Assembly: GCF_002215215.1 (NCBI RefSeq)
Contig: NZ_CP018632.1
Span: forward strand, 6,940,501 to 7,004,500
From: Granulosicoccus antarcticus IMCC3135
GTDB taxonomy: Bacteria; Pseudomonadota; Gammaproteobacteria; Granulosicoccales; Granulosicoccaceae
Reading direction: 5' to 3'
DNA: 64,000 bases
The notes under the pieces were generated by a model. The model was not told where the DNA came from, did not search any database, and worked only from the letters and a program-made list of their open reading frames with translations. Position 1 is the stretch's first letter, and each line of letters opens with the position of its first letter. Position numbers and translations under genes: made by a program. Positions 1-64,000 of this stretch are shown in pieces.

Positions 1-1685
1 CGAGACAGCATGTCACCCGTTCGCAGCTTCTTTTGAAGCTCCGCCGTGACTTCGCACAGCAAACTATCACCAGCTGCATGGCCACACGTGTCATTGACTA
101 TCTTGAAGTTGTCCAGATCGAAAAAACACAAGGCATGTGTGCGTTTAGTGTCGACGGTAGCATCGAGCAGGGATCGCAGTCGCGTCTCGAAATGGAAGCG
201 GTTGATGGCTCCAGTCAGATGGTCGTAATTAGCCCGATATTCCAGTTCCGATGTCAGTTTGCGCTCGTTACTCACATCTTTCATTACCACGATACTGCCC
301 TGTCTGGCCCCATCCGCATTACTCATACTGGTAAGCGTCAGTTTCACGGCGACATCATTCAGATGCGGTAAACGCAACGATAAATCATATTCAGCCGTGT
401 CCTGCGAAGGCAGTGCCGCCAGGGCCATTTCGAACCCCGGGAACGAACCGTCACAGTCATCACTATCCGCCATCATCAGATAGTATTCGATCGGCTTGTT
501 CATTTCCCCCACACCGGATGTACACAACAGACGAGCAGCAGCGGCATTCATGTACACAATATAGCGGGCACTATCGAGTGAAATAACGGCATCACTGATG
601 GACGCCAGAGTTCGCTCGGCCTTCTCACGCTCGGTGTTGAGTACCTGCAGACTATCGAACAGCTCCGCCTGGGCTCGACGCCTACTGTATATGATCAACA
701 ACCCGGCAATGACAGCAATCAGCAATATCAGCAACACAGCCACTGTTCTTATCCAGTCAAATACCGGCATCAAAGGCTCCATAACCCACGATAGCTGCAA
801 ACTGCTACTACCCATGAGCCAGCTGCGTTCACTTTTCAGTGTCGCAAAACCAGCTTTGATTCCAGGCTGAGATGAAGCTGGCGTATTGCTGATCATGATC
901 TTTGACAAGCGTTGGCCGGAGCTAAGCGTGACACTCAGGGTTCCAGACAATGCCTCGCCATGAAACATCATCTCCGCCGGATCCAGAGAAACCCAGATAC
1001 CACCGGTAAAGAGCTGCCTGCGCTCCATGAGCGTCTCTGGCACTTGTTTGCCAAGATACAGCGGTTGAATCAACAGGTAGCGTGTATGAAACGGCCACCC
1101 AACAGGTGCCAGCGCTATGAAGGATTCACCGGTATCGATCGCAGATTCGAGCATCTTCTCGATCTCCTTTGAACCTGTCAGGTCCGCACCTAGCAGGATC
1201 TTGTGTGTGTCATCAAAGGGCGTGATGGAATGGATGGGCAGAATTCGTGCTTGCGAGCCAACCGGTACCTGAGCCCCCAGTGCCGAATAGTGATGGATGG
1301 AGAAAGAATCTCCAATCTTGCCCATCATCTGACGCTGATACTGCTCCCGCATGGGTGCAAAAACATCCTGGAACATACCCAGACTGTGCAGATAAGGAGA
1401 ATACTCACTGACTTGTTTGACGAAAGCTTCGATATCGGGATCAGTAAAGTCTTGCGAGACGTAGTGCATGGCCTCAATCGACTTGATGAAGCTGCGGGTT
1501 TCGGCGATATGCAAACCGGCTGCATTATTGATCTGCTGAGACTGACTCGTAAACGCAAGAACCTGCTCGCGCTCGCTGATCCGATAACCCCACGTCAGCG
1601 TACCCATCACGATAGCCAGCATCAGCGCAGCAATGAATAAAAGTTCGATGTGAGTAAAACCGGCTTTTAATGCATTGCGCTTCAT
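1..1685 (-). CDS. CHASE-PAS-GGDEF sensor diguanylate cyclase, 3' end outside window
   Basis: Reading the minus strand from the ATG at 1685 gives an open frame that runs off the left edge. A first membrane segment lies at about residues 10-28. It is followed by a roughly 270-residue extracytoplasmic region with a CHASE-like pattern (a central SLGMFQDVFAPM stretch, and a P-L-Y element before the second helix). The second membrane helix is at about 309-333, then a PAS-like segment from about 355. From about residue 485 the start of a GGDEF domain is clear (YDHLTGAINR, FFDLDNFK, ND..GH..GD). The window stops just before the GGDEF signature itself, so catalytic competence cannot be judged. Inferred role: a membrane receptor making c-di-GMP in response to an outside ligand. 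No clear Shine-Dalgarno precedes the ATG. Confidence 0.85.
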   Translation of the reverse strand, partial: MKRNALKAGFTHIELLFIAALMLAIVMGTLTWGYRISEREQVLAFTSQSQQINNAAGLHIAETRSFIKSIEAMHYVSQDFTDPDIEAFVKQVSEYSPYLHSLGMFQDVFAPMREQYQRQMMGKIGDSFSIHHYSALGAQVPVGSQARILPIHSITPFDDTHKILLGADLTGSKEIEKMLESAIDTGESFIALAPVGWPFHTRYLLIQPLYLGKQVPETLMERRQLFTGGIWVSLDPAEMMFHGEALSGTLSVTLSSGQRLSKIMISNTPASSQPGIKAGFATLKSERSWLMGSSSLQLSWVMEPLMPVFDWIRTVAVLLILLIAVIAGLLIIYSRRRAQAELFDSLQVLNTEREKAERTLASISDAVISLDSARYIVYMNAAAARLLCTSGVGEMNKPIEYYLMMADSDDCDGSFPGFEMALAALPSQDTAEYDLSLRLPHLNDVAVKLTLTSMSNADGARQGSIVVMKDVSNERKLTSELEYRANYDHLTGAINRFHFETRLRSLLDATVDTKRTHALCFFDLDNFKIVNDTCGHAAGDSLLCEVTAELQKKLRTGDMLS

Positions 1686-1854
1686 GGCGATGTGCCAACC
1701 AGGCCCCAGGTGAATTTGGTTGACGATCTTTCAAACGACAAGGAGATGGCTTCCAGATTTAGGCTATCCCCCTTTGGCGGTCAGATACTCCTGAATCTTG
1801 AGGTATTCGAGGCTATATCTGACATCGCCGCGCAAAATTCATACCAATGCACCA

Positions 1855-2763
1855 TCAAGCCAGCGCTGCCAGTGTGAACAGCGTCAGCACACTGGTGAAT
1901 ATCATGATCATGACGATCGCATCCGTTCGGACACCGTGTAACAGAGCCAGGCTGAATGCCATCGTGCCAGCAGGACCTGCCGAACCCAACAAAAACAGAG
2001 CACCATCACCTTCCATCAGGCCAAACAACCTCAGCCCCGCCCAAATGACCGCCGGGAACAATAGCAACTTGACCAGAGTGAACGTCACGATACTGCGGTC
2101 AATCACAAAAGTTGTCGTTGACATGACGACACCCAGTGCATACAGCGCCACGGGGGCTGCGGCCACGCCATTGAAATCCAGAAACGTCTGCAAGGGTGTG
2201 GGAATTTCGAATCGAGCCAGGCTGAATATCACCCCCAGAGCGATCGCATAGAGTAACGGTGTTTTGCCAATGGTCGTCACGACCTCCAGAGGCGCAACTC
2301 TACCCAGCTTGATCAGTTGCAGCGCAATCATGACGCCCGCAAAGGTCACCGTCGTGTCCATCGTCAGCACCGTTGTGATGGGCAGCACCCCGCTCTCGCC
2401 ATATAACAACAGGGAGATCGGCAAGACGTAGAAGGCGTTGTTGGCAAAAATTCCGCAAAAGGCCAGTAACACGGACTCATCCGCAGGTCGTTGAAAAACA
2501 CGACGAGCCAGTAAAAAACCCATAGTGAAGATGATTGCCTGCACGCTGGTATAGAGCAGAACCGCCGCCATGTTGAACTCATGTATGGGGGCATTGGCGA
2601 GCAGGTCGAACAACAGAGCAGGCAGGAATACCGTCAGCGAAATACGATTGATCAGGCGCGCCTCTGCAATGCTGGTGCGCCCCGCTCGCCCCATCGCATA
2701 GCCAACTGCAATGATGCCGAACACGGGTAGTATCGGATCAGCAAGAACGGTCAGAATGTTCAA
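1855..2763 (-). CDS. AEC (auxin efflux carrier) family permease
   Basis: A 302-residue, almost wholly hydrophobic protein with about ten membrane helices, matching the length and layout of the bacterial AEC/YfdV-like family. The N-terminal PVFGIIAVGYAMGR and the central break with LPISLLL are typical of the family. Characterised members export or import small organic acids such as malate or malonate; the substrate here is unknown. The frame opens at a TTG (2763), and no better start is visible near the first helix. It lies alone between the CHASE-GGDEF gene and an alpha/beta hydrolase, both on the same strand, with no tight coupling to either. Confidence 0.8.
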   Translation of the reverse strand: MNILTVLADPILPVFGIIAVGYAMGRAGRTSIAEARLINRISLTVFLPALLFDLLANAPIHEFNMAAVLLYTSVQAIIFTMGFLLARRVFQRPADESVLLAFCGIFANNAFYVLPISLLLYGESGVLPITTVLTMDTTVTFAGVMIALQLIKLGRVAPLEVVTTIGKTPLLYAIALGVIFSLARFEIPTPLQTFLDFNGVAAAPVALYALGVVMSTTTFVIDRSIVTFTLVKLLLFPAVIWAGLRLFGLMEGDGALFLLGSAGPAGTMAFSLALLHGVRTDAIVMIMIFTSVLTLFTLAALA

Positions 2764-2928
2764 TCGGTTCTACTCGTAGCCCAGGTTTGCCGCAGCCGAG
2801 CCTGCGAGACATCAAGGGCATATAGTGCCACAAATGATACCTTCAGCTTCTACTTCCTGATTCCTCTACTACTCCTCGAGATCCGTTATGCCTGCAAACC
2901 CTCAAGAGTTGCAGCCTGAAGTGAGGGA

Positions 2929-3867
2929 CTACCTGGATTCGACACTAGCCAGCCAGTCTGCGACTTTGGGCCAGATTTCTCGCGCCGCTGGTCGTGAGCT
3001 GATCAGGCGAGAGTGCGTATAGTCCTCAGCGAAATTTTCACTCAAACCGCATTCCTGCCAGACATTGTCAACACCCGGTAGCAGCGCATGCAATTTTCGG
3101 CAAGCTGGTGCGGGGGCAATGAAACGATCACCTGAACCTGCCAGACCCAACACAGGTACACAACTTAACGTTGGATGCTTCTGTAGAGCTTGAAGGTAAT
3201 CAAAGTTATTGCGCCCCTGCCAGCCTCCCTGCAAGTTCCACCGATACCACTGCAACATGACGGCAGCAACCTCGTTTTCAGGTCCCAGTCGCAGTGCTCT
3301 TGCAGGCACATAGCCCAGCATTCTGGTCAACAGTTGAAACATTCGGAGTGTCATCCGGTGTGTAAAAGGCTTGGCAGCGTCGCAGGCCTGACTGCCCAGC
3401 ATGACCAGTGAATGTAACTGACTGGTGAGTTCAGGCTTTCGAGCCACAGCCATCAGTGCCGCCAGACCACCTCCGCTGTGACCCACCCAGTGAACTTTGC
3501 CATCACCTCTGGCCTCCACATACTCCAATGCTGCAAGCGTACCGGACAAAAACAGTTCTTCGAAATCTGGCTCTGGCTGCACCTTGCTACTGCAACCATG
3601 CCCCTCGAAATCTATCAGCCAACAGGCATGACCGCGTTCGGCAAGGTAACGGGCCAGACCACTACAGGTGCGATAGTTTGAGAACGTCCCGTGAGCCAGC
3701 AAGACATCGGCTTTACGCACAGTTTCACTATCCTGTGCAGGGCAGACATGATGCAGCACCAGCTGCGCACCACGATCGGTTTGCAACGCTATGCGTGCGT
3801 GTATCCAGTCTGGCTTGTCACCAGACTGATCGTCCACCGGGTTTTTCTCAAGCAGCTTGTTAAACAA
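2929..3867 (-). CDS. Alpha/beta-fold hydrolase
   Basis: About 312 residues with an alpha/beta hydrolase core: an HG oxyanion element near residue 59, the nucleophile elbow GHSGG (Ser about 131), and a late region able to supply Asp and His. No signal peptide is visible, so it is probably cytoplasmic. It overlaps the end of the upstream radical SAM gene by 8 bp, so the two are almost certainly co-transcribed and may act on the same lipid-like or ester substrate (inference). The frame opens at a TTG at 3867 lacking a clear ribosome site. A GTG ten codons later is an alternative start. The precise substrate cannot be assigned. Confidence 0.75.
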   Translation of the reverse strand: MFNKLLEKNPVDDQSGDKPDWIHARIALQTDRGAQLVLHHVCPAQDSETVRKADVLLAHGTFSNYRTCSGLARYLAERGHACWLIDFEGHGCSSKVQPEPDFEELFLSGTLAALEYVEARGDGKVHWVGHSGGGLAALMAVARKPELTSQLHSLVMLGSQACDAAKPFTHRMTLRMFQLLTRMLGYVPARALRLGPENEVAAVMLQWYRWNLQGGWQGRNNFDYLQALQKHPTLSCVPVLGLAGSGDRFIAPAPACRKLHALLPGVDNVWQECGLSENFAEDYTHSRLISSRPAAREIWPKVADWLASVESR

Positions 3868-5344
3868 CAGTGATCGGAATGTTTTTCAGGCCACTTGACT
3901 TGCCCACCTTACTGCCTCGAACCTGTTCAAGACGCTTGCTTGCTATCAGCGACTGGAACATGGGTATATAGTATTGGCCTGCCCCCGTAAAATGGATAGC
4001 CTGATCATCAATGCGTATCCAGTCACGCGCATCCAGAGCATCCCAGACAGGCTCGAAGGTCTCCAGCAGGTTCTCTGCAAATATCTGCTTATAGACAACA
4101 TGATCGATACGCATGGTCTGCATGGATTGAAACAACCAGGCCAGTTTCACATCGTCATGCTTATAGATAAATCCACGTCCGACCGGAAATTCTCCCCGAT
4201 CCAGCATGTCGCAATAGTCCTTCAGCGATGTCTGGTTCATATAGATCCAGCAACGATCATCTGGGCTGAGACTGTTGGGATGAAAATTGACCGCGGCAAA
4301 GCCAATGCCACAAACCTGACTGATTTCATTAACACGACCATTATCGTGCTGCACGAAGTCATGCATATTGTGCTCGTAGTTGTACGAACTCAATCGATCT
4401 GTCTCCGCATCTTTCGGTAAACGACGCCAATCATAGACGGTCACCTGCTCAAAGCCGGCGCTACGCATGAACTCATTGGCAGCCAGATACATTTCAATAT
4501 TGTCTGGAATGGTGGGTAAAAGCTTGCGTTGCGCAGGAGCTGAGAAATTACTGCGCCCGGCGATATTCAACTCATAATGCGTAATGTGATGAACCCCTGC
4601 ATCAGTGGCCCGTTGTAGATCACCCAACATGTCTTCCATGGTCTGCTCAGGCCAGCCATAGATAAGATCAACACTGTTAGCCAGCCCGTACTTGTGACAC
4701 AACTCCAGGGAGTTGTGCACCTGATCCAGCTTCTGATGACGACCACTGTAGTGAATCAGCTTGTCATTGAATTGTTGTACGCCAATACTGACCCTGTTGA
4801 ATCCAGCCTCTTTCATGGCCCTGATCTTGGGTTCACTGAAGAGCTGCGGAATACCCTCAAGTGTTATTTCTATGTCCGATGGCACGCTGCCATACAGATC
4901 ATCGACCATTTGCATCAGCCGACCGTAGTGCTCCGGGCGATACAGATTGGGAGTACCACCACCAAAGTAGATACTACCCAGAGTGTCATCAGCGTAATAG
5001 GGTCGATAGAGTTCGAACTCTTTCTGAAGGTAGTCTAGATAAGTCTCTACACCGCGATTACCTTCGTAATCCTCGCTTGGAAACAGACAAAAGCCACACC
5101 GCGCTGGCTTGGTCTTGATACAAAATGGCGTACCGACGTAGAGATTCACATCAAACTGTGTATTACGTGAATAAGCTGCACGTTCTTCGAGAAGCAGACT
5201 GGTAGGCGAACTCAGAGGCTTCCAGTACATGGGAGACGGATGACCGTGGAGTACCTTGTTCGACTGCCTTCGAAACTCTTCGCGCGACAGGAACTCATCA
5301 ACTTCATTCTTGTTGGGTGCTGGAACATTTTTTGGATCAGACAA
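3860..5344 (-). CDS. HemN-like (coproporphyrinogen III oxidase family) radical SAM protein with atypical cysteine spacing
   Basis: A 494-residue radical SAM protein of the HemN/HemW superfamily. Visible are YFGGGTPN (about 126-134), the E.TLEG.P element, NRVSIGVQQF, and the LIYGWPEQT strand. The cluster cysteines are C75, C83 and C86, that is CX7CX2C, rather than the CX3CX2C of HemN/HemW. True coproporphyrinogen oxidation is therefore not assured; other HemN-like enzymes are methyltransferases or cyclopropanases. The start is a TTG at 5344, supported by an AGGAG ribosome site eight bases upstream. It overlaps the downstream alpha/beta hydrolase gene, forming a two-gene unit. Function remains open. 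Confidence 0.8.
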   Translation of the reverse strand: MSDPKNVPAPNKNEVDEFLSREEFRRQSNKVLHGHPSPMYWKPLSSPTSLLLEERAAYSRNTQFDVNLYVGTPFCIKTKPARCGFCLFPSEDYEGNRGVETYLDYLQKEFELYRPYYADDTLGSIYFGGGTPNLYRPEHYGRLMQMVDDLYGSVPSDIEITLEGIPQLFSEPKIRAMKEAGFNRVSIGVQQFNDKLIHYSGRHQKLDQVHNSLELCHKYGLANSVDLIYGWPEQTMEDMLGDLQRATDAGVHHITHYELNIAGRSNFSAPAQRKLLPTIPDNIEMYLAANEFMRSAGFEQVTVYDWRRLPKDAETDRLSSYNYEHNMHDFVQHDNGRVNEISQVCGIGFAAVNFHPNSLSPDDRCWIYMNQTSLKDYCDMLDRGEFPVGRGFIYKHDDVKLAWLFQSMQTMRIDHVVYKQIFAENLLETFEPVWDALDARDWIRIDDQAIHFTGAGQYYIPMFQSLIASKRLEQVRGSKVGKSSGLKNIPITVV

Positions 5345-5552
5345 TTGCGAATCTCCTGAAATGCAGATCCATTCGCATTTTTCGCTAGGTAGGTTGAATT
5401 ATGCTTTCAAATACCATGCTTTAATAACAGGTTACATGTCTACCTCTTAAAGTGTTAATAATTGCAAACACTTATTCCGCTACCTTGCCTCATTCCAAAG
5501 TAACTGTTGGGCTTCTTACCCGGTTTCCATGTTCGGAGTGACAGGCAAATTG

Positions 5553-7853
5553 TCAGGCTACGCGGGCCAGGGACCAGTCGGTGGCAAACAGCATCGGCAT
5601 TTTTGATGCTTCAACAGGACGACTGAAATAGTAGCCCTGAATATAGGGGCAACCCCTTTCTCGCAGGACTTCAAGCTGATCTGCGCTCTCCACACCCTCG
5701 GCAACGATGTCGTACCCCAGGCCAAGCGCCAGATCAATGATGGCTCGCACCATAAGCTGCGATGCAGGCTCACTGGCAACACCATCAATGAATGACTTGT
5801 CGATCTTCAGAGTGTCTACCTCCAGATTCCCCAGCACCGACAACGATGAATAACCGGTACCAAAATCATCGATGGCAATCCTCACCCCTCGGCTTCTGAG
5901 CTCATGGCATATCAGTCTATGCTCTTCAGGGTCGCGACTGAGACTTTCTGTTATCTCGATTTCTATATCCTGGAATCTCAACTGATGCAGTTCTATCGTT
6001 TTTACGATGAAGTTACAAAAATTGGCGGCGATGAAATGATCTCCAGAAATATTGACCGCCATGCTCAGCTTCAGGCCCATATTGTTCCACTCACGTAGTT
6101 GAGTGCAGGCCGTGGCAAACACCCACTCACCGATCTCCTTGATCATGCCAACCCGCTCAGCCGTTGATATGAAAAGATCGGGTTGAATCATGCCTCTTTC
6201 AGGATGTCTCCAGCGTATCAGGGCCTCCACACCCATCAAGCAGTTGTCACGTATATTGATCTTGGGTTGATACCAGAGTTCGAATTGCCCTTCAGCCAAA
6301 GCCTGGCGCAAGTCTGCCTCCAGACGGACACGCTCCTGACTCTCAGATGCCATTTCAGGCTGGTAAAAGGCATAACTCTGCTTGCCTGCCAATTTGACTG
6401 TATACATTGCCATATCCGCACACTTGACCAGATCATCCGCCAGCCTGGCGTTATCGGGATACAGTGCAACACCAATACTCAATCTGGGATGAATCCTGTG
6501 ATTGTTCAGTTGCACTGCCTGTTGTGTATATCCCATGCAACGAAGCACCATATCCTCTACCGATTCGCGCATAGCGACATCACTGATCAGCAAACAGAAT
6601 TCATCGCCTCCCAAACGAGCAGCCATATCGGTTCGCCGGGTAATTTCACGCAAAAAATTCGCAAAGTGCGTTAAGTACGCATCACCCGAAGCATGACCAT
6701 AGGAGTCATTGACCCCCTTGAAATCATCAAGGTCTATATAGATGATCGCAAATTCCTGTCCACGCATTTCCGACTGGATGATTTCAGCATCCAGACGCTC
6801 ATGAAAATGCGCTCGATTAGCCAGGCCGGTTAATTCGTCATAATAGGCCATGCTGTAGATTTTCTGCTCGGCCGACTTGATATCGGTGATGTCCTGAACT
6901 GCCCCAAGCAAGGTGTCGCGACCCTCTGAATCGCTGATGAGCTTGACCATGAGGCGCATGTCTCGCAGGCCGCTATCATTTGGGGCGTACACTCGGCACT
7001 CCACTTCGACATCCTCACCTGTTTCAATAACACGGGTACAGGCATTCTCCACTTTCAGTCTGTCGTGATGATGAATTCTGGAGAAGGTGGCTCTGATGTC
7101 CACCTTTGAGATATCCACATCGGAGGAGTCGTAACCAAACATGATCGACAAACGCGTTGACAGACTGACTGATCTGGACCTGAGATCCCACTGCCAGTAA
7201 CCTAGCTTCGCCATTTGCTCGGTGGTACGAATCAGCTCAAGATTGTTCTCCTGCGAGTCCTGCCTGAGCCGCAACAAGTCAATATAGTTCTTGCCTACTT
7301 CTCTGCCACAACTGATCAGAAAACCAAAAACGAAGCAGCTGAACAGGGCCAGCTCGTACGCAAAAGCGCTACCATCAAACAGCAGACGCAAAACGACAGA
7401 GGCAAAAATCAGTATCTGAAACTTGTTACTGAGACGCAAGTCATAGGGTAGCGATGCCAACGCACCACCGGCCACCGCACCGAGAGTCAGTACCAGTAAC
7501 ACCTGATGTGCCTGATCGGTTTCGGGGTAGATCAGCCACATGGCTGATGCCCAGGCAGTAGCCGAGGCTAGTGCACCAATAGCAAAACGTCGCGACCAAT
7601 GGTGAACGTGCTGTTGGCGCGAGACTGACCTTTTGAACAATTGGCAATCCAGCGCCCGAAGCAGATAGGCAACGTACAGAGCGCCAAACCATATCCAGAC
7701 ACCGACCGGCGAACTCGCCAGGGGACCAAAAGTATAAACACCCACCCCGGCTGCCAGTAGCGAACCTGCAACCGAAAACTTGACGCCCTTGTACAGGAGA
7801 ACGTTCTGGTTGTGCCTTATCGCATTATTCCTGGCTAAGGTGGTGCTGCCCAT
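5553..7853 (-). CDS. Membrane PAS-GGDEF-EAL c-di-GMP turnover protein
   Basis: A 766-residue protein. The first roughly 195 residues hold several membrane helices (a MASE-like sensor). A PAS domain follows at about 205-325, GGDEF at about 335-500 and EAL at about 510-760. The cyclase signature GGDEF is intact near residue 415, with an RXXD inhibitory-site motif (RRTD) five residues before it. The EAL domain retains EALIRW (about 542), VNIS, EITES, DDFGTGYSSL, the KIDKSF lysine and AEGVE, so phosphodiesterase activity is expected too. Both halves therefore look competent; which dominates cannot be told from sequence. It is a single gene, with 195 bp separating it from the ABC transporter operon. 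Confidence 0.92.
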   Translation of the reverse strand: MGSTTLARNNAIRHNQNVLLYKGVKFSVAGSLLAAGVGVYTFGPLASSPVGVWIWFGALYVAYLLRALDCQLFKRSVSRQQHVHHWSRRFAIGALASATAWASAMWLIYPETDQAHQVLLVLTLGAVAGGALASLPYDLRLSNKFQILIFASVVLRLLFDGSAFAYELALFSCFVFGFLISCGREVGKNYIDLLRLRQDSQENNLELIRTTEQMAKLGYWQWDLRSRSVSLSTRLSIMFGYDSSDVDISKVDIRATFSRIHHHDRLKVENACTRVIETGEDVEVECRVYAPNDSGLRDMRLMVKLISDSEGRDTLLGAVQDITDIKSAEQKIYSMAYYDELTGLANRAHFHERLDAEIIQSEMRGQEFAIIYIDLDDFKGVNDSYGHASGDAYLTHFANFLREITRRTDMAARLGGDEFCLLISDVAMRESVEDMVLRCMGYTQQAVQLNNHRIHPRLSIGVALYPDNARLADDLVKCADMAMYTVKLAGKQSYAFYQPEMASESQERVRLEADLRQALAEGQFELWYQPKINIRDNCLMGVEALIRWRHPERGMIQPDLFISTAERVGMIKEIGEWVFATACTQLREWNNMGLKLSMAVNISGDHFIAANFCNFIVKTIELHQLRFQDIEIEITESLSRDPEEHRLICHELRSRGVRIAIDDFGTGYSSLSVLGNLEVDTLKIDKSFIDGVASEPASQLMVRAIIDLALGLGYDIVAEGVESADQLEVLRERGCPYIQGYYFSRPVEASKMPMLFATDWSLARVA

Positions 7854-8048
7854 CAGTGAGTTGCTCAGATGCTATGGCAAGTGATACGGCATCCTTGATA
7901 TTCCCGTCCGACTCGCTACCCGTACCAGATCGGCGGAAACCAGAATGACTTTAGCGGCTTACCAATTAATCTTCTGAGTAAACCACCTAAAAATGTAACC
8001 TATGGACAGATCCATACTGCGCGGCTTCACAACATTGCCGAACAGCAC

Positions 8049-8933
8049 TCAGCGCGTGTCGGCCTGATACTCCAGTCGACGAAACAGCATCGACAGTACA
8101 AAACAGATCAGGAAATAGAAGGCGGCAGTCGTAATCCAGGCCTCAAAAATGGCTCGGGTGGAAGCAACCAGCTCCACCGTTTTGAAGGTCAGCTCCTGCA
8201 CCGATATCAAAGAGATGATGGAACTGTCCTTGATGAGGGAGATGAACTGGTTAGCCATGGGTGGCACGACTTTTTTCATCGCTTGTGGCAATACGATAAA
8301 TCGCATCTGGTCGATGCGTGACATGCCAATGGATTGAGCCGCTTCGTGCTGTCCTTTGCCAATCGACTGAATGCCCGCTCGTACTATCTCACCAACAAAG
8401 GCGCTTTCGAATAGCGCCAGCACGATAACACCGGACACCAGCGAAGGAAATCGGCGCATGTCACCAAAGAAAAACTCCCAGGCAGCCTTGTCCTCGGAGC
8501 GAGCGATGGCTCTTGCCCATGATTCGATATTGAAGGCAACGACGAGTTGCTCGGAAAGAAAGAAGTAGAAAATGAAGATGACAACAACAGGTGGGATATT
8601 GCGCAGAAACTCAAGGTAGGTTCTTGCCAACATCCGGATAGCCAGATTGGTGGAGCATCTGGCAATACCGAGCAAGGTTCCCAGCACAATTGCCAGGACA
8701 CTGGCATACACACTGACTCTAAGGGTGGTTATGACACCTTGCAGCAATATATTGGGGACCCAGCTTTGCGTCTCCTCATTCCAGCGCAGAATGTAGTTGG
8801 GGATGATTTCCCATCGCCACTTGTAATTCAGTGCACCATCAATGCGATACCAGACGATTGCCACAAACGCGGCAAGCACGACCAGGATGAGCACATCCAG
8901 CCAGTGAAATCGCTTGAGAGTCCGAGAGATCAT
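8049..8933 (-). CDS. Polar amino-acid ABC transporter permease (second permease)
   Basis: A HisM/GltK-type inner-membrane permease of about 294 residues with the EAA-loop pattern (EAAQSIGMSRIDQMRFIVLPQA), which docks onto the ATPase. The N-terminal extension before the first conserved helix is long, as in glutamate/aspartate-type permeases. I chose the ATG at 8933: the alternative TTG at 8954 falls inside the stem-loop 8942-8968. It is the last gene of a four-gene operon (ATPase, permease, binding protein, permease), separated from the binding-protein gene by that stem-loop. Substrate class, polar amino acid, follows from the family; the exact ligand is unknown. Confidence 0.88.
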   Translation of the reverse strand: MISRTLKRFHWLDVLILVVLAAFVAIVWYRIDGALNYKWRWEIIPNYILRWNEETQSWVPNILLQGVITTLRVSVYASVLAIVLGTLLGIARCSTNLAIRMLARTYLEFLRNIPPVVVIFIFYFFLSEQLVVAFNIESWARAIARSEDKAAWEFFFGDMRRFPSLVSGVIVLALFESAFVGEIVRAGIQSIGKGQHEAAQSIGMSRIDQMRFIVLPQAMKKVVPPMANQFISLIKDSSIISLISVQELTFKTVELVASTRAIFEAWITTAAFYFLICFVLSMLFRRLEYQADTR

Positions 8934-8941
8934 GAGGTCAA

Positions 8942-8968
8942 TACGGCGAGCCAATCAGACTCGCCGTA
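8942..8968 (-). promoter_or_regulatory. Intercistronic stem-loop
   Basis: A perfect 9-bp inverted repeat, TACGGCGAG at 8942-8950 and CTCGCCGTA at 8960-8968 with a 9-nt loop, lies between the binding-protein gene and the last permease gene. There is no T-run, so it is not a strong terminator. Such hairpins after binding-protein genes often protect the upstream message and lower expression of the genes behind them; that role here is inferred. Confidence 0.6.
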
Positions 8969-8981
8969 ATATCATCAGACT

Positions 8982-9833
8982 CTATTTTTCACTGACTTGA
9001 TCAGCCCAATCATTACCTTTGAACCAGTAATCATTGCGCTTTTTCAACCAGCCGTTACGGGTGTAGTTGTTGATCCAGTTGTTGAAGTAGTTCAACGCAT
9101 CCGGATCCCCCTTGCGCAAACCGAAGGCCTCTCCGGTAGCAGAGAAAGTACGATCGAAGGGTACCGACAAGGTGTCAGGATAGCGACGTGCCTCGTCAGA
9201 TGGAGATGGCTCAGATGCCATGGTTGCATGTGCCTTGCCATTGAGGACTTCCTGCGTGGAAGCACCATCTTCATCAAATAGCAACAGTTCGGCCTCAGGG
9301 AACATCTCGGCAATCAAGGCTGCCGGCGTAGCACCACGGCGGGCAGCAAAAGTGATGTCGGGGCTGTTGTAATCTTCAACCTGCATACCGGCCGTCATTT
9401 TGGTATTAGACAGCAATGTCACTCCGGAAAATGCATAAGGGTTGGAGAAGTTGATGGTCAGATTACGCTCGGGGGTCGTTGTCATGCCACTGATGATGAC
9501 ATCGAACTTGCCAGACATCAGCGCCGGAATGATGCCGTCCCATGAGGTAGGAATGAACTCGGCTTCAACGCCCATATCCGCTGCCAGCTTGTTGCCGACA
9601 TCCAGTTCGAATCCGATAAGCTCACCATTCTTGTCACGCATCGACCATGGCGTAAAAATGGACAGTCCAATCTTGATGGCGCCGCGTTCCTTGATGGTTT
9701 CGATCACGCTGGCGGAGGCCAAAGCCTGTTGCGCCTGTTGAGCCGATGCCACGGCACTAAAGGCAATTCCCAGCAACAGGACTGCCAGACTGGCCCCCAT
9801 GCGTCGAGTAATTTTAGACGTGATTCTGTTCAT
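8982..9833 (-). CDS. Polar amino-acid ABC transporter periplasmic binding protein
   Basis: Starting at the ATG 9833 (good AGGGGA ribosome site) the product has a Sec signal peptide: positive n-region, hydrophobic core, and cleavage near ASAQQ. It is followed by an SBP family 3 fold: GAIKIGLSIFTPW, GFELDVGNKLA, SWDGIIPALMSGKFDVIISGMT.T.ER pattern, and R.G..P. It binds an amino acid in the periplasm and delivers it to the two flanking permeases. The frame extends further upstream, but that stretch has no signal-peptide character. The four genes stand divergent to a catabolic operon starting at 11655, suggesting that the transported compound is the substrate of those enzymes (inference). Confidence 0.9.
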   Translation of the reverse strand: MNRITSKITRRMGASLAVLLLGIAFSAVASAQQAQQALASASVIETIKERGAIKIGLSIFTPWSMRDKNGELIGFELDVGNKLAADMGVEAEFIPTSWDGIIPALMSGKFDVIISGMTTTPERNLTINFSNPYAFSGVTLLSNTKMTAGMQVEDYNSPDITFAARRGATPAALIAEMFPEAELLLFDEDGASTQEVLNGKAHATMASEPSPSDEARRYPDTLSVPFDRTFSATGEAFGLRKGDPDALNYFNNWINNYTRNGWLKKRNDYWFKGNDWADQVSEK

Positions 9834-9892
9834 GTTCTGAATAGTTCCCCTGAAATTGACTAAGTACCCTGGGTGGGCGTGTGACAGCTTGA

Positions 9893-10723
9893 CTACTGGA
9901 TAGAATAGCGGCGTTCGACTAACGATACACCAACGGACATTATCAAAGTCACCACCAGATAAACCGCGGCGATGGTGAACCATATTTCAAAACTCATGTA
10001 CGTATCGGATATTAAATTGCGACCAACAGTGGTCAGCTCGGCAACAGCAATGACACTGACAATGGCAGAGCTCTTGACCATGTTGACCATTTCACCCGTC
10101 ATGGGTGGCAACATGAATCGTACCGACTGAGGTAGTACGATATACCGATACGATTGGACCTTGCTCATGCCAATGGACGACGCCCCTTCCCATTGGCCTT
10201 TGGGAACCGCCTGAATACCTGCGCGGAATATCTCCGAGACAAGTGCTGCGTGATAGACACCCAGACATAGAATGCTGGCTTCGAAGCGATCCAGATCAAA
10301 GATGGGTCCCAACACATAATAGAATAGATACAGCAGGACCAATAATGGCGTATTACGAACAATTTCCAAAAAAACAAAGGCCACCGCAGTTCCTACCAAC
10401 AAGTCCGACAGTCGCAGAACGGCGACCAGCAATCCCAGACCAATGGCCAACACAAAAGCCAGCAGTGATAACTGCAGTGTCTTGACCAGACCAATTGCAA
10501 TTTCTCCCCACTGAAAACCATCATCAGTCATGGTCCAGAGGTACTTGGGAATACGATACCACTGCCAGTTGTAACCCATCGCCTTCGAGCCGTTGTAGGC
10601 CGAATACACAATGACTCCCATCACAACCAGATAGATCAGTATCGAGACGGGCGTTGATGAAAAAAATCGACCCAACAGAGGCGGCTTGGGGCTTACATAC
10701 TCTGTTGCAGGAGTGCCAGCCAT
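9893..10723 (-). CDS. Polar amino-acid ABC transporter permease (first permease)
   Basis: A HisM-type permease of about 276 residues with the EAA loop (EGASSIGMSKVQSYRYIVLPQS) and the usual helices. The start at 10723 is chosen because its ATG overlaps the TGA stop of the ATPase gene (TGATG), typical of translational coupling. A longer frame to 10759 exists but would overlap the ATPase by 37 bases. It should pair with the second permease (8049-8933) to form a heterodimeric channel. The paired permeases are similar in kind but not duplicates. Confidence 0.9.
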   Translation of the reverse strand: MAGTPATEYVSPKPPLLGRFFSSTPVSILIYLVVMGVIVYSAYNGSKAMGYNWQWYRIPKYLWTMTDDGFQWGEIAIGLVKTLQLSLLAFVLAIGLGLLVAVLRLSDLLVGTAVAFVFLEIVRNTPLLVLLYLFYYVLGPIFDLDRFEASILCLGVYHAALVSEIFRAGIQAVPKGQWEGASSIGMSKVQSYRYIVLPQSVRFMLPPMTGEMVNMVKSSAIVSVIAVAELTTVGRNLISDTYMSFEIWFTIAAVYLVVTLIMSVGVSLVERRYSIQ

Positions 10724-11466
10724 CAGTGTTCCAGTATCTGCTCCAGAAAGAGCCTGCACCGCTCCGTCTCCGGGTCGGTGAAGAATTTTTCCGGTGGCGC
10801 CGTTTCGATGATTTCACCGCCGTCCATGAAGATCATCGTATCGGCAACCTTTCTGGCAAATCCCATCTCATGCGTGACGCAGACCATGGTCATGCCGGTG
10901 TTAGCCAGACTCACCATGACATCCAGCACCTCGTTGATCATTTCAGGATCCAGCGCCGATGTCGGCTCATCAAAAAGCATAATGCGGCTTTCCATGCACA
11001 AAGATCTTGCAATGGCGACTCGCTGCTGCTGGCCACCGGATAACTGACTGGGGTACTTGTCCGCCTGCTCGGGAATATGCACCCGTTCAAGATAACGGTG
11101 TGCGGTCGCGTTAGCTTCTGTCCGAGATACCTTGCGCACCCGCATGGGCCCGATAGTGAGATTCTCCAGAACAGTCAGATGCGGAAACAGATTGAATTGC
11201 TGGAACACCATGCCCACTTCCTGGCGCAGCTTGCGAATCTGCTTCGAGCCTTCAAAAATCTCGATGCCATCCACGACAAGCTTGCCCGCACTGTGATGCT
11301 CCAGCGCATTGAAACACCGGATAAGCGTCGACTTGCCTGAACCCGAAGGGCCGCAGATGACCACTCGCTCACCCTGATGAACGGTCATGCTGATGTTTCT
11401 GAGAGCCTGAAAGGAGCCGTAAAATTTGTCCAACCCTTCAGCCTGGATAATAGGTGTGCCCTTCAT
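10723..11466 (-). CDS. Polar amino-acid ABC transporter ATP-binding protein
   Basis: A GlnQ-type ATPase of about 247 residues with all motifs: Walker [11 protein letters not shown]-loop [13 protein letters not shown], signature [15 protein letters not shown], Walker [15 protein letters not shown], and the switch histidine (VTHE). I start at the ATG 11466; an upstream in-frame ATG at 11520 would add 18 residues unlike the family. It is the first gene of the operon and energises uptake through the two permeases. The 188-bp region between it and the divergent dioxygenase gene should hold both promoters. Confidence 0.93.
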
Positions 11467-11654
11467 GAACGCATTTCTTGTTGGCTTGACCTCGTCGAAC
11501 CCAATCAATTCGACACACAAATGTTGATGTTAGCAGCTTAGCGGATTCACGCACGAGCAATGAAAGGCAAGGATCTTTGAACTGAGAGATATTGACTTTA
11601 AGGCAACTAATTGCTTATTGTGCAATATTACCCCACCTTCGCCGGCATCGACCC

Positions 11655-12635
11655 ATGAGCAACAACTCATCAAGCAACGCCATAAAACTCGCTCAGGAAC
11701 CAATACCGGTCATCGATATCTCCCCATTGCGTCGCGGTGAGGATCCGAGTGCTGTTGCGCACGCCCTGCATGCCGCCAGCCAGGGTTTAGGCTTCATCTA
11801 CGTCAAAGGTCATGGTATCGAACCATCCAGTATTGAAGCCGCTCGAGCTGCGGCCTATCAGTTCTTCCGAGCACCCGATGAGCAGAAGGCGATGGTCAAC
11901 GTCTCGGCTCAGCATCGTGGCTGGTTGCGGCCGGGCGGCGCAAAAATGCAGGACAATGCCGCCGTTGATTTGAAGGAAAGTTTCATCTGGGGCTATCAGG
12001 ATGCTAACGGCCATACAGAATCAGATCATGCTTTGCGCGGCCCCAATCAATGGCCCGATTCGGTACCGCAACTACAGAGCGCGGCGATGGACTATTTCAA
12101 TCAGGCACATCAAGTTGCCTACCAGCTGATGCGCGGATTCGCTTTGGGTTTGAACCTGCCGGAGGACTTCTTCCTGCGTAGTTGCGAACGCCCTATCAGT
12201 CGAGGCTCATTTGTCTATTACCCACCACAGGACGTGACTCAGTCGGAGCCGCAGTTTGGCGTCGGACCTCATACTGATTTTGGCGTGTTGACGGTACTCT
12301 GCCAGGACAATGTGGGCGGCTTGCAAGTACAGAACGTGAATGGCGACTGGATTGAGGCAACACCCATCAAGGACACACTGATCGTCAACGTCGGCGATCT
12401 ACTGTCCCGCTGGACCGATGGCGCTTACAAATCAACCCCCCATCGTGTCACCAATACATCCGGCCGTGAGCGACTCTCACTGGTGCTGGCTTTTGATCCG
12501 GACCCGGACACACTCATAGATGCAAGAGAGATATACGGTAAAGGCCACCAGCCTGCCGAAGAAGCCATCACCTGTGGAGACTATCTGCTCTGGCGATTTG
12601 CCAAAGCCTTCTCCTATCGCAACGCAACCCAGTGA
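11655..12635 (+). CDS. 2-oxoglutarate/Fe(II)-dependent dioxygenase (isopenicillin N synthase-like)
   Basis: About 326 residues. The N-terminal DIOX_N part (PVIDISPLR, GFIYVKGHGI) is followed by the jelly-roll with iron ligands HTD and a distal His in STPHRV, then the 2-oxoglutarate-binding Arg in RERLSL. The ATG at 11655 gives a family-like N-terminus; the frame is open upstream but that stretch is not conserved-looking. Family members hydroxylate or oxidise small molecules; the substrate is unknown. It is the first gene of a plus-strand operon with the XRE-cupin, CMD-like and NicX-like genes, facing the amino-acid ABC transporter. Probably it performs an early oxidation of the imported compound (inference). 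Confidence 0.88.
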   Translation: MSNNSSSNAIKLAQEPIPVIDISPLRRGEDPSAVAHALHAASQGLGFIYVKGHGIEPSSIEAARAAAYQFFRAPDEQKAMVNVSAQHRGWLRPGGAKMQDNAAVDLKESFIWGYQDANGHTESDHALRGPNQWPDSVPQLQSAAMDYFNQAHQVAYQLMRGFALGLNLPEDFFLRSCERPISRGSFVYYPPQDVTQSEPQFGVGPHTDFGVLTVLCQDNVGGLQVQNVNGDWIEATPIKDTLIVNVGDLLSRWTDGAYKSTPHRVTNTSGRERLSLVLAFDPDPDTLIDAREIYGKGHQPAEEAITCGDYLLWRFAKAFSYRNATQ

Positions 12636-12646
12636 GACGATGATTC

Positions 12647-13267
12647 GTGAGCGACGACAATCAATCGCAAATCAGGCAGTCCAGCTTGCCTGCCAGTGAA
12701 GATGTGGACTCGGCTATCGGTTCCGCCTTGCGCAGCCTGCGTGAAGCTCAATCGCTGACGGCTCGTCAGCTGGCAGAGCAATCGGGTATCTCGGCGGCCA
12801 TGATCAGCCGTATAGAAAATGCACAGGTGTCCCCTTCCATCGCGACCATGACCGCATTGACCAATGCACTGGATATACCGCTGGTCAGCCTGTTTCGCGA
12901 AACATCATCCGAGCGGGCAGACTTTACCCATGTCCGGCAAGGCGAAGGCATTGTGTCTACCCGACTGGTGGGAGACCATATACATCACTACGTCAATCTT
13001 GCTTTGCATCGACGACGTGACATGAATTTTGAAGCTCATCTGATCACGGTCACTCAACAGTCAGCTGCACCGCCTAGCTATGTCGAGCATGGTGTCATCT
13101 TCATGCATGTACTTAAAGGCTCTGCCCGCTATAACTACGGCAAACAACAGATGGTGCTCGAAGCAGGTGACAGCCTGAGTATCGATGCAGAACTATCCCA
13201 CGGTATAAATGAATTACTGACTGATGAATTCGTCTTCCTGTCAGTGCAAGCGGAGTGTCGACGATGA
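12647..13267 (+). CDS. XRE-family regulator with C-terminal cupin domain
   Basis: A 206-residue protein with an N-terminal helix-turn-helix (about residues 25-82: LRSLREAQSLTARQLAEQSG, then MISRIENAQVSPS) and a C-terminal cupin (about 125-200) able to bind a small effector. This is the PuuR/SutR-like arrangement, common in regulators of amine and amino-acid catabolism. The start is GTG at 12647, eleven bases after the dioxygenase stop; a nearby ATG at 12640 is out of frame. The next gene overlaps its stop by ATGA. It probably controls this operon and perhaps the divergent transporter. Confidence 0.9.
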   Translation: MSDDNQSQIRQSSLPASEDVDSAIGSALRSLREAQSLTARQLAEQSGISAAMISRIENAQVSPSIATMTALTNALDIPLVSLFRETSSERADFTHVRQGEGIVSTRLVGDHIHHYVNLALHRRRDMNFEAHLITVTQQSAAPPSYVEHGVIFMHVLKGSARYNYGKQQMVLEAGDSLSIDAELSHGINELLTDEFVFLSVQAECRR

Positions 13268-13836
13268 GTGCATGGATTGAAATGATCAGCGATAAAGATG
13301 CTGATGAAGAATTACTGGACACCCTGAAACTGGCGCGCACCCCGCATGGCACTGTTGATAACGTCATGCGAGTACATTCGCTACGACCGTCCACCATGCG
13401 CGGCCATGTAGCACTCTACCGGGCAGCCTTGCACGACACTGGAAATACACTGCCAACCTGGCTTCAGGAGACATTGTCATCCTACGTCTCCATTCTCAAC
13501 CACTGCCCCTATTCTCTAGCCAATCACTGGGCCAATGCCCGGCACCTGATTAACGATGATGCGCGTGCGGATGCGATTGAAAAAGCCCTGCATGCAGACA
13601 CGCCTGACACCGTCTTCGAAGGCGCTCAACTACAACTCATGCACTACGCACGAAAACTGACCTTGCACCCCGGAGACATGAACAAACAGGATGTCGAACA
13701 CTTGCAACAGGCAGGTGTCAGTGACGGGGAGATACTGGAAGCCAATCAGATCATCGGCTACTTCAACTACGTTAATCGATTATTGAACGGACTGGGTGTT
13801 ACCACCGATGGTGACACCGTTGGATACTACTCATGA
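13264..13836 (+). CDS. Carboxymuconolactone decarboxylase/AhpD-like (peroxidase-related) protein
   Basis: About 190 residues with the all-helical CMD/AhpD fold expected of the peroxidase-related subfamily. The usual CXXC redox pair is not complete: the site reads NHCPYSLANH, so the second cysteine is a serine. Peroxidase-type disulfide chemistry is therefore doubtful, although the His further on remains. The start is set at 13264, where ATG overlaps the upstream TGA; an upstream GTG (13255) is also possible. It overlaps the next gene by ATGA. Its place between a regulator and a ring-cleavage-like metalloenzyme suggests a catabolic accessory role (inference). Confidence 0.8.
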   Translation: MSAWIEMISDKDADEELLDTLKLARTPHGTVDNVMRVHSLRPSTMRGHVALYRAALHDTGNTLPTWLQETLSSYVSILNHCPYSLANHWANARHLINDDARADAIEKALHADTPDTVFEGAQLQLMHYARKLTLHPGDMNKQDVEHLQQAGVSDGEILEANQIIGYFNYVNRLLNGLGVTTDGDTVGYYS

Positions 13837-14954
13837 GCCCCACTGCTCCCGTGGAACAGTTCTCCGGTGCAATGACACTACTGCGTGAATGTGTGGGCGG
13901 AATGGCCGGCGAACGCCTGCTGATTGTCAGTGAACCTCAGGGCAGCGGTTTCTACGACGATGCGGCACCTCGCATCACCGCAGCTGCCGGACGTGCTCTG
14001 AACATGCGGGTTTATCAGACACAATCGGATTGCTTCCTGGCCAGCGCTGAAGATACCAGCACCCTGATGGAGACACTAAAAGGCTTTGATCACATCGTCT
14101 TCTTCTCACGCGTAGGCGATCAGATCCGGTTCTCTGATGACAGCGATATGCCCTCCTCCACCATGTGCTACACCCTTGATCTTGAATCACTGAACTCCCC
14201 TTTCGGTACAGCCTGCTACTTTGGCATGTGTGAGATCAAGAAAGTGATTGATGCCGCCTTCATCCAGGCTGAACATGTTCGTCTGAGCTGTCCGATGGGC
14301 ACCACCTATGAAGGACGCCCCGACTGGGGGCTGCAGGCAACACTGAACCCTGCCTTGAAAAATAACGAGGCCAAGGATGTCCGCATCAAGCGTTTCCCCA
14401 TGTTGATTTCACAACCGGTTCCCTCCAAAGGTCTTAGCGGCAAGATTGCACTCAGTCGCTTTCTGGTTGGCACCGGCTCGCAATATTACGAGCCCTATCA
14501 TCTGCCACTGAAATCAACCGTGTTCGCCCATGTTGCCAATAATCGCATCAGTCACTTTGAAGGCTCGCCGGAGGAGGTACTGCGAGTGGAGCAGCACTAT
14601 GAACATGTCAGTAGCAAATTTGATATCGACCCACTATTTGTGCACTCCTGGCATGCCGGCATACATCCGGGTTGTCACTTTCAACCACTAGCTGAGACCG
14701 ACATCATGCGCTGGTCAGGCTCCGCCTTCGGTAATCCCCGCATACTGCATTTTCATACCTGCGGTGATTATGCACCCGGCGAGATCTCGTGGAACATACT
14801 CGACCCGACCATCTGGATTGACGATGTGCCGGTGTGGGAGAACGGACAACTATTTCCTGAACGCCTGCCCAACAGCGCCGAGGCACTGGATTCCCACCCA
14901 CACCTGGTAGAACTGTACAAACACCCGTATCGTGAGGTTGGTCTGGTTGCCTGA
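13833..14954 (+). CDS. NicX/M29-aminopeptidase-like metalloenzyme
   Basis: A 373-residue protein of the group usually named leucyl aminopeptidase M29-like, which includes 2,5-dihydroxypyridine dioxygenase NicX. Likely metal-binding elements are HSWHAGIHPG (about residue 270) and HFHTCGDYAPGE (about 307-318), resembling the His/His/Asp triad of NicX. It is the last of four translationally coupled genes. Together with the dioxygenase and the amino-acid-type transporter this suggests cleavage of an N-containing ring or amide (inference). A true aminopeptidase role is the main alternative; sequence alone does not settle it. Confidence 0.65.
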   Translation: MSPTAPVEQFSGAMTLLRECVGGMAGERLLIVSEPQGSGFYDDAAPRITAAAGRALNMRVYQTQSDCFLASAEDTSTLMETLKGFDHIVFFSRVGDQIRFSDDSDMPSSTMCYTLDLESLNSPFGTACYFGMCEIKKVIDAAFIQAEHVRLSCPMGTTYEGRPDWGLQATLNPALKNNEAKDVRIKRFPMLISQPVPSKGLSGKIALSRFLVGTGSQYYEPYHLPLKSTVFAHVANNRISHFEGSPEEVLRVEQHYEHVSSKFDIDPLFVHSWHAGIHPGCHFQPLAETDIMRWSGSAFGNPRILHFHTCGDYAPGEISWNILDPTIWIDDVPVWENGQLFPERLPNSAEALDSHPHLVELYKHPYREVGLVA

Positions 14955-14993
14955 TGCTCGACATTCTCAGAAAAACCGGCAGTAACGATTAGT

Positions 14994-15434
14994 TCATTGC
15001 TGCCAGTTTTGATAGTTTTTCTGTATGTTGCTAACGCCAAAGGATACGATTTCCGCCAATACTGTCATATAGATATCTGACAATTTGTTGATATACAGAC
15101 AACTCTTGCCGATCTTGTATTTTCCGAGCCGCTGCAGATACTCATCCAGCTCCAGATACCCCGGCATGATGTAGATCGACAGATTGGCTTTACGCGGAGA
15201 AAAACCGGTAATCAGGCTATCACCGCTGCGACCACTATCGTAGACATAGTGATACCGACCATAGCCGACAATGTTACCGCCCCACATGACAGCTGGAAAA
15301 CCCGTTACGTCATGAAACCAGTCCAGCAATACTTCAGCATCAGAACGACGCTGCGAATGTTCAACACCGGCGATAAAATCCATCGGAAGAAGGTCTGTCG
15401 GTTGAGTCTTGTTATCACTGGTTTTAGCTGCCAT
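14994..15434 (-). CDS. DUF1801 domain protein
   Basis: About 146 residues with a DUF1801 (YdhG-like) fold pattern: the VMWGGNIVGYGRYHY segment, FSPRKANLSIYIMPG, and the LGKYKIGKSCLYINKLSDI stretch near the C-terminus. The ATG at 15434 has a GGAGG ribosome site six bases upstream. Family members are small cytoplasmic proteins of unclear function. It converges with the NicX-like gene and is not obviously part of either neighbouring operon. Confidence 0.85.
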   Translation of the reverse strand: MAAKTSDNKTQPTDLLPMDFIAGVEHSQRRSDAEVLLDWFHDVTGFPAVMWGGNIVGYGRYHYVYDSGRSGDSLITGFSPRKANLSIYIMPGYLELDEYLQRLGKYKIGKSCLYINKLSDIYMTVLAEIVSFGVSNIQKNYQNWQQ

Positions 15435-15517
15435 CGTCAACCCTCCTCCAGTTTATTTATCACTGTACACCAGATGTAAAATCACTCTGCTGGTGAATTT
15501 CGATAAATGAGAGTCCC

Positions 15518-16123
15518 TTACGACAGCGCCAGAATGGCAGCCGTGGACTGAACATCTGCGAATGTATCGCTCAATGAGGCTAGCGAAGCCTGATGCAAAG
15601 CAGCGTGTGGGACTGTCTGACCATTTTCGACTGTCAGGTCCCGAGTTGCACAGGCATCATCAGCAACAATGACATCATAGCCCAGAGGCACCGCATCACG
15701 GCTTGCACCAGCAACACAGGCGTGAGTCATCAAACCGCTGACAATTAGTGTCTTTATGCCTTTTGCCTTCAGCTGCGCGTCGATATCCGTCGTGGGAAAT
15801 ACACTGATTGAAGATTTACGTACAACCACATGATTGGTAGCGGGTTGAATATCGGGATGAAAAGCCACCGTCTGCCCATCCTCTGCAAAGATCGGCGCGC
15901 CCGCCGGGGTTACATGCTGTATATGAAACACGGGTATGCCCAAACCATCAGCCATATCGATCAACCGTTTTGCATTAGCAAGCGCCGTCTTGCCATTGGG
16001 AATAGGTAGCTTGCCAGTAAAATACTCGTTCTGAAAATCGATTACGAGCAATGCCGTGCTGTTGCGATCGATACTCTTGGCACTGGCAGCACCCAATAAA
16101 GCTCTGATGGTTGGATGAGTCAT
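15518..16123 (-). CDS. Isochorismatase-family cysteine hydrolase
   Basis: A 201-residue protein with the catalytic triad of the family: Asp in LLVIDFQNEY (about 29), Lys in VVRKSSIS (about 103), and Cys in GLMTHACVAG (about 136). It hydrolyses an amide or a related bond; the family includes nicotinamidase, N-carbamoylsarcosine amidase and maleamate amidase NicF. The start ATG at 16123 has an AGGGGA ribosome site. It diverges from a GlxA-type regulator 142 bp away, which probably controls it. Its proximity to the NicX-like gene allows a NicF-like role, but that is weak inference. Confidence 0.88.
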   Translation of the reverse strand: MTHPTIRALLGAASAKSIDRNSTALLVIDFQNEYFTGKLPIPNGKTALANAKRLIDMADGLGIPVFHIQHVTPAGAPIFAEDGQTVAFHPDIQPATNHVVVRKSSISVFPTTDIDAQLKAKGIKTLIVSGLMTHACVAGASRDAVPLGYDVIVADDACATRDLTVENGQTVPHAALHQASLASLSDTFADVQSTAAILALS

Positions 16124-16265
16124 CCTATGTCCCCTGTCTCGTGTTGAATGGTGAAAAAACGAGAGCTTGATGCCGTACGGCCCTCGTTGTGTGTCACTAC
16201 TCTATGGCTTATGCTTTGCCTGCAACAGCGTCCCAGAAGACAAGCTTCGATGAGATCGGGCCAAA

Positions 16266-17246
16266 ATGACATCCACCGGTGAACACCGTATCGCCATCGT
16301 CGCATTTGATGGCATCAGCCCCTTTCATCTAGCCGTTCCCTGCACCGTTTTTGGTGACGATCTGGCGCGACTTGATGTACCACGCTACGACCTTGTCGTA
16401 TGTGCTGAGAAGCTGGGAACCATCCCCACACAGTCGGTGTTTTCGATTGAAGTTTGTCATGATCTATCCGTGCTGGACACGGCTGACACCGTGATCATAC
16501 CGACCTGGTGTGATTCAGACATACGTCCATCAGATGCGCTGCTTGATGCTTTACGCGGTGCCCATGCCAGAGGTGCTCGCATGGTGGGCCTATGCCTTGG
16601 CGCGTTCGTTCTGGCAGAGGCTGGTTTGCTTGATGGCCGCACTGCCTCCACGCATTGGGTGTGGGCGGATGAATTTGCCCGTAAATACCCCAGGGTCAGT
16701 CTCGACGTTGACGTGCTCTATGTTGATGAAGGCGATATCCTGACCTCAGCCGGCACCGCTGCGGCTATTGACTGCTGCATTCATCTGGTTCGATGTGATC
16801 ACGGCGCCGAGGTGGCAAACCGTCTTGCTCGTCGTTTGGTGACAGCCCCGCACCGAAGCGGTGGGCAAGCTCAGTATATCGAGCAACCGCTTCCCAAGCC
16901 CATTGATAACGATCGAATTGCACGCGCTATTGTCTGGGCATCAGAGAACATTTCCACTTCGATCAGCCTGGATACGATGGCAGAGCATGCAGCCATGAGC
17001 CGTCGTAACTTCTCCCGACAATTCCGCAAGGCAACCGGCACGACGGTATCCCACTGGCTGCTGGCACAACGGCTGACACTGGCTCAGCGCCTGCTGGAGA
17101 CCAGCGATCAGACTATCGACAACATCGCCTGCGATTCAGGGTTCACATCGACCGTCAGTCTCAGGCAGCATTTTTCCAATACGTTCTCGATTTCACCCAG
17201 TGCCTATAGAAAGCAGTTCAAAAACCAGGAGCCAACCGGTTGTTAG
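16266..17246 (+). CDS. GlxA-family regulator (DJ-1/PfpI-like domain plus AraC-type HTH)
   Basis: A 326-residue protein. The N-terminal roughly 190 residues form a DJ-1/PfpI amidotransferase-like domain with the nucleophile elbow GLCLGAF (Cys about 108). The C-terminal roughly 100 residues form an AraC/XylS double HTH (MAEHAAMSRRNFSRQFRKA... and IACDSGFTSTVSLRQHF). Relatives activate nearby catabolic genes in response to a small amine or amide. The divergent isochorismatase-like gene is the likely target. The gene ends just before an imperfect hairpin at 17251-17288. Confidence 0.92.
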   Translation: MTSTGEHRIAIVAFDGISPFHLAVPCTVFGDDLARLDVPRYDLVVCAEKLGTIPTQSVFSIEVCHDLSVLDTADTVIIPTWCDSDIRPSDALLDALRGAHARGARMVGLCLGAFVLAEAGLLDGRTASTHWVWADEFARKYPRVSLDVDVLYVDEGDILTSAGTAAAIDCCIHLVRCDHGAEVANRLARRLVTAPHRSGGQAQYIEQPLPKPIDNDRIARAIVWASENISTSISLDTMAEHAAMSRRNFSRQFRKATGTTVSHWLLAQRLTLAQRLLETSDQTIDNIACDSGFTSTVSLRQHFSNTFSISPSAYRKQFKNQEPTGC

Positions 17247-17250
17247 CGAG

Positions 17251-17290
17251 TTAGGGCTCGTGAAATAATCAAGTTTCACGATCCCTAAGG
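17251..17290. terminator. Hairpin, possible terminator, sharing an 18-nt repeat with 38516-38533
   Basis: Arms at 17251-17265 and 17274-17288 pair over 15 bp with one mismatch around an 8-nt loop, five bases after the GlxA-type gene and before the end of the convergent cobB gene. No T-run follows, so it may act as a weak bidirectional terminator. The right arm (17273-17290) is the exact reverse complement of 38516-38533. Confidence 0.5.
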
Positions 17291-17328
17291 TAATACTCAC
17301 CTTGTTTTCCAATCGGCCCACCAGGGGC

Positions 17329-18027
17329 TCAATCCGCTGGATTCAGAATCGATTCGACCCAGTCAGGCACCGTCTTGCTGGCTGGGCCTTCCAGGCTTTG
17401 CTTGAACATATTCGAACGGGTAGGCTTCAAATTCAGTTCAAGTGTGTGGGCGCCACAGGTATTGGCAATCTCACCAAACCCCGCTGCTGGGTACACCTCA
17501 CCCGAGGTGCCAATGGCGGCAAAGATATCGGCTTCCATCAATGCCTGCTCTATTTCTTCCATGAACAAGGGCATCTCACCGAACCAGACTATATGAGGTC
17601 TGAGGGTGTTTTTGCTCTTGCAGTTCATGCAGACAGACTCGGTGGTGATGTCATGCGGCCAGGGCTGCACAGCGCCACAATCAGTACAACGTGCCTTGAT
17701 CAGCTCACCGTGCATATGGATGACCTCTGCCCCCGCGCGTTCGTGCAGATCATCGATGTTCTGCGTAACCAAGGTTACTGCCCCCTTGTGCAAGCGCTGC
17801 AGACGTGCCAGAGCCTCGTGAGCCACATTGGGCACCACTGAGACAAGGCCTGCGCGTCGCTGATTATAGAAATTTTGCACCAGAGCCGGATTGCGTTCAA
17901 AGGCTTCAGGTGTTGCCACATCCTCGACGCGATGCTTCGCCCACAGCCCGTCTTCATCACGAAACGTGGCTATACCGGATTCTGCAGAAATACCGGCACC
18001 GGTGAGAATGAAGATGGAAGGTGTCAT
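17329..18027 (-). CDS. cobB: NAD-dependent protein deacylase, sirtuin CobB type
   Basis: A 232-residue class III sirtuin: GAGISAESGIATFRD at the NAD site, TQNIDDLH, the catalytic His in HMHGE, and a zinc ribbon of two CXXC pairs (CTDC and CMNC). The FYNQRR segment carries the Y-X2-R pair that in CobB and SIRT5 reads acidic acyl groups, so desuccinylation or demalonylation as well as deacetylation is plausible. The ATG start matches the short bacterial form. It is a single gene, with a decayed kinase gene behind it on the same strand. Confidence 0.93.
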   Translation of the reverse strand: MTPSIFILTGAGISAESGIATFRDEDGLWAKHRVEDVATPEAFERNPALVQNFYNQRRAGLVSVVPNVAHEALARLQRLHKGAVTLVTQNIDDLHERAGAEVIHMHGELIKARCTDCGAVQPWPHDITTESVCMNCKSKNTLRPHIVWFGEMPLFMEEIEQALMEADIFAAIGTSGEVYPAAGFGEIANTCGAHTLELNLKPTRSNMFKQSLEGPASKTVPDWVESILNPAD

Positions 18028-18085
18028 AACTTGTTATCCAAAAGATTGCGTTCTGGTCGGATCAATTATACGGACCGGAGTGGGA

Positions 18086-18812
18086 CTACAAAACTGAATG
18101 TCGCTTCATCAGCTTGCCAATTCTTCCAAGCTGATGATCAATGAACTCATCGCTTGTCGCACGATGTCCAAAATCCCTGGCATTGCCCATGATCAGGGCC
18201 ATCCACCAGATATGACGAATGACCACAAAGGTATCAATCAAAGAAAAATCTTCGTCGCCAATTTCGCGCTCAGAACGATACCCGTCCAGAAATGATGACC
18301 AGAGCTCACTTTGATTATCATCTCCGAAAATACCCCATTTGAAAGTCGCCAGTTCAAACACGCGAAAGCCAAAACCACAACAGTCAAAATCAAAATGCGT
18401 CAGCAGGCCTTCGCTTTCATGTACGTTGCAGCCGTGACAGTCACCATGGCAGAAGCCGACATCAAGACTCTTTATCGCAATGCTGTTCACCGCCCGTCGA
18501 AGCTCGTCCGCCGTTTCCTCAAGAAACGTCAGATCGTCCTTTTTGTTGCGTAGAAAAGGCTTGATGATGTTCACTGATTCATCCAGAAGATATTCGACTT
18601 CAAGTCTGGAACGTACATGCTCAGTCTCAAACCCATCGGAAAGATGATGCAGCTCAGCAACGGACGCCCCGAACAGTCGCCCGTTTGTAAGTGTCGTTTA
18701 TTCCACGCTGCCAGAATTGACATGTCTGTGGATCTTCTATCAGATACTGTGGGACCAGCCTGGATAAAAGTTCACTTTCACAGGCTGTAGAATAACTAGC
18801 TCGAATTTCCAT
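18086..18812 (-). pseudogene. Decayed copy of the APH-fold kinase gene at 47222-48184
   Basis: The DNA closely matches the intact kinase gene at 47222-48184 but lacks about 244 bp, equivalent to 47814-48057. The join is at about 18686. The lost length is not a multiple of three, so the N-terminal frame (ATG at 18812) runs into a TGA at 18654-18656. The C-terminal part, with the HGDCHGCN and DFD motifs, remains open from 18574 to 18086 in another frame and could at most give a 162-residue piece without the N-lobe. The last residues also differ from the intact copy. It is divergent to a universal stress protein gene, as in the intact copy. Confidence 0.88.
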
Positions 18813-18978
18813 GCTCGCCGACCATCACGCATCGCTGACCGTATCTGATCAATCAAAGCCAATTGTTGCACAAAACTGATAGCGAACCAATTCAAGGCTT
18901 TTTTGTTCTATCTCAATAATCAATCATGGTATTCGCGTTAACTTGATTACTACGTGATGCAAATATGGGAAAGCTGAT

Positions 18979-19428
18979 ATGTTCGAGAAAATCGTTGTAG
19001 GCGTCGACGGCTCACCAGAGTCAGAACACGCTTTGCGCCTGGCATGTGACCTTGCTCAGAAGTACAGTTCCGAACTACATCTTGTACATACACCGCAACC
19101 ACAAACAGTTGCATTTGCAATGGGAGCGGTAGCGGGTTACCACGCAGCCATGGCGATGCCCTCTTCAGAGGAAGTCGAGGTAGCTTGCGAAAAAATAGTG
19201 AGTTCAGCCAAAGCCATTGCAGAAGAGTGCAATCAGAAAATCACTCAAACACATACAGAACCTGGTGATCCCGCTGATCATATAATCGCCTGTGCAGAAG
19301 GCTGTGGCGCGGATCTGATCATAACTGGCCGCCGTGGGTTAGGCAGTGTCAGCTCCCTTCTTCAGGGCAGCACCTCTCAACGGGTCAACCACTTGGCAAA
19401 ATGTGCTTGCCTTTCGGTTGTCAAATAG
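18979..19428 (+). CDS. Universal stress protein (UspA family), copy A
   Basis: A 149-residue single Usp domain with VVGVDGSPESE at the N-terminus and the ATP-binding motif G-X2-G-X9-G-S (GRRGLGSVSSLLQGS) near the C-terminus, so it is an ATP-binding type. It differs from copy B at 48449-48898 at only eight positions by my count. The start ATG is preceded by GGGAAAG. Usp proteins bind nucleotides and act in stress survival; the precise role is unknown. Because the divergent kinase here is broken while this gene is intact, the two need not work together. Confidence 0.92.
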   Translation: MFEKIVVGVDGSPESEHALRLACDLAQKYSSELHLVHTPQPQTVAFAMGAVAGYHAAMAMPSSEEVEVACEKIVSSAKAIAEECNQKITQTHTEPGDPADHIIACAEGCGADLIITGRRGLGSVSSLLQGSTSQRVNHLAKCACLSVVK

Positions 19429-19459
19429 CAATCGTCTGGCGCACCATCTCAGAGCTCGC

Positions 19460-20636
19460 TCATTCCAGAAATCGCTGATCAAAGGGGTAGTGCGTCAGGT
19501 TTTCATAACCATCTTCAGTGATGACAAGCTGATCCTCAAGCTTGATACCACATGAGCCGCCGACCTCCCCTACATAGGCTTCGACACACAGGCATTGCCC
19601 AACCTCCAGCACGCCATCGTAACCGGAGTCTTCCAGGTCCTCGGGGTAGCGTATGGACGGGTACTCGTCACACAGGCCTACACCATGAAAGACCACGCCA
19701 TAACGTTGATGACGATAGGGCTGATCCAGTCGATGTGCCGTTGCTGTCAACTCACGTTCGTGGGCCTGCCTCCTGGAACCACGGATTGGTACGCGGCCCC
19801 GAGCTTAGAATTCGGGTTTCAATCCATTCACCACCGCGAATATGGTTACCGCGTTGCAGCTCGGCCCACAACTCCACTTCACTCTTGCCCGGCTGAAGTA
19901 TGGCCTGCATCTCGGCAATGCCCGCTTCACAACTGGCAATGGCGCAGCGCATGGCATTGATCTCATTTGAATTTTTTATCTTTCTGGCATGTTCGCTCAC
20001 TTCCTGACCACTGCGCACCTCAATGCCCAGCTTCTCCAGTGCTCGCACGCCAATGAAATCCATGCGATCAACCGCGAGACGACGATTGTCGCCTGCGTGC
20101 TGGCGCATCAGATCGTCAACAACGTCAGCAAATTGCGCGGCATGTTCCTCTGAGCGATCACCCGACTCAAAATAGAAGAATGACGCGCCATGACGCACTT
20201 CCTTAACCAGAGGCAAGTGGGCGCTCAAATGCTCGCAGGTATGAAAATCCCACAACACCATGTAGCCACTGGCAGAAACGAAGCAGGCACGACAAGGATT
20301 ATGGGTGGCCCATAGCTGCATATTAGTGCTGTCAGTCGCGTAACGAATGTTGAGCGGATCAAACATCAACAGTCCTGCGTAGTCACGAGCCTGTAACTCA
20401 CCAACCAGCCTGGACAGACGGTATTCGCGCAGCTCAACCAGATTGGGTGGCTGGAGTCCCAATGCTGCCCATTCCTCAAAGGCAATATCAGAGGGGCCCG
20501 TCTCGACACGATCGGCGAGGTTGGGCGATCCATCCGGCAGTAGATCGTTCACAGTGACACGGCGCCGGGTGGGGTCTATCTTACGAATGAGGGGTGAGTA
20601 TGGCGCACTGGCTACTGTCGGGATAACAAATGTCAT
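19460..20636 (-). pseudogene. dddP: DMSP lyase dddP, inactivated by internal deletion and frameshift
   Basis: The N-terminal part (20636 to 19752, about 294 residues) closely follows the M24-family DMSP lyase DddP as I recall it from Roseovarius: DYAGLL.FDPLNIRYATDSTN, THNP.RAC, GGEWIETR.LSSGPRTNPWF. It ends at a TGA right after GPRT. The C-terminal part (to 19460) resumes in another frame with LTATAHRLD, HGVGLCDEYP, VEAYVGEVGG and KLEDQ.LITEDGYENLT. About 64 residues are missing between them, including the segment that carries the metal ligands known in DddP as D295, D297 and D307; the later His and Glu ligands remain. The product cannot be active. It lies beside a GntR regulator and a Rieske demethylase. 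Confidence 0.88.
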
Positions 20637-20667
20637 GACCCTGGTCTCAAGAAGGATAGATGCGAGT

Positions 20668-21360
20668 TCAACTCGCCATATCACTCAACGGAATGGGCTC
20701 GGCATTGACGAACAGTTCTGCCTGCGAGCGTGATAACTCCCAATGGTCAAGCGTGACAGCCACGGCCTGCTCGGCATCTCCCTTATCGATGGCTTCCAGC
20801 ATTTGATCATGTTGCTCAACAGCCAGCTTCAGTCGATTTCCTACCTTTGCGTTTTTTCTGTCATAGAAGGTATGCGCAATTCGTGCATGATCGACGAGCA
20901 GGCGCTGGAGGCTGATGGACAGATAACGGTTGTCAGCCATCTCACCGACCAGTGAATGAAAGCGATCGTTGAAATAAACCAGATCCTTGACCACGATCTT
21001 GTTCGCAGCCTGACGAAATCGCCCCTGCACCAATTTGAGTTCCTTCAACTGTACCGAAGTTGCGTTTTCCACAGCGAGCCTGGATATAGCAGAATAGATC
21101 ATGGGAGCCGTCTGGAAGAATTCCTTCAGAGTCTTGTGATCCATGGGTGAAACATGGGCTCCCCGGTTATCGACAATGTCGATATACCCCTCTCCGGCCA
21201 GTTGCCGGAAAACATCCCGTAAAGGGGTCCTGGAAAGCCCGTACTCCTTACTGATCGACACTTCATCGAGATCGATGCCAGGCGCCAGATCCAGAGTCAG
21301 AATTCTGCGTTTGAGATCCAGATACAGCTTTTCCTTGTTACTTGTGCTGACCTTGTTCAA
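20668..21360 (-). CDS. GntR-family (FCD type) transcriptional regulator
   Basis: A 230-residue protein with an N-terminal winged HTH (ISKEYGLSRTPLRDVFRQLAGEG, about residues 33-55) and an all-helical FCD effector domain (Asp and His residues in FNDRFH... and EQHDQMLEAI). The TTG start at 21360 overlaps the TGA of the Rieske gene, so the two are coupled. FCD regulators usually respond to small carboxylic acids. GTATAC-containing palindromes at 22736-22745 and 28573-28587 are candidate operators. It is likely the local controller of the betaine-type catabolic genes. Confidence 0.9.
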   Translation of the reverse strand: MNKVSTSNKEKLYLDLKRRILTLDLAPGIDLDEVSISKEYGLSRTPLRDVFRQLAGEGYIDIVDNRGAHVSPMDHKTLKEFFQTAPMIYSAISRLAVENATSVQLKELKLVQGRFRQAANKIVVKDLVYFNDRFHSLVGEMADNRYLSISLQRLLVDHARIAHTFYDRKNAKVGNRLKLAVEQHDQMLEAIDKGDAEQAVAVTLDHWELSRSQAELFVNAEPIPLSDMAS

Positions 21361-22613
21361 TTTGTTCTCCGCAACAAGGGGCTTGCCAACGTCTCCGGCT
21401 GCTCACTGACTCGATTCTTCAGAGTCGTCGTATACCACTCGACAAACTGGATGACGCCGCTCTCATGCATGGCAGAATAAGGACCAGGCTCGTAGGCGGT
21501 CGACAGCACACCCTCCTGGCAATTCTCCACAACACGCTTGTCTTCCGAATTGGTATCCATCCAGACCTTAGTCAGATTCTCAAGCGAATAGTCTCGCCCT
21601 TCCTCAGCGTCCTTGTGCACCAGCCATTTGGTAGAGACTTCGGTTTGCGTTGGGCTGATCGGCGTCACCCGGAACAGTATGGTGTGATCCGACAGGAAGT
21701 GATTCCAGGTTGCCGGGTAATGGAACATCAGCAATGCTCCGGCATTTTTAAAAGAAAAATTACTCAGAGGCGGAGTCACGGCAACCTTGCCAGACATGGT
21801 GTAACTTTCCGCATCCCCAACCAGTGGTGTACGAACGTAGCGCCATGTGCCTGTATCATCAACCATATACTTCGAAGGTGCACCCGCCGCTTCACAACGA
21901 GCGATGTACTCAAGCGTCTCTGCATCCAGCCCCGTGTCATCACTGTTACCAATCACCGCCGGGTTGTCCAGAAAGGTGCGACACAGCGATGGGTGATTGC
22001 CGGAACAGTGGTAGCACTCCCGATTGTTTTCGAGCACCAATTTCCAGTTTCCCTCCTCAATGATCGTGCTTTCATGGGCGACCTTGGCATCAGCCAGACC
22101 ATGAGGCGCCAGATACCGCGCAGACTGCTCGGCGAACTGATCAAAGTCCGGAGCTTGTGCGGCAAGGCAGATGAACACAAGGCCGCTGGCTTCACGACAA
22201 TGAACGGGTTTCAGTCCATGTTGTGACGGATCAAAATCATCCCCCATGTCCCGGGCGAACAGCAGGCGACCGTCCAGTTCGTAGGTCCACTGGTGATAGG
22301 CACAAACCAGCTTGGGCGACGTTCCTTTTGCAGCGCTGCACAACGTAGAGCCGCGATGCCGACAAACATTATGAAACGCCCTGATCTCGCCATCAGCTCC
22401 CCGCACGATGATGACTGAAGTGCGCCCTATCTTGTGAGTGACATAGTTGCCGGTCTCGGGTATTTCGCACGCCGGTATTGCAAACAACCAATCCCTGTGA
22501 AAGATCATCTGCATATCCAGGTCAAAGAAAGCTGGATCGTTATAGAACTCCTGCGGCAGTGAATAGCCTGGCACCGAGGACTCTAATAGAGCAAGTATGT
22601 CAGTACGTAACAT
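21357..22613 (-). CDS. Rieske non-heme iron oxygenase, GbcA/betaine-demethylase-like alpha subunit
   Basis: About 418 residues from the ATG at 22613 (a GTG at 22631 is possible). The Rieske [2Fe-2S] centre is C84-X-H86 ... C104-X2-H107. The mononuclear iron site sits in the ENNRECYHCSGNHPSL segment, the signature shared by glycine-betaine (GbcA), proline-betaine (Stc2) and carnitine oxygenases. Family members remove an N-methyl group as formaldehyde using electrons from a separate reductase; no such reductase lies next to it. The gene diverges from the DapA-like, aldehyde dehydrogenase and FAD oxidoreductase genes, and a BCCT transporter is close. The substrate is therefore probably a betaine. 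Confidence 0.88.
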   Translation of the reverse strand: MLRTDILALLESSVPGYSLPQEFYNDPAFFDLDMQMIFHRDWLFAIPACEIPETGNYVTHKIGRTSVIIVRGADGEIRAFHNVCRHRGSTLCSAAKGTSPKLVCAYHQWTYELDGRLLFARDMGDDFDPSQHGLKPVHCREASGLVFICLAAQAPDFDQFAEQSARYLAPHGLADAKVAHESTIIEEGNWKLVLENNRECYHCSGNHPSLCRTFLDNPAVIGNSDDTGLDAETLEYIARCEAAGAPSKYMVDDTGTWRYVRTPLVGDAESYTMSGKVAVTPPLSNFSFKNAGALLMFHYPATWNHFLSDHTILFRVTPISPTQTEVSTKWLVHKDAEEGRDYSLENLTKVWMDTNSEDKRVVENCQEGVLSTAYEPGPYSAMHESGVIQFVEWYTTTLKNRVSEQPETLASPLLRRTN

Positions 22614-22722
22614 GAGTGAAAAACTCCACAAATTTAAAAAACAGGTTTAAAGAAAGATCCGCTAAGGGCTCGTATCCTTCTATCAGCATGAGATATCTCT
22701 TTTCATCGCATGACTACATACT

Positions 22723-22745
22723 ATATGTATAATATATGTATACAT
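22723..22745. promoter_or_regulatory. Candidate GntR operator in the Rieske/DapA-like divergent promoter
   Basis: A 9-nt direct repeat, ATATGTATA, occurs at 22723-22731 and 22734-22742 (11-bp period). The second merges into the perfect palindrome ATGTATACAT (22736-22745). It lies in the 240-bp gap between the divergent genes. GTATAC cores recur at 28573 and 37037, near the BCCT gene and the second GntR gene. Confidence 0.5.
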
Positions 22746-22853
22746 CATTTTTTCAAATATCTCAAGAAACGTAAACCCCTACCCGGCCGATCAATATTCT
22801 TGTGGACGGCCGATCCAGCTCCTGAGCCCTCAATAAAGAGTGTCTGAACGCCG

Positions 22854-23759
22854 ATGAAATTTGAAGGTATCTACACGCCGGTGATAACGCCGAGCGACAC
22901 ATTGGGACGTATCGACTATCCCGCATTGGAGAAACTCCTCGAACACCTGATCGCCAGTGGTGTACACGGTGTGATTTCCGGAGGGTCAACGGGTGAGAAC
23001 TACTCACAGACCGTCGAGGAGAGGCTCAGTCTGGCCAGGTTTACACGCGAAGTACTGGGAGACAGAATCCCGTTGATCGTTGGCACCGGCACTATGCGCA
23101 CGCCAGACTCGATAGCGCTTGCCGAAGGTGCAGCCGAAATGGGTGCCGACGCGATTCTTCTGGGAACGCCTCCGTATTCGGTACCAACGGAGCGCGAGAA
23201 TGCATTGAATGCACTAGCCATTGACCGTGCTGCCAATCTTCCCATTGTTCTCTATAACTACCCGGGCAGAATGGGCGTGAGCATGGGCGAGGAATTTCTC
23301 GACCGTGTTGGCAGCTCCAGCAATGTGTGTGCAATCAAGGAAAGCTCCGGTGACATCAATCGCGTGCACCTGCTGGCACGTGACTATCCGCATATCCAGA
23401 TGTCATGCGGCATGGACGATCAGGCATTGGAATTCTTTGCCTGGGGAGCTCGTAGCTGGATTTGCGCAGGCTCCAACTTCCTGCCCAAAGAGCACATCGC
23501 TCTGTATGAAATCTGTGCAAATCAGGGTGACTTCACCACTGGACGAAAAATCATGAGCGCAATGATGCCCCTGATGCGCGTCCTGGAGCAAGGCGGTAAA
23601 TTCATTCAGTGCGTCAAATACGGCGTGGAAATGGCAGGCTTTCATACCGGCCCCATGCAGCCACCTTTAAAAGGTTTGAACAAGGATGAAAAGCGCCAGA
23701 TGGAACAGGTAGTACGCGTGCTCAAAAACACCATTAACAACATCCAGGCGGGGGAATAA
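22854..23759 (+). CDS. DapA (dihydrodipicolinate synthase) family lyase/deaminase
   Basis: A 301-residue class I aldolase-fold protein: substrate loop GGSTGEN (in place of GTTGE), Tyr in VLYNYPGRMG (about 136), and Schiff-base Lys in AIKESSGD (about 162). The family covers DHDPS, sialate lyase, KDG aldolases and the hydroxyproline-pathway deaminase HypD. Neighbouring genes (aldehyde dehydrogenase, DadA-like oxidase, Rieske demethylase, BCCT transporter) fit a hydroxyproline-betaine route, in which this enzyme would convert pyrroline-4-hydroxy-2-carboxylate to 2-oxoglutarate semialdehyde. That assignment is inference. It is the first gene of a three-gene plus-strand operon. Confidence 0.85.
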   Translation: MKFEGIYTPVITPSDTLGRIDYPALEKLLEHLIASGVHGVISGGSTGENYSQTVEERLSLARFTREVLGDRIPLIVGTGTMRTPDSIALAEGAAEMGADAILLGTPPYSVPTERENALNALAIDRAANLPIVLYNYPGRMGVSMGEEFLDRVGSSSNVCAIKESSGDINRVHLLARDYPHIQMSCGMDDQALEFFAWGARSWICAGSNFLPKEHIALYEICANQGDFTTGRKIMSAMMPLMRVLEQGGKFIQCVKYGVEMAGFHTGPMQPPLKGLNKDEKRQMEQVVRVLKNTINNIQAGE

Positions 23760-23762
23760 ACC

Positions 23763-25271
23763 ATGTCGACTCTATTGACACACTCCGAGTACGTAGCAAT
23801 TGCCAAGTCGCTGACGCTGCCACAGAACGCCTTTATCAACAACGGCTATCGCCCTGCCATCTCCGGCAAAACGTTTGACACCACCAACCCTGCAACTGGC
23901 GACCTACTGACGCAGGTGGCGGCCTGCAACACAGAAGATGTGGATCTTGCGGTGGAAAAAGCCCGAGAAGCTTTCGATGATGGGCGCTGGTCCAGACTGG
24001 CGCCAGCGCAGCGTAAGGAAATCCTGATTCGACTGAGCAAACTGCTGGCCGACAACATCCATGAGCTGGCTGTGCTGGAAAGTCTCGACAGTGGCAAAAC
24101 CATTCAGGATTGCGAGATGGTCGATCTGCCTGACACCATCGCCTGCATCAAGTGGCATGCCGAAGCCATCGACAAGCTCTATGATCAGGTCAGCCCTGCT
24201 TCGGATGATCATATAGCGATGATCGTGCGACAAGCGATAGGCGTAGTCGGACTTGTATTACCCTGGAACTTCCCCCTGTTGATGCTGGCATGGAAAATAG
24301 GCCCAGCTCTGGCAGCTGGTTGTTCAGTGGTCATCAAACCCGCTGAGGAAACATCATTGAGTGCCTTGCGTGTTGCCGAGCTGGCTCGTGATGCAGGCCT
24401 GCCCGCTGGTGTCTTGAATATTGTCACGGGAACGGGCGTCGATGTCGGTGAGCCTATCGGACGGCATCCTGACATCGATATGGTCTCGTTTACCGGCTCA
24501 ACGGAGACTGGCAGACGCTTCCTGAAATATTCGGCAGAGTCGAACCTGAAGGAAGTCGTATTGGAGATGGGCGGCAAGAACCCTTGCATTGTCATGGATG
24601 ATGCCGAAGATCTGGATGTTGTAGCCTCGCATGTTGTCAATGGCGCTTTCTGGAACATGGGTGAAAACTGCTCAGCCTCCTCACGTCTTATCGTACACAA
24701 GGACATCAAGGACTCCTTACTGGACAAAATCAAGGCGCATTTGCGTGAATGGAAAGTAGGAGATCCACTGAACCCTGACACGCGTGTTGGACCTCTGGTA
24801 TCGAAAGAGCATTACAGCAAGGTGTCAGGCTATGTGCAGCAGGCAGCATCCGACAATATTCTGGTTGGCGGAAAAAGCAGCAACGGCACCCATATAGAAC
24901 CCACCATTGTCGAATCAAGCGGTAGTGACGACCCTCTTTGCAACGAAGAGATCTTTGGCCCGGTACTCAGCGTCATCACGATCAGCAGTTTCGATGAGGC
25001 TATCAGTATTGCCAACAACACACCCTATGGTTTATCTGCGGCATTGTTCACCGCCAATGGCAAACGTGCATTGCGTGGCGCACGTGCACTGAACGCCGGC
25101 ACCGTCACCATCAACAGCTTTGGTGAAGGCGATGTCAGCACACCCTTTGGTGGGTTCAAGCAATCTGGATTCGGTGGACGCGACAAATCGATCCATGCAC
25201 ATGATCAGTACACCCAGTTGAAAACCATCTGGATCGATCTGTCTGACAATGAAATAGAGTCGGTCAGTTGA
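23763..25271 (+). CDS. NAD(P)-dependent aldehyde dehydrogenase, PuuC-like
   Basis: A 502-residue ALDH: PWNFPLLML, cofactor-binding FTGSTETGR, catalytic Glu in LEMGGKNP (about 268), catalytic Cys in GENCSASSR (about 303), and EEIFGPVLSV. The C-terminal FGEGDVSTPFGG, then FGGRDKSIHAHDQYT, closely resembles gamma-glutamyl-aminobutyraldehyde dehydrogenase PuuC and relatives. In this cluster it probably oxidises an aldehyde or semialdehyde formed upstream, for example 2-oxoglutarate semialdehyde. It starts three bases after the DapA-like stop with a GGGGG ribosome site and overlaps the next gene. Confidence 0.92.
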   Translation: MSTLLTHSEYVAIAKSLTLPQNAFINNGYRPAISGKTFDTTNPATGDLLTQVAACNTEDVDLAVEKAREAFDDGRWSRLAPAQRKEILIRLSKLLADNIHELAVLESLDSGKTIQDCEMVDLPDTIACIKWHAEAIDKLYDQVSPASDDHIAMIVRQAIGVVGLVLPWNFPLLMLAWKIGPALAAGCSVVIKPAEETSLSALRVAELARDAGLPAGVLNIVTGTGVDVGEPIGRHPDIDMVSFTGSTETGRRFLKYSAESNLKEVVLEMGGKNPCIVMDDAEDLDVVASHVVNGAFWNMGENCSASSRLIVHKDIKDSLLDKIKAHLREWKVGDPLNPDTRVGPLVSKEHYSKVSGYVQQAASDNILVGGKSSNGTHIEPTIVESSGSDDPLCNEEIFGPVLSVITISSFDEAISIANNTPYGLSAALFTANGKRALRGARALNAGTVTINSFGEGDVSTPFGGFKQSGFGGRDKSIHAHDQYTQLKTIWIDLSDNEIESVS

Positions 25272-26611
25272 CCAGCTTCACCGCCAGTCGCCTTCCTAAC
25301 CAGCCGGGACCCGCCGGCTGGAACTGCTTGCTGCCAGAAGCTCTGGCAGCACGGATACTGGAGCAAAGCGTCACGGCGGATGTAGCCATCATAGGCGCCG
25401 GCTTTGCCGGGCTTTCGGCAGCTCGTCGTTTGCTGCAGATCGACCCCTGCCTGAAAGTTGTCGTGCTGGAAGCTGGCCGCGTCGCACAAGGGCCGGCCGG
25501 GCGCAACTCAGGCTTCATGATCGATCTTCCCCATGATCTTTCATCAGATACCTATGTTGCAGAAGGCACTGCTGACGACACTCGTCAGATTTCTCAGAAT
25601 CGTCAAGCGATCCGGTTTGCAGCCAGTGCTGCTGAAGAATACGCTCTTACAGCTGATACCTTCAATCCCTGTGGAAAGATCAACGCTGCGGCTACCCTCA
25701 AAGGTGAGAAACTCAATCAAGACTACGCCCGTCATCTGGCAGTCTTGAATGAGCCACACGAATGGCTGGATACTGCAGCATTGGTAGATCTCACGGGTAG
25801 TCACTATTATCGATCAGGGCTGTTCACTCCAGGCACTGTCATGCTGCAACCTGCTGGCTACATTCGAGGCTTGGCCAACGGCTTGCAGTTCACACACCCG
25901 ACAGCCTTCAGCCTTTTCGAAAATAGTCCGGTTATCCGCATCGTTGGCAATGAACCTGGCTGGACACTGGAATGCCCGACAGGCAAAGTCATTGCTGACA
26001 AGGTCATCCTGGCCAACAACGGTCATGCCGAAAGCTTCGGCTTCTTCCAGAATAGGCTCTTGCATGTATTCACCTATGCAACCATGACAAAGCCATTTGC
26101 GCGTAATGCACTAGCCGGTAATCAGCAATGGGGCATTATCCCGGCGGATCCAATGGGCACGACCGTGCGTAGAATCAATGACGGTGATGCCAGTCGACTG
26201 GTGATACGCACACGATTTACCTACAATCCATCCATGCAGGTCAGCCCTCGGGAAGTGGCAGACGCTGCACAGCTATGCCGGAAAAAATACGACGCTCGCT
26301 TTCCAGACCTGAAAACAGTTGACATGCAATATGAATGGGCTGGACATCTTTGCCTGAGCTGGAACGGCGTTCCTGCTCATGGAGAGATAGAAAAAGGTAT
26401 TTTTTCAGCGGTTTGCCAGAACGGTCTTGGTACCGCAAAGGGCACAATATCCGGCATATCCGCCGCCGAAATGGCTTGCGGAGTCGACACCGAGATTACC
26501 CGCTCCCTGGCAACCATGGACGAACCTCGACGACTTCCGCCAGCACCATTGACAACCCTGGGGGCCCGAACCACCTTGAAATGGAAGGAATGGCGGGCAA
26601 GCAGGGAGTGA
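25268..26611 (+). CDS. FAD-dependent oxidoreductase (DadA/PuuB/OrdL family)
   Basis: A 447-residue flavoprotein with the dinucleotide fold VAIIGAGFAGLSAARR (about 39-55), an FAD-contact segment GPAGRNSGFMIDLPHD, and a C-terminal closing motif NGLGTAKG. The family oxidises secondary amines or D-amino acids to imines. The start is TTG overlapping the ALDH stop (TTGA). In a hydroxyproline-betaine pathway it would fit the D-hydroxyproline dehydrogenase or an N-methyl oxidase step; PuuB-like gamma-glutamylputrescine oxidation is an alternative. The tail is followed by a short AGAC tetranucleotide tract and a terminator. Confidence 0.88.
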   Translation: MTSFTASRLPNQPGPAGWNCLLPEALAARILEQSVTADVAIIGAGFAGLSAARRLLQIDPCLKVVVLEAGRVAQGPAGRNSGFMIDLPHDLSSDTYVAEGTADDTRQISQNRQAIRFAASAAEEYALTADTFNPCGKINAAATLKGEKLNQDYARHLAVLNEPHEWLDTAALVDLTGSHYYRSGLFTPGTVMLQPAGYIRGLANGLQFTHPTAFSLFENSPVIRIVGNEPGWTLECPTGKVIADKVILANNGHAESFGFFQNRLLHVFTYATMTKPFARNALAGNQQWGIIPADPMGTTVRRINDGDASRLVIRTRFTYNPSMQVSPREVADAAQLCRKKYDARFPDLKTVDMQYEWAGHLCLSWNGVPAHGEIEKGIFSAVCQNGLGTAKGTISGISAAEMACGVDTEITRSLATMDEPRRLPPAPLTTLGARTTLKWKEWRASRE

Positions 26612-26670
26612 TAGACAGACAGACAGACAGGCACCTTGCAGTAGAGAAGTGAAAAAGTAGAAACAAAAAA

Positions 26671-26695
26671 TCCGCAGCCTGAAGAAGACTGCGGA
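26671..26695. terminator. Bidirectional Rho-independent terminator
   Basis: TCCGCAG (26671-26677) pairs with CTGCGGA (26689-26695) around an 11-nt loop. Six A bases precede it and AGTTTT follows, so it reads as a terminator with a T-run for the minus-strand BCCT gene and, more weakly, for the plus-strand FAD oxidoreductase. It sits between the convergent genes. Confidence 0.82.
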
Positions 26696-26741
26696 AGTTT
26701 TAACGAGCAACGATCAGTAATACCGTTGTTACAGCAAGGCC

Positions 26742-28547
26742 CTACTTGTCCCGAAGACTATCTCGATACAAGGCCTTGGTCAGCGATATGACCATGAGCC
26801 CCATGATGACGGTGAATGGCAAGGCTGCGATGATCATCGCACTCTTCAGTGCATCCAACCCTCCACCACCGGCTATCAGCAAGGTACCAATGACAAATGT
26901 CAACAGGACACCCCAGATGATTCGGTGCTTGACGCCCGTCTCTGCGCTCCCGCCTGACATGATCGTGTTCATGACCAGGATGCCCGAATCTGCTGATGTC
27001 ACCAGAAATGTCAAGATCAACACCACGCACATGATAGTGATACCGGACAACAGGCCTCCCGACAGCATCACTTCAAGTGTTGCAAACAGTTTGGCGGTTA
27101 CTGAGGCTGCAATGATTGACCCCTGAGCGACACCTGACAATTCAAGATCAATTGCCGTTCCACCCAGTATGGTCATCCAGGCAAAACAGACCAGCGATGG
27201 TGCAATCACGGCACCGAGGATAAACTCCCGTACTGAGCGCCCCTTGGAAATGCGCGCCAGGAACAGGCCAACGAACGGTGAAAACGCAATCCACCACGCC
27301 CAGTAGAATGTGGTCCAACCAGATTGCCAGCCAAACAGCCGCCCATCTGCGCCTGCCGCATAGAGACCTGCCGCCAATTCATCAGGACTTTCCAGCGCAC
27401 TAACCGACTCCGGCAAAGCCTCACTGAAACTTGCAAGAGAACCCCAGGGATCGATACTGGCCGCAAACACAGCCGCCTGATCAGCCGCAGGCAAAGAGCC
27501 GATGGCCGACGGTGCTGTCGCCAGAAATCCCTCAAGCGTCTCAGGCCCGTACGATTCAAAAGACAAAGACAGGAAATGCAGAATGTAATCGAATAGTGCA
27601 GTGGCGTACGTTGTCATGGCAAACACGAAGGAGCCGAACACCACGAACACAAGCAACAAGACCAGCGACAGAACCAGATTGAGATTGGACAAGTACTTGA
27701 CGCCACGCCCCACACCAGAAACAGCAGAGAGTATGGACAGCGTCATGACGACACAGAGTGCGGCGATCAAACCAACCTTGCTTGGTGCCGGCGTCTCTTC
27801 ACCATTCATCAACCACTCCATGCCACTGATGGCATATATCCCGTCGACCAACTGGCTCACGCCAAAACCTATAGTGACTGACACCCCCAGGATGGTGGCC
27901 AGAACACCCAGAACATCGATGATATGACCTATAAAACCGTTGGCAAAACGTCCCAGAACAGGCGTCAGAGCAGAACGGATGGTCAAGGGCATGTCTCGCG
28001 TATAGGCATAGTAGGCCAGTGCCAGACCTGTAACGACATAGATTGCCCAGGCGTGAAACCCATAATGCAGGAAGGTGTAACGATAGGCCGAGGTCAGGGC
28101 GGCCTCTGTATTGCCTTCAACACCCCCGGCGACCGTGATGGGGTTCGATCCCCACAAACCCATCGGCTCTGCCGTGGCATAAACCATCAGCCCCACACCC
28201 AGGCCAGCACCGAACATCATCGAGAACCACGAGAAGTTGCTGAACTCCGGAGGCTCTCCTTCAGGCCCGAGCAACCGCTTGCCCGAAGAGGGAATAATGG
28301 CAACAGCAAAAAGAAACAAGGCAAAAATTCCGACAGAAATAATATAGAAGCTATTGAAGCCTTTCAGAAGGTACCAGTTCAGATCGGATAGCGTGCCGCT
28401 CGCGCTCAGGGGCCAGACCAGTGCCCAGATCACTAGAAGAGTAATGCTGATCTTGCTGATCAGCGCAATGGGCAAACTGTAGCCTTCATAGAACCCTGAG
28501 GGCGCCTTGTGAATAACGACGTCGGTAAACGGTGGTTTTACAGCCAT
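26742..28547 (-). CDS. BCCT-family betaine/choline/carnitine transporter
   Basis: A 601-residue protein with twelve membrane helices and BCCT hallmarks: PEFSNFSWFSMMFGAGLGVG with TAEPM (glycine-rich helix that binds the trimethylammonium group) and the aromatic box WTTFYWAWWIAFSPFVG. Members bring in betaine, choline, carnitine, ectoine or DMSP by ion coupling. It lacks a long C-terminal osmosensor tail, so a nutrient-uptake role is likely. It converges with the Rieske/ALDH/FAD cluster and very likely supplies its substrate. The candidate GTATAC operator lies just upstream (28573-28587). Confidence 0.95.
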   Translation of the reverse strand: MAVKPPFTDVVIHKAPSGFYEGYSLPIALISKISITLLVIWALVWPLSASGTLSDLNWYLLKGFNSFYIISVGIFALFLFAVAIIPSSGKRLLGPEGEPPEFSNFSWFSMMFGAGLGVGLMVYATAEPMGLWGSNPITVAGGVEGNTEAALTSAYRYTFLHYGFHAWAIYVVTGLALAYYAYTRDMPLTIRSALTPVLGRFANGFIGHIIDVLGVLATILGVSVTIGFGVSQLVDGIYAISGMEWLMNGEETPAPSKVGLIAALCVVMTLSILSAVSGVGRGVKYLSNLNLVLSLVLLLVFVVFGSFVFAMTTYATALFDYILHFLSLSFESYGPETLEGFLATAPSAIGSLPAADQAAVFAASIDPWGSLASFSEALPESVSALESPDELAAGLYAAGADGRLFGWQSGWTTFYWAWWIAFSPFVGLFLARISKGRSVREFILGAVIAPSLVCFAWMTILGGTAIDLELSGVAQGSIIAASVTAKLFATLEVMLSGGLLSGITIMCVVLILTFLVTSADSGILVMNTIMSGGSAETGVKHRIIWGVLLTFVIGTLLIAGGGGLDALKSAMIIAALPFTVIMGLMVISLTKALYRDSLRDK

Positions 28548-28891
28548 GCTTCGACCTCCCTTGTTTCAAAGAGTATACATATTGTATTATGACGGCCAAT
28601 TCCGCAAGAACTATCAGTGGAGAGATCCCCGCCGCTATCAAGGTCACTACATCCTTGTATTCAGTGATACCTGCATACCACTCATTGATGCATTCAGATC
28701 CGCTGCGCGCCATCTCGAGCCAAACTGCCCCGATCCTCGACTATCCAGCCTGACCACGCAGGCCCATTGTCATGACGCGTGAATTCTTCACGAGTGAGGC
28801 ACCTACCGAATCATCGCCTTCCGAGACAGGAATGAATTCGCTATGGATTTCGGTGTACGGCCTATCCGCACTGAAACGTCACCAACTTTAC
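28548..28891. other. Intergenic region with BCCT promoter
   Basis: 344 bp between the BCCT start and the end of the peptide-transporter ATPase gene. The only structure I see is the GTATAC site near the BCCT gene (28573-28587). No convincing gene is present. Confidence 0.6.
28573..28587. promoter_or_regulatory. Candidate GntR operator upstream of the BCCT gene
   Basis: GTATAC at 28573-28578 overlaps the inverted repeat ATACA-TAT-TGTAT (28575-28587), about 25 bases before the BCCT start codon. It resembles the palindromes at 22736 and 37035-37065, suggesting shared FCD-GntR control. Confidence 0.45.
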
Positions 28892-29836
28892 CTAAACTGC
28901 AAAACAAGCGATCCTGCCCGCAAACTGATGTCTGTTACGCTCCGGTGTTTCCTGTAAACAGCGTTCGTGAACCAACGGGCAGCGCGGATTAAAACTGCAA
29001 CCTGCCGGTGGATCAATCGGACTCGGAATTTCACCGGTCATGGCGGGACGATCCCGTACCGGGTTTGCCAGGTTGGGAATAGTGTCCAACAACAGGCGGG
29101 TATAAGGATGCAAGGGATTGTCGAATAGCTCCTGCTTGGGCGCAATTTCCACTATCTTGCCCAGATACATGACTGCAATAACATCAGCCATATGCCTGAC
29201 AACCGACAGATCATGACTGATAAACAGATACGTCAAGCCATACTCTTTCTGCAGATTTTTCATCAAATTGAGAATCTGGGCCTGAACGGACACATCCAGC
29301 GCAGACGTCGGCTCATCACACACAAGAAACTCGGGCTCTCCTGACAGCGCTCTGGCAATCGAAATACGCTGACGCTGCCCACCCGAGAATTCATGCGGGT
29401 ATTTGGAACCATCACCACTGCTCAGCCCCACCGTCTCAAGCAGTTCATTAACCCGGCGAGCAACATCGGGTCTGGACATGCCCGGCTTGAGCGTTCTCAA
29501 TGGTTCAGCAATGATGCGCGACACCCGCCATCTGGGATTCAGGCTTGCATAGGGATCCTGAAAAATCATCTGCACTCGTGACAAATCCCCTCGATACACA
29601 ATCTGCCCATCAGTCGGTGTCTGCAACCCGGTCGCCAGTTTGGCCACCGTGGACTTCCCACAACCACTTTCCCCTACTAACGCCAGGGTCTGACCTTTTT
29701 CAATAGAAAAATCCACACCTGCAACAGCATTCAGAAACTGTCGCGGCCGACGCTCCAGCACGCGATTAAGCCAGGGGGCTGAGACGTCGTAACTTCTTCT
29801 CAGCTCAACAGCTTCAATGAGCGGTAGTTCGTTCAT
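28892..29836 (-). CDS. Oligopeptide/dipeptide-type ABC transporter ATPase (DppF-like)
   Basis: A 314-residue ATPase with Walker A GESGCGKST, signature FSGGQRQRISIARAL, Walker [15 protein letters not shown] and switch His ISHD. The C-terminal oligopeptide domain carries CSFNPRCPLVHERC, whose cysteines often bind an iron-sulfur cluster in this family. It overlaps the preceding ATPase gene by ATGA. It is the last gene of a seven-gene minus-strand operon (binding protein, DppB, DppC, two amidohydrolases, DppD, DppF). Confidence 0.93.
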   Translation of the reverse strand: MNELPLIEAVELRRSYDVSAPWLNRVLERRPRQFLNAVAGVDFSIEKGQTLALVGESGCGKSTVAKLATGLQTPTDGQIVYRGDLSRVQMIFQDPYASLNPRWRVSRIIAEPLRTLKPGMSRPDVARRVNELLETVGLSSGDGSKYPHEFSGGQRQRISIARALSGEPEFLVCDEPTSALDVSVQAQILNLMKNLQKEYGLTYLFISHDLSVVRHMADVIAVMYLGKIVEIAPKQELFDNPLHPYTRLLLDTIPNLANPVRDRPAMTGEIPSPIDPPAGCSFNPRCPLVHERCLQETPERNRHQFAGRIACFAV

Positions 29837-30801
29837 GGCTTACTCTCATTATCGACGGACCAACAGGCAACCCCTGAGCGTGACAACTCAGGAACTTCAA
29901 CAAGACAACGATCCATGCGCCGGTTGCAGCGTGGATTGAAAGAGCATCCGTCGGGTATATCAGTTAATCGCGGCATATTGCCTGGAATCTGGGAGAGCTC
30001 TTGCACATCACCGATCAGACTGGGTATTGCGCCCATTAACCCTACGGTGTAAGGATGCCGTGGCGCCTTGATCACAGCCTCGACCTGTCCGATTTCTGCA
30101 AGTCTGCCGGCATACATGACGGCCACCCGATCGGCGGTCTCGGCAATGACCCCCATATCGTGCGTGACCAGCATGACTGCCATGCCACGCTCCTTGCACA
30201 GGCGCTTGAGCAAACCGGTAATCTGCGCCTGTATGGACACATCCAATGCAGTTGTCGGTTCATCGGCAATGATCAAATCGGGTTCGGCACACAAGGCCAG
30301 AGCAATAACGACGCGCTGGCGCATGCCACCAGAGAACTGATGTGGGTAATGATCTATCCTCACCTGTGGCGCGGGTATTCCCACCTCATGCATCAGATCC
30401 AGTGCACGCTGACGGGCACCGTTTTTATCGATCGTCAGGTGCTGCCTGATGGTCTCAACCAACTGATCTCCGACAGTAAACAACGGGTTCAGGCTAGTCA
30501 GCGGATCCTGAAAGATCGCGGCCATGCGACGGCCCCGCAAGACACGTAGCTCGTCCTCGGCCATTTGGTCAATACGCTGGCCTGATAACCATATCTCGCC
30601 CTGAGCAATCCGACCCGGCGGCTCCAACAGCCCCAGAACCGCCATGCCTGTCATGGATTTTCCTGCACCGCTTTCGCCGACGATTCCCAGTATCTCGCCG
30701 CGCCTGATGGACAGCGAGACGCCATCAACGGCCGTCAGCACTCCCTTTCTCGTCGGAAACTCGACTCGCAAGTCCTCGACGACCAGAACGTTGTCAGTCA
30801 T
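29833..30801 (-). CDS. Oligopeptide/dipeptide-type ABC transporter ATPase (DppD-like)
   Basis: About 322 residues from the ATG at 30801, the first family-like start. Walker A GESGAGKSM, signature FSGGMRQRVVIALAL, Walker B LIIADEPTTALDVS, VTHD switch, and the C-terminal CSFNPRCNRRMDRC segment. Walker A ends in Met instead of Thr or Ser, as is common in DppD proteins. It overlaps DppF by four bases and begins one base after the stop of the amidohydrolase gene. It forms the ATPase heterodimer with DppF. Confidence 0.93.
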   Translation of the reverse strand: MTDNVLVVEDLRVEFPTRKGVLTAVDGVSLSIRRGEILGIVGESGAGKSMTGMAVLGLLEPPGRIAQGEIWLSGQRIDQMAEDELRVLRGRRMAAIFQDPLTSLNPLFTVGDQLVETIRQHLTIDKNGARQRALDLMHEVGIPAPQVRIDHYPHQFSGGMRQRVVIALALCAEPDLIIADEPTTALDVSIQAQITGLLKRLCKERGMAVMLVTHDMGVIAETADRVAVMYAGRLAEIGQVEAVIKAPRHPYTVGLMGAIPSLIGDVQELSQIPGNMPRLTDIPDGCSFNPRCNRRMDRCLVEVPELSRSGVACWSVDNESKP

Positions 30802-30802
30802 G

Positions 30803-32263
30803 CTATTCAGCTCGCGGGTAGCTTGTCGAAAATATGTCATCCACCGGCGGATGGTTCAGTGTCCGTTCCGGGTAGAGTGAAATGATCTTGTCGAACTGCT
30901 GCTGTGCCTGCACCCAGTCCGCATCGTTATCCACACCCGGAATCTCCCCGTCAACCAGAACATGTCGGCCATGGATGAAGACATTGCTGACATCCCGACC
31001 ACTGCAGCCGGTCATCAGGCTTTGTACCGGGTCAGGCCCGCATAAACTGCGGTCCAGCTTGATGACAATGATATCGGCGCACGCTCCTGACTCAAGCTTG
31101 CCCAAATCAGGGCGTTTCAAAGCCGTAGCACCTCCCAGAGTAGCCGCATCGAACAGACTCTCACTTCGACAGCTTTCAACACCTGCGCTGTCTGCGGCAC
31201 GATTCATGATGACGCCTTGTTGCAGATTCTGAATCATGTCAGGTGGCCAGGTATCGGTTCCCATGGCCAGCTTCATGCCACGGGCCTTGTAACTCATGAA
31301 GGAGTCAAGTGTGCTGCCATGTCGAGCCGATACCAGTGGACAATGCACAACTGTTACGCCGGCCTCCACGGCCAGCTCAATATCCGTATCGGTCATATGC
31401 ACCCCGTGTGGCAGCAAGCAACCATCGGATAGAAAATTCAGCTTATCCAGCCACTCGATGGGTGTACTACCATGCATCTGCTGAATTAGCGCCAGCTCCG
31501 TCGATGACTGACAACAGTGCAACCTCACCGGTACGTTCAAGCGTTTGGCAGTCTCTGAGGTTCTTTTCAGAAGCTCAGCGGTACAGGTCTCAATACGATC
31601 CGGAGCCAACATGCCTCTGAGCAGCGGGCTGTCATTGTCCTCCATACGCTGGGCAAAGGCTGCAGCCGCCTCAAGCTCTGCCAGGCCTCGCTCTTCATCA
31701 AACTCGGCTACTACCTGGCCATTACTTTCCACCACCTGATTGCCGGTCCGATAAGCAGGCCCCAGATAAACGCGCAAGCCCAGAGCATCTGCCGAACGGG
31801 CCGCACTTTCAAACTCTGCCACCGTCTCGCCCCACGCTCTATAAAACAATGAGGCAATGGGCAGTGCGGTGGTAATGCCGTTACGAATCAGTTGAGAAAA
31901 GGCAAAGTGCTTCTGGAATGCCAGCTCCTCGGCTGAGTACATTTCGAACGGGCCTTTTTCGACATAGCTGCGCGGCCATACTCTGCCAGTGGAGGCAGGC
32001 GATGCATTGTCGTAGGATAAAATGGTGGTATCCAGATCCGACAACGCATCCAGATCGATAAATCCCGGGGATATGATCGCTTCACCATAGTCAAGGCGCT
32101 TATCCACAGGCCCTGTATAACCATGGCCCACATGCACAATGTGGTTGCCGCAAAAAACCACCTCAGCATGCTCATACACACAATGCTCGCCATTCGCATG
32201 CCCGATAACCCATCGAGCGCTCAGTAGCGTGTGCGTGGAGTTCACCGCGCCAGAAGCAGACAT
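30803..32263 (-). CDS. Amidohydrolase-superfamily protein (SsnA/TrzA-like) lacking the HxH motif
   Basis: A 486-residue TIM-barrel amidohydrolase related to chlorohydrolase/deaminase proteins. The usual metal-binding HxH after the PGFID strand is absent; the sequence reads PGFIDLDALSDLD. Other expected ligands are present: RLHC (His), HGVHMTD (His) and GTDTWP (Asp). It may therefore use altered metal chemistry or have lost hydrolysis. It overlaps the other amidohydrolase by 22 bp and sits between the permease and ATPase genes of the same operon. It probably works on the imported compound, perhaps a cyclic amide or nucleobase derivative (inference). Confidence 0.82.
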   Translation of the reverse strand: MSASGAVNSTHTLLSARWVIGHANGEHCVYEHAEVVFCGNHIVHVGHGYTGPVDKRLDYGEAIISPGFIDLDALSDLDTTILSYDNASPASTGRVWPRSYVEKGPFEMYSAEELAFQKHFAFSQLIRNGITTALPIASLFYRAWGETVAEFESAARSADALGLRVYLGPAYRTGNQVVESNGQVVAEFDEERGLAELEAAAAFAQRMEDNDSPLLRGMLAPDRIETCTAELLKRTSETAKRLNVPVRLHCCQSSTELALIQQMHGSTPIEWLDKLNFLSDGCLLPHGVHMTDTDIELAVEAGVTVVHCPLVSARHGSTLDSFMSYKARGMKLAMGTDTWPPDMIQNLQQGVIMNRAADSAGVESCRSESLFDAATLGGATALKRPDLGKLESGACADIIVIKLDRSLCGPDPVQSLMTGCSGRDVSNVFIHGRHVLVDGEIPGVDNDADWVQAQQQFDKIISLYPERTLNHPPVDDIFSTSYPRAE

Positions 32264-33435
32264 TCGCCATTCTCCGCTATCGTTTTACCCGCCTTTAAAA
32301 CACGCTTGCGGGCCGGGCTGCTGACGATCATGTCTGTCAGGCTTTCACCATCCACCAATACGCAATCAGCATCGCAACCCGGTGCAATGCCGTAGTTATC
32401 AATATCCATGGAAATAGCACCACCATAGGTGCACACATCCAGCGCAATTTCCACTTCATCATCACGCCTGAAGTTATTTCTCTGCGCCAGGAACATGGCT
32501 CGATCCAGCATGCAGGCATTGCCAAAGGGCCCCCAGGTATCCCGAATACCATCAGAACCGGAGCAGACCACAACACCTGCATCACGCAGTTCTTGAATAG
32601 CCGGCGCCGTCACCGCAGCAGGGCCGGTGGTCATGATGCGAATACCGCTCTTGGCCAGCTGCTCGGTCAATTGCGCCACGTACTTGCGATCAGGCTGTCC
32701 CAGACAAAAAGCGTGGCTCACCACTACCTGATTCTGCATGCCCAAAGCTTGTGTGCGCTCAATGATCATCTCCATCGAAAAGCAGCCCATTTCACCGCGT
32801 TCATGCAGATGAATGTCGATCGGTTTGCCATAACGCTCGGCCAACGAAAACAGGGTGTCCAGATGCCCCTTGGGGTCACGATCAATGGCACACGGATCCA
32901 GGCCGCCCACCACTTCACAACCCAGCTTCATGGCCTCATCCATCAACTCCACCGTGCCGGGGCGCGTCATCATTCCTGACTGAGGAAAGGCAACCAGCTC
33001 GATATCGATCCAGCCACGCATTTTGTCCCGCGTTGCCATCACGCCTTCAATACCTTTCAAGCCGTGTACGGTATCTACATCCACATGGCTACGAATATGG
33101 GTACTGCCCTTGGCCATGGACACAATGGCCTGCCGTTCGCTTTGCACCTGCGGGTCCATCCCCAGAGGGATTTTTGACTCGCGTTCGTTGGTGATCTTGT
33201 CAACCAGCAGCGGGCCCACCTCATTGCGATACCAGGGCAAACCCAAGAGCGACTTGTCCAGATGCGTATGTGCTTCTATCAAACCGGGTATCAGAATGGC
33301 ATTCTCACCATCGATAATCTCTATACCCTCCACAGGCGACTGCCCTGCCGCGGCAAATTTGCCATCGACGATCAGTACATCGGTGGCAGGGCCTGCCATG
33401 GGTCTAACGTTCTTCAATAATACAGAGTGTGTCAT
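32242..33435 (-). CDS. CodA-like amidohydrolase/deaminase
   Basis: A 397-residue protein of the cytosine-deaminase branch: metal motif EAHTHLDKS, RSHVDVDT, HLHERG, VVSHAF, and the catalytic Asp in SDGIRDTWGP. All expected ligands are visible, so it should be active on a cyclic amidine or amide. It starts at the ATG 33435, nine bases after the DppC stop, within the transporter operon. Together with its HxH-lacking partner it suggests the transporter takes up a heterocyclic nitrogen compound rather than ordinary peptides (inference). Confidence 0.88.
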   Translation of the reverse strand: MTHSVLLKNVRPMAGPATDVLIVDGKFAAAGQSPVEGIEIIDGENAILIPGLIEAHTHLDKSLLGLPWYRNEVGPLLVDKITNERESKIPLGMDPQVQSERQAIVSMAKGSTHIRSHVDVDTVHGLKGIEGVMATRDKMRGWIDIELVAFPQSGMMTRPGTVELMDEAMKLGCEVVGGLDPCAIDRDPKGHLDTLFSLAERYGKPIDIHLHERGEMGCFSMEMIIERTQALGMQNQVVVSHAFCLGQPDRKYVAQLTEQLAKSGIRIMTTGPAAVTAPAIQELRDAGVVVCSGSDGIRDTWGPFGNACMLDRAMFLAQRNNFRRDDEVEIALDVCTYGGAISMDIDNYGIAPGCDADCVLVDGESLTDMIVSSPARKRVLKAGKTIAENGECLLLAR

Positions 33436-33444
33436 TACATTTAC

Positions 33445-34368
33445 CTATCGAAGTTTGGGGTTCAAGGCGTCGCGCAACCAATCGCCGATCATGTTCACCG
33501 ACAGCACGATGAGGCACAGTTGTATTGATGGAAACAGAACCACCCACCAAAGACCTGAAAAAAGAAACTGATTGCCAATGCGAATCAAGGTACCCAGAGA
33601 AGGCTGATCAGAGGGCATGCCTACACCCAGAAAACTCAGCGTGGCTTCCGACAGAATGGCCAGACCAAAATTGAGGGTGGCCGCTACCATGATGGGCGTC
33701 AGTGTATTGGGCAGGATGTGGTTCAGCAGAATTCGCCAGGGCCGCACCCTGATCAATCGCGCTGCCTGCACGTATTCTTTACTTTTCTCAACCATGGCAG
33801 AGGCACGCACCGTTCTGGCGTACTGAACCCAGGAAGGCACCGCAATCGCTACCACCAGGATCATGCTGGTCAGGGAATCTCTGACGCCTACCGGCAAGGT
33901 CTGGGCAGCCATGGCACTGATCAGAATGGCGATTAAAATAAACGGCATGGACAGCAACACATCACCCAGGCGCATCAATACATTATCAACCCAGCCCCCG
34001 TAGTAACCAGCGATGAGGCCCAGTGTCAGACCCACGCTCAATGCCAGTAGCACCGATAAAGCCCCGATAATCAACGAGGTTCGTGACCCATACAAAATGG
34101 CCGAATACAGATCTCGTCCCTGCACATCGGTACCCATAACATAGGGCATTGACCCGCCTTCCAGCCAGATAGGGGGCAGTTCCGAATTCATCAGATCCAG
34201 CGAGGCAAGATCGTACGGATTCTGCGGCGTTATCCACGGAGCAAAGACACTGGAGAGCACCACGATAGCCAGTAGAATAACGGCGAAGATAGCCGACGGA
34301 CGCTGTGTAAAGCTCCACCAGAGCTCACTGTTTCGCCAGCGATTAATGGCAACCATCTCAATGGCCAT
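33445..34368 (-). CDS. Dipeptide-type ABC transporter permease (DppC-like)
   Basis: About 307 residues from the ATG at 34368, which has an AAGGAGG ribosome site; the frame is open further upstream but lacks support. It has the DppC N-terminal extension, six helices, the GTDVQGRDLYSAILYGSRTS segment, and the EAA-type loop VQAARLIRV. It overlaps the end of DppB by 11 bp. It forms the membrane channel with DppB. Confidence 0.92.
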   Translation of the reverse strand: MAIEMVAINRWRNSELWWSFTQRPSAIFAVILLAIVVLSSVFAPWITPQNPYDLASLDLMNSELPPIWLEGGSMPYVMGTDVQGRDLYSAILYGSRTSLIIGALSVLLALSVGLTLGLIAGYYGGWVDNVLMRLGDVLLSMPFILIAILISAMAAQTLPVGVRDSLTSMILVVAIAVPSWVQYARTVRASAMVEKSKEYVQAARLIRVRPWRILLNHILPNTLTPIMVAATLNFGLAILSEATLSFLGVGMPSDQPSLGTLIRIGNQFLFSGLWWVVLFPSIQLCLIVLSVNMIGDWLRDALNPKLR

Positions 34369-35356
34369 TGGACGCTCCTCCTTTGACTGAGGCGTCATTA
34401 CGCAGACGCGGATCAACGTACGCATAGGTAATATCCACCAGCGTATTGATAAGAACAAAAATGAATGCGACCACCATCAGATAGGCTGCCATCACGGGAA
34501 TATCTACAAAAGTCACCGCTTGAATAAACAGTAAGCCCATACCCGGCCACTGGAAGACGGTTTCGGTCACCAGTGCAAAGGCAATCAAATTACCGATCTG
34601 CATACCGGTGAGTGTAATAACCGGCATCAGACAGTTGCGTAGCGCGTGTCGCCAATGCACCACACTCAATGGCAAGCCGCGCGCCCGGGCAAACTTGATG
34701 AAGTCCGAGCGGAGCACTTCCAGCATTTCTGCCCTGACCAGGCGCATTACCAGTGTGATCTGAAACAGTGACAAGGAGATGGAGGGCAGCACTAATGCCG
34801 CACGCCCGCTGGAGGTAAAAAAGCCGCTGCTCCACCAACCAATATCAACGGTATCTCCCCGCCCGAACGCCGGTAGCCAGCCCAGGGTCACCGAGAACAC
34901 CAGTATCAACAAGATACCCACAACAAAGCTGGGCAAGGAGACACCGATAATCGAACCTAGCTGCAATCCATCAGCCAGTTTGCGCTCCTGATACACCGCA
35001 GTCAGCACCCCAAAAGGAATGCCGATAACCAGCGACAAAACCGTGGCCACAATGACCAGCTCGAAGGTGGCTGGAAACCGGTCTGCCAACAACACCATCA
35101 CATCCTGTTGGTTGCGGTAGGAGATACCAAAATCCCCCTGTACCGCATTACCTACAAACCGGGCATATTGAGTCATCAAGCCATCGTTCAAGCCGAGCCG
35201 CTCACGCAGCTCGGCTCTGTCCGACTGGGTTGCCTGCTCATTGACCATCATCTCGACAGGGTCGCCGAAGAAGCGGAATATCATGAAGGCCAGAAAGGCG
35301 ACGGCCAACATGACAAAAGCCGCGTTCAACAAACGTTTTAACAAGAATGCAAGCAT
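34358..35356 (-). CDS. Dipeptide-type ABC transporter permease (DppB-like)
   Basis: A 332-residue permease with the typical N-terminus (FLLKRLLNAAFVMLAVAFLAF), the periplasmic ERLGLN segment, and the loop KFARARGLPLSVVHWRHALRN, which contacts the ATPase. The 54-bp gap to the binding-protein gene is compatible with co-transcription. It pairs with DppC. Confidence 0.93.
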   Translation of the reverse strand: MLAFLLKRLLNAAFVMLAVAFLAFMIFRFFGDPVEMMVNEQATQSDRAELRERLGLNDGLMTQYARFVGNAVQGDFGISYRNQQDVMVLLADRFPATFELVIVATVLSLVIGIPFGVLTAVYQERKLADGLQLGSIIGVSLPSFVVGILLILVFSVTLGWLPAFGRGDTVDIGWWSSGFFTSSGRAALVLPSISLSLFQITLVMRLVRAEMLEVLRSDFIKFARARGLPLSVVHWRHALRNCLMPVITLTGMQIGNLIAFALVTETVFQWPGMGLLFIQAVTFVDIPVMAAYLMVVAFIFVLINTLVDITYAYVDPRLRNDASVKGGASNGH

Positions 35357-35410
35357 GGTAGGAAGCAGGCTATTAGATGAAGAGCACGAGGATGTGTTTT
35401 AGATGCGGTA

Positions 35411-36979
35411 CTACTTCATCGATGCGTACCAGAGGCGAGGCTTGTTATCCGGAAACAACGGCATGTCAGAGACATTCTTGGTTGTTGCCCAAACCATTGG
35501 CTGCTGATGCAAGGGAATCATGATGACTTCATCCTTGACGATTTGCAGTGCCTGGGTCTCCAGCGCAATGCGTTTTTCCAGGTCCAGCTCCGAACCGGCA
35601 CTTTGCACTAACTTGTCCAGCTCCGGGTAGGACCAGTCGCCCCAGTTGAACACTCCTGAATTACCCTCTTTGCTGTGGAAAATCTGCAGCAAGGGGCTGT
35701 AGGCATCCAGCATCGGCAATGTTGCCCAACCCAGGGTGTAGACGTCGGCCTTGCCCGTGGTGCGCTTTGGGGTCTGTACCGCCTGTGGTGCAACATCCAG
35801 ATTCGGTTTCAGACCAATTCGGCTCCACATGGCTGCGATGGCCTGACAGATCTGTTCCTCATTCACCAGACCGTCTTGCAGACAGTTGAAATCAAACTCC
35901 AGACCTTCTGGCACACCGGCTTCTGCCAGCAGTGCCTTGGCTGCATCCACATCAAAGGCAAAACGCTCATCCAGTGCTTCGGTATAACCGGGAATGGGCG
36001 GAGCTATGACGGCACCGGCATTACGGGACTTTTCGCGCATGACTTTCTTGCGCAGCTGTTCCATATCAATCGCCTGATACAGCGCCTTTCTGGCTCTGAC
36101 ATCCTTGAAGGGATTATCCAAACCACTCACCAGCTTGTCCCTAAAGCTCATACCCAGCATAACCGTACGCAAGTCCACGCCTTCTAGAACGTTCACATCA
36201 GGTGCGGCTGCCAATCTGGGCAAATCCTGAACCGGTGCATCATTGGTAAAGTTGATTTCACCTGACAACATGGCGGCCACTCGAGTAGCTGCAGAATTGA
36301 CCGGCAACAACTCAAAGCCTGTCAGGTTATGTTCAGGGGTATCCCACCAGTCAGGGTTGACTACAAAGACGGTCTTGGCGTCAGGCTGACGACTCTCGAC
36401 AATAAACGGCCCGGTGCCATTGGCGTTATAGGTGGCATAGCCTTCGGTGCCCGCTCCAATATCGGTAGGCAGCTCGGCATCATTCTCAACCATCCATTGT
36501 TTATCAAAGATATGGATGTTGGTCAGATCGTTCAGCAGTAGCGGATAAGGACCAGTGAGCACCACATCCACGGTCAGATCATCAACTACTTTCGAGCTCA
36601 CATAGGCTGGAAGATTACCTTTCAGTGGAGAGGTTTCGTGACTGACCCGTTGCAATGAAGCAACCACATCTTCAGCGGTAAAGGTATTGCCGTTGTGGAA
36701 TGTCACATCGGGTCGCAACTTGAAACGCCAGGTGATCTGATCGTCCAGAATCTCCCAGGACTCAGCTAGTGCTGGCTCTATTTTCAGGTTCTTGTCGTAA
36801 CGAACCAGACCTTCATAGGTGTGGTTCAGCACATTGATGGTGAAGCTATCACCATAGGAATATGGGTCGAGTGAACCGATATCACGGCTCGCTCCCCACT
36901 TCAGAACATCGGCCTGGGCCGTAGAACATGCCAGCAATAGTGCTGCTGAGGTAAGGATGAATTTCGGTTTAAGTCGCAT
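35411..36979 (-). CDS. SBP family 5 (DppA/OppA-like) periplasmic binding protein
   Basis: About 522 residues from the ATG at 36979, giving a clean Sec signal peptide (MRLKPKFILTSAALLLA, cleavage near AQA). Family-5 features: LDPYSYGD, NHTYEGLVRYD, AESWEI.. ITWRFKLRPDVTFHNG, and the YNANGTGPF segment. It captures the substrate for the DppBCDF transporter. It is the first gene of the operon; the palindrome at 37035-37065 lies 56 bp upstream and probably represses it. Confidence 0.93.
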   Translation of the reverse strand: MRLKPKFILTSAALLLACSTAQADVLKWGASRDIGSLDPYSYGDSFTINVLNHTYEGLVRYDKNLKIEPALAESWEILDDQITWRFKLRPDVTFHNGNTFTAEDVVASLQRVSHETSPLKGNLPAYVSSKVVDDLTVDVVLTGPYPLLLNDLTNIHIFDKQWMVENDAELPTDIGAGTEGYATYNANGTGPFIVESRQPDAKTVFVVNPDWWDTPEHNLTGFELLPVNSAATRVAAMLSGEINFTNDAPVQDLPRLAAAPDVNVLEGVDLRTVMLGMSFRDKLVSGLDNPFKDVRARKALYQAIDMEQLRKKVMREKSRNAGAVIAPPIPGYTEALDERFAFDVDAAKALLAEAGVPEGLEFDFNCLQDGLVNEEQICQAIAAMWSRIGLKPNLDVAPQAVQTPKRTTGKADVYTLGWATLPMLDAYSPLLQIFHSKEGNSGVFNWGDWSYPELDKLVQSAGSELDLEKRIALETQALQIVKDEVIMIPLHQQPMVWATTKNVSDMPLFPDNKPRLWYASMK

Positions 36980-37034
36980 GGACGTCTCTCGTTTCCTGCA
37001 CATCAGAAGTTCGGAGTAATTATCCTAGCAGGAT

Positions 37035-37065
37035 CGTATACAAAATGGATTATTTTTTGTATACG
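37035..37065. promoter_or_regulatory. Perfect 11-bp inverted repeat, likely GntR operator
   Basis: CGTATACAAAA (37035-37045) and TTTTGTATACG (37055-37065) form a perfect inverted repeat with a 9-bp spacer. It lies between the divergent binding-protein and GntR genes. The GTATAC half-sites fit FCD-type GntR operators, so the regulator at 37128 probably controls both directions. Confidence 0.78.
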
Positions 37066-37127
37066 TTTTTTTCTTATATAGTATCCTATCATCACAGACT
37101 CGCCTCACTCCCCCATCGCAAAGCAAG

Positions 37128-37823
37128 ATGACGTCAGCTAAACAACCTTTTAACGGCATGATCGTCTATCAACGACTGCGCCGAGCTATCCTGGAACAGG
37201 CACTGCTACCGGGCACGCGACTCAGAGAAGATGCTATTGGAGAGCAGTTCGGCGTTAGTCGAACCATCGTGCGCCAGGCACTGGTCAGGCTCGAAACCGA
37301 ACATCTGGTAGAAACTCAGCGCAATCGCGGATCGTGCGTGGCAGAACCATCTCTTGACGAGGCCGAGCAGATATTCGAGATCCGGCACTGCTTAGAGGGC
37401 GAAGTCATCCGTCGACTGGTTGATCGCATATCGGTAATTGGCCTGGAGTCGCTGGATTCACATGTAGCCCATGAGGCCCGTGTGCAAGGCAAGAATGGTC
37501 CGGCATCCATACGTCTGGCAGGCGAGTTTCATATCCTGCTGGCCGAACTCACTGGCAACAAGATTCTGGCCAACTACGTCTCAGAGCTTGTTACCCGCTG
37601 CTCACTGATACTGGCGATGTACAGCAGAAGCCACTCAAGTGACTGCGCGGTTAATGAGCACCGCAGCATCATTCAAGCTATTCGTGACAAGGACATCAAG
37701 AGCGCCATGACCATCATGGATCACCATCTGGGCGCAGTACAGGGTCGTGCTGATTTGTCCGGCGATGAAAAAGACAACCTTCAGTCAGTACTGGCTCGAT
37801 ACGCAGAGGACCCACCTGCATGA
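37128..37823 (+). CDS. GntR-family (FCD type) transcriptional regulator
   Basis: A 231-residue protein with a winged HTH (IGEQFGVSRTIVRQALVRLE) and an FCD domain carrying the metal/effector residues in FEIRHCLEG, EFHILLAE and NEHRSIIQAI. It is divergent from the transporter/amidohydrolase operon and overlaps the flavin reductase gene by four bases. It probably represses the transporter operon through the 37035-37065 palindrome until its ligand is present. Confidence 0.92.
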   Translation: MTSAKQPFNGMIVYQRLRRAILEQALLPGTRLREDAIGEQFGVSRTIVRQALVRLETEHLVETQRNRGSCVAEPSLDEAEQIFEIRHCLEGEVIRRLVDRISVIGLESLDSHVAHEARVQGKNGPASIRLAGEFHILLAELTGNKILANYVSELVTRCSLILAMYSRSHSSDCAVNEHRSIIQAIRDKDIKSAMTIMDHHLGAVQGRADLSGDEKDNLQSVLARYAEDPPA

Positions 37824-38482
37824 CCCACACTCAATTCAATTTCGACAGCCTTAATCCGAAAGACATCTACAAACTGCTTATCGGTACGGTTGTTCCCCGC
37901 CCTATTGCCTGGGTCACCACAATCAGCACCGATGGCGTGCCGAATGCGGCACCTTACAGCTTCTTCAATTGCTTATCCTCTGACCCACCCATTCTTGCAC
38001 TGGGAATAGAGAACAGAGTTGACCGCACATTCAAGGATACGGCCGCCAATATACGAAGCACCGAAGAGTTTACCGTCAACATCGTCGGGCGCTCGAACAT
38101 CGATGCGATGAACATCACCGCAACCTCATTCCCGGAAGAGGTCAACGAGATGGAAAAAGCGGGCCTCACCATGATCGATGGTAGCTCGGTCGCCTGCCCA
38201 CGAATTGCTGAAGCTCCCGTATCGTTTGAATGCAAACGTCACGTGGGGATTGAAGTCGGCAGCTCTCGCGAGATTGTTCTTGGCCTTGTTCTTCGAGCCT
38301 TCATTCGCTCGGATATCGTCAACCCGCAGAATCACCATACCGACCATGAAAGACTTGATGCCGTTGGCAGAATGGGTGGCCAGGGTTATGCGTTCTCGCA
38401 AGACTACTTCGATCTACCCGGCATGAGTGTTGAGCAGTTCGACTCCGGTCACTACCCGCGTTTCTCAGGAACGGAATCCTAG
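37820..38482 (+). CDS. Flavin reductase-like (DIM6/NTAB) FMN-binding protein
   Basis: A 220-residue split-barrel protein with the family N-terminus (LLIGTVVPRPIAWVTT, NAAPYSFFN) and the GRMGGQGYA tail. Relatives reduce FMN for partner monooxygenases or act as FMN oxidoreductases; no monooxygenase partner is adjacent. The ATG overlaps the GntR stop (ATGA). It probably takes part in the same pathway as the neighbouring transporter and amidohydrolases; the reaction is unknown. Confidence 0.88.
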   Translation: MTHTQFNFDSLNPKDIYKLLIGTVVPRPIAWVTTISTDGVPNAAPYSFFNCLSSDPPILALGIENRVDRTFKDTAANIRSTEEFTVNIVGRSNIDAMNITATSFPEEVNEMEKAGLTMIDGSSVACPRIAEAPVSFECKRHVGIEVGSSREIVLGLVLRAFIRSDIVNPQNHHTDHERLDAVGRMGGQGYAFSQDYFDLPGMSVEQFDSGHYPRFSGTES

Positions 38483-38515
38483 ATTCGTTCGAAGCGACTA
38501 AACATTTGATTAAAG

Positions 38516-38543
38516 CCTTAGGGATCGTGAAACAATCCCTTTT
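38516..38543 (+). terminator. Terminator-like hairpin after the flavin reductase gene
   Basis: AGGGAT (38520-38525) pairs with ATCCCT (38535-38540) around a 9-nt loop, and the T-run covers 38540-38543. The 18 bases 38516-38533 are the exact reverse complement of 17273-17290. The rest of the 38483-38750 gap shows no gene. Confidence 0.5.
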
Positions 38544-38750
38544 GCCCTGCAATCCTATGTGTGCGCTCAGCGGCTGGATGAAGGTGTTGGTAGCTCCGCC
38601 TGAGGTGACTGTGATTTCAAATGTCACTTCTCTGCAAAGAGCAAAAGGTATTATGGTCAGAACCCCAACTTTGAACGCCACTTGTAGAGCTGGGCCGCAC
38701 TCATGCCGTGTTAAAAGAACTCCATAACTCATTGATACCCAGCTGGGTTT

Positions 38751-39383
38751 TTACTGGTTGGAAACCACTGTGCCAAATACATCGTTGAGTGTGACCTGAA
38801 CCTGCAGGGGTGTGCCTGAAGTATCGCTGCCAGGAAGAGCATCAAGAGTAAATGTCAATGGTTCGGAGGTCGAGTAATGATAGACATCGTCGCCCACAAT
38901 CGTGGCAGACACGGTGCCCGTCGCAGAGTTCCACGTAGCATTACCACCGTCTATGGAGTCCACGACAACCGCGATGTGGGCAACGGGTGAACCTGGACTA
39001 TTTCGTAGGGCCTCGATGAGCTCTTGGAGCGATCCAACAAGCGTGTAATCGCCAGCGCCTGATTCATTAGCTGCAATATTAATTACAGATCCCACATCAA
39101 CGTTGGACCCAAAATTAAAACCGGTCGTAGAATTCGATGTTGATAGATACTCGGTTAGCGCGATTTGCTGCGATCGCTCAACATCGCCTGTAAAAGCAAC
39201 CCCATCAACAGTCCAGCTTAGTCCAGAGGTAACGTCACCGGTTTCAGTCGTACTCTCAGCTTCGTTCTCAGTCGGGTTGAGCGGATTCGTGGTATCTGCA
39301 GGTTCACTGGATGAGCTACTACAGCCCAGTAACCCTCCAACCAATAATGCGGATACGACAATTTTTGAGATTCTGGCGATCAT
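38751..39383 (-). CDS. Predicted outer-membrane lipoprotein of unknown function
   Basis: A 210-residue protein with a lipoprotein signal peptide: ALLVGGLLGC (lipobox LLGC, Cys about 21) followed by a serine-rich and then acidic Thr/Glu-rich linker (about 22-50). The rest is beta-rich with many Thr, Ser, Gly and Asp residues and no recognisable catalytic motif. Ser after the lipidated Cys predicts outer-membrane sorting. No family recognised. It is a single gene, with hairpin 39460-39479 in the region upstream. Confidence 0.75.
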   Translation of the reverse strand: MIARISKIVVSALLVGGLLGCSSSSSEPADTTNPLNPTENEAESTTETGDVTSGLSWTVDGVAFTGDVERSQQIALTEYLSTSNSTTGFNFGSNVDVGSVINIAANESGAGDYTLVGSLQELIEALRNSPGSPVAHIAVVVDSIDGGNATWNSATGTVSATIVGDDVYHYSTSEPLTFTLDALPGSDTSGTPLQVQVTLNDVFGTVVSNQ

Positions 39384-39459
39384 TCTACAATTCCATTCAG
39401 TAAAATTTTACTAGCTGAATTCAGCTTATCACTAACGGCAAGAGCCAAACGGATAGGCT

Positions 39460-39479
39460 CCACTAGCAATTATGCTAGT
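39460..39479. terminator. Short perfect hairpin between lipoprotein and VWA genes
   Basis: CACTAGCA (39460-39467) and TGCTAGTG (39472-39479) pair perfectly around a 4-nt loop, 80 bp beyond the end of the VWA operon and before the lipoprotein gene. There is no T-run, so terminator activity is uncertain. Confidence 0.4.
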
Positions 39480-39558
39480 GCTTATGCTCATCAACTTTAA
39501 ACATATCGCTATTACAGTCAGTAACAAAAGCTCTTTTGGAGTGGCATCCGATACTTGT

Positions 39559-40734
39559 TTATCGATCACCCCGTTCCGGCCGGGTCAGCTTCACCCCATT
39601 TGCTCGCGCCCAGAGCTGCAAATCCCGACGCGACAGACAGGCGGCCATCAGCTCTGGAAACTGATCTGGCGTACAGGCAAACACAGGGATACCGAGCGCG
39701 GCGAACTTGGCTGCATTGGTTTTACTGTAGTAGGGCTCACCCTCATCGCTCAATGCCAACAAGACGATCAGCTGCGCACCGCTGTCGATAATACGAGCCG
39801 CCGATTTAAGCATCTCGGCGGGGCTACCGCCCTCCTCCAGATCGGAAATAAGCACCATGGTGGTATCACCGGGCCGCGTTATATGACCGGCGCAGTATTC
39901 AATGGCTTTACGAATATCCGTACCACCACCCAGCTGTGTACCAAACAGAATATCAACCGGATCGCTGAGCTGGTCGGTCAAGTCGACGACCGCGGTATCG
40001 AACAGGACGAAGCGCGTACTCATGGCGGGCAAGGATGCCATGACGGCCCCGAATATCGATGAGTAGATTATGGACGCTGCCATTGATCCGCTTTGATCAA
40101 TACACAGCACAACATCTTTCAACGATTGTCGTTTGCGACCATAACCCACCAGGGTCTCCGGGATAACGGTCTTGTATTCTGGCTGGTAGTGACGCAGGTT
40201 CTTCTTGATAGTGCGATGCCAATCAATCTCGCGCTGACGCGGGCGCGGGTTGCGCACATTTCGGGCAAGTGCCCCGGTGACAGCAGAACGCGTGGGCTGT
40301 TCCAGTTTGCGCAGCAGTTGATCAACCAGTCGGCGCACCACATGTCGTGCAGTTTCTCGGGTCTGTTCGGGGATCATGTGGTTCAACGACAGAATGGTTG
40401 AGACCAGATGCACGTCAGGTTCGGCGGCGGCCAGGGTTTCAGGCTCCAGTAGCAACTGCTTCATGTCCAGACGCTCGATCGCATCTTTTTGCATAACCTG
40501 TACAACACTTGAGGGGAAGTACTTGCGTATATCACCCAGCCAACGGGTCAACCGGGGGCTGGAGGCACCCAGACCCCCTCGGCGTGAGCTACTACCGCCT
40601 TGACTGGGATCGGTGTCATACAGTGCTTCCAGCGCCTGATCCATACGCTGGTCATCATCAGACAGACTGGGCTGTAGAGCACTGGCCGGTTCGCCCAGCA
40701 TCAGGCGCCAACGTCGTTCGCGAGAATCAGTCAT
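39559..40734 (-). CDS. VWA (von Willebrand factor A) domain protein, CoxE-like
   Basis: A 391-residue protein. The N-terminal half is helical and charged. The C-terminal half is a VWA domain with a complete metal-ion adhesion site: DQSGSM (about 218-223), the Thr in LGGGTD, and the Asp in ISDLEEGG. It binds a divalent metal and a protein partner. VWA proteins beside MoxR ATPases commonly act as their substrate-recognition partner. It overlaps the DUF5682 gene by 8 bp and is the last gene of the five-gene operon. Confidence 0.88.
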   Translation of the reverse strand: MTDSRERRWRLMLGEPASALQPSLSDDDQRMDQALEALYDTDPSQGGSSSRRGGLGASSPRLTRWLGDIRKYFPSSVVQVMQKDAIERLDMKQLLLEPETLAAAEPDVHLVSTILSLNHMIPEQTRETARHVVRRLVDQLLRKLEQPTRSAVTGALARNVRNPRPRQREIDWHRTIKKNLRHYQPEYKTVIPETLVGYGRKRQSLKDVVLCIDQSGSMAASIIYSSIFGAVMASLPAMSTRFVLFDTAVVDLTDQLSDPVDILFGTQLGGGTDIRKAIEYCAGHITRPGDTTMVLISDLEEGGSPAEMLKSAARIIDSGAQLIVLLALSDEGEPYYSKTNAAKFAALGIPVFACTPDQFPELMAACLSRRDLQLWARANGVKLTRPERGDR

Positions 40735-43045
40735 GGGCGGGAGGTGGCAAGTTCAATAGCGTGGTGACAGTGGTTAGTGCAGGCAAGGCCTGCTCAAAAT
40801 CAATATCGAACGAAGGTGCCGTGACCGAACCGGCAACGGGGCTGGCATGCAAGCCTTTGGACTGAACCACCTGTCCTATCTGGCTTCGCTCGGGTCTGGA
40901 GAACTGACCAAAGGTGCGACGCAGCAGTGGCAGTATTTGCACAAAGCCCGACTCTGTCAGTGTTGGCAACCAGTCATCAACCAGCGCCAACAGGGCCGTA
41001 TCGTGAACCAGTATGGCACCGCTGGCAGACAAAAAACCTTCCAGCCAGGCGGCAGAGTCTGCAGGCTCGTTGCCGCTTGACAAGGCGTAGCTGAACAGCG
41101 TGGCAATGGCCGGCTTTTCCAGCTCATTCGCATCACTCAGTAACCGTGTGGCGCAGCCCTTGGGTTCCGGACTGCTCGCCTCACTGTTGGCAACCGCTTG
41201 CAGACTACGCATGAAGGCTTGAGTCATGTCGTTGTCTTGCAGGGTATTCAAGGCCTCGGCATAGCGGCGCAGCAGTGCGACCAATGCACTGGCCTTGTCA
41301 TCAGCCAGGCTGGCACTGGTCGGCACCAAGGCCACGTGAATACGTGTCGTCAGTTGCCCAAGCACATGCCACAAGGCTGTGCTGTCTGTCTTGCGAACAT
41401 CACCGTAGCGCACAATGCGCACCAGGGCGGGTACCGCCCGCATCAACTCGACCGCATCGCTGGTGGAGGCCGCACTCTGGTTCAACTGATTAACCAGTAT
41501 CGGCGCGATATCAGGTAAATCGGCTAATAAAGCGAGATCAAGGCGCTCGGTGATGGTTTCGATGCTGGCGTCACCGCCCTCGCTCAGCAGAGCCTGACCT
41601 GCCGCAAATTCAAGGGTATTGCCATAGCGCGAGGCATCCACAATATCCAACACAAATCCTGGCTGCCACTCCAGACGCCAGCTTTCCTTGAAGGTACCTT
41701 GTGTACGCGAATGGGTTTTCCTGCCATAGCGAATGGACAATGCCTGCAGTCGATGCAGGAAGGCACTGCGGTTGCGGCCTGATTCTTCACGCAGATCAAG
41801 TACCAGCTCACGCATTTCAGCGACAGGCTTTAAACGCAGGCGCTTCTGCGTTGCTTCAATATCTCGCTGCAAGGGCAGATTGGTAATACCCTCTGGCACC
41901 GTGCCCATCTTCTTGCCAATCAGCAGCGGCTTCTTCAGTAAAGCCAGTGGAGCCTGCTCTCCTGCACAGAATACGGTGCGAATGGCCTCCAGAGACTCGT
42001 CCAGACCCGGCTTGGGCCGACCACGCATACCCGCCAGAGACTCAGCCAGACGAGTGGCTTCGATGATAGAGGCCGGCGAACCTTCCAGATCCGCCTGACG
42101 AAGCACACGGGCCGCTTTGGTCATCCAGGTGGTAAAGGGATAGCGACGGCAGGACCACAGATGATCGTACCAACCCGGCGATCGAACACCTGCGCCGTAG
42201 CCACTCTCCGCCGCCAGCCGCTCATAGGTCCAGGGCGTCCAGGTGGCGGATACCTTGACCTTGGGCAACCCTTTGAGCAAGGCGTTGTCTTCACTGACCT
42301 TGGGCACGTTGGCCAGAACCGGGGCATGCCATGCGCCGCAAACAACGGCAATATTAGTAAAGCCATCCTTTTTCGCGGCACGAATCTGCCGTCGCATCCA
42401 GGCCTCGCGCTGCAAGGTGCGATCGGACTCGACGTTGGCAAGCTCGGCACGCAATGCCGTCACCGCTTCAAGAATGGCATCGAAAAAACTGGCCGAATCA
42501 CTGCGCTCCTCCAACTTGTCATTCCACCAACGTTCGCCATCGGCATATCCGTCGGCGCGAGCAAAATACCCTAATGGGTCACCGGTTGGATCAACCCTCA
42601 TGTCAGCAGTGGAATCCGTATTCGCCGCACTCGCCGCACCGGCCTCTTCAGCAGCAAAAGCATCCTCTGGCGATGACTCAACCCGCAACTCTGCCTCACG
42701 CTGCAATTCAGCAGCGACCTTATCGGCGGCTTGCAAGGCAAAACTGTGTGCAGCCGGCAAGTCCATGCTGCGCACCGGACAGTTGTTTTCCTGCGCCCAT
42801 TGCAGCGCCTGCCATTCCGGTGAAAAACGGGCGTAAGGGTAGAAGGCTGCAATCTGCGGAGAATCCGCCTGATACAACAGCGCCGCAAAGGGCGGTTTCA
42901 TCTCCGGGTTTGCCGCATCTGCCAGCAGGCTATCAACCTCCGCTGGTGCCTCTACCAGAATGGCATCAGGTTGTTGAGCTTCGAGTGCCAGCAACAGGCT
43001 GCGTGCGCATCCCGGCCCGTGATGACGGATACCATAGATTTTCAT
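40727..43045 (-). CDS. DUF5682 family protein
   Basis: A 772-residue protein. The N-terminal signature IYGIRHHGPGCARSL followed by PDAILVEAPAEVD is typical of DUF5682. Further on, MDLPAAH, ERWWNDKLEE and VVCGAWHAP recall the TraB/Tiki-like hydrolase fold, suggesting but not proving a peptidase-like site. The second half is helical and repeat-like. No signal peptide is present. It lies between the MoxR-like ATPase and the VWA gene and overlaps the latter. Function is unknown; it is probably a component or target of the AAA+/VWA machine. Confidence 0.82.
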   Translation of the reverse strand: MKIYGIRHHGPGCARSLLLALEAQQPDAILVEAPAEVDSLLADAANPEMKPPFAALLYQADSPQIAAFYPYARFSPEWQALQWAQENNCPVRSMDLPAAHSFALQAADKVAAELQREAELRVESSPEDAFAAEEAGAASAANTDSTADMRVDPTGDPLGYFARADGYADGERWWNDKLEERSDSASFFDAILEAVTALRAELANVESDRTLQREAWMRRQIRAAKKDGFTNIAVVCGAWHAPVLANVPKVSEDNALLKGLPKVKVSATWTPWTYERLAAESGYGAGVRSPGWYDHLWSCRRYPFTTWMTKAARVLRQADLEGSPASIIEATRLAESLAGMRGRPKPGLDESLEAIRTVFCAGEQAPLALLKKPLLIGKKMGTVPEGITNLPLQRDIEATQKRLRLKPVAEMRELVLDLREESGRNRSAFLHRLQALSIRYGRKTHSRTQGTFKESWRLEWQPGFVLDIVDASRYGNTLEFAAGQALLSEGGDASIETITERLDLALLADLPDIAPILVNQLNQSAASTSDAVELMRAVPALVRIVRYGDVRKTDSTALWHVLGQLTTRIHVALVPTSASLADDKASALVALLRRYAEALNTLQDNDMTQAFMRSLQAVANSEASSPEPKGCATRLLSDANELEKPAIATLFSYALSSGNEPADSAAWLEGFLSASGAILVHDTALLALVDDWLPTLTESGFVQILPLLRRTFGQFSRPERSQIGQVVQSKGLHASPVAGSVTAPSFDIDFEQALPALTTVTTLLNLPPPAHD

Positions 43046-43118
43046 AGCGGAGCCCTAAGCAACTAAATGTCGCAGACTGCTTTCCGACGTTTCCAGATAT
43101 GACATCGCCAACCTCCCT

Positions 43119-44198
43119 TCACAGTTGATCCCGGCAGGCGCGATAAAGATCACTCCAACCATTACGCTCCTTGATCACCGTCTCCAGATACTCTCGAAAC
43201 ACGGTAGGATCTTGTGAAGGATCTTTAACTACAGCTCCTATCATGCCGGTCGCCAGGTCATGCGCATTCATCTTGCCATCACCAAAATGACCCGCCAGAC
43301 ACAGACCATTGGTTACTACAGAAATAGCCTCGGCGGTGGACAAGGTGCCACTGGGGGATTTGATCTTGGCCTTGCCATCTTCTGTCATCCCCGATCGCAA
43401 CTCGCGAAAGATGGTGACCACACGACGAATCTCTTCCAGTGCGGCAGGTTCGGCTGGCAGGGCCAATGCACTGGCCATCGACTCGACCCGCGACTGGACG
43501 ATGCTGACTTCGATATCAAGACTACGCGGTAGTGGCAAGACCACGGTGTTGAATCGTCTTTGCAGGGCTGACGAGAGCTCGTTAACGCCACGATCTCGCG
43601 AGTTGGCGGTAGCAATCACGTTGAAGCCTGCCGTGGCCTGAACCTCTTGGCTGAGTTCGGGAATCGGCAGAATCTTCTCGGAGAGAATCGTGATAAGCGT
43701 ATCTTGCACATCAGATGGAATGCGCGTGAGCTCTTCAATGCGGCACAACTTGCCATCGCGCATGGCATGCATCATTGGCGAGGGAACCAGAGCATCCATG
43801 GAAGGGCCTTTGGCCAATAGCTGCGCATAATTCCAGTTATAGCGTAATGCCTCTTCACCGATACCCGAGGTGCCTTGTATCAGCAACGTCGAGTCGCCGG
43901 TCACAGCAGCCGTCAGATGCTCCGAGACCCAGGACTTGGCAGTACCCGGCACGCCCAGTAGCAGCAAGGCCCGGTCGGTGGCAAGCGTGGCAACGGCCAC
44001 CTCCATCAATCGCCGGTCACCAATGTATTTGGGCGATACCACGGTGCCATCTTCCAGGGTTGTGCCCAGTAGATAGTCAGTGACAGCCCAGGGTGACAGT
44101 TTCCACTGCGCAGGCCTGGGCCGCGTGTCGAACTTCTCCAGGGCAGTCAGTTCTTCGGCGTACAGCGATTCGGCGTGTTCACGCAAGACAGTCGTCAT
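43119..44198 (-). CDS. MoxR-like AAA+ ATPase
   Basis: About 359 residues from the ATG at 44198, immediately after the DUF5691 stop. It has Walker A GVPGTAKSW (about 95-103), a Walker B region reading LCRIEELTRIP with Glu in place of the usual Asp, sensor-1 IATANSRD, and an arginine-finger segment SSALQRRF. MoxR ATPases remodel or activate protein complexes with VWA partners. The frame extends upstream to 44276, but that would overlap DUF5691 by 77 bp. It is the middle gene of the five-gene operon. Confidence 0.9.
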   Translation of the reverse strand: MTTVLREHAESLYAEELTALEKFDTRPRPAQWKLSPWAVTDYLLGTTLEDGTVVSPKYIGDRRLMEVAVATLATDRALLLLGVPGTAKSWVSEHLTAAVTGDSTLLIQGTSGIGEEALRYNWNYAQLLAKGPSMDALVPSPMMHAMRDGKLCRIEELTRIPSDVQDTLITILSEKILPIPELSQEVQATAGFNVIATANSRDRGVNELSSALQRRFNTVVLPLPRSLDIEVSIVQSRVESMASALALPAEPAALEEIRRVVTIFRELRSGMTEDGKAKIKSPSGTLSTAEAISVVTNGLCLAGHFGDGKMNAHDLATGMIGAVVKDPSQDPTVFREYLETVIKERNGWSDLYRACRDQL

Positions 44199-44199
44199 G

Positions 44200-45705
44200 T
44201 CATCTGGACTCGTTCGGTTCAACAAAATGCTTGAGATAGTTGTGGCGATATTCCAACGCTCGGGCAAACTCTTCACCAGAGGCTGATAAATCAGTAAACG
44301 TGCTTATTCTTTCCAGCAATGTCGCTATCTGCTGTCGATCACAGCAACCGGCCAAGGCAATGGCATCGGCTTTTGAAACGTTGCGCGATGCAGCAGTGCC
44401 GGGCCATTCACTGGCAACCCTATGCAGAACCAGATGCCGGTTGGCATTCAGGCTTGGCAAGAATTGTCGTAGCAACATCAGTCGCTGCTCATCAGACAAC
44501 TTGAGAGGCTCGAGAAGATCTGCCACCTCGTTCGGCTCTAACGGGCTCAGCAGAGGCTCAAGCGCTTGATACAAGGAATTGACAGTGTCATGCTTTGCCA
44601 GGCGTTTGAGCAACAGCGCCAGAGTGCCAGCATGCGGATACAAGGAGGCTGCCTGCTGCCAACCCGCCACGATGGTATCCGCCCAGTCTGGATCAATGGT
44701 CAGTGAAAACGGATCATCATGCTCTAGTAGTGATGACCAAGCTTGAAGTGGAATCGCAGCAATCATCTGCGTCGCCCAAAATGCTTTGGCGCCTGTACCC
44801 GTGGGCGGTTTCTCACGAATCCCGTCTTCGAGCCATTGTGAATCAAAGTGATCTGGCGGATTGAAGAGCAGCTGTGTACGGCCCAGCAATTTGCTTTTCA
44901 CCGTCAGCAAGGAGAGCGCTCGCTGCTCAGCTCGCACTCGAAAATCCGAACCGGGTATCTGCATCAGGGCTTTGGTTGCAAACCGGCGAGTGGCTTGACG
45001 GCGATCTTTCAAGGCACGTTGCTGCAACCAGTCTTCGTGTGCCGCATGCGGGTAATCTGCGACCAGCTCAGCAAAGCTTTCGCGCATGTCAGGTGAGTCC
45101 CCTGGCCAGGATTGCCCGATTGACTCGGCTGCCTGCTGCGGATCAAGCTTGAGTTGCTGCTCTAACCAGGCACGACGCTGACTAGGGGTACCCGTCTGCC
45201 ACCACGCCCCATCCACCTGCATGTCCGCGTGTGAATCCAGCCAGGCCCATGTCTCGGACTGTGCGGCCAGCCAACGACCTCGAGACCCGACAATATCGGC
45301 AACAGCGAGGCGCATATTGACATTGGCACGGCCGAATTCCAGCATGGCCGGCAACAACCTGGGGGTGACGATATATCCACCGGCACGAGCAACATTAATC
45401 CATTCAATCAGCAACTGAGAAAATGGTCCTCGCATCAGATCCCAGGCTGCACGTGCAGCCGCCACCGGTATATAGGGTTGAGTCTCTGCCTGACAGGCTG
45501 ATGGCAGTTCAACTGATGTCGCACGCCTACCCGCCCGCAAAGCCATGTCTTCCAATGCGGCGGCTTGCAACAAGGCAGCCGAGCGATCCGGCTGCTCGGC
45601 CAAAGCCTTCCAGGTGGCTTCCAACTGTGCATGCGGCGCTATCGAAAAGTCGTCGCAACGTTGTGTTCCAAGCAGTGCAGCTTTCAACAAAACGGACTGG
45701 CTCAT
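44200..45705 (-). CDS. DUF5691 family protein
   Basis: A 501-residue, largely helical protein resembling the HEAT-like DUF5691 family by its context and sequence: a run of helices with W-rich turns (SWPGDSPDMRESFAELVADY, LQQRALKDRRQATRRFA) and no catalytic motif. It begins at an ATG overlapping the SWIM gene stop (TAATG) and ends one base before the MoxR ATG, so the three are translationally coupled. It is probably a scaffold or substrate adaptor (inference). Confidence 0.8.
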   Translation of the reverse strand: MSQSVLLKAALLGTQRCDDFSIAPHAQLEATWKALAEQPDRSAALLQAAALEDMALRAGRRATSVELPSACQAETQPYIPVAAARAAWDLMRGPFSQLLIEWINVARAGGYIVTPRLLPAMLEFGRANVNMRLAVADIVGSRGRWLAAQSETWAWLDSHADMQVDGAWWQTGTPSQRRAWLEQQLKLDPQQAAESIGQSWPGDSPDMRESFAELVADYPHAAHEDWLQQRALKDRRQATRRFATKALMQIPGSDFRVRAEQRALSLLTVKSKLLGRTQLLFNPPDHFDSQWLEDGIREKPPTGTGAKAFWATQMIAAIPLQAWSSLLEHDDPFSLTIDPDWADTIVAGWQQAASLYPHAGTLALLLKRLAKHDTVNSLYQALEPLLSPLEPNEVADLLEPLKLSDEQRLMLLRQFLPSLNANRHLVLHRVASEWPGTAASRNVSKADAIALAGCCDRQQIATLLERISTFTDLSASGEEFARALEYRHNYLKHFVEPNESR

Positions 45706-47024
45706 TAAAATTGTTCTCGTAATGCAAACCAGGTCCCTTGATCATCAGCAGCATGCAAACGAATAACATGGCCATCCCACTCGCCCGCCAGCATGATTGC
45801 CTGACCACCTGAGATAGCCGTTACCATGAGCTGCTCTTCACGGGAGGCTTGCCAAGGCAGAGCCTGCGCCTCGTCATCCACCAGCATAAGCCTGCCACCG
45901 TCCATCACCGGTTGCACCTGGATCAGGCAGGGGAACCGGGTTTGCCAGGGGTTTGCTGCCAATGAGACCGATACCCGATGCAATAATTGCCTGATCGATT
46001 CGGCCGGCGCCGTAAGCTTTGTGTCCATGGCCACCTGTGCCGACTCATTGACCGCAATGGCTCGCTCAAGACCTGCCCCCGGGTAGAACGCCAGCTCGGT
46101 ACTGACAAGACTGCCAACCGGCCAGAGTGAGACAGGTGCCGATCCGGGTGTACCGAATGACAACATCAAGGCCCACTGCTGATGGTTTCTACCGTAAAGC
46201 CAGTTTGAGAAAACAGTTAGCTTGTCAGCATGGGTGATGGTGCGATAAGCAACAAACCAGTCGTCCTGTAGACAGTGCCCCTTGAGTATGTCTTCTTTGG
46301 CGAGCTGCCAGCCTATACGCTGCTCAACCTCTGCCCGCAAGTCATCTGATAAGGATTCACGTTGCCGGTAACCATGTAGTAACAGGTAAAGCGAACCCAT
46401 CTCATGTAAAAGACGTTGCTCCCAGTTCGTGCTGGCATGGGCAATTTCATCGAAGCGACGAACATGGCTGGCCAGACCCGGCGCCTGACAATCAACCAGT
46501 CGACGTGCCACATCATCCCAGATTGCGCCATCACTCAGACTGGCTTGCCCCAGGCCCTGACTCATCAGATCGAGCAGGAAACTACTTAGAAGATCAATAC
46601 CTTCATCTATTCTTGCCCCACGCTTCTGTCGGCTGCGCGCTGCGGTTTCTTCGTTCTTGGGTTTGGCAGTGCTCTTCTTTTTCTCGGCTTTTTCCTTTCG
46701 CTCGGTGCGCGACTCCAACCAATCCCTGGCCCAATCGGGCATATCACCGGTCGTCAGTTTTGATAGATCCTCTGCAGCAATAAACATGAGACCCAAGGCA
46801 TGCTTGCAAGGGAACTTGCGACTGGGGCAACTACATTTACTGGCAAAGTCAGCGACAGACACTTGGGTCTTGTACGGGTTCTTGCCAGAGCCCTTTGCCA
46901 AGCCCCACAACATGGTTTCGTTATGGCCAAGATCAGTCCACTTACTGGCAACCGCCAGCGCCTTGCCAGCTTTGAAGGAGGCAGCATCAGGCGCGAGCGC
47001 CGTTACTTGATCGGGTGAAATCAT
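45705..47024 (-). CDS. SWIM zinc-finger protein
   Basis: A 439-residue protein. A SWIM finger CSCPSRKFPCKH (pattern CxC...CxH, about residues 64-75) is followed by ALGLMFIAAED and a Lys/Glu-rich segment near 110-135. The rest is mixed alpha/beta without a known motif. SWIM fingers bind DNA or proteins. It is the first gene of the operon SWIM, DUF5691, MoxR, DUF5682, VWA. No promoter motif was recognised upstream. Confidence 0.87.
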   Translation of the reverse strand: MISPDQVTALAPDAASFKAGKALAVASKWTDLGHNETMLWGLAKGSGKNPYKTQVSVADFASKCSCPSRKFPCKHALGLMFIAAEDLSKLTTGDMPDWARDWLESRTERKEKAEKKKSTAKPKNEETAARSRQKRGARIDEGIDLLSSFLLDLMSQGLGQASLSDGAIWDDVARRLVDCQAPGLASHVRRFDEIAHASTNWEQRLLHEMGSLYLLLHGYRQRESLSDDLRAEVEQRIGWQLAKEDILKGHCLQDDWFVAYRTITHADKLTVFSNWLYGRNHQQWALMLSFGTPGSAPVSLWPVGSLVSTELAFYPGAGLERAIAVNESAQVAMDTKLTAPAESIRQLLHRVSVSLAANPWQTRFPCLIQVQPVMDGGRLMLVDDEAQALPWQASREEQLMVTAISGGQAIMLAGEWDGHVIRLHAADDQGTWFALREQF

Positions 47025-47221
47025 CTGAACTGGTTCAATAACTGTTGCCGAGCCGAGCCATATGAGGCAGCCTCAAACAGGAGTCATCGCCGATCATTTC
47101 AGTTTTCTTCACGCGTCCAGCTCCGCATAGGCAAGATAAAGGCTAACGGAAATGCCTGACCACGACAAGAGGTTTCCAATCATAGTCCCTTGAGCTTGCG
47201 ACAAGGGCGAGTCTGCCAACT

Positions 47222-48184
47222 CTACCTTGCCTGCATCAGCTTTCTGACTTTTCCAAGCTGACGAACAATAAACTCATCGCTTGTCGCACGATGTCCAAAA
47301 TCCCTGGCATTGCCCATGATCAGGGCCATCCACCAGATATGACGAATGACCACAAAGGTATCAATCAAAGAAAAATCCTCGTCGCCAATTTCGCGCTCAG
47401 AACGATACCCGTCCAGAAATGATGACCAGAGCTCACTTTGATTATCATCTCCGAAAATACCCCATTTGAAAGTCGCCAGTTCAAACACGCGAAAGCCAAA
47501 ACCACAACAATCAAAATCAAAGTGCGTCAGCAAGCCTTCGCTTTCATGAACGTTGCAACCATGACAGTCACCATGGCAGAAGCCGACATCCAGACTCTCT
47601 ATCGCAACGCTATTCACCGCCCGTCGAAGTTCGTTCGCCGTCTCCTCAAGATAAGTCAGATCGTCCTTTTTGTTGTTTAGAAAAGGCTTGATGATGTTCA
47701 GTGATTCATCCAGAAGATAATCGACTTCAAGCCTGGAACGTACATGCTCAGTCTCAAACCCATCGGAAAGATGATGCAGCTCAGCAACGGACGCCCCGAA
47801 CAGTCGCCCGTTTTCCACATCATCATAATCCGGCTCTGAGCCCAGTGCGTGCGTTGTCACAACCGCATATCGCAAGCCTTCTGGCAAATAGACTTGTGAG
47901 ACATACTCACCGTTGCGCCTGGCAATCGGACGAGCCACTTTCGCGCCACGCTTGCTCAGATAATTCAAAGCCGCGATTTCGAAGTCTATATCTTCTCTGG
48001 AACGCAGGCCGTGCCGGTAGAGGCGCAAAGAATAGATATCATCCGTGCAACAGACTCTGTACGTATCATTTATTCCACGCTGCCAGAATCGACATGTCTG
48101 TGGATCTTCTATCAGATACTCAGGGACCAGCCTGGATAGGAGCTCACTTTCGCTGGCTGTAGAATAACTAGCTGCAATTTCCAT
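47222..48184 (-). CDS. APH-fold phosphotransferase (aminoglycoside/homoserine kinase type), intact copy B
   Basis: A 320-residue kinase: N-lobe with RGINDTYRV and the SLRLYRHGLRS lysine-strand-like segment, catalytic loop CHGDCHGCN (about 202-210), and a metal-binding DFD (about 221-223). Relatives phosphorylate aminoglycosides, choline, homoserine or protein residues; the substrate here is unknown. It is the intact counterpart of the pseudogene at 18086-18812 and is divergent to a universal stress protein gene, 264 bp apart. Confidence 0.85.
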   Translation of the reverse strand: MEIAASYSTASESELLSRLVPEYLIEDPQTCRFWQRGINDTYRVCCTDDIYSLRLYRHGLRSREDIDFEIAALNYLSKRGAKVARPIARRNGEYVSQVYLPEGLRYAVVTTHALGSEPDYDDVENGRLFGASVAELHHLSDGFETEHVRSRLEVDYLLDESLNIIKPFLNNKKDDLTYLEETANELRRAVNSVAIESLDVGFCHGDCHGCNVHESEGLLTHFDFDCCGFGFRVFELATFKWGIFGDDNQSELWSSFLDGYRSEREIGDEDFSLIDTFVVIRHIWWMALIMGNARDFGHRATSDEFIVRQLGKVRKLMQAR

Positions 48185-48448
48185 ATTCGTCGACCATCGC
48201 TGTCAGGCAACTTCGGGGAAAATCACTGTAGCACCGTGCAACAGATTCCCCTATGACAAACTGGATCGATGAAAGGCACGTTTCGTGGAACAACCATCGA
48301 CTGCAACCTCAATTGCCTGTTGATTCCCCGCAAAAAACTGTCGGGTTCAAGCCAATCGATTCAGACCTTTCTTGCTCTATCTCAATAATCAGCTGCGACA
48401 TTCGCGTTAACTTTATTGTTACTTGATGCACATACGAGGAAAGCAGAT

Positions 48449-48898
48449 ATGTTCGAGAAAATCGTTGTAGGCATTGACGGCTCACCACAGTCTGAACACG
48501 CTTTGCGCATGGCATGTGATCTTGCTCAGAAGTACAGTTCTGAACTACATCTTGTACATACACCGCAACCACAAACAGTTGCCTTTGCAATGGGAGCAGT
48601 AGCGGGTTATCACGCGGCCATGGCGATGCCCTCTTTAGAGGAAGTCGAGGTAGCTTGCGAAAAGATAGTGAGTTCAGCCAAAGCCATTGCAGAGGAGTGT
48701 AATCAGAAAATCACTCAAACTCATACAGAACCTGGTGACCCTGCTGACCATATAATCGCCTGCGCAGAAAGTTGTGGCGCGGATCTGATCATCACGGGTC
48801 GCCGTGGGTTAGGCAGTATCGGCTCCCTTCTTCAGGGCAGCACCTCTCAACGGGTCAACCATCTGGCGAAATGCGCTTGCCTGTCGGTTGTTGAATAA
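48449..48898 (+). CDS. Universal stress protein (UspA family), copy B
   Basis: A 149-residue single Usp domain with VVGIDGSPQSE and the nucleotide-binding GRRGLGSIGSLLQGS. I start at the ATG 48449, with an AGGAAAG ribosome site, as in copy A; an upstream in-frame start at 48416 is not conserved. It ends three bases from the convergent sdaA gene. The conserved upstream block (TATCTCAATAATCA, ATTCGCGTTAAC) is shared with copy A and probably holds the promoter. Confidence 0.92.
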   Translation: MFEKIVVGIDGSPQSEHALRMACDLAQKYSSELHLVHTPQPQTVAFAMGAVAGYHAAMAMPSLEEVEVACEKIVSSAKAIAEECNQKITQTHTEPGDPADHIIACAESCGADLIITGRRGLGSIGSLLQGSTSQRVNHLAKCACLSVVE

Positions 48899-48901
48899 CC
48901 G

Positions 48902-50332
48902 TCAACACGCCGGAAAGTTTACCGCGATGCCACCCAGCGAGGTCTCTTTGTACTTGTGATTCATATCCAGACCTGTCTGGCGCATCGTCTCGATACAATT
49001 GTCCAGTGGCATGAAATGACTGCCATCTCCCCGTAGTGCCAGGGAGGCTGCAGAAACGGCCTTGACCGCCCCCAGCGCGTTGCGCTCTATACACGGTACC
49101 TGAACAAGGCCACCGGCCGGATCACAGGTCATGCCCAGATGATGTTCCAGTGCAATTTCAGCTGCATTCTCGATTTGTTCGTTGCTACCACCCAGCGCCG
49201 CACAGAGCCCGGCTGCAGCCATGGCAGAAGCTGACCCGACTTCACCCTGACAACCGACTTCGGCACCCGAGATGGATGCGTTGTGTTTGATCAGCCCTCC
49301 GATAGCTGCGGCGGTCAACAAGCAAACGATGACACCCTCGTCGTTAGCACCCACGCAATGGTCACGGTAATAACGCATGACAGCCGGCACAACACCGGCA
49401 GCACCGTTGGTTGGGGAGGTGACGACTCGCCCGCCGGCCGCGTTTTCCTCGTTCACGGCCATGGCATAGACAGCTAACCAGTCAGTCTCTGCATGCGGCT
49501 GCACCATGTTTTTGCCGCGTTCCGCCAGCAACTGCTGATGAATGGCACGCGCGCGGCGCTTGACGCCGAGACCACCGGGCAAAACGCCTTCCATCTGCAA
49601 GCCACGGTCAATACAGCCGTTCATGGCCTGACAAAGCGTGTCGAGTCGTTCGCTGAGTTTTTCACTACCCGAATGTGCAATCTCATTGGCCCGTTTCATT
49701 TCGGCAATGCGCAGCCCGGACTCCTTGCCCATGCGCAGCATCTCCTTGGCCGATCCGAACGGATAGGGATACCCCTGCTCCTCCTTCACCGCTTGCAGAT
49801 CAGGACTACCACCCTTCAGTGAATCAGACAGTTCCGCATGCGTGACAACAAAGCCGCCACCTATCGAATAGAACGTTTCTGTCATCACCAGTGCCCCGCC
49901 GGCATCCAGGGCTTTGAACACCAGTCCATTGGCATGCCCCGGCAAGGCAGGTCCGTAGTCAAAGACAAGATCGGTAGCCGGATCAAAATCAAGATCATCC
50001 ATGCCATCGACTGATATACGCCGGCTCTGCCGCACCTCGTTTTCCAGTCGCTCGGCGTCGTCCGGATCCAGGGTATCGGGCAGCAGACCTGTCAGACCGA
50101 GAATCACCGCCCTGTCTGTTGCATGACCTTTACCTGTAAAGGCCAGTGAGCCGTGCAAGGTCACTTCAATACGGGCAGGTTTGAGGGGCACAAGGTTCGG
50201 ATCTTCTACCGATGCGTTCACCAGCTCGCGCAGGGCATCCATAAACCGCACAGCACCGGTCATGGGCCCCATCGTATGGGAGCTTGAAGGTCCGATGCCG
50301 ATTTTGAAAATATCGAAAACGCTTAGAAACAT
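48902..50332 (-). CDS. sdaA: L-serine ammonia-lyase, single-chain iron-sulfur type
   Basis: A 476-residue enzyme converting L-serine to pyruvate and ammonia. The beta domain opens with [19 protein letters not shown]. The alpha domain carries the substrate/cluster region with conserved cysteines in [27 protein letters not shown] and QVPCIERN, which bind an oxygen-sensitive [4Fe-4S] cluster. Length matches E. coli SdaA/SdaB. It is a single gene. Confidence 0.96.
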
Positions 50333-50547
50333 ATTTGCCCATGCCCGTTGTTGAAGTAGAGATCAGCACTTCAGAGTGCTCTTGTAACACAGGAGGCAGC
50401 CTCCCGGTGTTGGTTCGGCCCCGAAAGAATCAAACAGATTAGGGAAGCCATGGATGAGACATTAGTCTCCTCGATTTTCAAAGAGGGTGATGCAGCCCTC
50501 TCCCGCCAATTGACCAGAAAACAATTTCCTTATTATTTGTATCGAAG

Positions 50548-51255
50548 CTATTCCCTACCCCTTGCCTTGGCCAGTGCAATCTCCTCAGCCGATGGGGGTG
50601 TCGGCGGCTCCCAATTCCAATCCATATTGAATTCAACGTAGTCAGGCTGATCGAGAGCGTCATGCTTATCCCATGCAAATCGACCGGGCTGATTCGGGGG
50701 TATTTTCAATGCCGCCTGCGACATGAGCTCGGTCAGTGACTCAGCAATCAAGTGACGCTCGAAATCAGGCCCGACCTGGATGATTTGCCCAATGTGTCCA
50801 CCGCTGGGAGGCGCTGTATCAACAGCGTAACCGTTGCCCTCGTCTGCTGAGGCGAACGCAAACCATGCAGGCCTCCAGTCGACAGCGGCAATGGGGTCTT
50901 CTGGTCGCAAGCCCCACGGCTCGAACGTACCCTCCTCCTCGAATATCGCGAGCCGCTCCTGGTGCTCGGCAAGCGCTTCCTGCAGCGACAGAAATCGAAA
51001 ATGGCCAAACATGGCAGCCAAATTCTTGCCTGCATGAAATTGCGCCTGGGCCACTGGCGCCTCCCAAGGATTAATCTGCCCATCTGCAATGCGATAAAGC
51101 GCTTTTAGATCCGCTGGCAGATCGAACCCGAGGCGGCTCTCAACAGCCAGGATGTCTGCCTCTGATGCTCCCGGGTACAGTAACGCTTTCAGATCAACAC
51201 CGATCTGATCATGGAATGAAATCCATGCTGCCAGTGCCTTGGTCAGATTATCCAT
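50548..51255 (-). CDS. SMI1/KNR4 family protein
   Basis: About 235 residues with the SMI1/KNR4 core: YPGASEADILAVESRLGFDLPADLKALYRIADGQ, then FRFLSLQEALAEH and the W-rich middle. In bacteria the family is often an immunity protein for contact-dependent or polymorphic toxins, but many are single genes of unknown role. Start 51255 is chosen; an ATG at 51294 is also possible, and neither has a strong ribosome site. No toxin gene adjoins it. Confidence 0.85.
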   Translation of the reverse strand: MDNLTKALAAWISFHDQIGVDLKALLYPGASEADILAVESRLGFDLPADLKALYRIADGQINPWEAPVAQAQFHAGKNLAAMFGHFRFLSLQEALAEHQERLAIFEEEGTFEPWGLRPEDPIAAVDWRPAWFAFASADEGNGYAVDTAPPSGGHIGQIIQVGPDFERHLIAESLTELMSQAALKIPPNQPGRFAWDKHDALDQPDYVEFNMDWNWEPPTPPSAEEIALAKARGRE

Positions 51256-51546
51256 AGTTTTCACAAAACTGGTTTCTATTGCGTGTAACAACATCAGCCC
51301 CCACTACGTCCAACCCGGAGTAGCGTGGCGATGGGTAATCAGGCAACAGGATACAGACTGCGACGGCAAAAAGCCTACGTTCAAGCTACCGGTATTCGCA
51401 GCCTGCACGTGACTGCCCGGTTCAGTCCCCTGGGCGAGACCAACGCCGCTATAGGATAGATATTATCTCCAAGCAGCACGTGATGGCCAAGAACTGGCAC
51501 CTACCCATCAAGTGACTCCTGCAAGGGGAGCAGATCCTGAAAGGCT

Positions 51547-52089
51547 TCATAGATACTGGTGGTAATTGTCAATTTTGTTACTTAATCTTTGCGCCAGAAA
51601 GGAGCTTGCGCCCCCCAGTTGCTCCAGTATGAACTGTGCTTCAGCTTGATATGCAGCTGCTTTTTCCTTATCCCAATGTCTTGGAGGTGGTTGTAGATTG
51701 GTAATTCGATCGCACAACTTCACCATCCATACCTCTTTTGGTTGACGCCTGATCCTGCTAACACTGTCTTGCATTTGAGCTGATTTTGACGGCAACTCAA
51801 AATTTTTGGTCAGCGACAGAACCCCATCAGCAACTTCATGGCCAAATCTCATTTGAATGTCTTTGTATGTTGCCGAGGTGTCTTCGATTGAATCATGCAA
51901 CAGTGCACACAAAACAAGAATATCCGGATGGTCTATACCCCCATTGGCGACTGCTGCGGCAGCCTCCATTGCTACCAGACCCAGATGATTTATATAGGGA
52001 ATGCTACTTCCTGGCAGCTGTTGCGCACTATGAATTTGCGACGCAAAGTTCCATGCTTCCACATATTTTTCTTGATCCCATATATTCAT
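51547..52089 (-). CDS. HD-domain hydrolase, SpoT/MESH1-like
   Basis: A 180-residue stand-alone HD domain. The LLHDSIEDT motif (about 63-71), an upstream His in INHLG, and the later KLCDRITNLQ motif match the (p)ppGpp-hydrolase subfamily (HDxxED ... K.xDR.xN). No synthetase, TGS or ACT domain is present, so it is a small alarmone-hydrolase-like protein. Start ATG 52089 has an AAGG ribosome site. It belongs to a run of small accessory genes on the same strand. Confidence 0.85.
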   Translation of the reverse strand: MNIWDQEKYVEAWNFASQIHSAQQLPGSSIPYINHLGLVAMEAAAAVANGGIDHPDILVLCALLHDSIEDTSATYKDIQMRFGHEVADGVLSLTKNFELPSKSAQMQDSVSRIRRQPKEVWMVKLCDRITNLQPPPRHWDKEKAAAYQAEAQFILEQLGGASSFLAQRLSNKIDNYHQYL

Positions 52090-52183
52090 ATGTTCTACCT
52101 TTTACGCCTGAAAGCCATACTCACCTGCAATGCGATAACGTAACAAGATCAACAACCCCAGGCTGAATCATATTTTCTATCCA

Positions 52184-52576
52184 CTATTCATGGTTGCTAA
52201 TTTCAGCCTCCAGCACCTCAGCAAGCTCTTCGGGTTCAATACACCAGAATGTCCAGTTGTGATCAGGAAATATCGCAACTCTGACTGAGTCGTCTTTAAA
52301 GAGCGGCAACCAGTATTCAAGTAGTTCGTCGAGAGAAATTTCTGTTGCGGTGTAGCCTTGGAAGTTATTGTCCGCGATGTCTTGTGCATACTTTGGATGT
52401 GGCCATAGTGGAAAATATTCGAAACCCTCCGGGGCTTCTGGGACTAACCATCCTTCGTCATTTTTAACACCCCAAAGTTGCTGCCACTCTGCAACCTTAC
52501 CAATGAAGTACTTGAATCTATCGTTGCTTTCCAGTGCAACAACAGACTCATACTCTTGTTCATCTATCGTGTACAT
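52184..52576 (-). CDS. DUF2750 family protein
   Basis: About 130 residues, acidic, matching the DUF2750 layout: FIGKVAEWQQLWGVKNDEGW, FPLWPHPKYA and a C-terminal Glu-rich helix. The ATG 52576 has a GGAG ribosome site; an in-frame GTG lies three codons upstream. Function unknown. It lies between the HD hydrolase and a phosphatase-like gene. Confidence 0.85.
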   Translation of the reverse strand: MYTIDEQEYESVVALESNDRFKYFIGKVAEWQQLWGVKNDEGWLVPEAPEGFEYFPLWPHPKYAQDIADNNFQGYTATEISLDELLEYWLPLFKDDSVRVAIFPDHNWTFWCIEPEELAEVLEAEISNHE

Positions 52577-52661
52577 GCCGCTCACTCCGTATCAGTATAA
52601 AACCCGACCCCATCTCTCGCCTCGCATGCTTGGCAAGAAAGAATGCCTTCATTCTCTCATT

Positions 52662-53000
52662 CTACTGAGTCTTGAGTATTCTGCCGACCTTGTCCTCCAA
52701 TTCACTGACCAGCTCTTGATCCATATATTTATATTCGTCGGGGATATCCAGAATATGTATGGCTTTGTGATCAAGCATTCTCGTGAACTTGGCAGTCAGA
52801 ATATTCTTGTGCTTTTTCTCCATAACGAAAACGATATCGGCCCAGCGGATATCCTCAGCACTGACCGTTCTTTTTGCACTTGGACTTGTACCGGCAGACC
52901 TTGCGTTGTAACCAGCTTCCCTCCTCCAGGTTTCTTCAGCGGTTGGGCTTCTCCACTTGTTACGGCTGCAGATGAACAGCAAATTCATGTTTTTAGTCAT
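52662..53000 (-). CDS. Low-molecular-weight protein tyrosine phosphatase-like protein
   Basis: A 112-residue protein with the P-loop CSRNKWRSPT (CX5RS, about residues 11-20) at the N-terminus and ADIVFVMEKKH. The late D-P acid motif of classical LMW-PTPs is replaced by DIPDEY, which still offers an Asp. It is shorter than the usual 150 residues. Relatives include arsenate-reductase-like and ribonucleotide phosphatases, so the substrate is open. Confidence 0.82.
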   Translation of the reverse strand: MTKNMNLLFICSRNKWRSPTAEETWRREAGYNARSAGTSPSAKRTVSAEDIRWADIVFVMEKKHKNILTAKFTRMLDHKAIHILDIPDEYKYMDQELVSELEDKVGRILKTQ

Positions 53001-53280
53001 TTTTATCCGATTAATGAGTGCTTTGCGCGATGGTCCAACAACTCATCGCTCTCCCCCTGCGTTTCCAAACAGCTATCACACACCCAACATTAAGCATCAA
53101 CAAATAGCTACCAAGCTCTACAACAGATCTGCGCGCATCGCCTACCTCCACAACCATACTGTCGAACAAGCCTCGAATACGTCGCTCCAGCATCCAAGGT
53201 TAGGATGCCACCGGCCGGTTGTCATACGCTCCCTGCAGATCTCGACAACGGGGTTCTGGTACAAGCCGTCGCCCTGTCGG

Positions 53281-53409
53281 AAAGCTGATATCAGCGGCAA
53301 CACCGTGAGCACGGTTTCGCTAATGGAAGATTCACTACGCGTCACTGACAAAAACCTGTATGAGGCCAAGAGCACGGGGCGCAACAAGGTTGTTTTAGCT
53401 GCCGCCTAG
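53281..53409 (+). pseudogene. C-terminal remnant of a GGDEF domain
   Basis: The plus-strand frame ending at TAG 53407-53409 reads ADISGNTVSTVS, then VTDKNLYEAKSTGRNKVV, the conserved end of GGDEF domains. Between TVS and DK only about 14 residues remain where about 25 are usual. No GGDEF signature is found upstream in any plus frame I checked. It is the tail of a lost diguanylate cyclase gene. The gap 53001-53280 holds nothing else that I recognise. Confidence 0.7.
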
Positions 53410-53558
53410 CAGCTACACTTCCTGCGGTATCATTTGATACCTCTGTGTCAAGACGTCAGCTTTATCCACCAACATGTCGATGATCATCGACCGCCTGAAC
53501 TAATCGTTCTCAGCCTCACACATGCTGATTACACAAGGGCTTGCGACCAGGGTATGCG

Positions 53559-54869
53559 TTACAAGTCAGCAAATTCACAATAGAACTGCGCTTTGATATC
53601 GTCATAGTTGTTGAGTTCGTAATCGGCAAATACCACACCGTTTCTGGTGGTTTTCACCCGCCATTTAGAGCTCCTTAGGGCATTCGCTCTTGTATAACTG
53701 GTGGTAGTTGTCGGTACTTGCGTAGAGATATCCGTTCGCTTGCTTGTTATAGAGCCGTAGCTAACGTTGCAGAATCCATCAACGTCTGGCGTACTGCCTA
53801 TAACGCTGTATTCCACCTCTGTCTCTCCCGGTAAACAGCAAGGACTCGTATTGGTATTAGTGAAATTCCCTGACTGACCATAGTCTCGCTCACTGTAGCG
53901 CAGCGTCTCTGACGTGAATGTCGCTGTGGTGTTGTCCTCAGGAAATGTCACGCGTGAAAACTGGCCGTCCCAAATGACAGCATCATCTATTACCGCACGG
54001 GTTGCGGAGCCTTCGGATTTGACATCACTTGATAGATTTCCACCCGAGGAAATGTGTCGATACTCACCGTTTCCAGAAATATCAATATCGACGACTACCG
54101 ATCGTGAAGCACCTCCATCACCTTCACTATCTCTTGGTACTTCTACTATGCGTTCTGTCCAGGGGCGTTCTGCCGGCACCGCTATCTCATAACTTGCGGT
54201 AACCCCTCGCAATGCTCTGAGCACATCGTTCTCCTGCCAGCTAACTCCTACTGGAGTAACGCCACTATCAGCAATCAGCGGATCAGTTCCAAGTTGGAGT
54301 TCTGTGATGTTATCAGTACCGTCGTTATCATAGTCAAGCAAGGTAAATTCAACTCGCCCAATAACCGCTTCTTGACTGGCCATACTGGTTTTTGGTATCC
54401 AACGTTGCCTTGATCCAGCCAGCGCAAGGTCACCAAAACGATCGAAGAAAATCACATGCGCATTACGACCTATGTTTGGCAAATTCATTGTTGCAGACCA
54501 TAACTGTCCAGACACATAATCGGCTGCCACCGACTGCTCGCCTGAATAGACCACCACGATCAGCTCGTTTGATAGATACGCTGGCACAGTAATATCAAAT
54601 GTGACCGCTACGGTCTCAGGGATTGTTTCAACGTCAGCGGATTCACCGCCTGATTCGGCATCAAAAACATCCTCACCATCTACAGGCGACTCATCAGTTT
54701 GTGTCTCATCAGTTTGTGTTTCCACAGACTCGTTAACAGGTACAGAGCCATTCGTGATTGAAGAATCAGAACCCGACTGACCGCTACAGGCACCCAGCAA
54801 CATCGCTATAGCAACGCAACTGATACGTAATATGAGATGTACGGCAGTGCGTGGGCTAACGTTAAACAT
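53559..54869 (-). CDS. Predicted lipoprotein with acidic linker
   Basis: About 436 residues from the ATG 54869 (AAGG ribosome site; an upstream TTG is possible). A lipoprotein signal ends in LLGACSGQ, with Gly at +2 after the Cys, followed by a Thr/Asp/Glu-rich linker containing a short tandem repeat (DETQTDETQT). One calcium-binding-like repeat, DYDNDGTDNITE, precedes a beta-rich C-terminal half with CC and GFC cysteines. No catalytic motif recognised. Role unknown; surface or periplasmic. Confidence 0.78.
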   Translation of the reverse strand: MFNVSPRTAVHLILRISCVAIAMLLGACSGQSGSDSSITNGSVPVNESVETQTDETQTDESPVDGEDVFDAESGGESADVETIPETVAVTFDITVPAYLSNELIVVVYSGEQSVAADYVSGQLWSATMNLPNIGRNAHVIFFDRFGDLALAGSRQRWIPKTSMASQEAVIGRVEFTLLDYDNDGTDNITELQLGTDPLIADSGVTPVGVSWQENDVLRALRGVTASYEIAVPAERPWTERIVEVPRDSEGDGGASRSVVVDIDISGNGEYRHISSGGNLSSDVKSEGSATRAVIDDAVIWDGQFSRVTFPEDNTTATFTSETLRYSERDYGQSGNFTNTNTSPCCLPGETEVEYSVIGSTPDVDGFCNVSYGSITSKRTDISTQVPTTTTSYTRANALRSSKWRVKTTRNGVVFADYELNNYDDIKAQFYCEFADL

Positions 54870-55048
54870 AGGCAAAGCCTTGATCAAAGAATCTTCAATC
54901 TTTCAGTGTACTGTTCTGCATTGGCTTGTTCAGGCCCGAACCAAGCATTTGGTCATATTACCGGGAGCGATTGAGCTGAAAGCGAGAACACTATCGCAGT
55001 TACGTCATCGCATGTGAATAGCAGTTTCTCATCATTTGATCGAAGAGC

Positions 55049-55480
55049 TTACTTTTGCCATGAAGCATTCCCCTGAAAACTATGTTTATCTGGGCCTGTG
55101 AAATCTACTGCAAGTTCAGCGATTATTCTTTTGAAAAACACGCTGCCACTACTTACCTCCTCGATACCTTCAGGATCATGGGACCAAAGCTCAACTAGAT
55201 CATCTTCGGTGTGAGTGGCATGCAAAAAGTAGAAATTTCCACAACCATCTCCAATGCCAAAATCGAAGTATTCCAGCTCCCATTCAGGTTCTGCATCGAA
55301 CAGCTTTTCTCTAAGTATTTTGTTTCCTTTTAGTATGCTTTCTGTGCTGTCGTATATTCCGTAGCTCGCCAATTGATAGTTTTCTGTATTGACAGATTCT
55401 ATGAAATTACGATATACGTTTGGAACTACCAAACCTAGCTCCTTTTCTATGGCTTCAAAGTCAATATTTATCATAGTCAT
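55049..55480 (-). CDS. SMI1/KNR4-like small protein
   Basis: A 143-residue acidic protein with the SMI1/KNR4 pattern: IEKELGLVVPNVYRNFIESVN, then DFGIGDGCGNFYFL and WSHDPEG. In bacteria such proteins are often immunity factors in toxin systems; no toxin is adjacent. AT-rich compared with the metabolic genes. Confidence 0.8.
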   Translation of the reverse strand: MTMINIDFEAIEKELGLVVPNVYRNFIESVNTENYQLASYGIYDSTESILKGNKILREKLFDAEPEWELEYFDFGIGDGCGNFYFLHATHTEDDLVELWSHDPEGIEEVSSGSVFFKRIIAELAVDFTGPDKHSFQGNASWQK

Positions 55481-55789
55481 TAATATTTCAGGAATTCAGG
55501 TAAGCGGTTTTATTGCTGCCTCAGCAGTTCCCGGCCAACTCTCACTGTAAATAAAGAAAGAGCTAATACCGGCGCTTACTTGCAATAGAGTTTTCATGAC
55601 CGGAGCGCCAGCGCAGAGGGAACATGCCAACCCCATATAGACACCTATTTAGTCGTTAATGTGCATTTGACCGATAGCCAACAACATATAGCGTGATACA
55701 AAACAAGTAAAAACAGCCCTGCAAGCACACTCCAAATCGACTTGGAACGACGACAGGCATGGGAAATTTCACACCTGTCATCAAACAGA
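55481..55789. other. Intergenic region without recognised features
   Basis: 309 bp between the SMI1/KNR4 gene and the convergent end of the cyclase gene. I see no open frame, hairpin or repeat that stands out. Confidence 0.5.
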
Positions 55790-56602
55790 TTAGATCATTG
55801 CAAATATACGAGCTGGGCCGCCTGTGCCGCCGCGATGCTTGGGTGCACCGATTACAAGGGTCGCGCCCGATGCAGGTACCTTATCGAGGTTCGCCAAGCA
55901 TTCGATACCGAAACGCCCTGATGGCAGCCACGCGTAATGTGTTGCGAAATCAGGAGACATCCCATGATCCAATGACAGTGTGTCAACCGCAATTGACTGT
56001 GCGCCAGTTTCCAAAAGCATCGCGGCCGCCTCGGCATGGAAGCCCGGATAGTGCTGCACTTTGCCATCAAAATTACGGAAACCATCGGTGTCGACCTTGG
56101 GCCCCCAGCCAGAGTGCATTGCCACACATGCACCATCAGGGATGTCGCCGTTGACTGCAATCCATGCGGCAATATCATCTGGCGTGACCTGTGTGTCGGC
56201 ATCCTTGGATGCGCGGGCGGCAATATCAATGACACAAAGTGGTGCGATCAGGGAAGAGACAGGGATTTCATCAACGGATGCGCCATCAGCGGAAAAGTGA
56301 AGCGGCGCATCGACATGCGTGCCCGTGTGCTCGTTCACTGTGAACTGCTGGAGATTGAATGAATGTTCGGCGTAGTTGAAGATTTGCTCACGTGAGAACT
56401 GGCTTTCACCAAAGAACGTTGGAAAATCTTCGTGCAAGGTATGGGTCATGTCTTCAACCGTACCGTGGCCAGCAGCCATGGCAGGCGTCCCGATGGCGGC
56501 TCCCGCAACGGTGGCTGCCGCCCCCACAGCGCCAGTCTTCAAGAAACTGCGACGCGACAGCATCTTGTTCTTCACAGAATTTATTACGCAAATATCACAC
56601 AT
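55790..56602 (-). CDS. Tat-exported cyclase family protein (kynurenine formamidase-like)
   Basis: A 270-residue protein. A twin-arginine signal (SRRSFLKTGAVGAAATVAG, cleavage near AMA) predicts export in folded form. The mature part has the cyclase-family metal motif HTGTHVDAPLHF and the later HSGWGPK and AVDTLSLDHG elements; relatives are metal-dependent formamidases and amidohydrolases. The start could be ATG 56602 or ATG 56563. It is the last of three close genes (aminotransferase remnant, AhpD-like, cyclase) on the minus strand. Confidence 0.88.
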   Translation of the reverse strand: MCDICVINSVKNKMLSRRSFLKTGAVGAAATVAGAAIGTPAMAAGHGTVEDMTHTLHEDFPTFFGESQFSREQIFNYAEHSFNLQQFTVNEHTGTHVDAPLHFSADGASVDEIPVSSLIAPLCVIDIAARASKDADTQVTPDDIAAWIAVNGDIPDGACVAMHSGWGPKVDTDGFRNFDGKVQHYPGFHAEAAAMLLETGAQSIAVDTLSLDHGMSPDFATHYAWLPSGRFGIECLANLDKVPASGATLVIGAPKHRGGTGGPARIFAMI

Positions 56603-56622
56603 GCTTGTGCTCTCTCTGTTGC

Positions 56623-57030
56623 CTAGTTAACTTCAAACTCTGGATCGACCGGAACTTGCAGGGCCGTCACCAGATGATTGGTTGACGCGGCAAGAGCCAC
56701 GATCTGCATCAGCTCACCATGTTCGGCGTCGCTCATGCCTTTGGCCTTGGCGGCGGCGGTGTGGGAATGCACGCAATAGCTGCATCCATTGGCCACAGAT
56801 ACCGCGATATAAATCATCTCGCGAGTTTTGGGATCAAGCGCGCCGGGCACGGCCATCAGGGACTTGACGTTCTCCCATGTGCGTTTCAATCCTGGCGGAT
56901 CAGCGGCCAAGGCGCGCCAAATATTGTTGATAAAGTCTGATCCACGGGTTTCTCGGATGTCGGCAAAAACCGCTTTGACGATAGGGTCAGCGTCTGCCTC
57001 AACGTCGGTCATCAGATGTGTTGTCGCCAT
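56623..57030 (-). CDS. Carboxymuconolactone decarboxylase/AhpD-like protein
   Basis: About 135 residues, all helical, with an intact AhpD motif GCSYCVHSH (CXXC and His), so thiol redox activity is plausible, unlike the CMD-like protein at 13264. The ATG at 57030 overlaps the stop of the preceding remnant (TAATG). It is followed after 20 bp by the Tat cyclase gene. Confidence 0.88.
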   Translation of the reverse strand: MATTHLMTDVEADADPIVKAVFADIRETRGSDFINNIWRALAADPPGLKRTWENVKSLMAVPGALDPKTREMIYIAVSVANGCSYCVHSHTAAAKAKGMSDAEHGELMQIVALAASTNHLVTALQVPVDPEFEVN

Positions 57031-57341
57031 TACGCGCGCTCCTCTGCATGAACCCAACCCCGATAAAGACTGCGCGCTTTCCTTGCAATCGCTCCAGCCG
57101 GAATATCGCAACCTTCGATCCCGATAACGGGTACGACCTTTAAGATATTTCCGCTTGAGAAAATCTCGTCTACTTCGTGGAAGTCATCTGCTGTCAGACT
57201 GCTCCCATGCGCCGAGATACCCGTCTCACAGATCAGACCGGTGGCAAACTGCCGTGTGGTCCCATTAAAAAATGTACCGTTGGGCTCAGAGGTGAAAACC
57301 TGATCGCCGCACCAATCGGTCCAAATGTTCTTCCCACTCAT
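57030..57341 (-). pseudogene. C-terminal half of a class IV aminotransferase
   Basis: The 103-residue frame reads EPNGTFFNGTTRQFATGL, DDFHEVDEIFSSGNILKVVPV and AGAIARKARSLYRGW, matching the C-terminal half of branched-chain/D-amino-acid type aminotransferases. The PLP lysine and the whole N-terminal half are missing. An AGAGGAG ribosome site stands ten bases before its ATG, so the short frame could still be translated, perhaps keeping coupling to the AhpD-like gene. An internal deletion just after the original start is likely. Confidence 0.72.
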
Positions 57342-57366
57342 ACACTGAGCACTCCTCTGTTTTATT

Positions 57367-58341
57367 CTATGGGATCAAGATCAACGAACCACCGCCTGTC
57401 ATGCTCTCTAGGGTGTCATGTGCTTTTGCCGCATCTTTCAAAGGAATTGGCGTTTGTATCCCCGCATTTAGAACACCCGATTGGAACTTGTCGAAAACAC
57501 GCGCTGCCATTGCCTGATACTGCACAGGATCACGCAGGTAGTGGAACAAAATGGGCCGTGACACAGTCAACGATTTTGCCGCTAGTGTCGCAATCGCCAG
57601 TGGAGCAACAGGGCCTGAGGATTGACCAAAATTAACCAGATGTCCGCACATTTTGAGCACCTCCAGCGAGCCTGCAAAGGTGTCCGCCCCCACGGAATCG
57701 TAGACGACATCAACGCCGGCACCACTGGTGATATCAGAAACGGCATCCTGAAACGCGACCGTGCGGTAGAGGATCGTATGGGGGCAACCATTTTCCTGGG
57801 CGATCTGTGCCTTCTCGCTTGAGCCGACCGTACCGATCACCGTCGCTCCAAGACTGGCCAGCACCTGACACAGCATTTTGCCGACGCCACCCGCTGCAGC
57901 ATGGACGAGCACGGTCATCCCGGCCTCGATCTGGCAGACTTGATCGGTCAACATTTCGACTGTCATGGCACGTAACAGATTGGACGCCACCACCTCGTCA
58001 GTGACTCCGTCAGGAAGTGGCATCGCCAATGAGGCAGGCAGCATGCGGTGCGATGCGTAGGCACCATAGCTGCCTGTCACATAAGCAATGCGATCACCCA
58101 TCTGAAACCCACTCACATCAGCGCCCACGGATTCAATCACACCCGTCGCTTCACAGCCTGGAATGCCGGGCAAGCCCAGGGTTTTATACAGACCCGAACG
58201 CACATAAACGTCGTGATAATTCACCCCAATCGCAGTGTGACGCACACGCAAAGAACCGGGCTCTGGCGCTCCCAACTCGATCGGTTCCAGTTTCAGTACA
58301 TCCGATCCGCCGTAGTCTCGGATGATGATCGCTTCGGTCAA
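57367..58341 (-). CDS. NADPH:quinone oxidoreductase (QOR, zinc-independent MDR family)
   Basis: A 324-residue medium-chain dehydrogenase: N-terminal GroES-like part (GVNYHDVYVRSGLY, GCEATGVI) and a nucleotide-binding motif HAAAGGVGKM. Zinc-binding cysteines are absent, as in quinone reductases. The TTG start at 58341 has a GGAG ribosome site. It reduces quinones or enones with NADPH. It stands at the left border of the integron-like array. Confidence 0.93.
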   Translation of the reverse strand: MTEAIIIRDYGGSDVLKLEPIELGAPEPGSLRVRHTAIGVNYHDVYVRSGLYKTLGLPGIPGCEATGVIESVGADVSGFQMGDRIAYVTGSYGAYASHRMLPASLAMPLPDGVTDEVVASNLLRAMTVEMLTDQVCQIEAGMTVLVHAAAGGVGKMLCQVLASLGATVIGTVGSSEKAQIAQENGCPHTILYRTVAFQDAVSDITSGAGVDVVYDSVGADTFAGSLEVLKMCGHLVNFGQSSGPVAPLAIATLAAKSLTVSRPILFHYLRDPVQYQAMAARVFDKFQSGVLNAGIQTPIPLKDAAKAHDTLESMTGGGSLILIP

Positions 58342-58708
58342 AAGGTGGCTCCTTGTTTATTCTAAAGCTTCGCGTCTAGCGCTCTCGTGAGTGACATTCA
58401 CTATAGATTAAACTACGTTGAGAATTAATGTAAGCCCTTGATATATGCCATGCATTTTGACTATCTAGTGGCCAAGCTCACTGATGACATGGGTAGGGCC
58501 TGACCCGCGCGGCGCTCGATCCGTGCAACACGGATGCAAACTGAAGGCTGAGATTACTCGCTATCTAATGGTCGTTACTTTCACAGCGTGCCAATCAAGT
58601 TTCGTGCGATAGCGCTGTTAGGATCAAGTAATGCTTGTAGAACGCTAGAGTGATTTGCAACCCGCCTGCGATGCAATCTACTGGCAGCAGCACCTCAACG
58701 GCCGTCAT
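58342..58708. other. Non-coding region at the distal end of the cassette array
   Basis: 367 bp with no convincing gene. It contains a short pairing (CGCTATC at 58559-58565 with GATAGCG just before 58615) near GTTAGGAT at 58617. This may be a worn attC or the end of an empty cassette, but the evidence is weak. Confidence 0.35.
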
Positions 58709-58803
58709 CAGCCAACTGCCAACCAATTGTGGCCGGCGCGCGTTCTGAGGTACTCATGGTTGCGTGCCGGCCGCAAGTGACAAGTCCATCGTTTTGTTAG
58801 CTG
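58709..58803 (-). other. attC-like recombination site 1 (after 59029-59277)
   Basis: Outer boxes CAGCCAAC (58709-58716) and GTTAGCTG (58796-58803) pair with one mismatch. Inner arms around AATTGTGGCCGGC and GCCGGCCGCAAGTG pair strongly. Length about 95 bp. Confidence 0.72.
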
Positions 58804-59028
58804 TACCATTAATGAACATTCGCCCCCCATATTTGCTTGTAGTCGAATTATATTCTAGATTATTTGTTCGCCCACAAGCCATGTCTAAGCAATTTTAATT
58901 TTATCGATCTATCTAAGTTGACATTTTTATTTGCTATTTATTCGACATCTCAAATATACAGAATGTTCTTCTTTATCTTTACCGCCCCCGTAAGCTTACT
59001 TAATCTTGACAAGATTGAAATAGTCGTC

Positions 59029-59277
59029 CTACGCTTTGTTATTTACTTTGACGCTAAAGGTGCCACGTACTAGTGCGATGACTATCAGAGCTGCGTAGGA
59101 TCCTACGATTACCAAAACACCTTCCGCGGTAAAGCTAAATACAACTGCCAAAATAATTGACCCTATAACTAGGGTGCTGAAAAACTTCATCCAATTGATA
59201 GATTTAAATTTTTCTTTCAATTTTTCTAACAATGCAAAAACTACAAGTACAGCGATGAATCCAATTAGTAACTCCAT
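59029..59277 (-). CDS. Small membrane protein of unknown function (cassette gene)
   Basis: 82 residues with an N-terminal helix (IGFIAVLVVFALL), a short basic stretch (KLKEKFKS), and one or two further hydrophobic segments (about 37-70). No family recognised. An AGGA ribosome-site-like element stands upstream. It is cassette cargo between attC-like sites at 58709-58803 and 59426-59522. The 225 bp between its stop and its attC is AT-rich and empty. Confidence 0.6.
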   Translation of the reverse strand: MELLIGFIAVLVVFALLEKLKEKFKSINWMKFFSTLVIGSIILAVVFSFTAEGVLVIVGSYAALIVIALVRGTFSVKVNNKA

Positions 59278-59425
59278 TTAGGTATCGTCCTCATATTTAT
59301 CTCATTCATAACTTTAGCATTCATTTTTTATTCCTGCCAAACCCCGTAATTTCCAAAGAAATAATTTTTCATGTCCCTTCAGCCTTAGAATGTTTTGCCT
59401 GAATAGAAATGTAAATGATAGGTAC

Positions 59426-59522
59426 GGCTAACAATCACAATAAGGTGAGCTTGAGGCTGACGCGACGGAGCGGCAGCGCAGGAGTCGCAGGGTCAAGCTA
59501 CAGCTTCATTGTCTGGTTAGGC
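59426..59522 (-). other. attC-like recombination site 2 (after 59552-60403)
   Basis: GGCTAAC (59426-59432) and GTTAGGC (59516-59522) are textbook R' and R'' boxes. Inner arms GTGAGCTTGA and TCAAGCTACAGC pair. Length about 97 bp, 29 bp beyond the stop of the PIN-like gene. Confidence 0.85.
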
Positions 59523-59551
59523 CACATTTTTTTGCACGATCTCAGCCTCTT

Positions 59552-60403
59552 CTATGCCAGTACTTCCCCATCTGGTCTGAGCACGAGAAACCAATTCTTC
59601 AACTTGATTTCTTTCGTCGCGAAAGAACCCTGGAGTACACCTTGGACAAGATACTCTAGGTCTATCATATCGTGTTCGAATTTCGTGTATGTCTTCGTCG
59701 ACATCGGTTTTGGCATTGAACCCTGATATCTCACACCTGCATCCAGAGCAAAGAGAAGTTTCGCTTGAACCCATCTATATAACGCCCAATGCGAGTCTAT
59801 TGTATCCGCCCGAGGCCAAGGTGGTTTAGATTTTTCCGGCTGCCAGATAGCGTCATAAAGCAGTCGAATCACATCTTCGTCGCCAACTATTTTTGCTTCT
59901 ATTTCTTTATGCTTCAGGCTGCGCTGCTCCGTGCTTCCCTCTTTTAGTTTTGGAAAGTTCACGTACAAATTTTCCATCCAGCCGCTCAGGAGCTTCACTT
60001 GCTCCGCGAAATATTTTTCCCATTCACCTAAGAGACGTGTCTCTGTATCGGTGAAGTCATAGGCCGACTGTTCCTTGAACTTTGGATTGAAAAAATACGG
60101 TGCATCCACTGAATAGTCTTCTAAAACGCCAAATGGCTCTTGAGTTTCAATCTCCGCGTGCAAGATATTGTCTATGTCAGTTATTACATCGAACGGATTT
60201 TCCATTTCTGGGATTTTCGCGAAACATCTCGATCGTCCAGGCTCAGATGTAGACATCAACTCATAGAACAATACGCTTGGCATGAGAAAGCGTCGTTTTT
60301 TGAGCATATCTCGAAACGGTATTGCGCCGGTTGCTTGCAGATAGCTCTTGTCCAGCACGATGGATTGACACATAGGTAGCTCTTCGATATCTCTTCTTGC
60401 CAT
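59552..60403 (-). CDS. PIN-like domain protein (cassette gene)
   Basis: 283 residues. The N-terminal IVLDKSYLQATG, the following PSVLFYELMS and the late KFEHDMIDLEYL give acidic residues placed as in PIN-like ribonuclease folds (first Asp, middle Glu, late Asp). This is inferred from pattern only. The start may be 60403 or the second ATG at 60373, which puts VLD closer to the N-terminus as is usual. The gene begins 18 bp inside its cassette. PIN-like proteins are often toxins or defence nucleases; no antitoxin partner is in the same cassette. Confidence 0.6.
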   Translation of the reverse strand: MARRDIEELPMCQSIVLDKSYLQATGAIPFRDMLKKRRFLMPSVLFYELMSTSEPGRSRCFAKIPEMENPFDVITDIDNILHAEIETQEPFGVLEDYSVDAPYFFNPKFKEQSAYDFTDTETRLLGEWEKYFAEQVKLLSGWMENLYVNFPKLKEGSTEQRSLKHKEIEAKIVGDEDVIRLLYDAIWQPEKSKPPWPRADTIDSHWALYRWVQAKLLFALDAGVRYQGSMPKPMSTKTYTKFEHDMIDLEYLVQGVLQGSFATKEIKLKNWFLVLRPDGEVLA

Positions 60404-60420
60404 CTAGAAGGTGGGCTTGT

Positions 60421-60522
60421 GGTCTAACAACAGCGCTGACGTGAGCTGGAAGCGTATGCGGGTTCTGGCGTAGCCAGGTTCCGTGGCCGGGTCCAGCTAC
60501 AGGTCCAGCGTACTGTTATAAT
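60421..60522 (-). other. attC-like recombination site 3 (overlaps the end of 60497-61531)
   Basis: GGTCTAAC (60421-60428) and GTTATAA (60515-60521) are the outer boxes. Inner arms CAGCGCTGACGTGAGCTGG and CCAGCTACAGGTCCAGCG pair well. The stop codon of the HEPN-like gene and its last residues lie inside this site. Confidence 0.82.
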
Positions 60523-61531
60523 TCAATTTGCTTTCGCATGTACTCTGTGGTGAAGGCGGAGCACTAGGCAGGTCCAGCCAAGGCGGCTTCTTGAACGTAA
60601 ATTTCGCATTCTTCACGCCGTAAGTTCGATCTAGACTGTCAGCGTAGAATGATGTTATGGCTAGACTAGACATATAGAAATTGAATATGTAATCGCTAGA
60701 CATTTCGTCGCCTTGACAGTATCTGCGCTTAACAGCTTCCGATCCGGATATCATGTTTCCAAAATACTCATCAAGCGAAGTCGAGTCAAAATCGGAGGGA
60801 GCCAAATCCCGCAGTTTACGAACATCATGGGTCTTGGTATAGCCAATAGACCTCTGTTCCAAAAATAGCTTTATGCTTTTCTCCACTGCCATGTGAAGCT
60901 CCCATATCGATACAGATTGACCTTCGGTATTGTTGCTTAATATTAGACAGATTGCGGTACGTATGTGTCCAACAATGCTGCCAGCAAATTCATTCAGAGA
61001 AGGACTTTCGAGCTTAGCGGTCATCAACCCTAAGTTTAGTGTTCTAGTATTCAACACTATTGTTCTAATTTCTGTGTCTAGTTTGTCGTGACCCTCTGCA
61101 GGAATCATTGAGGTGTTTGGTGGTGACAAAAACCAATCAGTGAGTTTATCTTCTGGTCGAACTTCAACAGGGAAAACCATGTTTGAGGAGACACCTTCTT
61201 CCACTACTTCCGAAACCGTTATCGCCATCCGTAGTTCAAACGGCGTATGGTTTATGAATACGACACCCGGAAGCTCGTCCGTTGGCTGATTTAGTTGGTC
61301 CCCATAAAAATCTTCGTACCATTTTCGGACATGCCAGTAGACAATAGCGAACCATGGTTTTTCGTGATAGTCCTCTTTCGTATCGCCTCTGACCTCTACG
61401 ATCACGTCGTCTACAAAATGCAGCGCTGCGCTTAAAACGCGACCACGAATCGGTTTCTGCTGTTTGGCTAAGTACGCGTCTATGAGTGGAATCCACTCGC
61501 GAACGTAGTCTCCAAATTTATCTTCGATCAC
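60497..61531 (-). CDS. HEPN-like domain protein (cassette gene)
   Basis: 344 residues from a GTG at 61531. The C-terminal third has LHMAVEKSIKLFLEQRSIG and KTHDVRKLRDLA, resembling HEPN domains (AxEKxLKxLL ... THDLxxL). The N-terminal two thirds is unrecognised. HEPN proteins include RNases of toxin-antitoxin and phage-defence systems, and non-catalytic adaptors. The last nine or so codons are encoded by the attC arm, so the C-terminus was probably shaped by cassette formation. The 61532-61548 leader is very short. Confidence 0.6.
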   Translation of the reverse strand: MIEDKFGDYVREWIPLIDAYLAKQQKPIRGRVLSAALHFVDDVIVEVRGDTKEDYHEKPWFAIVYWHVRKWYEDFYGDQLNQPTDELPGVVFINHTPFELRMAITVSEVVEEGVSSNMVFPVEVRPEDKLTDWFLSPPNTSMIPAEGHDKLDTEIRTIVLNTRTLNLGLMTAKLESPSLNEFAGSIVGHIRTAICLILSNNTEGQSVSIWELHMAVEKSIKLFLEQRSIGYTKTHDVRKLRDLAPSDFDSTSLDEYFGNMISGSEAVKRRYCQGDEMSSDYIFNFYMSSLAITSFYADSLDRTYGVKNAKFTFKKPPWLDLPSAPPSPQSTCESKLNYNSTLDL

Positions 61532-61548
61532 TTAGTATCTATCCTTGA

Positions 61549-61648
61549 GTTATAACTGCTGCGTTAACTTGCATTTGATACAAGCTGACCAGAGCGTCAG
61601 CGTCGGGAGGTTTGTGTCAAATGACAGGTTCGACGCTTTGTTCGGTCA
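61549..61648 (-). other. attC-like recombination site 4 (after 61787-62743)
   Basis: GTTATAAC (61549-61556) and the GTTCGGTC end (61640-61647) are the outer boxes. Inner arms GCATTTGATAC and GTGTCAAATGAC pair. About 100 bp; 138 bp separate it from the stop of its gene. Confidence 0.78.
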
Positions 61649-61786
61649 GTACTGAAGACTTACTTCTACTTGCGAGCTCCACTGCCTAACTTGTGACGGA
61701 TTACTTTACCGTTTTGTCCAACCTGCTGTGGTTCGTAACGAGAATGTTGGCCACTTGAATTATTTGACTACATCTTAATTTTCAGG

Positions 61787-62743
61787 CTAGTCTTTGCTGC
61801 GGTCAATCACCTTAATCCTAATGATTGAGATAAAAGGCACATTCTCGGCAGGTTCTTCATGTCCATTTAAACTATTCGAAAATCTCAACATATCACCTTG
61901 CTCATCCATGGCTATAAACAGGGAACTATTAACTCTTTTCTGACCACCATAACCGTTCATTGTAACTCCCAAGTACCCTTTTTCTAAATCCGTAACTAAT
62001 CGTGACCATTCGCAGGTTTTAGGGTCTACAACTGGTTTGCCAATTTCATTTGCAACAAGCATATTTAAAGTAGCTTCATCCAAACTAACACCAATTTTCA
62101 TGTCTGCAGTTTTTTCGCTTTTAGTCCACGTCACATGAAAGGGAAATAAATGCGCTGACTTGCTTTCCCAAAACTTACTTTTTGGCATAAGTAAAAACTT
62201 AGCACAATCTGATAACCCCTCAGATAGTGTGCCACCTAAAACATATGATCCGATTTTTCTTGAAGAGTCACTAACTCCAGACTTTAACACCAGCTCCCTT
62301 TTTCTATCCAGCTTTTCAAATAGTGCTCGTTCCTTTTTAGTCGATGAACCACCATCAATTTTATTGAATTTTCGAGTGTTTTTCCCTTGAAGTAAAAGCG
62401 CCTTTTTGTTTATTACATTCTTATCGGCATCACACTCTTCAATGATGTACAGCAGATCAGCTAGCTCGCATTTCACACTTTTTGTCCTTGCGACTCCGTG
62501 CGCTTGTGGCGTCCCATCAATCCAAATAGAGCTTATTTCCAAAGAGTATTTCGTGCCAGTGAGTATTTTAATTCCTAGTGCTAACCGATGCAAGTTACAT
62601 GCAGAGTGCAGATAACGCAAAGCCCATCGTTCTAGTGAACGACCTTTTTTTCCTTCGTAAATATAATGCCACAAATCCCAGTCAAATAAAAACACCAATA
62701 ACTCCAATTTTTTGTAAGCCAGGCACCGCCAAAAACGAACCAC
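61787..62743 (-). CDS. Hypothetical protein (cassette gene)
   Basis: 318 residues, basic, opening at a GTG (62743); an in-frame stop lies a few codons upstream, and no clear ribosome site is visible. The N-terminus is aromatic and hydrophobic (LVFLFDWDLWHYIYEG). The middle has KKERALFEKLDRKRELVL, and the end is beta-rich. No family recognised. AT-rich composition and its place between two attC-like sites mark it as cassette cargo. The 175 bp before it (62744-62918) is an unusually long AT-rich leader. Confidence 0.6.
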   Translation of the reverse strand: MVRFWRCLAYKKLELLVFLFDWDLWHYIYEGKKGRSLERWALRYLHSACNLHRLALGIKILTGTKYSLEISSIWIDGTPQAHGVARTKSVKCELADLLYIIEECDADKNVINKKALLLQGKNTRKFNKIDGGSSTKKERALFEKLDRKRELVLKSGVSDSSRKIGSYVLGGTLSEGLSDCAKFLLMPKSKFWESKSAHLFPFHVTWTKSEKTADMKIGVSLDEATLNMLVANEIGKPVVDPKTCEWSRLVTDLEKGYLGVTMNGYGGQKRVNSSLFIAMDEQGDMLRFSNSLNGHEEPAENVPFISIIRIKVIDRSKD

Positions 62744-63114
62744 GAAGGATATTTATTTATGCCAAAATATTATTGCTTTTCAGATTATATTTTAAGCAAA
62801 CACCACCAATAGATGCTATTTATTGTGCTGACAAAATATTCCAAAAACACTTTTTTCACTTATCCTGAAGTTAAAGAGAAATCAGCTCCTCAATAAAATA
62901 TTCGCTTTGCAGACCGAACACCAGCGCTAACCGGCATTTTACAAGGCGTAAGGTTGTGCGCGGAACGCGCGTTCTTTCGCCTTGTAAAATGACCGGTTCA
63001 GCGTATTGTCAGCATGATTTTCAATTTGCGGCGCGCATTATTTACACAGCAAAAACTTAAATTGCAGGTCTTATTCAGAACAGAAATACTGAAAAAGTAT
63101 AGCTTCACAAGTTG
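62744..63114. other. AT-rich leader plus attC-containing gap between cassette genes
   Basis: 371 bp without a gene. It holds the attC-like site at 62912-63013, the leader of the 61787-62743 gene on one side, and about 100 bp of AT-rich sequence on the other. Confidence 0.6.
62912..63013 (-). other. attC-like recombination site 5 with unusually long perfect arms
   Basis: GACCGAAC (62912-62919) is the outer box. ATTTTACAAGGCG (62936-62948) and CGCCTTGTAAAAT (62978-62990) pair perfectly. Flanking CCGG and AGCGCT/CAGCG elements extend the pairing to about 20 bp per arm. It follows the cassette gene 63115-63996. Confidence 0.78.
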
Positions 63115-63996
63115 CTAATTATTACCACTTGATTCATCTGTAGTAGATGTATGGTTCTCAAGCATTTCTAAAGCTGCTTTAAAGTAGTTTTCGATATACG
63201 ATTGCAATTGATACCCACTGATTTTACCCATCAACTCTTGTCTTTTCTTTTCCAACAGATCAATGACACGTCCTAACCAATCTAACTCAGAAATCAATGA
63301 CTCACAAAAATTTCTATATTCGTATCTTTTTTTAAGTGCAAAGCACACGCTGTCCTTCGCGTCAGGCGAGGCTTCTAAGAAGGAAGAAACAAAATCCTCA
63401 GGATTAATATGATTTAATATTGGCACTTCATAGTAGATATTCTCAGCATCATTGCTAAGCACTATCCTTCTATAAAACAAATTAGGGTCTGTAGCAATGA
63501 GACCAAGTAGCTCACGGCCAATATCAGGATATTTATCAACTATAGCTATCTCAGTTTGCTTTTCGATATACGCGATAAACGCTACAAATTCTTCAGAACC
63601 TCTCTCATGGAAACCAAGTCCACCCCATGATTCATTGATCCTAAACTGCGCATCAATAGAGCGATCCTTTGCTAACAGATCTCTATCTTTCAAATGATCA
63701 ATATATAGCTGGGCTTCTAGCAATATTTCCTCTGGTTTCTTTTCATACATATTTGCCTTCGATAGCCAAAGAAATATTCCAACTATATGCTTAACAACAC
63801 CTAGTTCCTCATACCTTCTTTCTTGATAATCATTGGCAACGAGTTCTAGTGCGACGCAAAACTCCTCGTCACTCAATGACATTGAATGCCACAACTTGCT
63901 CCATTCGGGTGTAGTTTCATTCCTGAAGTAGACTGATTTTTCGAGTGACTGTTGCATATTATCAGCTGAGCAATAACCACGATCGATAAAATCCAC
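63115..63996 (-). CDS. Hypothetical protein (cassette gene, 5' end at or beyond window edge)
   Basis: At least 293 residues. A GTG at 63996 gives the first visible start, but the frame is still open at the right edge, so the true start may lie outside. The protein is acidic and helical throughout, with no recognised motif or membrane segment. The C-terminal DESSGNN is polar. AT-rich. Its attC-like site is at 62912-63013. Confidence 0.55.
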   Translation of the reverse strand: MDFIDRGYCSADNMQQSLEKSVYFRNETTPEWSKLWHSMSLSDEEFCVALELVANDYQERRYEELGVVKHIVGIFLWLSKANMYEKKPEEILLEAQLYIDHLKDRDLLAKDRSIDAQFRINESWGGLGFHERGSEEFVAFIAYIEKQTEIAIVDKYPDIGRELLGLIATDPNLFYRRIVLSNDAENIYYEVPILNHINPEDFVSSFLEASPDAKDSVCFALKKRYEYRNFCESLISELDWLGRVIDLLEKKRQELMGKISGYQLQSYIENYFKAALEMLENHTSTTDESSGNN

Positions 63997-64000
63997 CCAT

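Follow-up and report, generated by a model that had tools for sequence, protein, structure and literature searches.

The integrase IntI of an active integron binds attC sites in the form of their folded bottom strand and cleaves the R box at G^TT; the cassettes are exchanged between attC and attI in circular form. Decayed integrons with frozen cassettes are already known from Xanthomonas, where intI was inactivated by stop codons or deletions, stable arrays were kept and CALINs are located away from the integron locus (PMC12444791). Sedentary chromosomal integrons have been described as stores of anti-phage defence, as summarized in PMC12444791 with reference to Darracq 2025 and Getz 2025. Moreover, group IIC-attC introns occur in integrons and CALINs (PMC7923331). 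A literature search revealed no earlier study of Granulosicoccus integrons. Here, we describe a cassette array of Granulosicoccus antarcticus which very probably is what remains of a complete chromosomal integron after decay of its integrase.

Results

The window, i.e. the whole stretch of 64,000 nucleotides that was analysed, corresponds to G000:C1:6940501-7004500 on the single 7.78-Mb contig of the genome. Its right end and the adjoining DNA are contained in the extract L017 (G000:C1:6998001-7018000), whose positions are converted to window coordinates by adding 57500. A preliminary description had reported five palindromes alternating with five same-strand genes. All of them are present, as a covariance-model search (cmsearch) and the list of open reading frames agree, and the genes are located on the minus strand. 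The array comprises ten attC sites within 14 kb, five of them in the window (58709-63015) and five past its right edge (Table 1), and each cassette consists of one or two genes and an attC site. The GC content is 0.37-0.46 across most of the array versus 0.50-0.55 in the right flank. With dnaA at position 683, the origin is approximately 0.77 Mb away from the array, whose genes are co-directional with the replication fork. Comparison of flanking genes yielded no clean empty site. The left-flank genes are syntenic in the congener G020, but unrelated genes without attC come next there; the right-flank cls gene is present in G024, where the array is absent.

Table 1: Features of the array and of related loci. 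Positions are window coordinates unless an extract (L017, L021) or the contig is named.
Feature	Position	Strand	Evidence
attC s1, last of the array	58709..58803	-	R1, 49.9 bits; R'' CAGCTAAC, R' GTTGGCTG
Cassette gene, 82 aa, probable membrane protein by composition	59029..59277	-	ORF; no Pfam family over cut-off
attC s2	59425..59523	-	R1, 87.9 bits
Cassette gene, 283 aa, orphan	59552..60403	-	No Pfam, NCBIfam, PADLOC or plasmid match
attC s3, overlaps stop end of 344-aa gene	60421..60522	-	R1, 72.2 bits
Cassette gene, 344 aa, HEPN-like	60497..61531	-	Weak Pfam HEPN match
attC s4	61549..61647	-	R1, 80.5 bits
Cassette gene, 318 aa, orphan	61787..62743	-	ORF, Pfam search
attC s5	62912..63015	-	R1, 59.1 bits
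Cassette gene, C-terminal part of 636-aa KAP P-loop ATPase	63115..64000 (whole gene L017:5615-7525)	-	ORF, Pfam, PADLOC
attC s6, cut by IS	L017:7554-7654, R'' half past IS near L017:8910		Recovered by R1
IS3-family element inside s6	L017 about 7628-8890 (65128-66390)		
attC s7	L017:10281-10379		R1
attC s8	L017:11796-11893		R1
attC s9	L017:13218-13316		R1
attC s10	L017:15186-15278		R1
First cassette, HNH_2 gene, beyond window	L017:15279-16103		ORF, Pfam
intI pseudogene	L017:16313-16688 = G000:C1:7014313-7014688 = 73813-74188	+	Alignment of congener IntI
attC cluster A, 10 sites, present array	Contig 6999209-7013278		R1
attC cluster B, 4 sites	Contig 218380-234938		R1
attC cluster C, 6 sites	Contig 7624417-7634676		R1
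Split tyrosine recombinase gene	Contig 202.7-206.2 kb (L021:6653-10274)		TIGR02249

The palindromes are canonical attC sites. A covariance model (R1) was trained on the nine uninterrupted sites of the array, leaving s6 outside the training set. The attC search of the window and its right side, which had been proposed beforehand, returned five minus-strand sites in the window (49.9-87.9 bits) and five more on the right. In these sites the R'' box RYYYAAC pairs with the R' box GTTRRRY, with the L boxes inside; only the R'' box of s5 deviates, by GAC in place of AAC. An extrahelical base, which marks the bottom strand, is visible in the L''/L' stem as the pattern GCGTTGAAC / GTTAACGC of the alignment. 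Among the nine sites both sides changed in 15 of 26 stem pairs, giving a covariation score of 0.349 versus 0.171 for shuffled alignments, and none of 500 shuffles reached the observed value. Slid stem registers dropped to 0.05-0.08, and the register is unique. Rfam matches in the window (mir-3479, snoR9) were far under their gathering scores and were taken as chance.

The R' and R'' boxes of successive sites had been said to be complementary to one another. Over all ten sites the neighbours match at 7, 6, 7, 7, 6, 7, 7, 6 and 6 of 7 positions. The mean agreement of R' with the reverse complement of the next R'' is 6.56 for neighbours versus 4.75 for non-adjacent pairs (permutation p = 6e-5), and the chaining is real. 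The IS3-family element within s6 is present as a single copy in the genome and carries imperfect 25-bp terminal repeats; a target duplication was not obvious. Beyond this element the R'' half of s6 still matches R' of s7 at 10/10 bases, which indicates that the IS inserted after the array had formed.

The whole-genome search with R1 revealed 20 strong sites of at least 48.9 bits, grouped in three clusters of uniform orientation each. Weaker matches were the best palindromes read on the reverse strand and, outside the clusters, two isolated hits (24-26 bits). R1 matches were found in 22 of the 27 genomes of the genus. In the congeners G012, G019 and G002 the model detected attC sites absent from its training set just downstream of an intact intI. 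For example, G012 possesses attC sites at positions 12522, 13456 and 15311 of L039 and intI at 9920-11323 on the opposite strand. This likeness, together with the box logic, the extrahelical base, the covariation and the strand asymmetry of the sites, supports the cassette array postulated in the preliminary description. Taking a CALIN as at least two clustered attC sites with no functional intI adjoining, the array, with ten sites spaced never more than 4 kb apart, belongs to this class.

Clusters B and C were also inspected. With dnaA at 683 as the reference, both run opposite to the fork, in contrast to cluster A. They contain three near-identical group IIC-type introns and partial copies (L045, L046 and L048; 218-237 kb and 7.62-7.64 Mb). 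The introns are inserted in the attC R'' box between TTTGT and GTACGCCC, antisense to the cassettes.

A genome-wide search with the profile TIGR02249 revealed no intact intI over cut-off in G. antarcticus; 16 of 26 congeners possess a match over cut-off. When congener IntI proteins were compared with the translated array flank, an intI remnant emerged 9.8 kb past the window edge, divergent to the first cassette gene and 0.2 kb away from its start. This short remnant consists of three collinear pieces corresponding to IntI residues 1-87 (46%), 238-263 (19/26; PLLQLENFARSKRKKIIPVVMSRAD) and 287-298. The first piece is 37-47% identical to its living relatives and contains two in-frame stop codons. 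The remainder of the gene, catalytic residues included, is deleted. In an independent whole-genome search with the N-terminal region of IntI the sole match was again this remnant (E 7.7e-14, 47% identity, two TAA).

Between the intI remnant and the first cassette lies a stretch that can be aligned to the attI region in three congeners, at a mean column identity of 73%. The congeners read AGTTG^TTCG and G. antarcticus reads ACTTT^TTATATC, a change of the crossover base from G to T. Hence the adjoining intI is a pseudogene, and the attI core departs from G^TTRRRY. The first cassette starts with TTATATCTC, which exactly complements GAGATATAA, the R'' end of the attC belonging to that cassette. 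Such a match is expected when a cassette has been inserted at attI. The earlier statement that no integrase is in view holds for the window and fails just outside it. On the right, where intI and attI were to be sought, both were found, intI as a pseudogene and attI with a mutated crossover. Their location at the expected place argues for a decayed complete integron and not for an orphan array of unclear origin.

In the closest congeners (L039:9920-11323, L041:9627-11042, L042:2856-4271) IntI carries a conserved N-terminal extension of approximately 150 residues that matches no Pfam family. Relatives of this extension were detected in 38 of 369 sampled gammaproteobacterial genomes, and at six of ten loci checked it was fused in one open reading frame to a nearly full IntI core. 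No description of the extension was found in a literature search. Since the main surviving piece of the remnant is this extension, which is outside the profile, a search with the standard intI profile overlooks fossils of this kind.

The cargo had been regarded as entirely of unknown or fold-level function, which is overstated. The KAP ATPase matches PADLOC PDC-S49, a candidate rather than a proven defence family, with 789 bits, and the HEPN-like 344-aa protein is 29% identical over 92% to a HEPN protein of a Thiothrix plasmid. Past the window the cassettes encode a 425-aa orphan, a DUF6602 protein with a NucC-like score, a PIN protein, a methyltransferase with a 201-aa partner, a RiboL-PSP-HEPN protein with GmrSD_N (NsnA-like) and the HNH_2 protein. 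The KAP ATPase family is not cassette-specific, since nine relatives encoded in other genomes lack a nearby attC of the R1 type. No relative of the 318-aa orphan was found in the other 273 gammaproteobacterial genomes sampled. A suspected PIN-like motif common to the 283-aa and 425-aa proteins was unsupported on testing, and AlphaFold models of two orphans, built without homologues, were unusable (pLDDT 33.5 and 31.5).

Discussion

The matching R' and R'' ends of neighbouring sites are probably the scar of past cassette insertions. From the sequence we infer past integron activity in this lineage, present immobility of the array, and the functions and expression of the cassettes. With intI in fragments and the attI crossover base mutated, cassette capture and shuffling in cis would have ended. 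The ten-site array appears frozen because the catalytic domain is missing from the intI remnant, and the cassette genes would now reside as ordinary chromosomal genes. They could be moved solely by IntI supplied in trans, which is possible in principle.

It is very unlikely that the array was built in trans, by an integrase encoded elsewhere that inserted cassettes at a non-attI site of a locus that never was an integron. The lack of an intact intI near the array speaks for such an origin, as do clusters B and C (218-235 kb and 7.62-7.63 Mb), in whose examined flanks no intI remnant was found. However, cluster A has the pseudogene and the attI remnant right beside its first cassette, in the canonical divergent layout, which largely refutes such an origin there. 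Still less probable is an array kept mobile by an unrecognised integrase of the genome, for which the split tyrosine recombinase would be the candidate, being the genome's best TIGR02249 match (109 bits, N-terminal part). We rejected this gene as intI: IS66-like genes split it, its matches omit model positions 179-240, where we place the IntI-specific patch III, and no attC adjoins it. The surrounding region contains other transposase genes as well.

The palindromes are located at gene ends, like terminators, and might separate ordinary genes as terminators or REP-like hairpins with no integron involved. The probability of this is practically negligible. Terminators would not be expected to show the conserved box order, the extrahelical base, the neighbour-specific R'/R'' match or remnants of attI and intI, and the 20 strong R1 matches are confined to three clusters. 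The decayed chromosomal integron is by far the preferred reading.

This locus shows a chromosomal integron after its death, in which fragments of intI and a mutated attI are found side by side with intact cassettes. Since living versions exist in many congeners, the fate of cassettes with and without an integrase can be compared cleanly. Some cassette genes fall into no detectable family, and others are defence candidates that merit testing. Judged from their domains, a defence role of several cassettes is plausible. A more speculative and rather improbable idea is that integrase loss was favoured for fixing a defence-rich set (KAP, HEPN, GmrSD/HEPN, NucC-like, HNH and orphans), which would constitute a permanent anti-phage island including undescribed defence genes.

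The locus resembles the sedentary defence integrons in that several cassettes carry defence-type domains. It differs by its small array and the absence of intI, and its PADLOC matches are candidates. The introns of clusters B and C behave like group IIC-attC introns, following TTTGT in the R'' box antisense to the cassettes (PMC7923331), whereas the interrupted attC site of cluster A holds an IS3-family element and no intron. The closest parallel is found in the decayed integrons of Xanthomonas, which share the chromosomal platform, the inactive intI, the kept array and CALINs elsewhere (PMC12444791). In contrast to these, the present case concerns another genus and another insertion place, and attI has additionally changed at its crossover base. 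The lost gene belonged to the intI type that encodes a long N-terminal extension. Like a CALIN, the array has ten attC sites without a functional intI; unlike a CALIN, it retains an intI fossil showing that it started as a complete integron.
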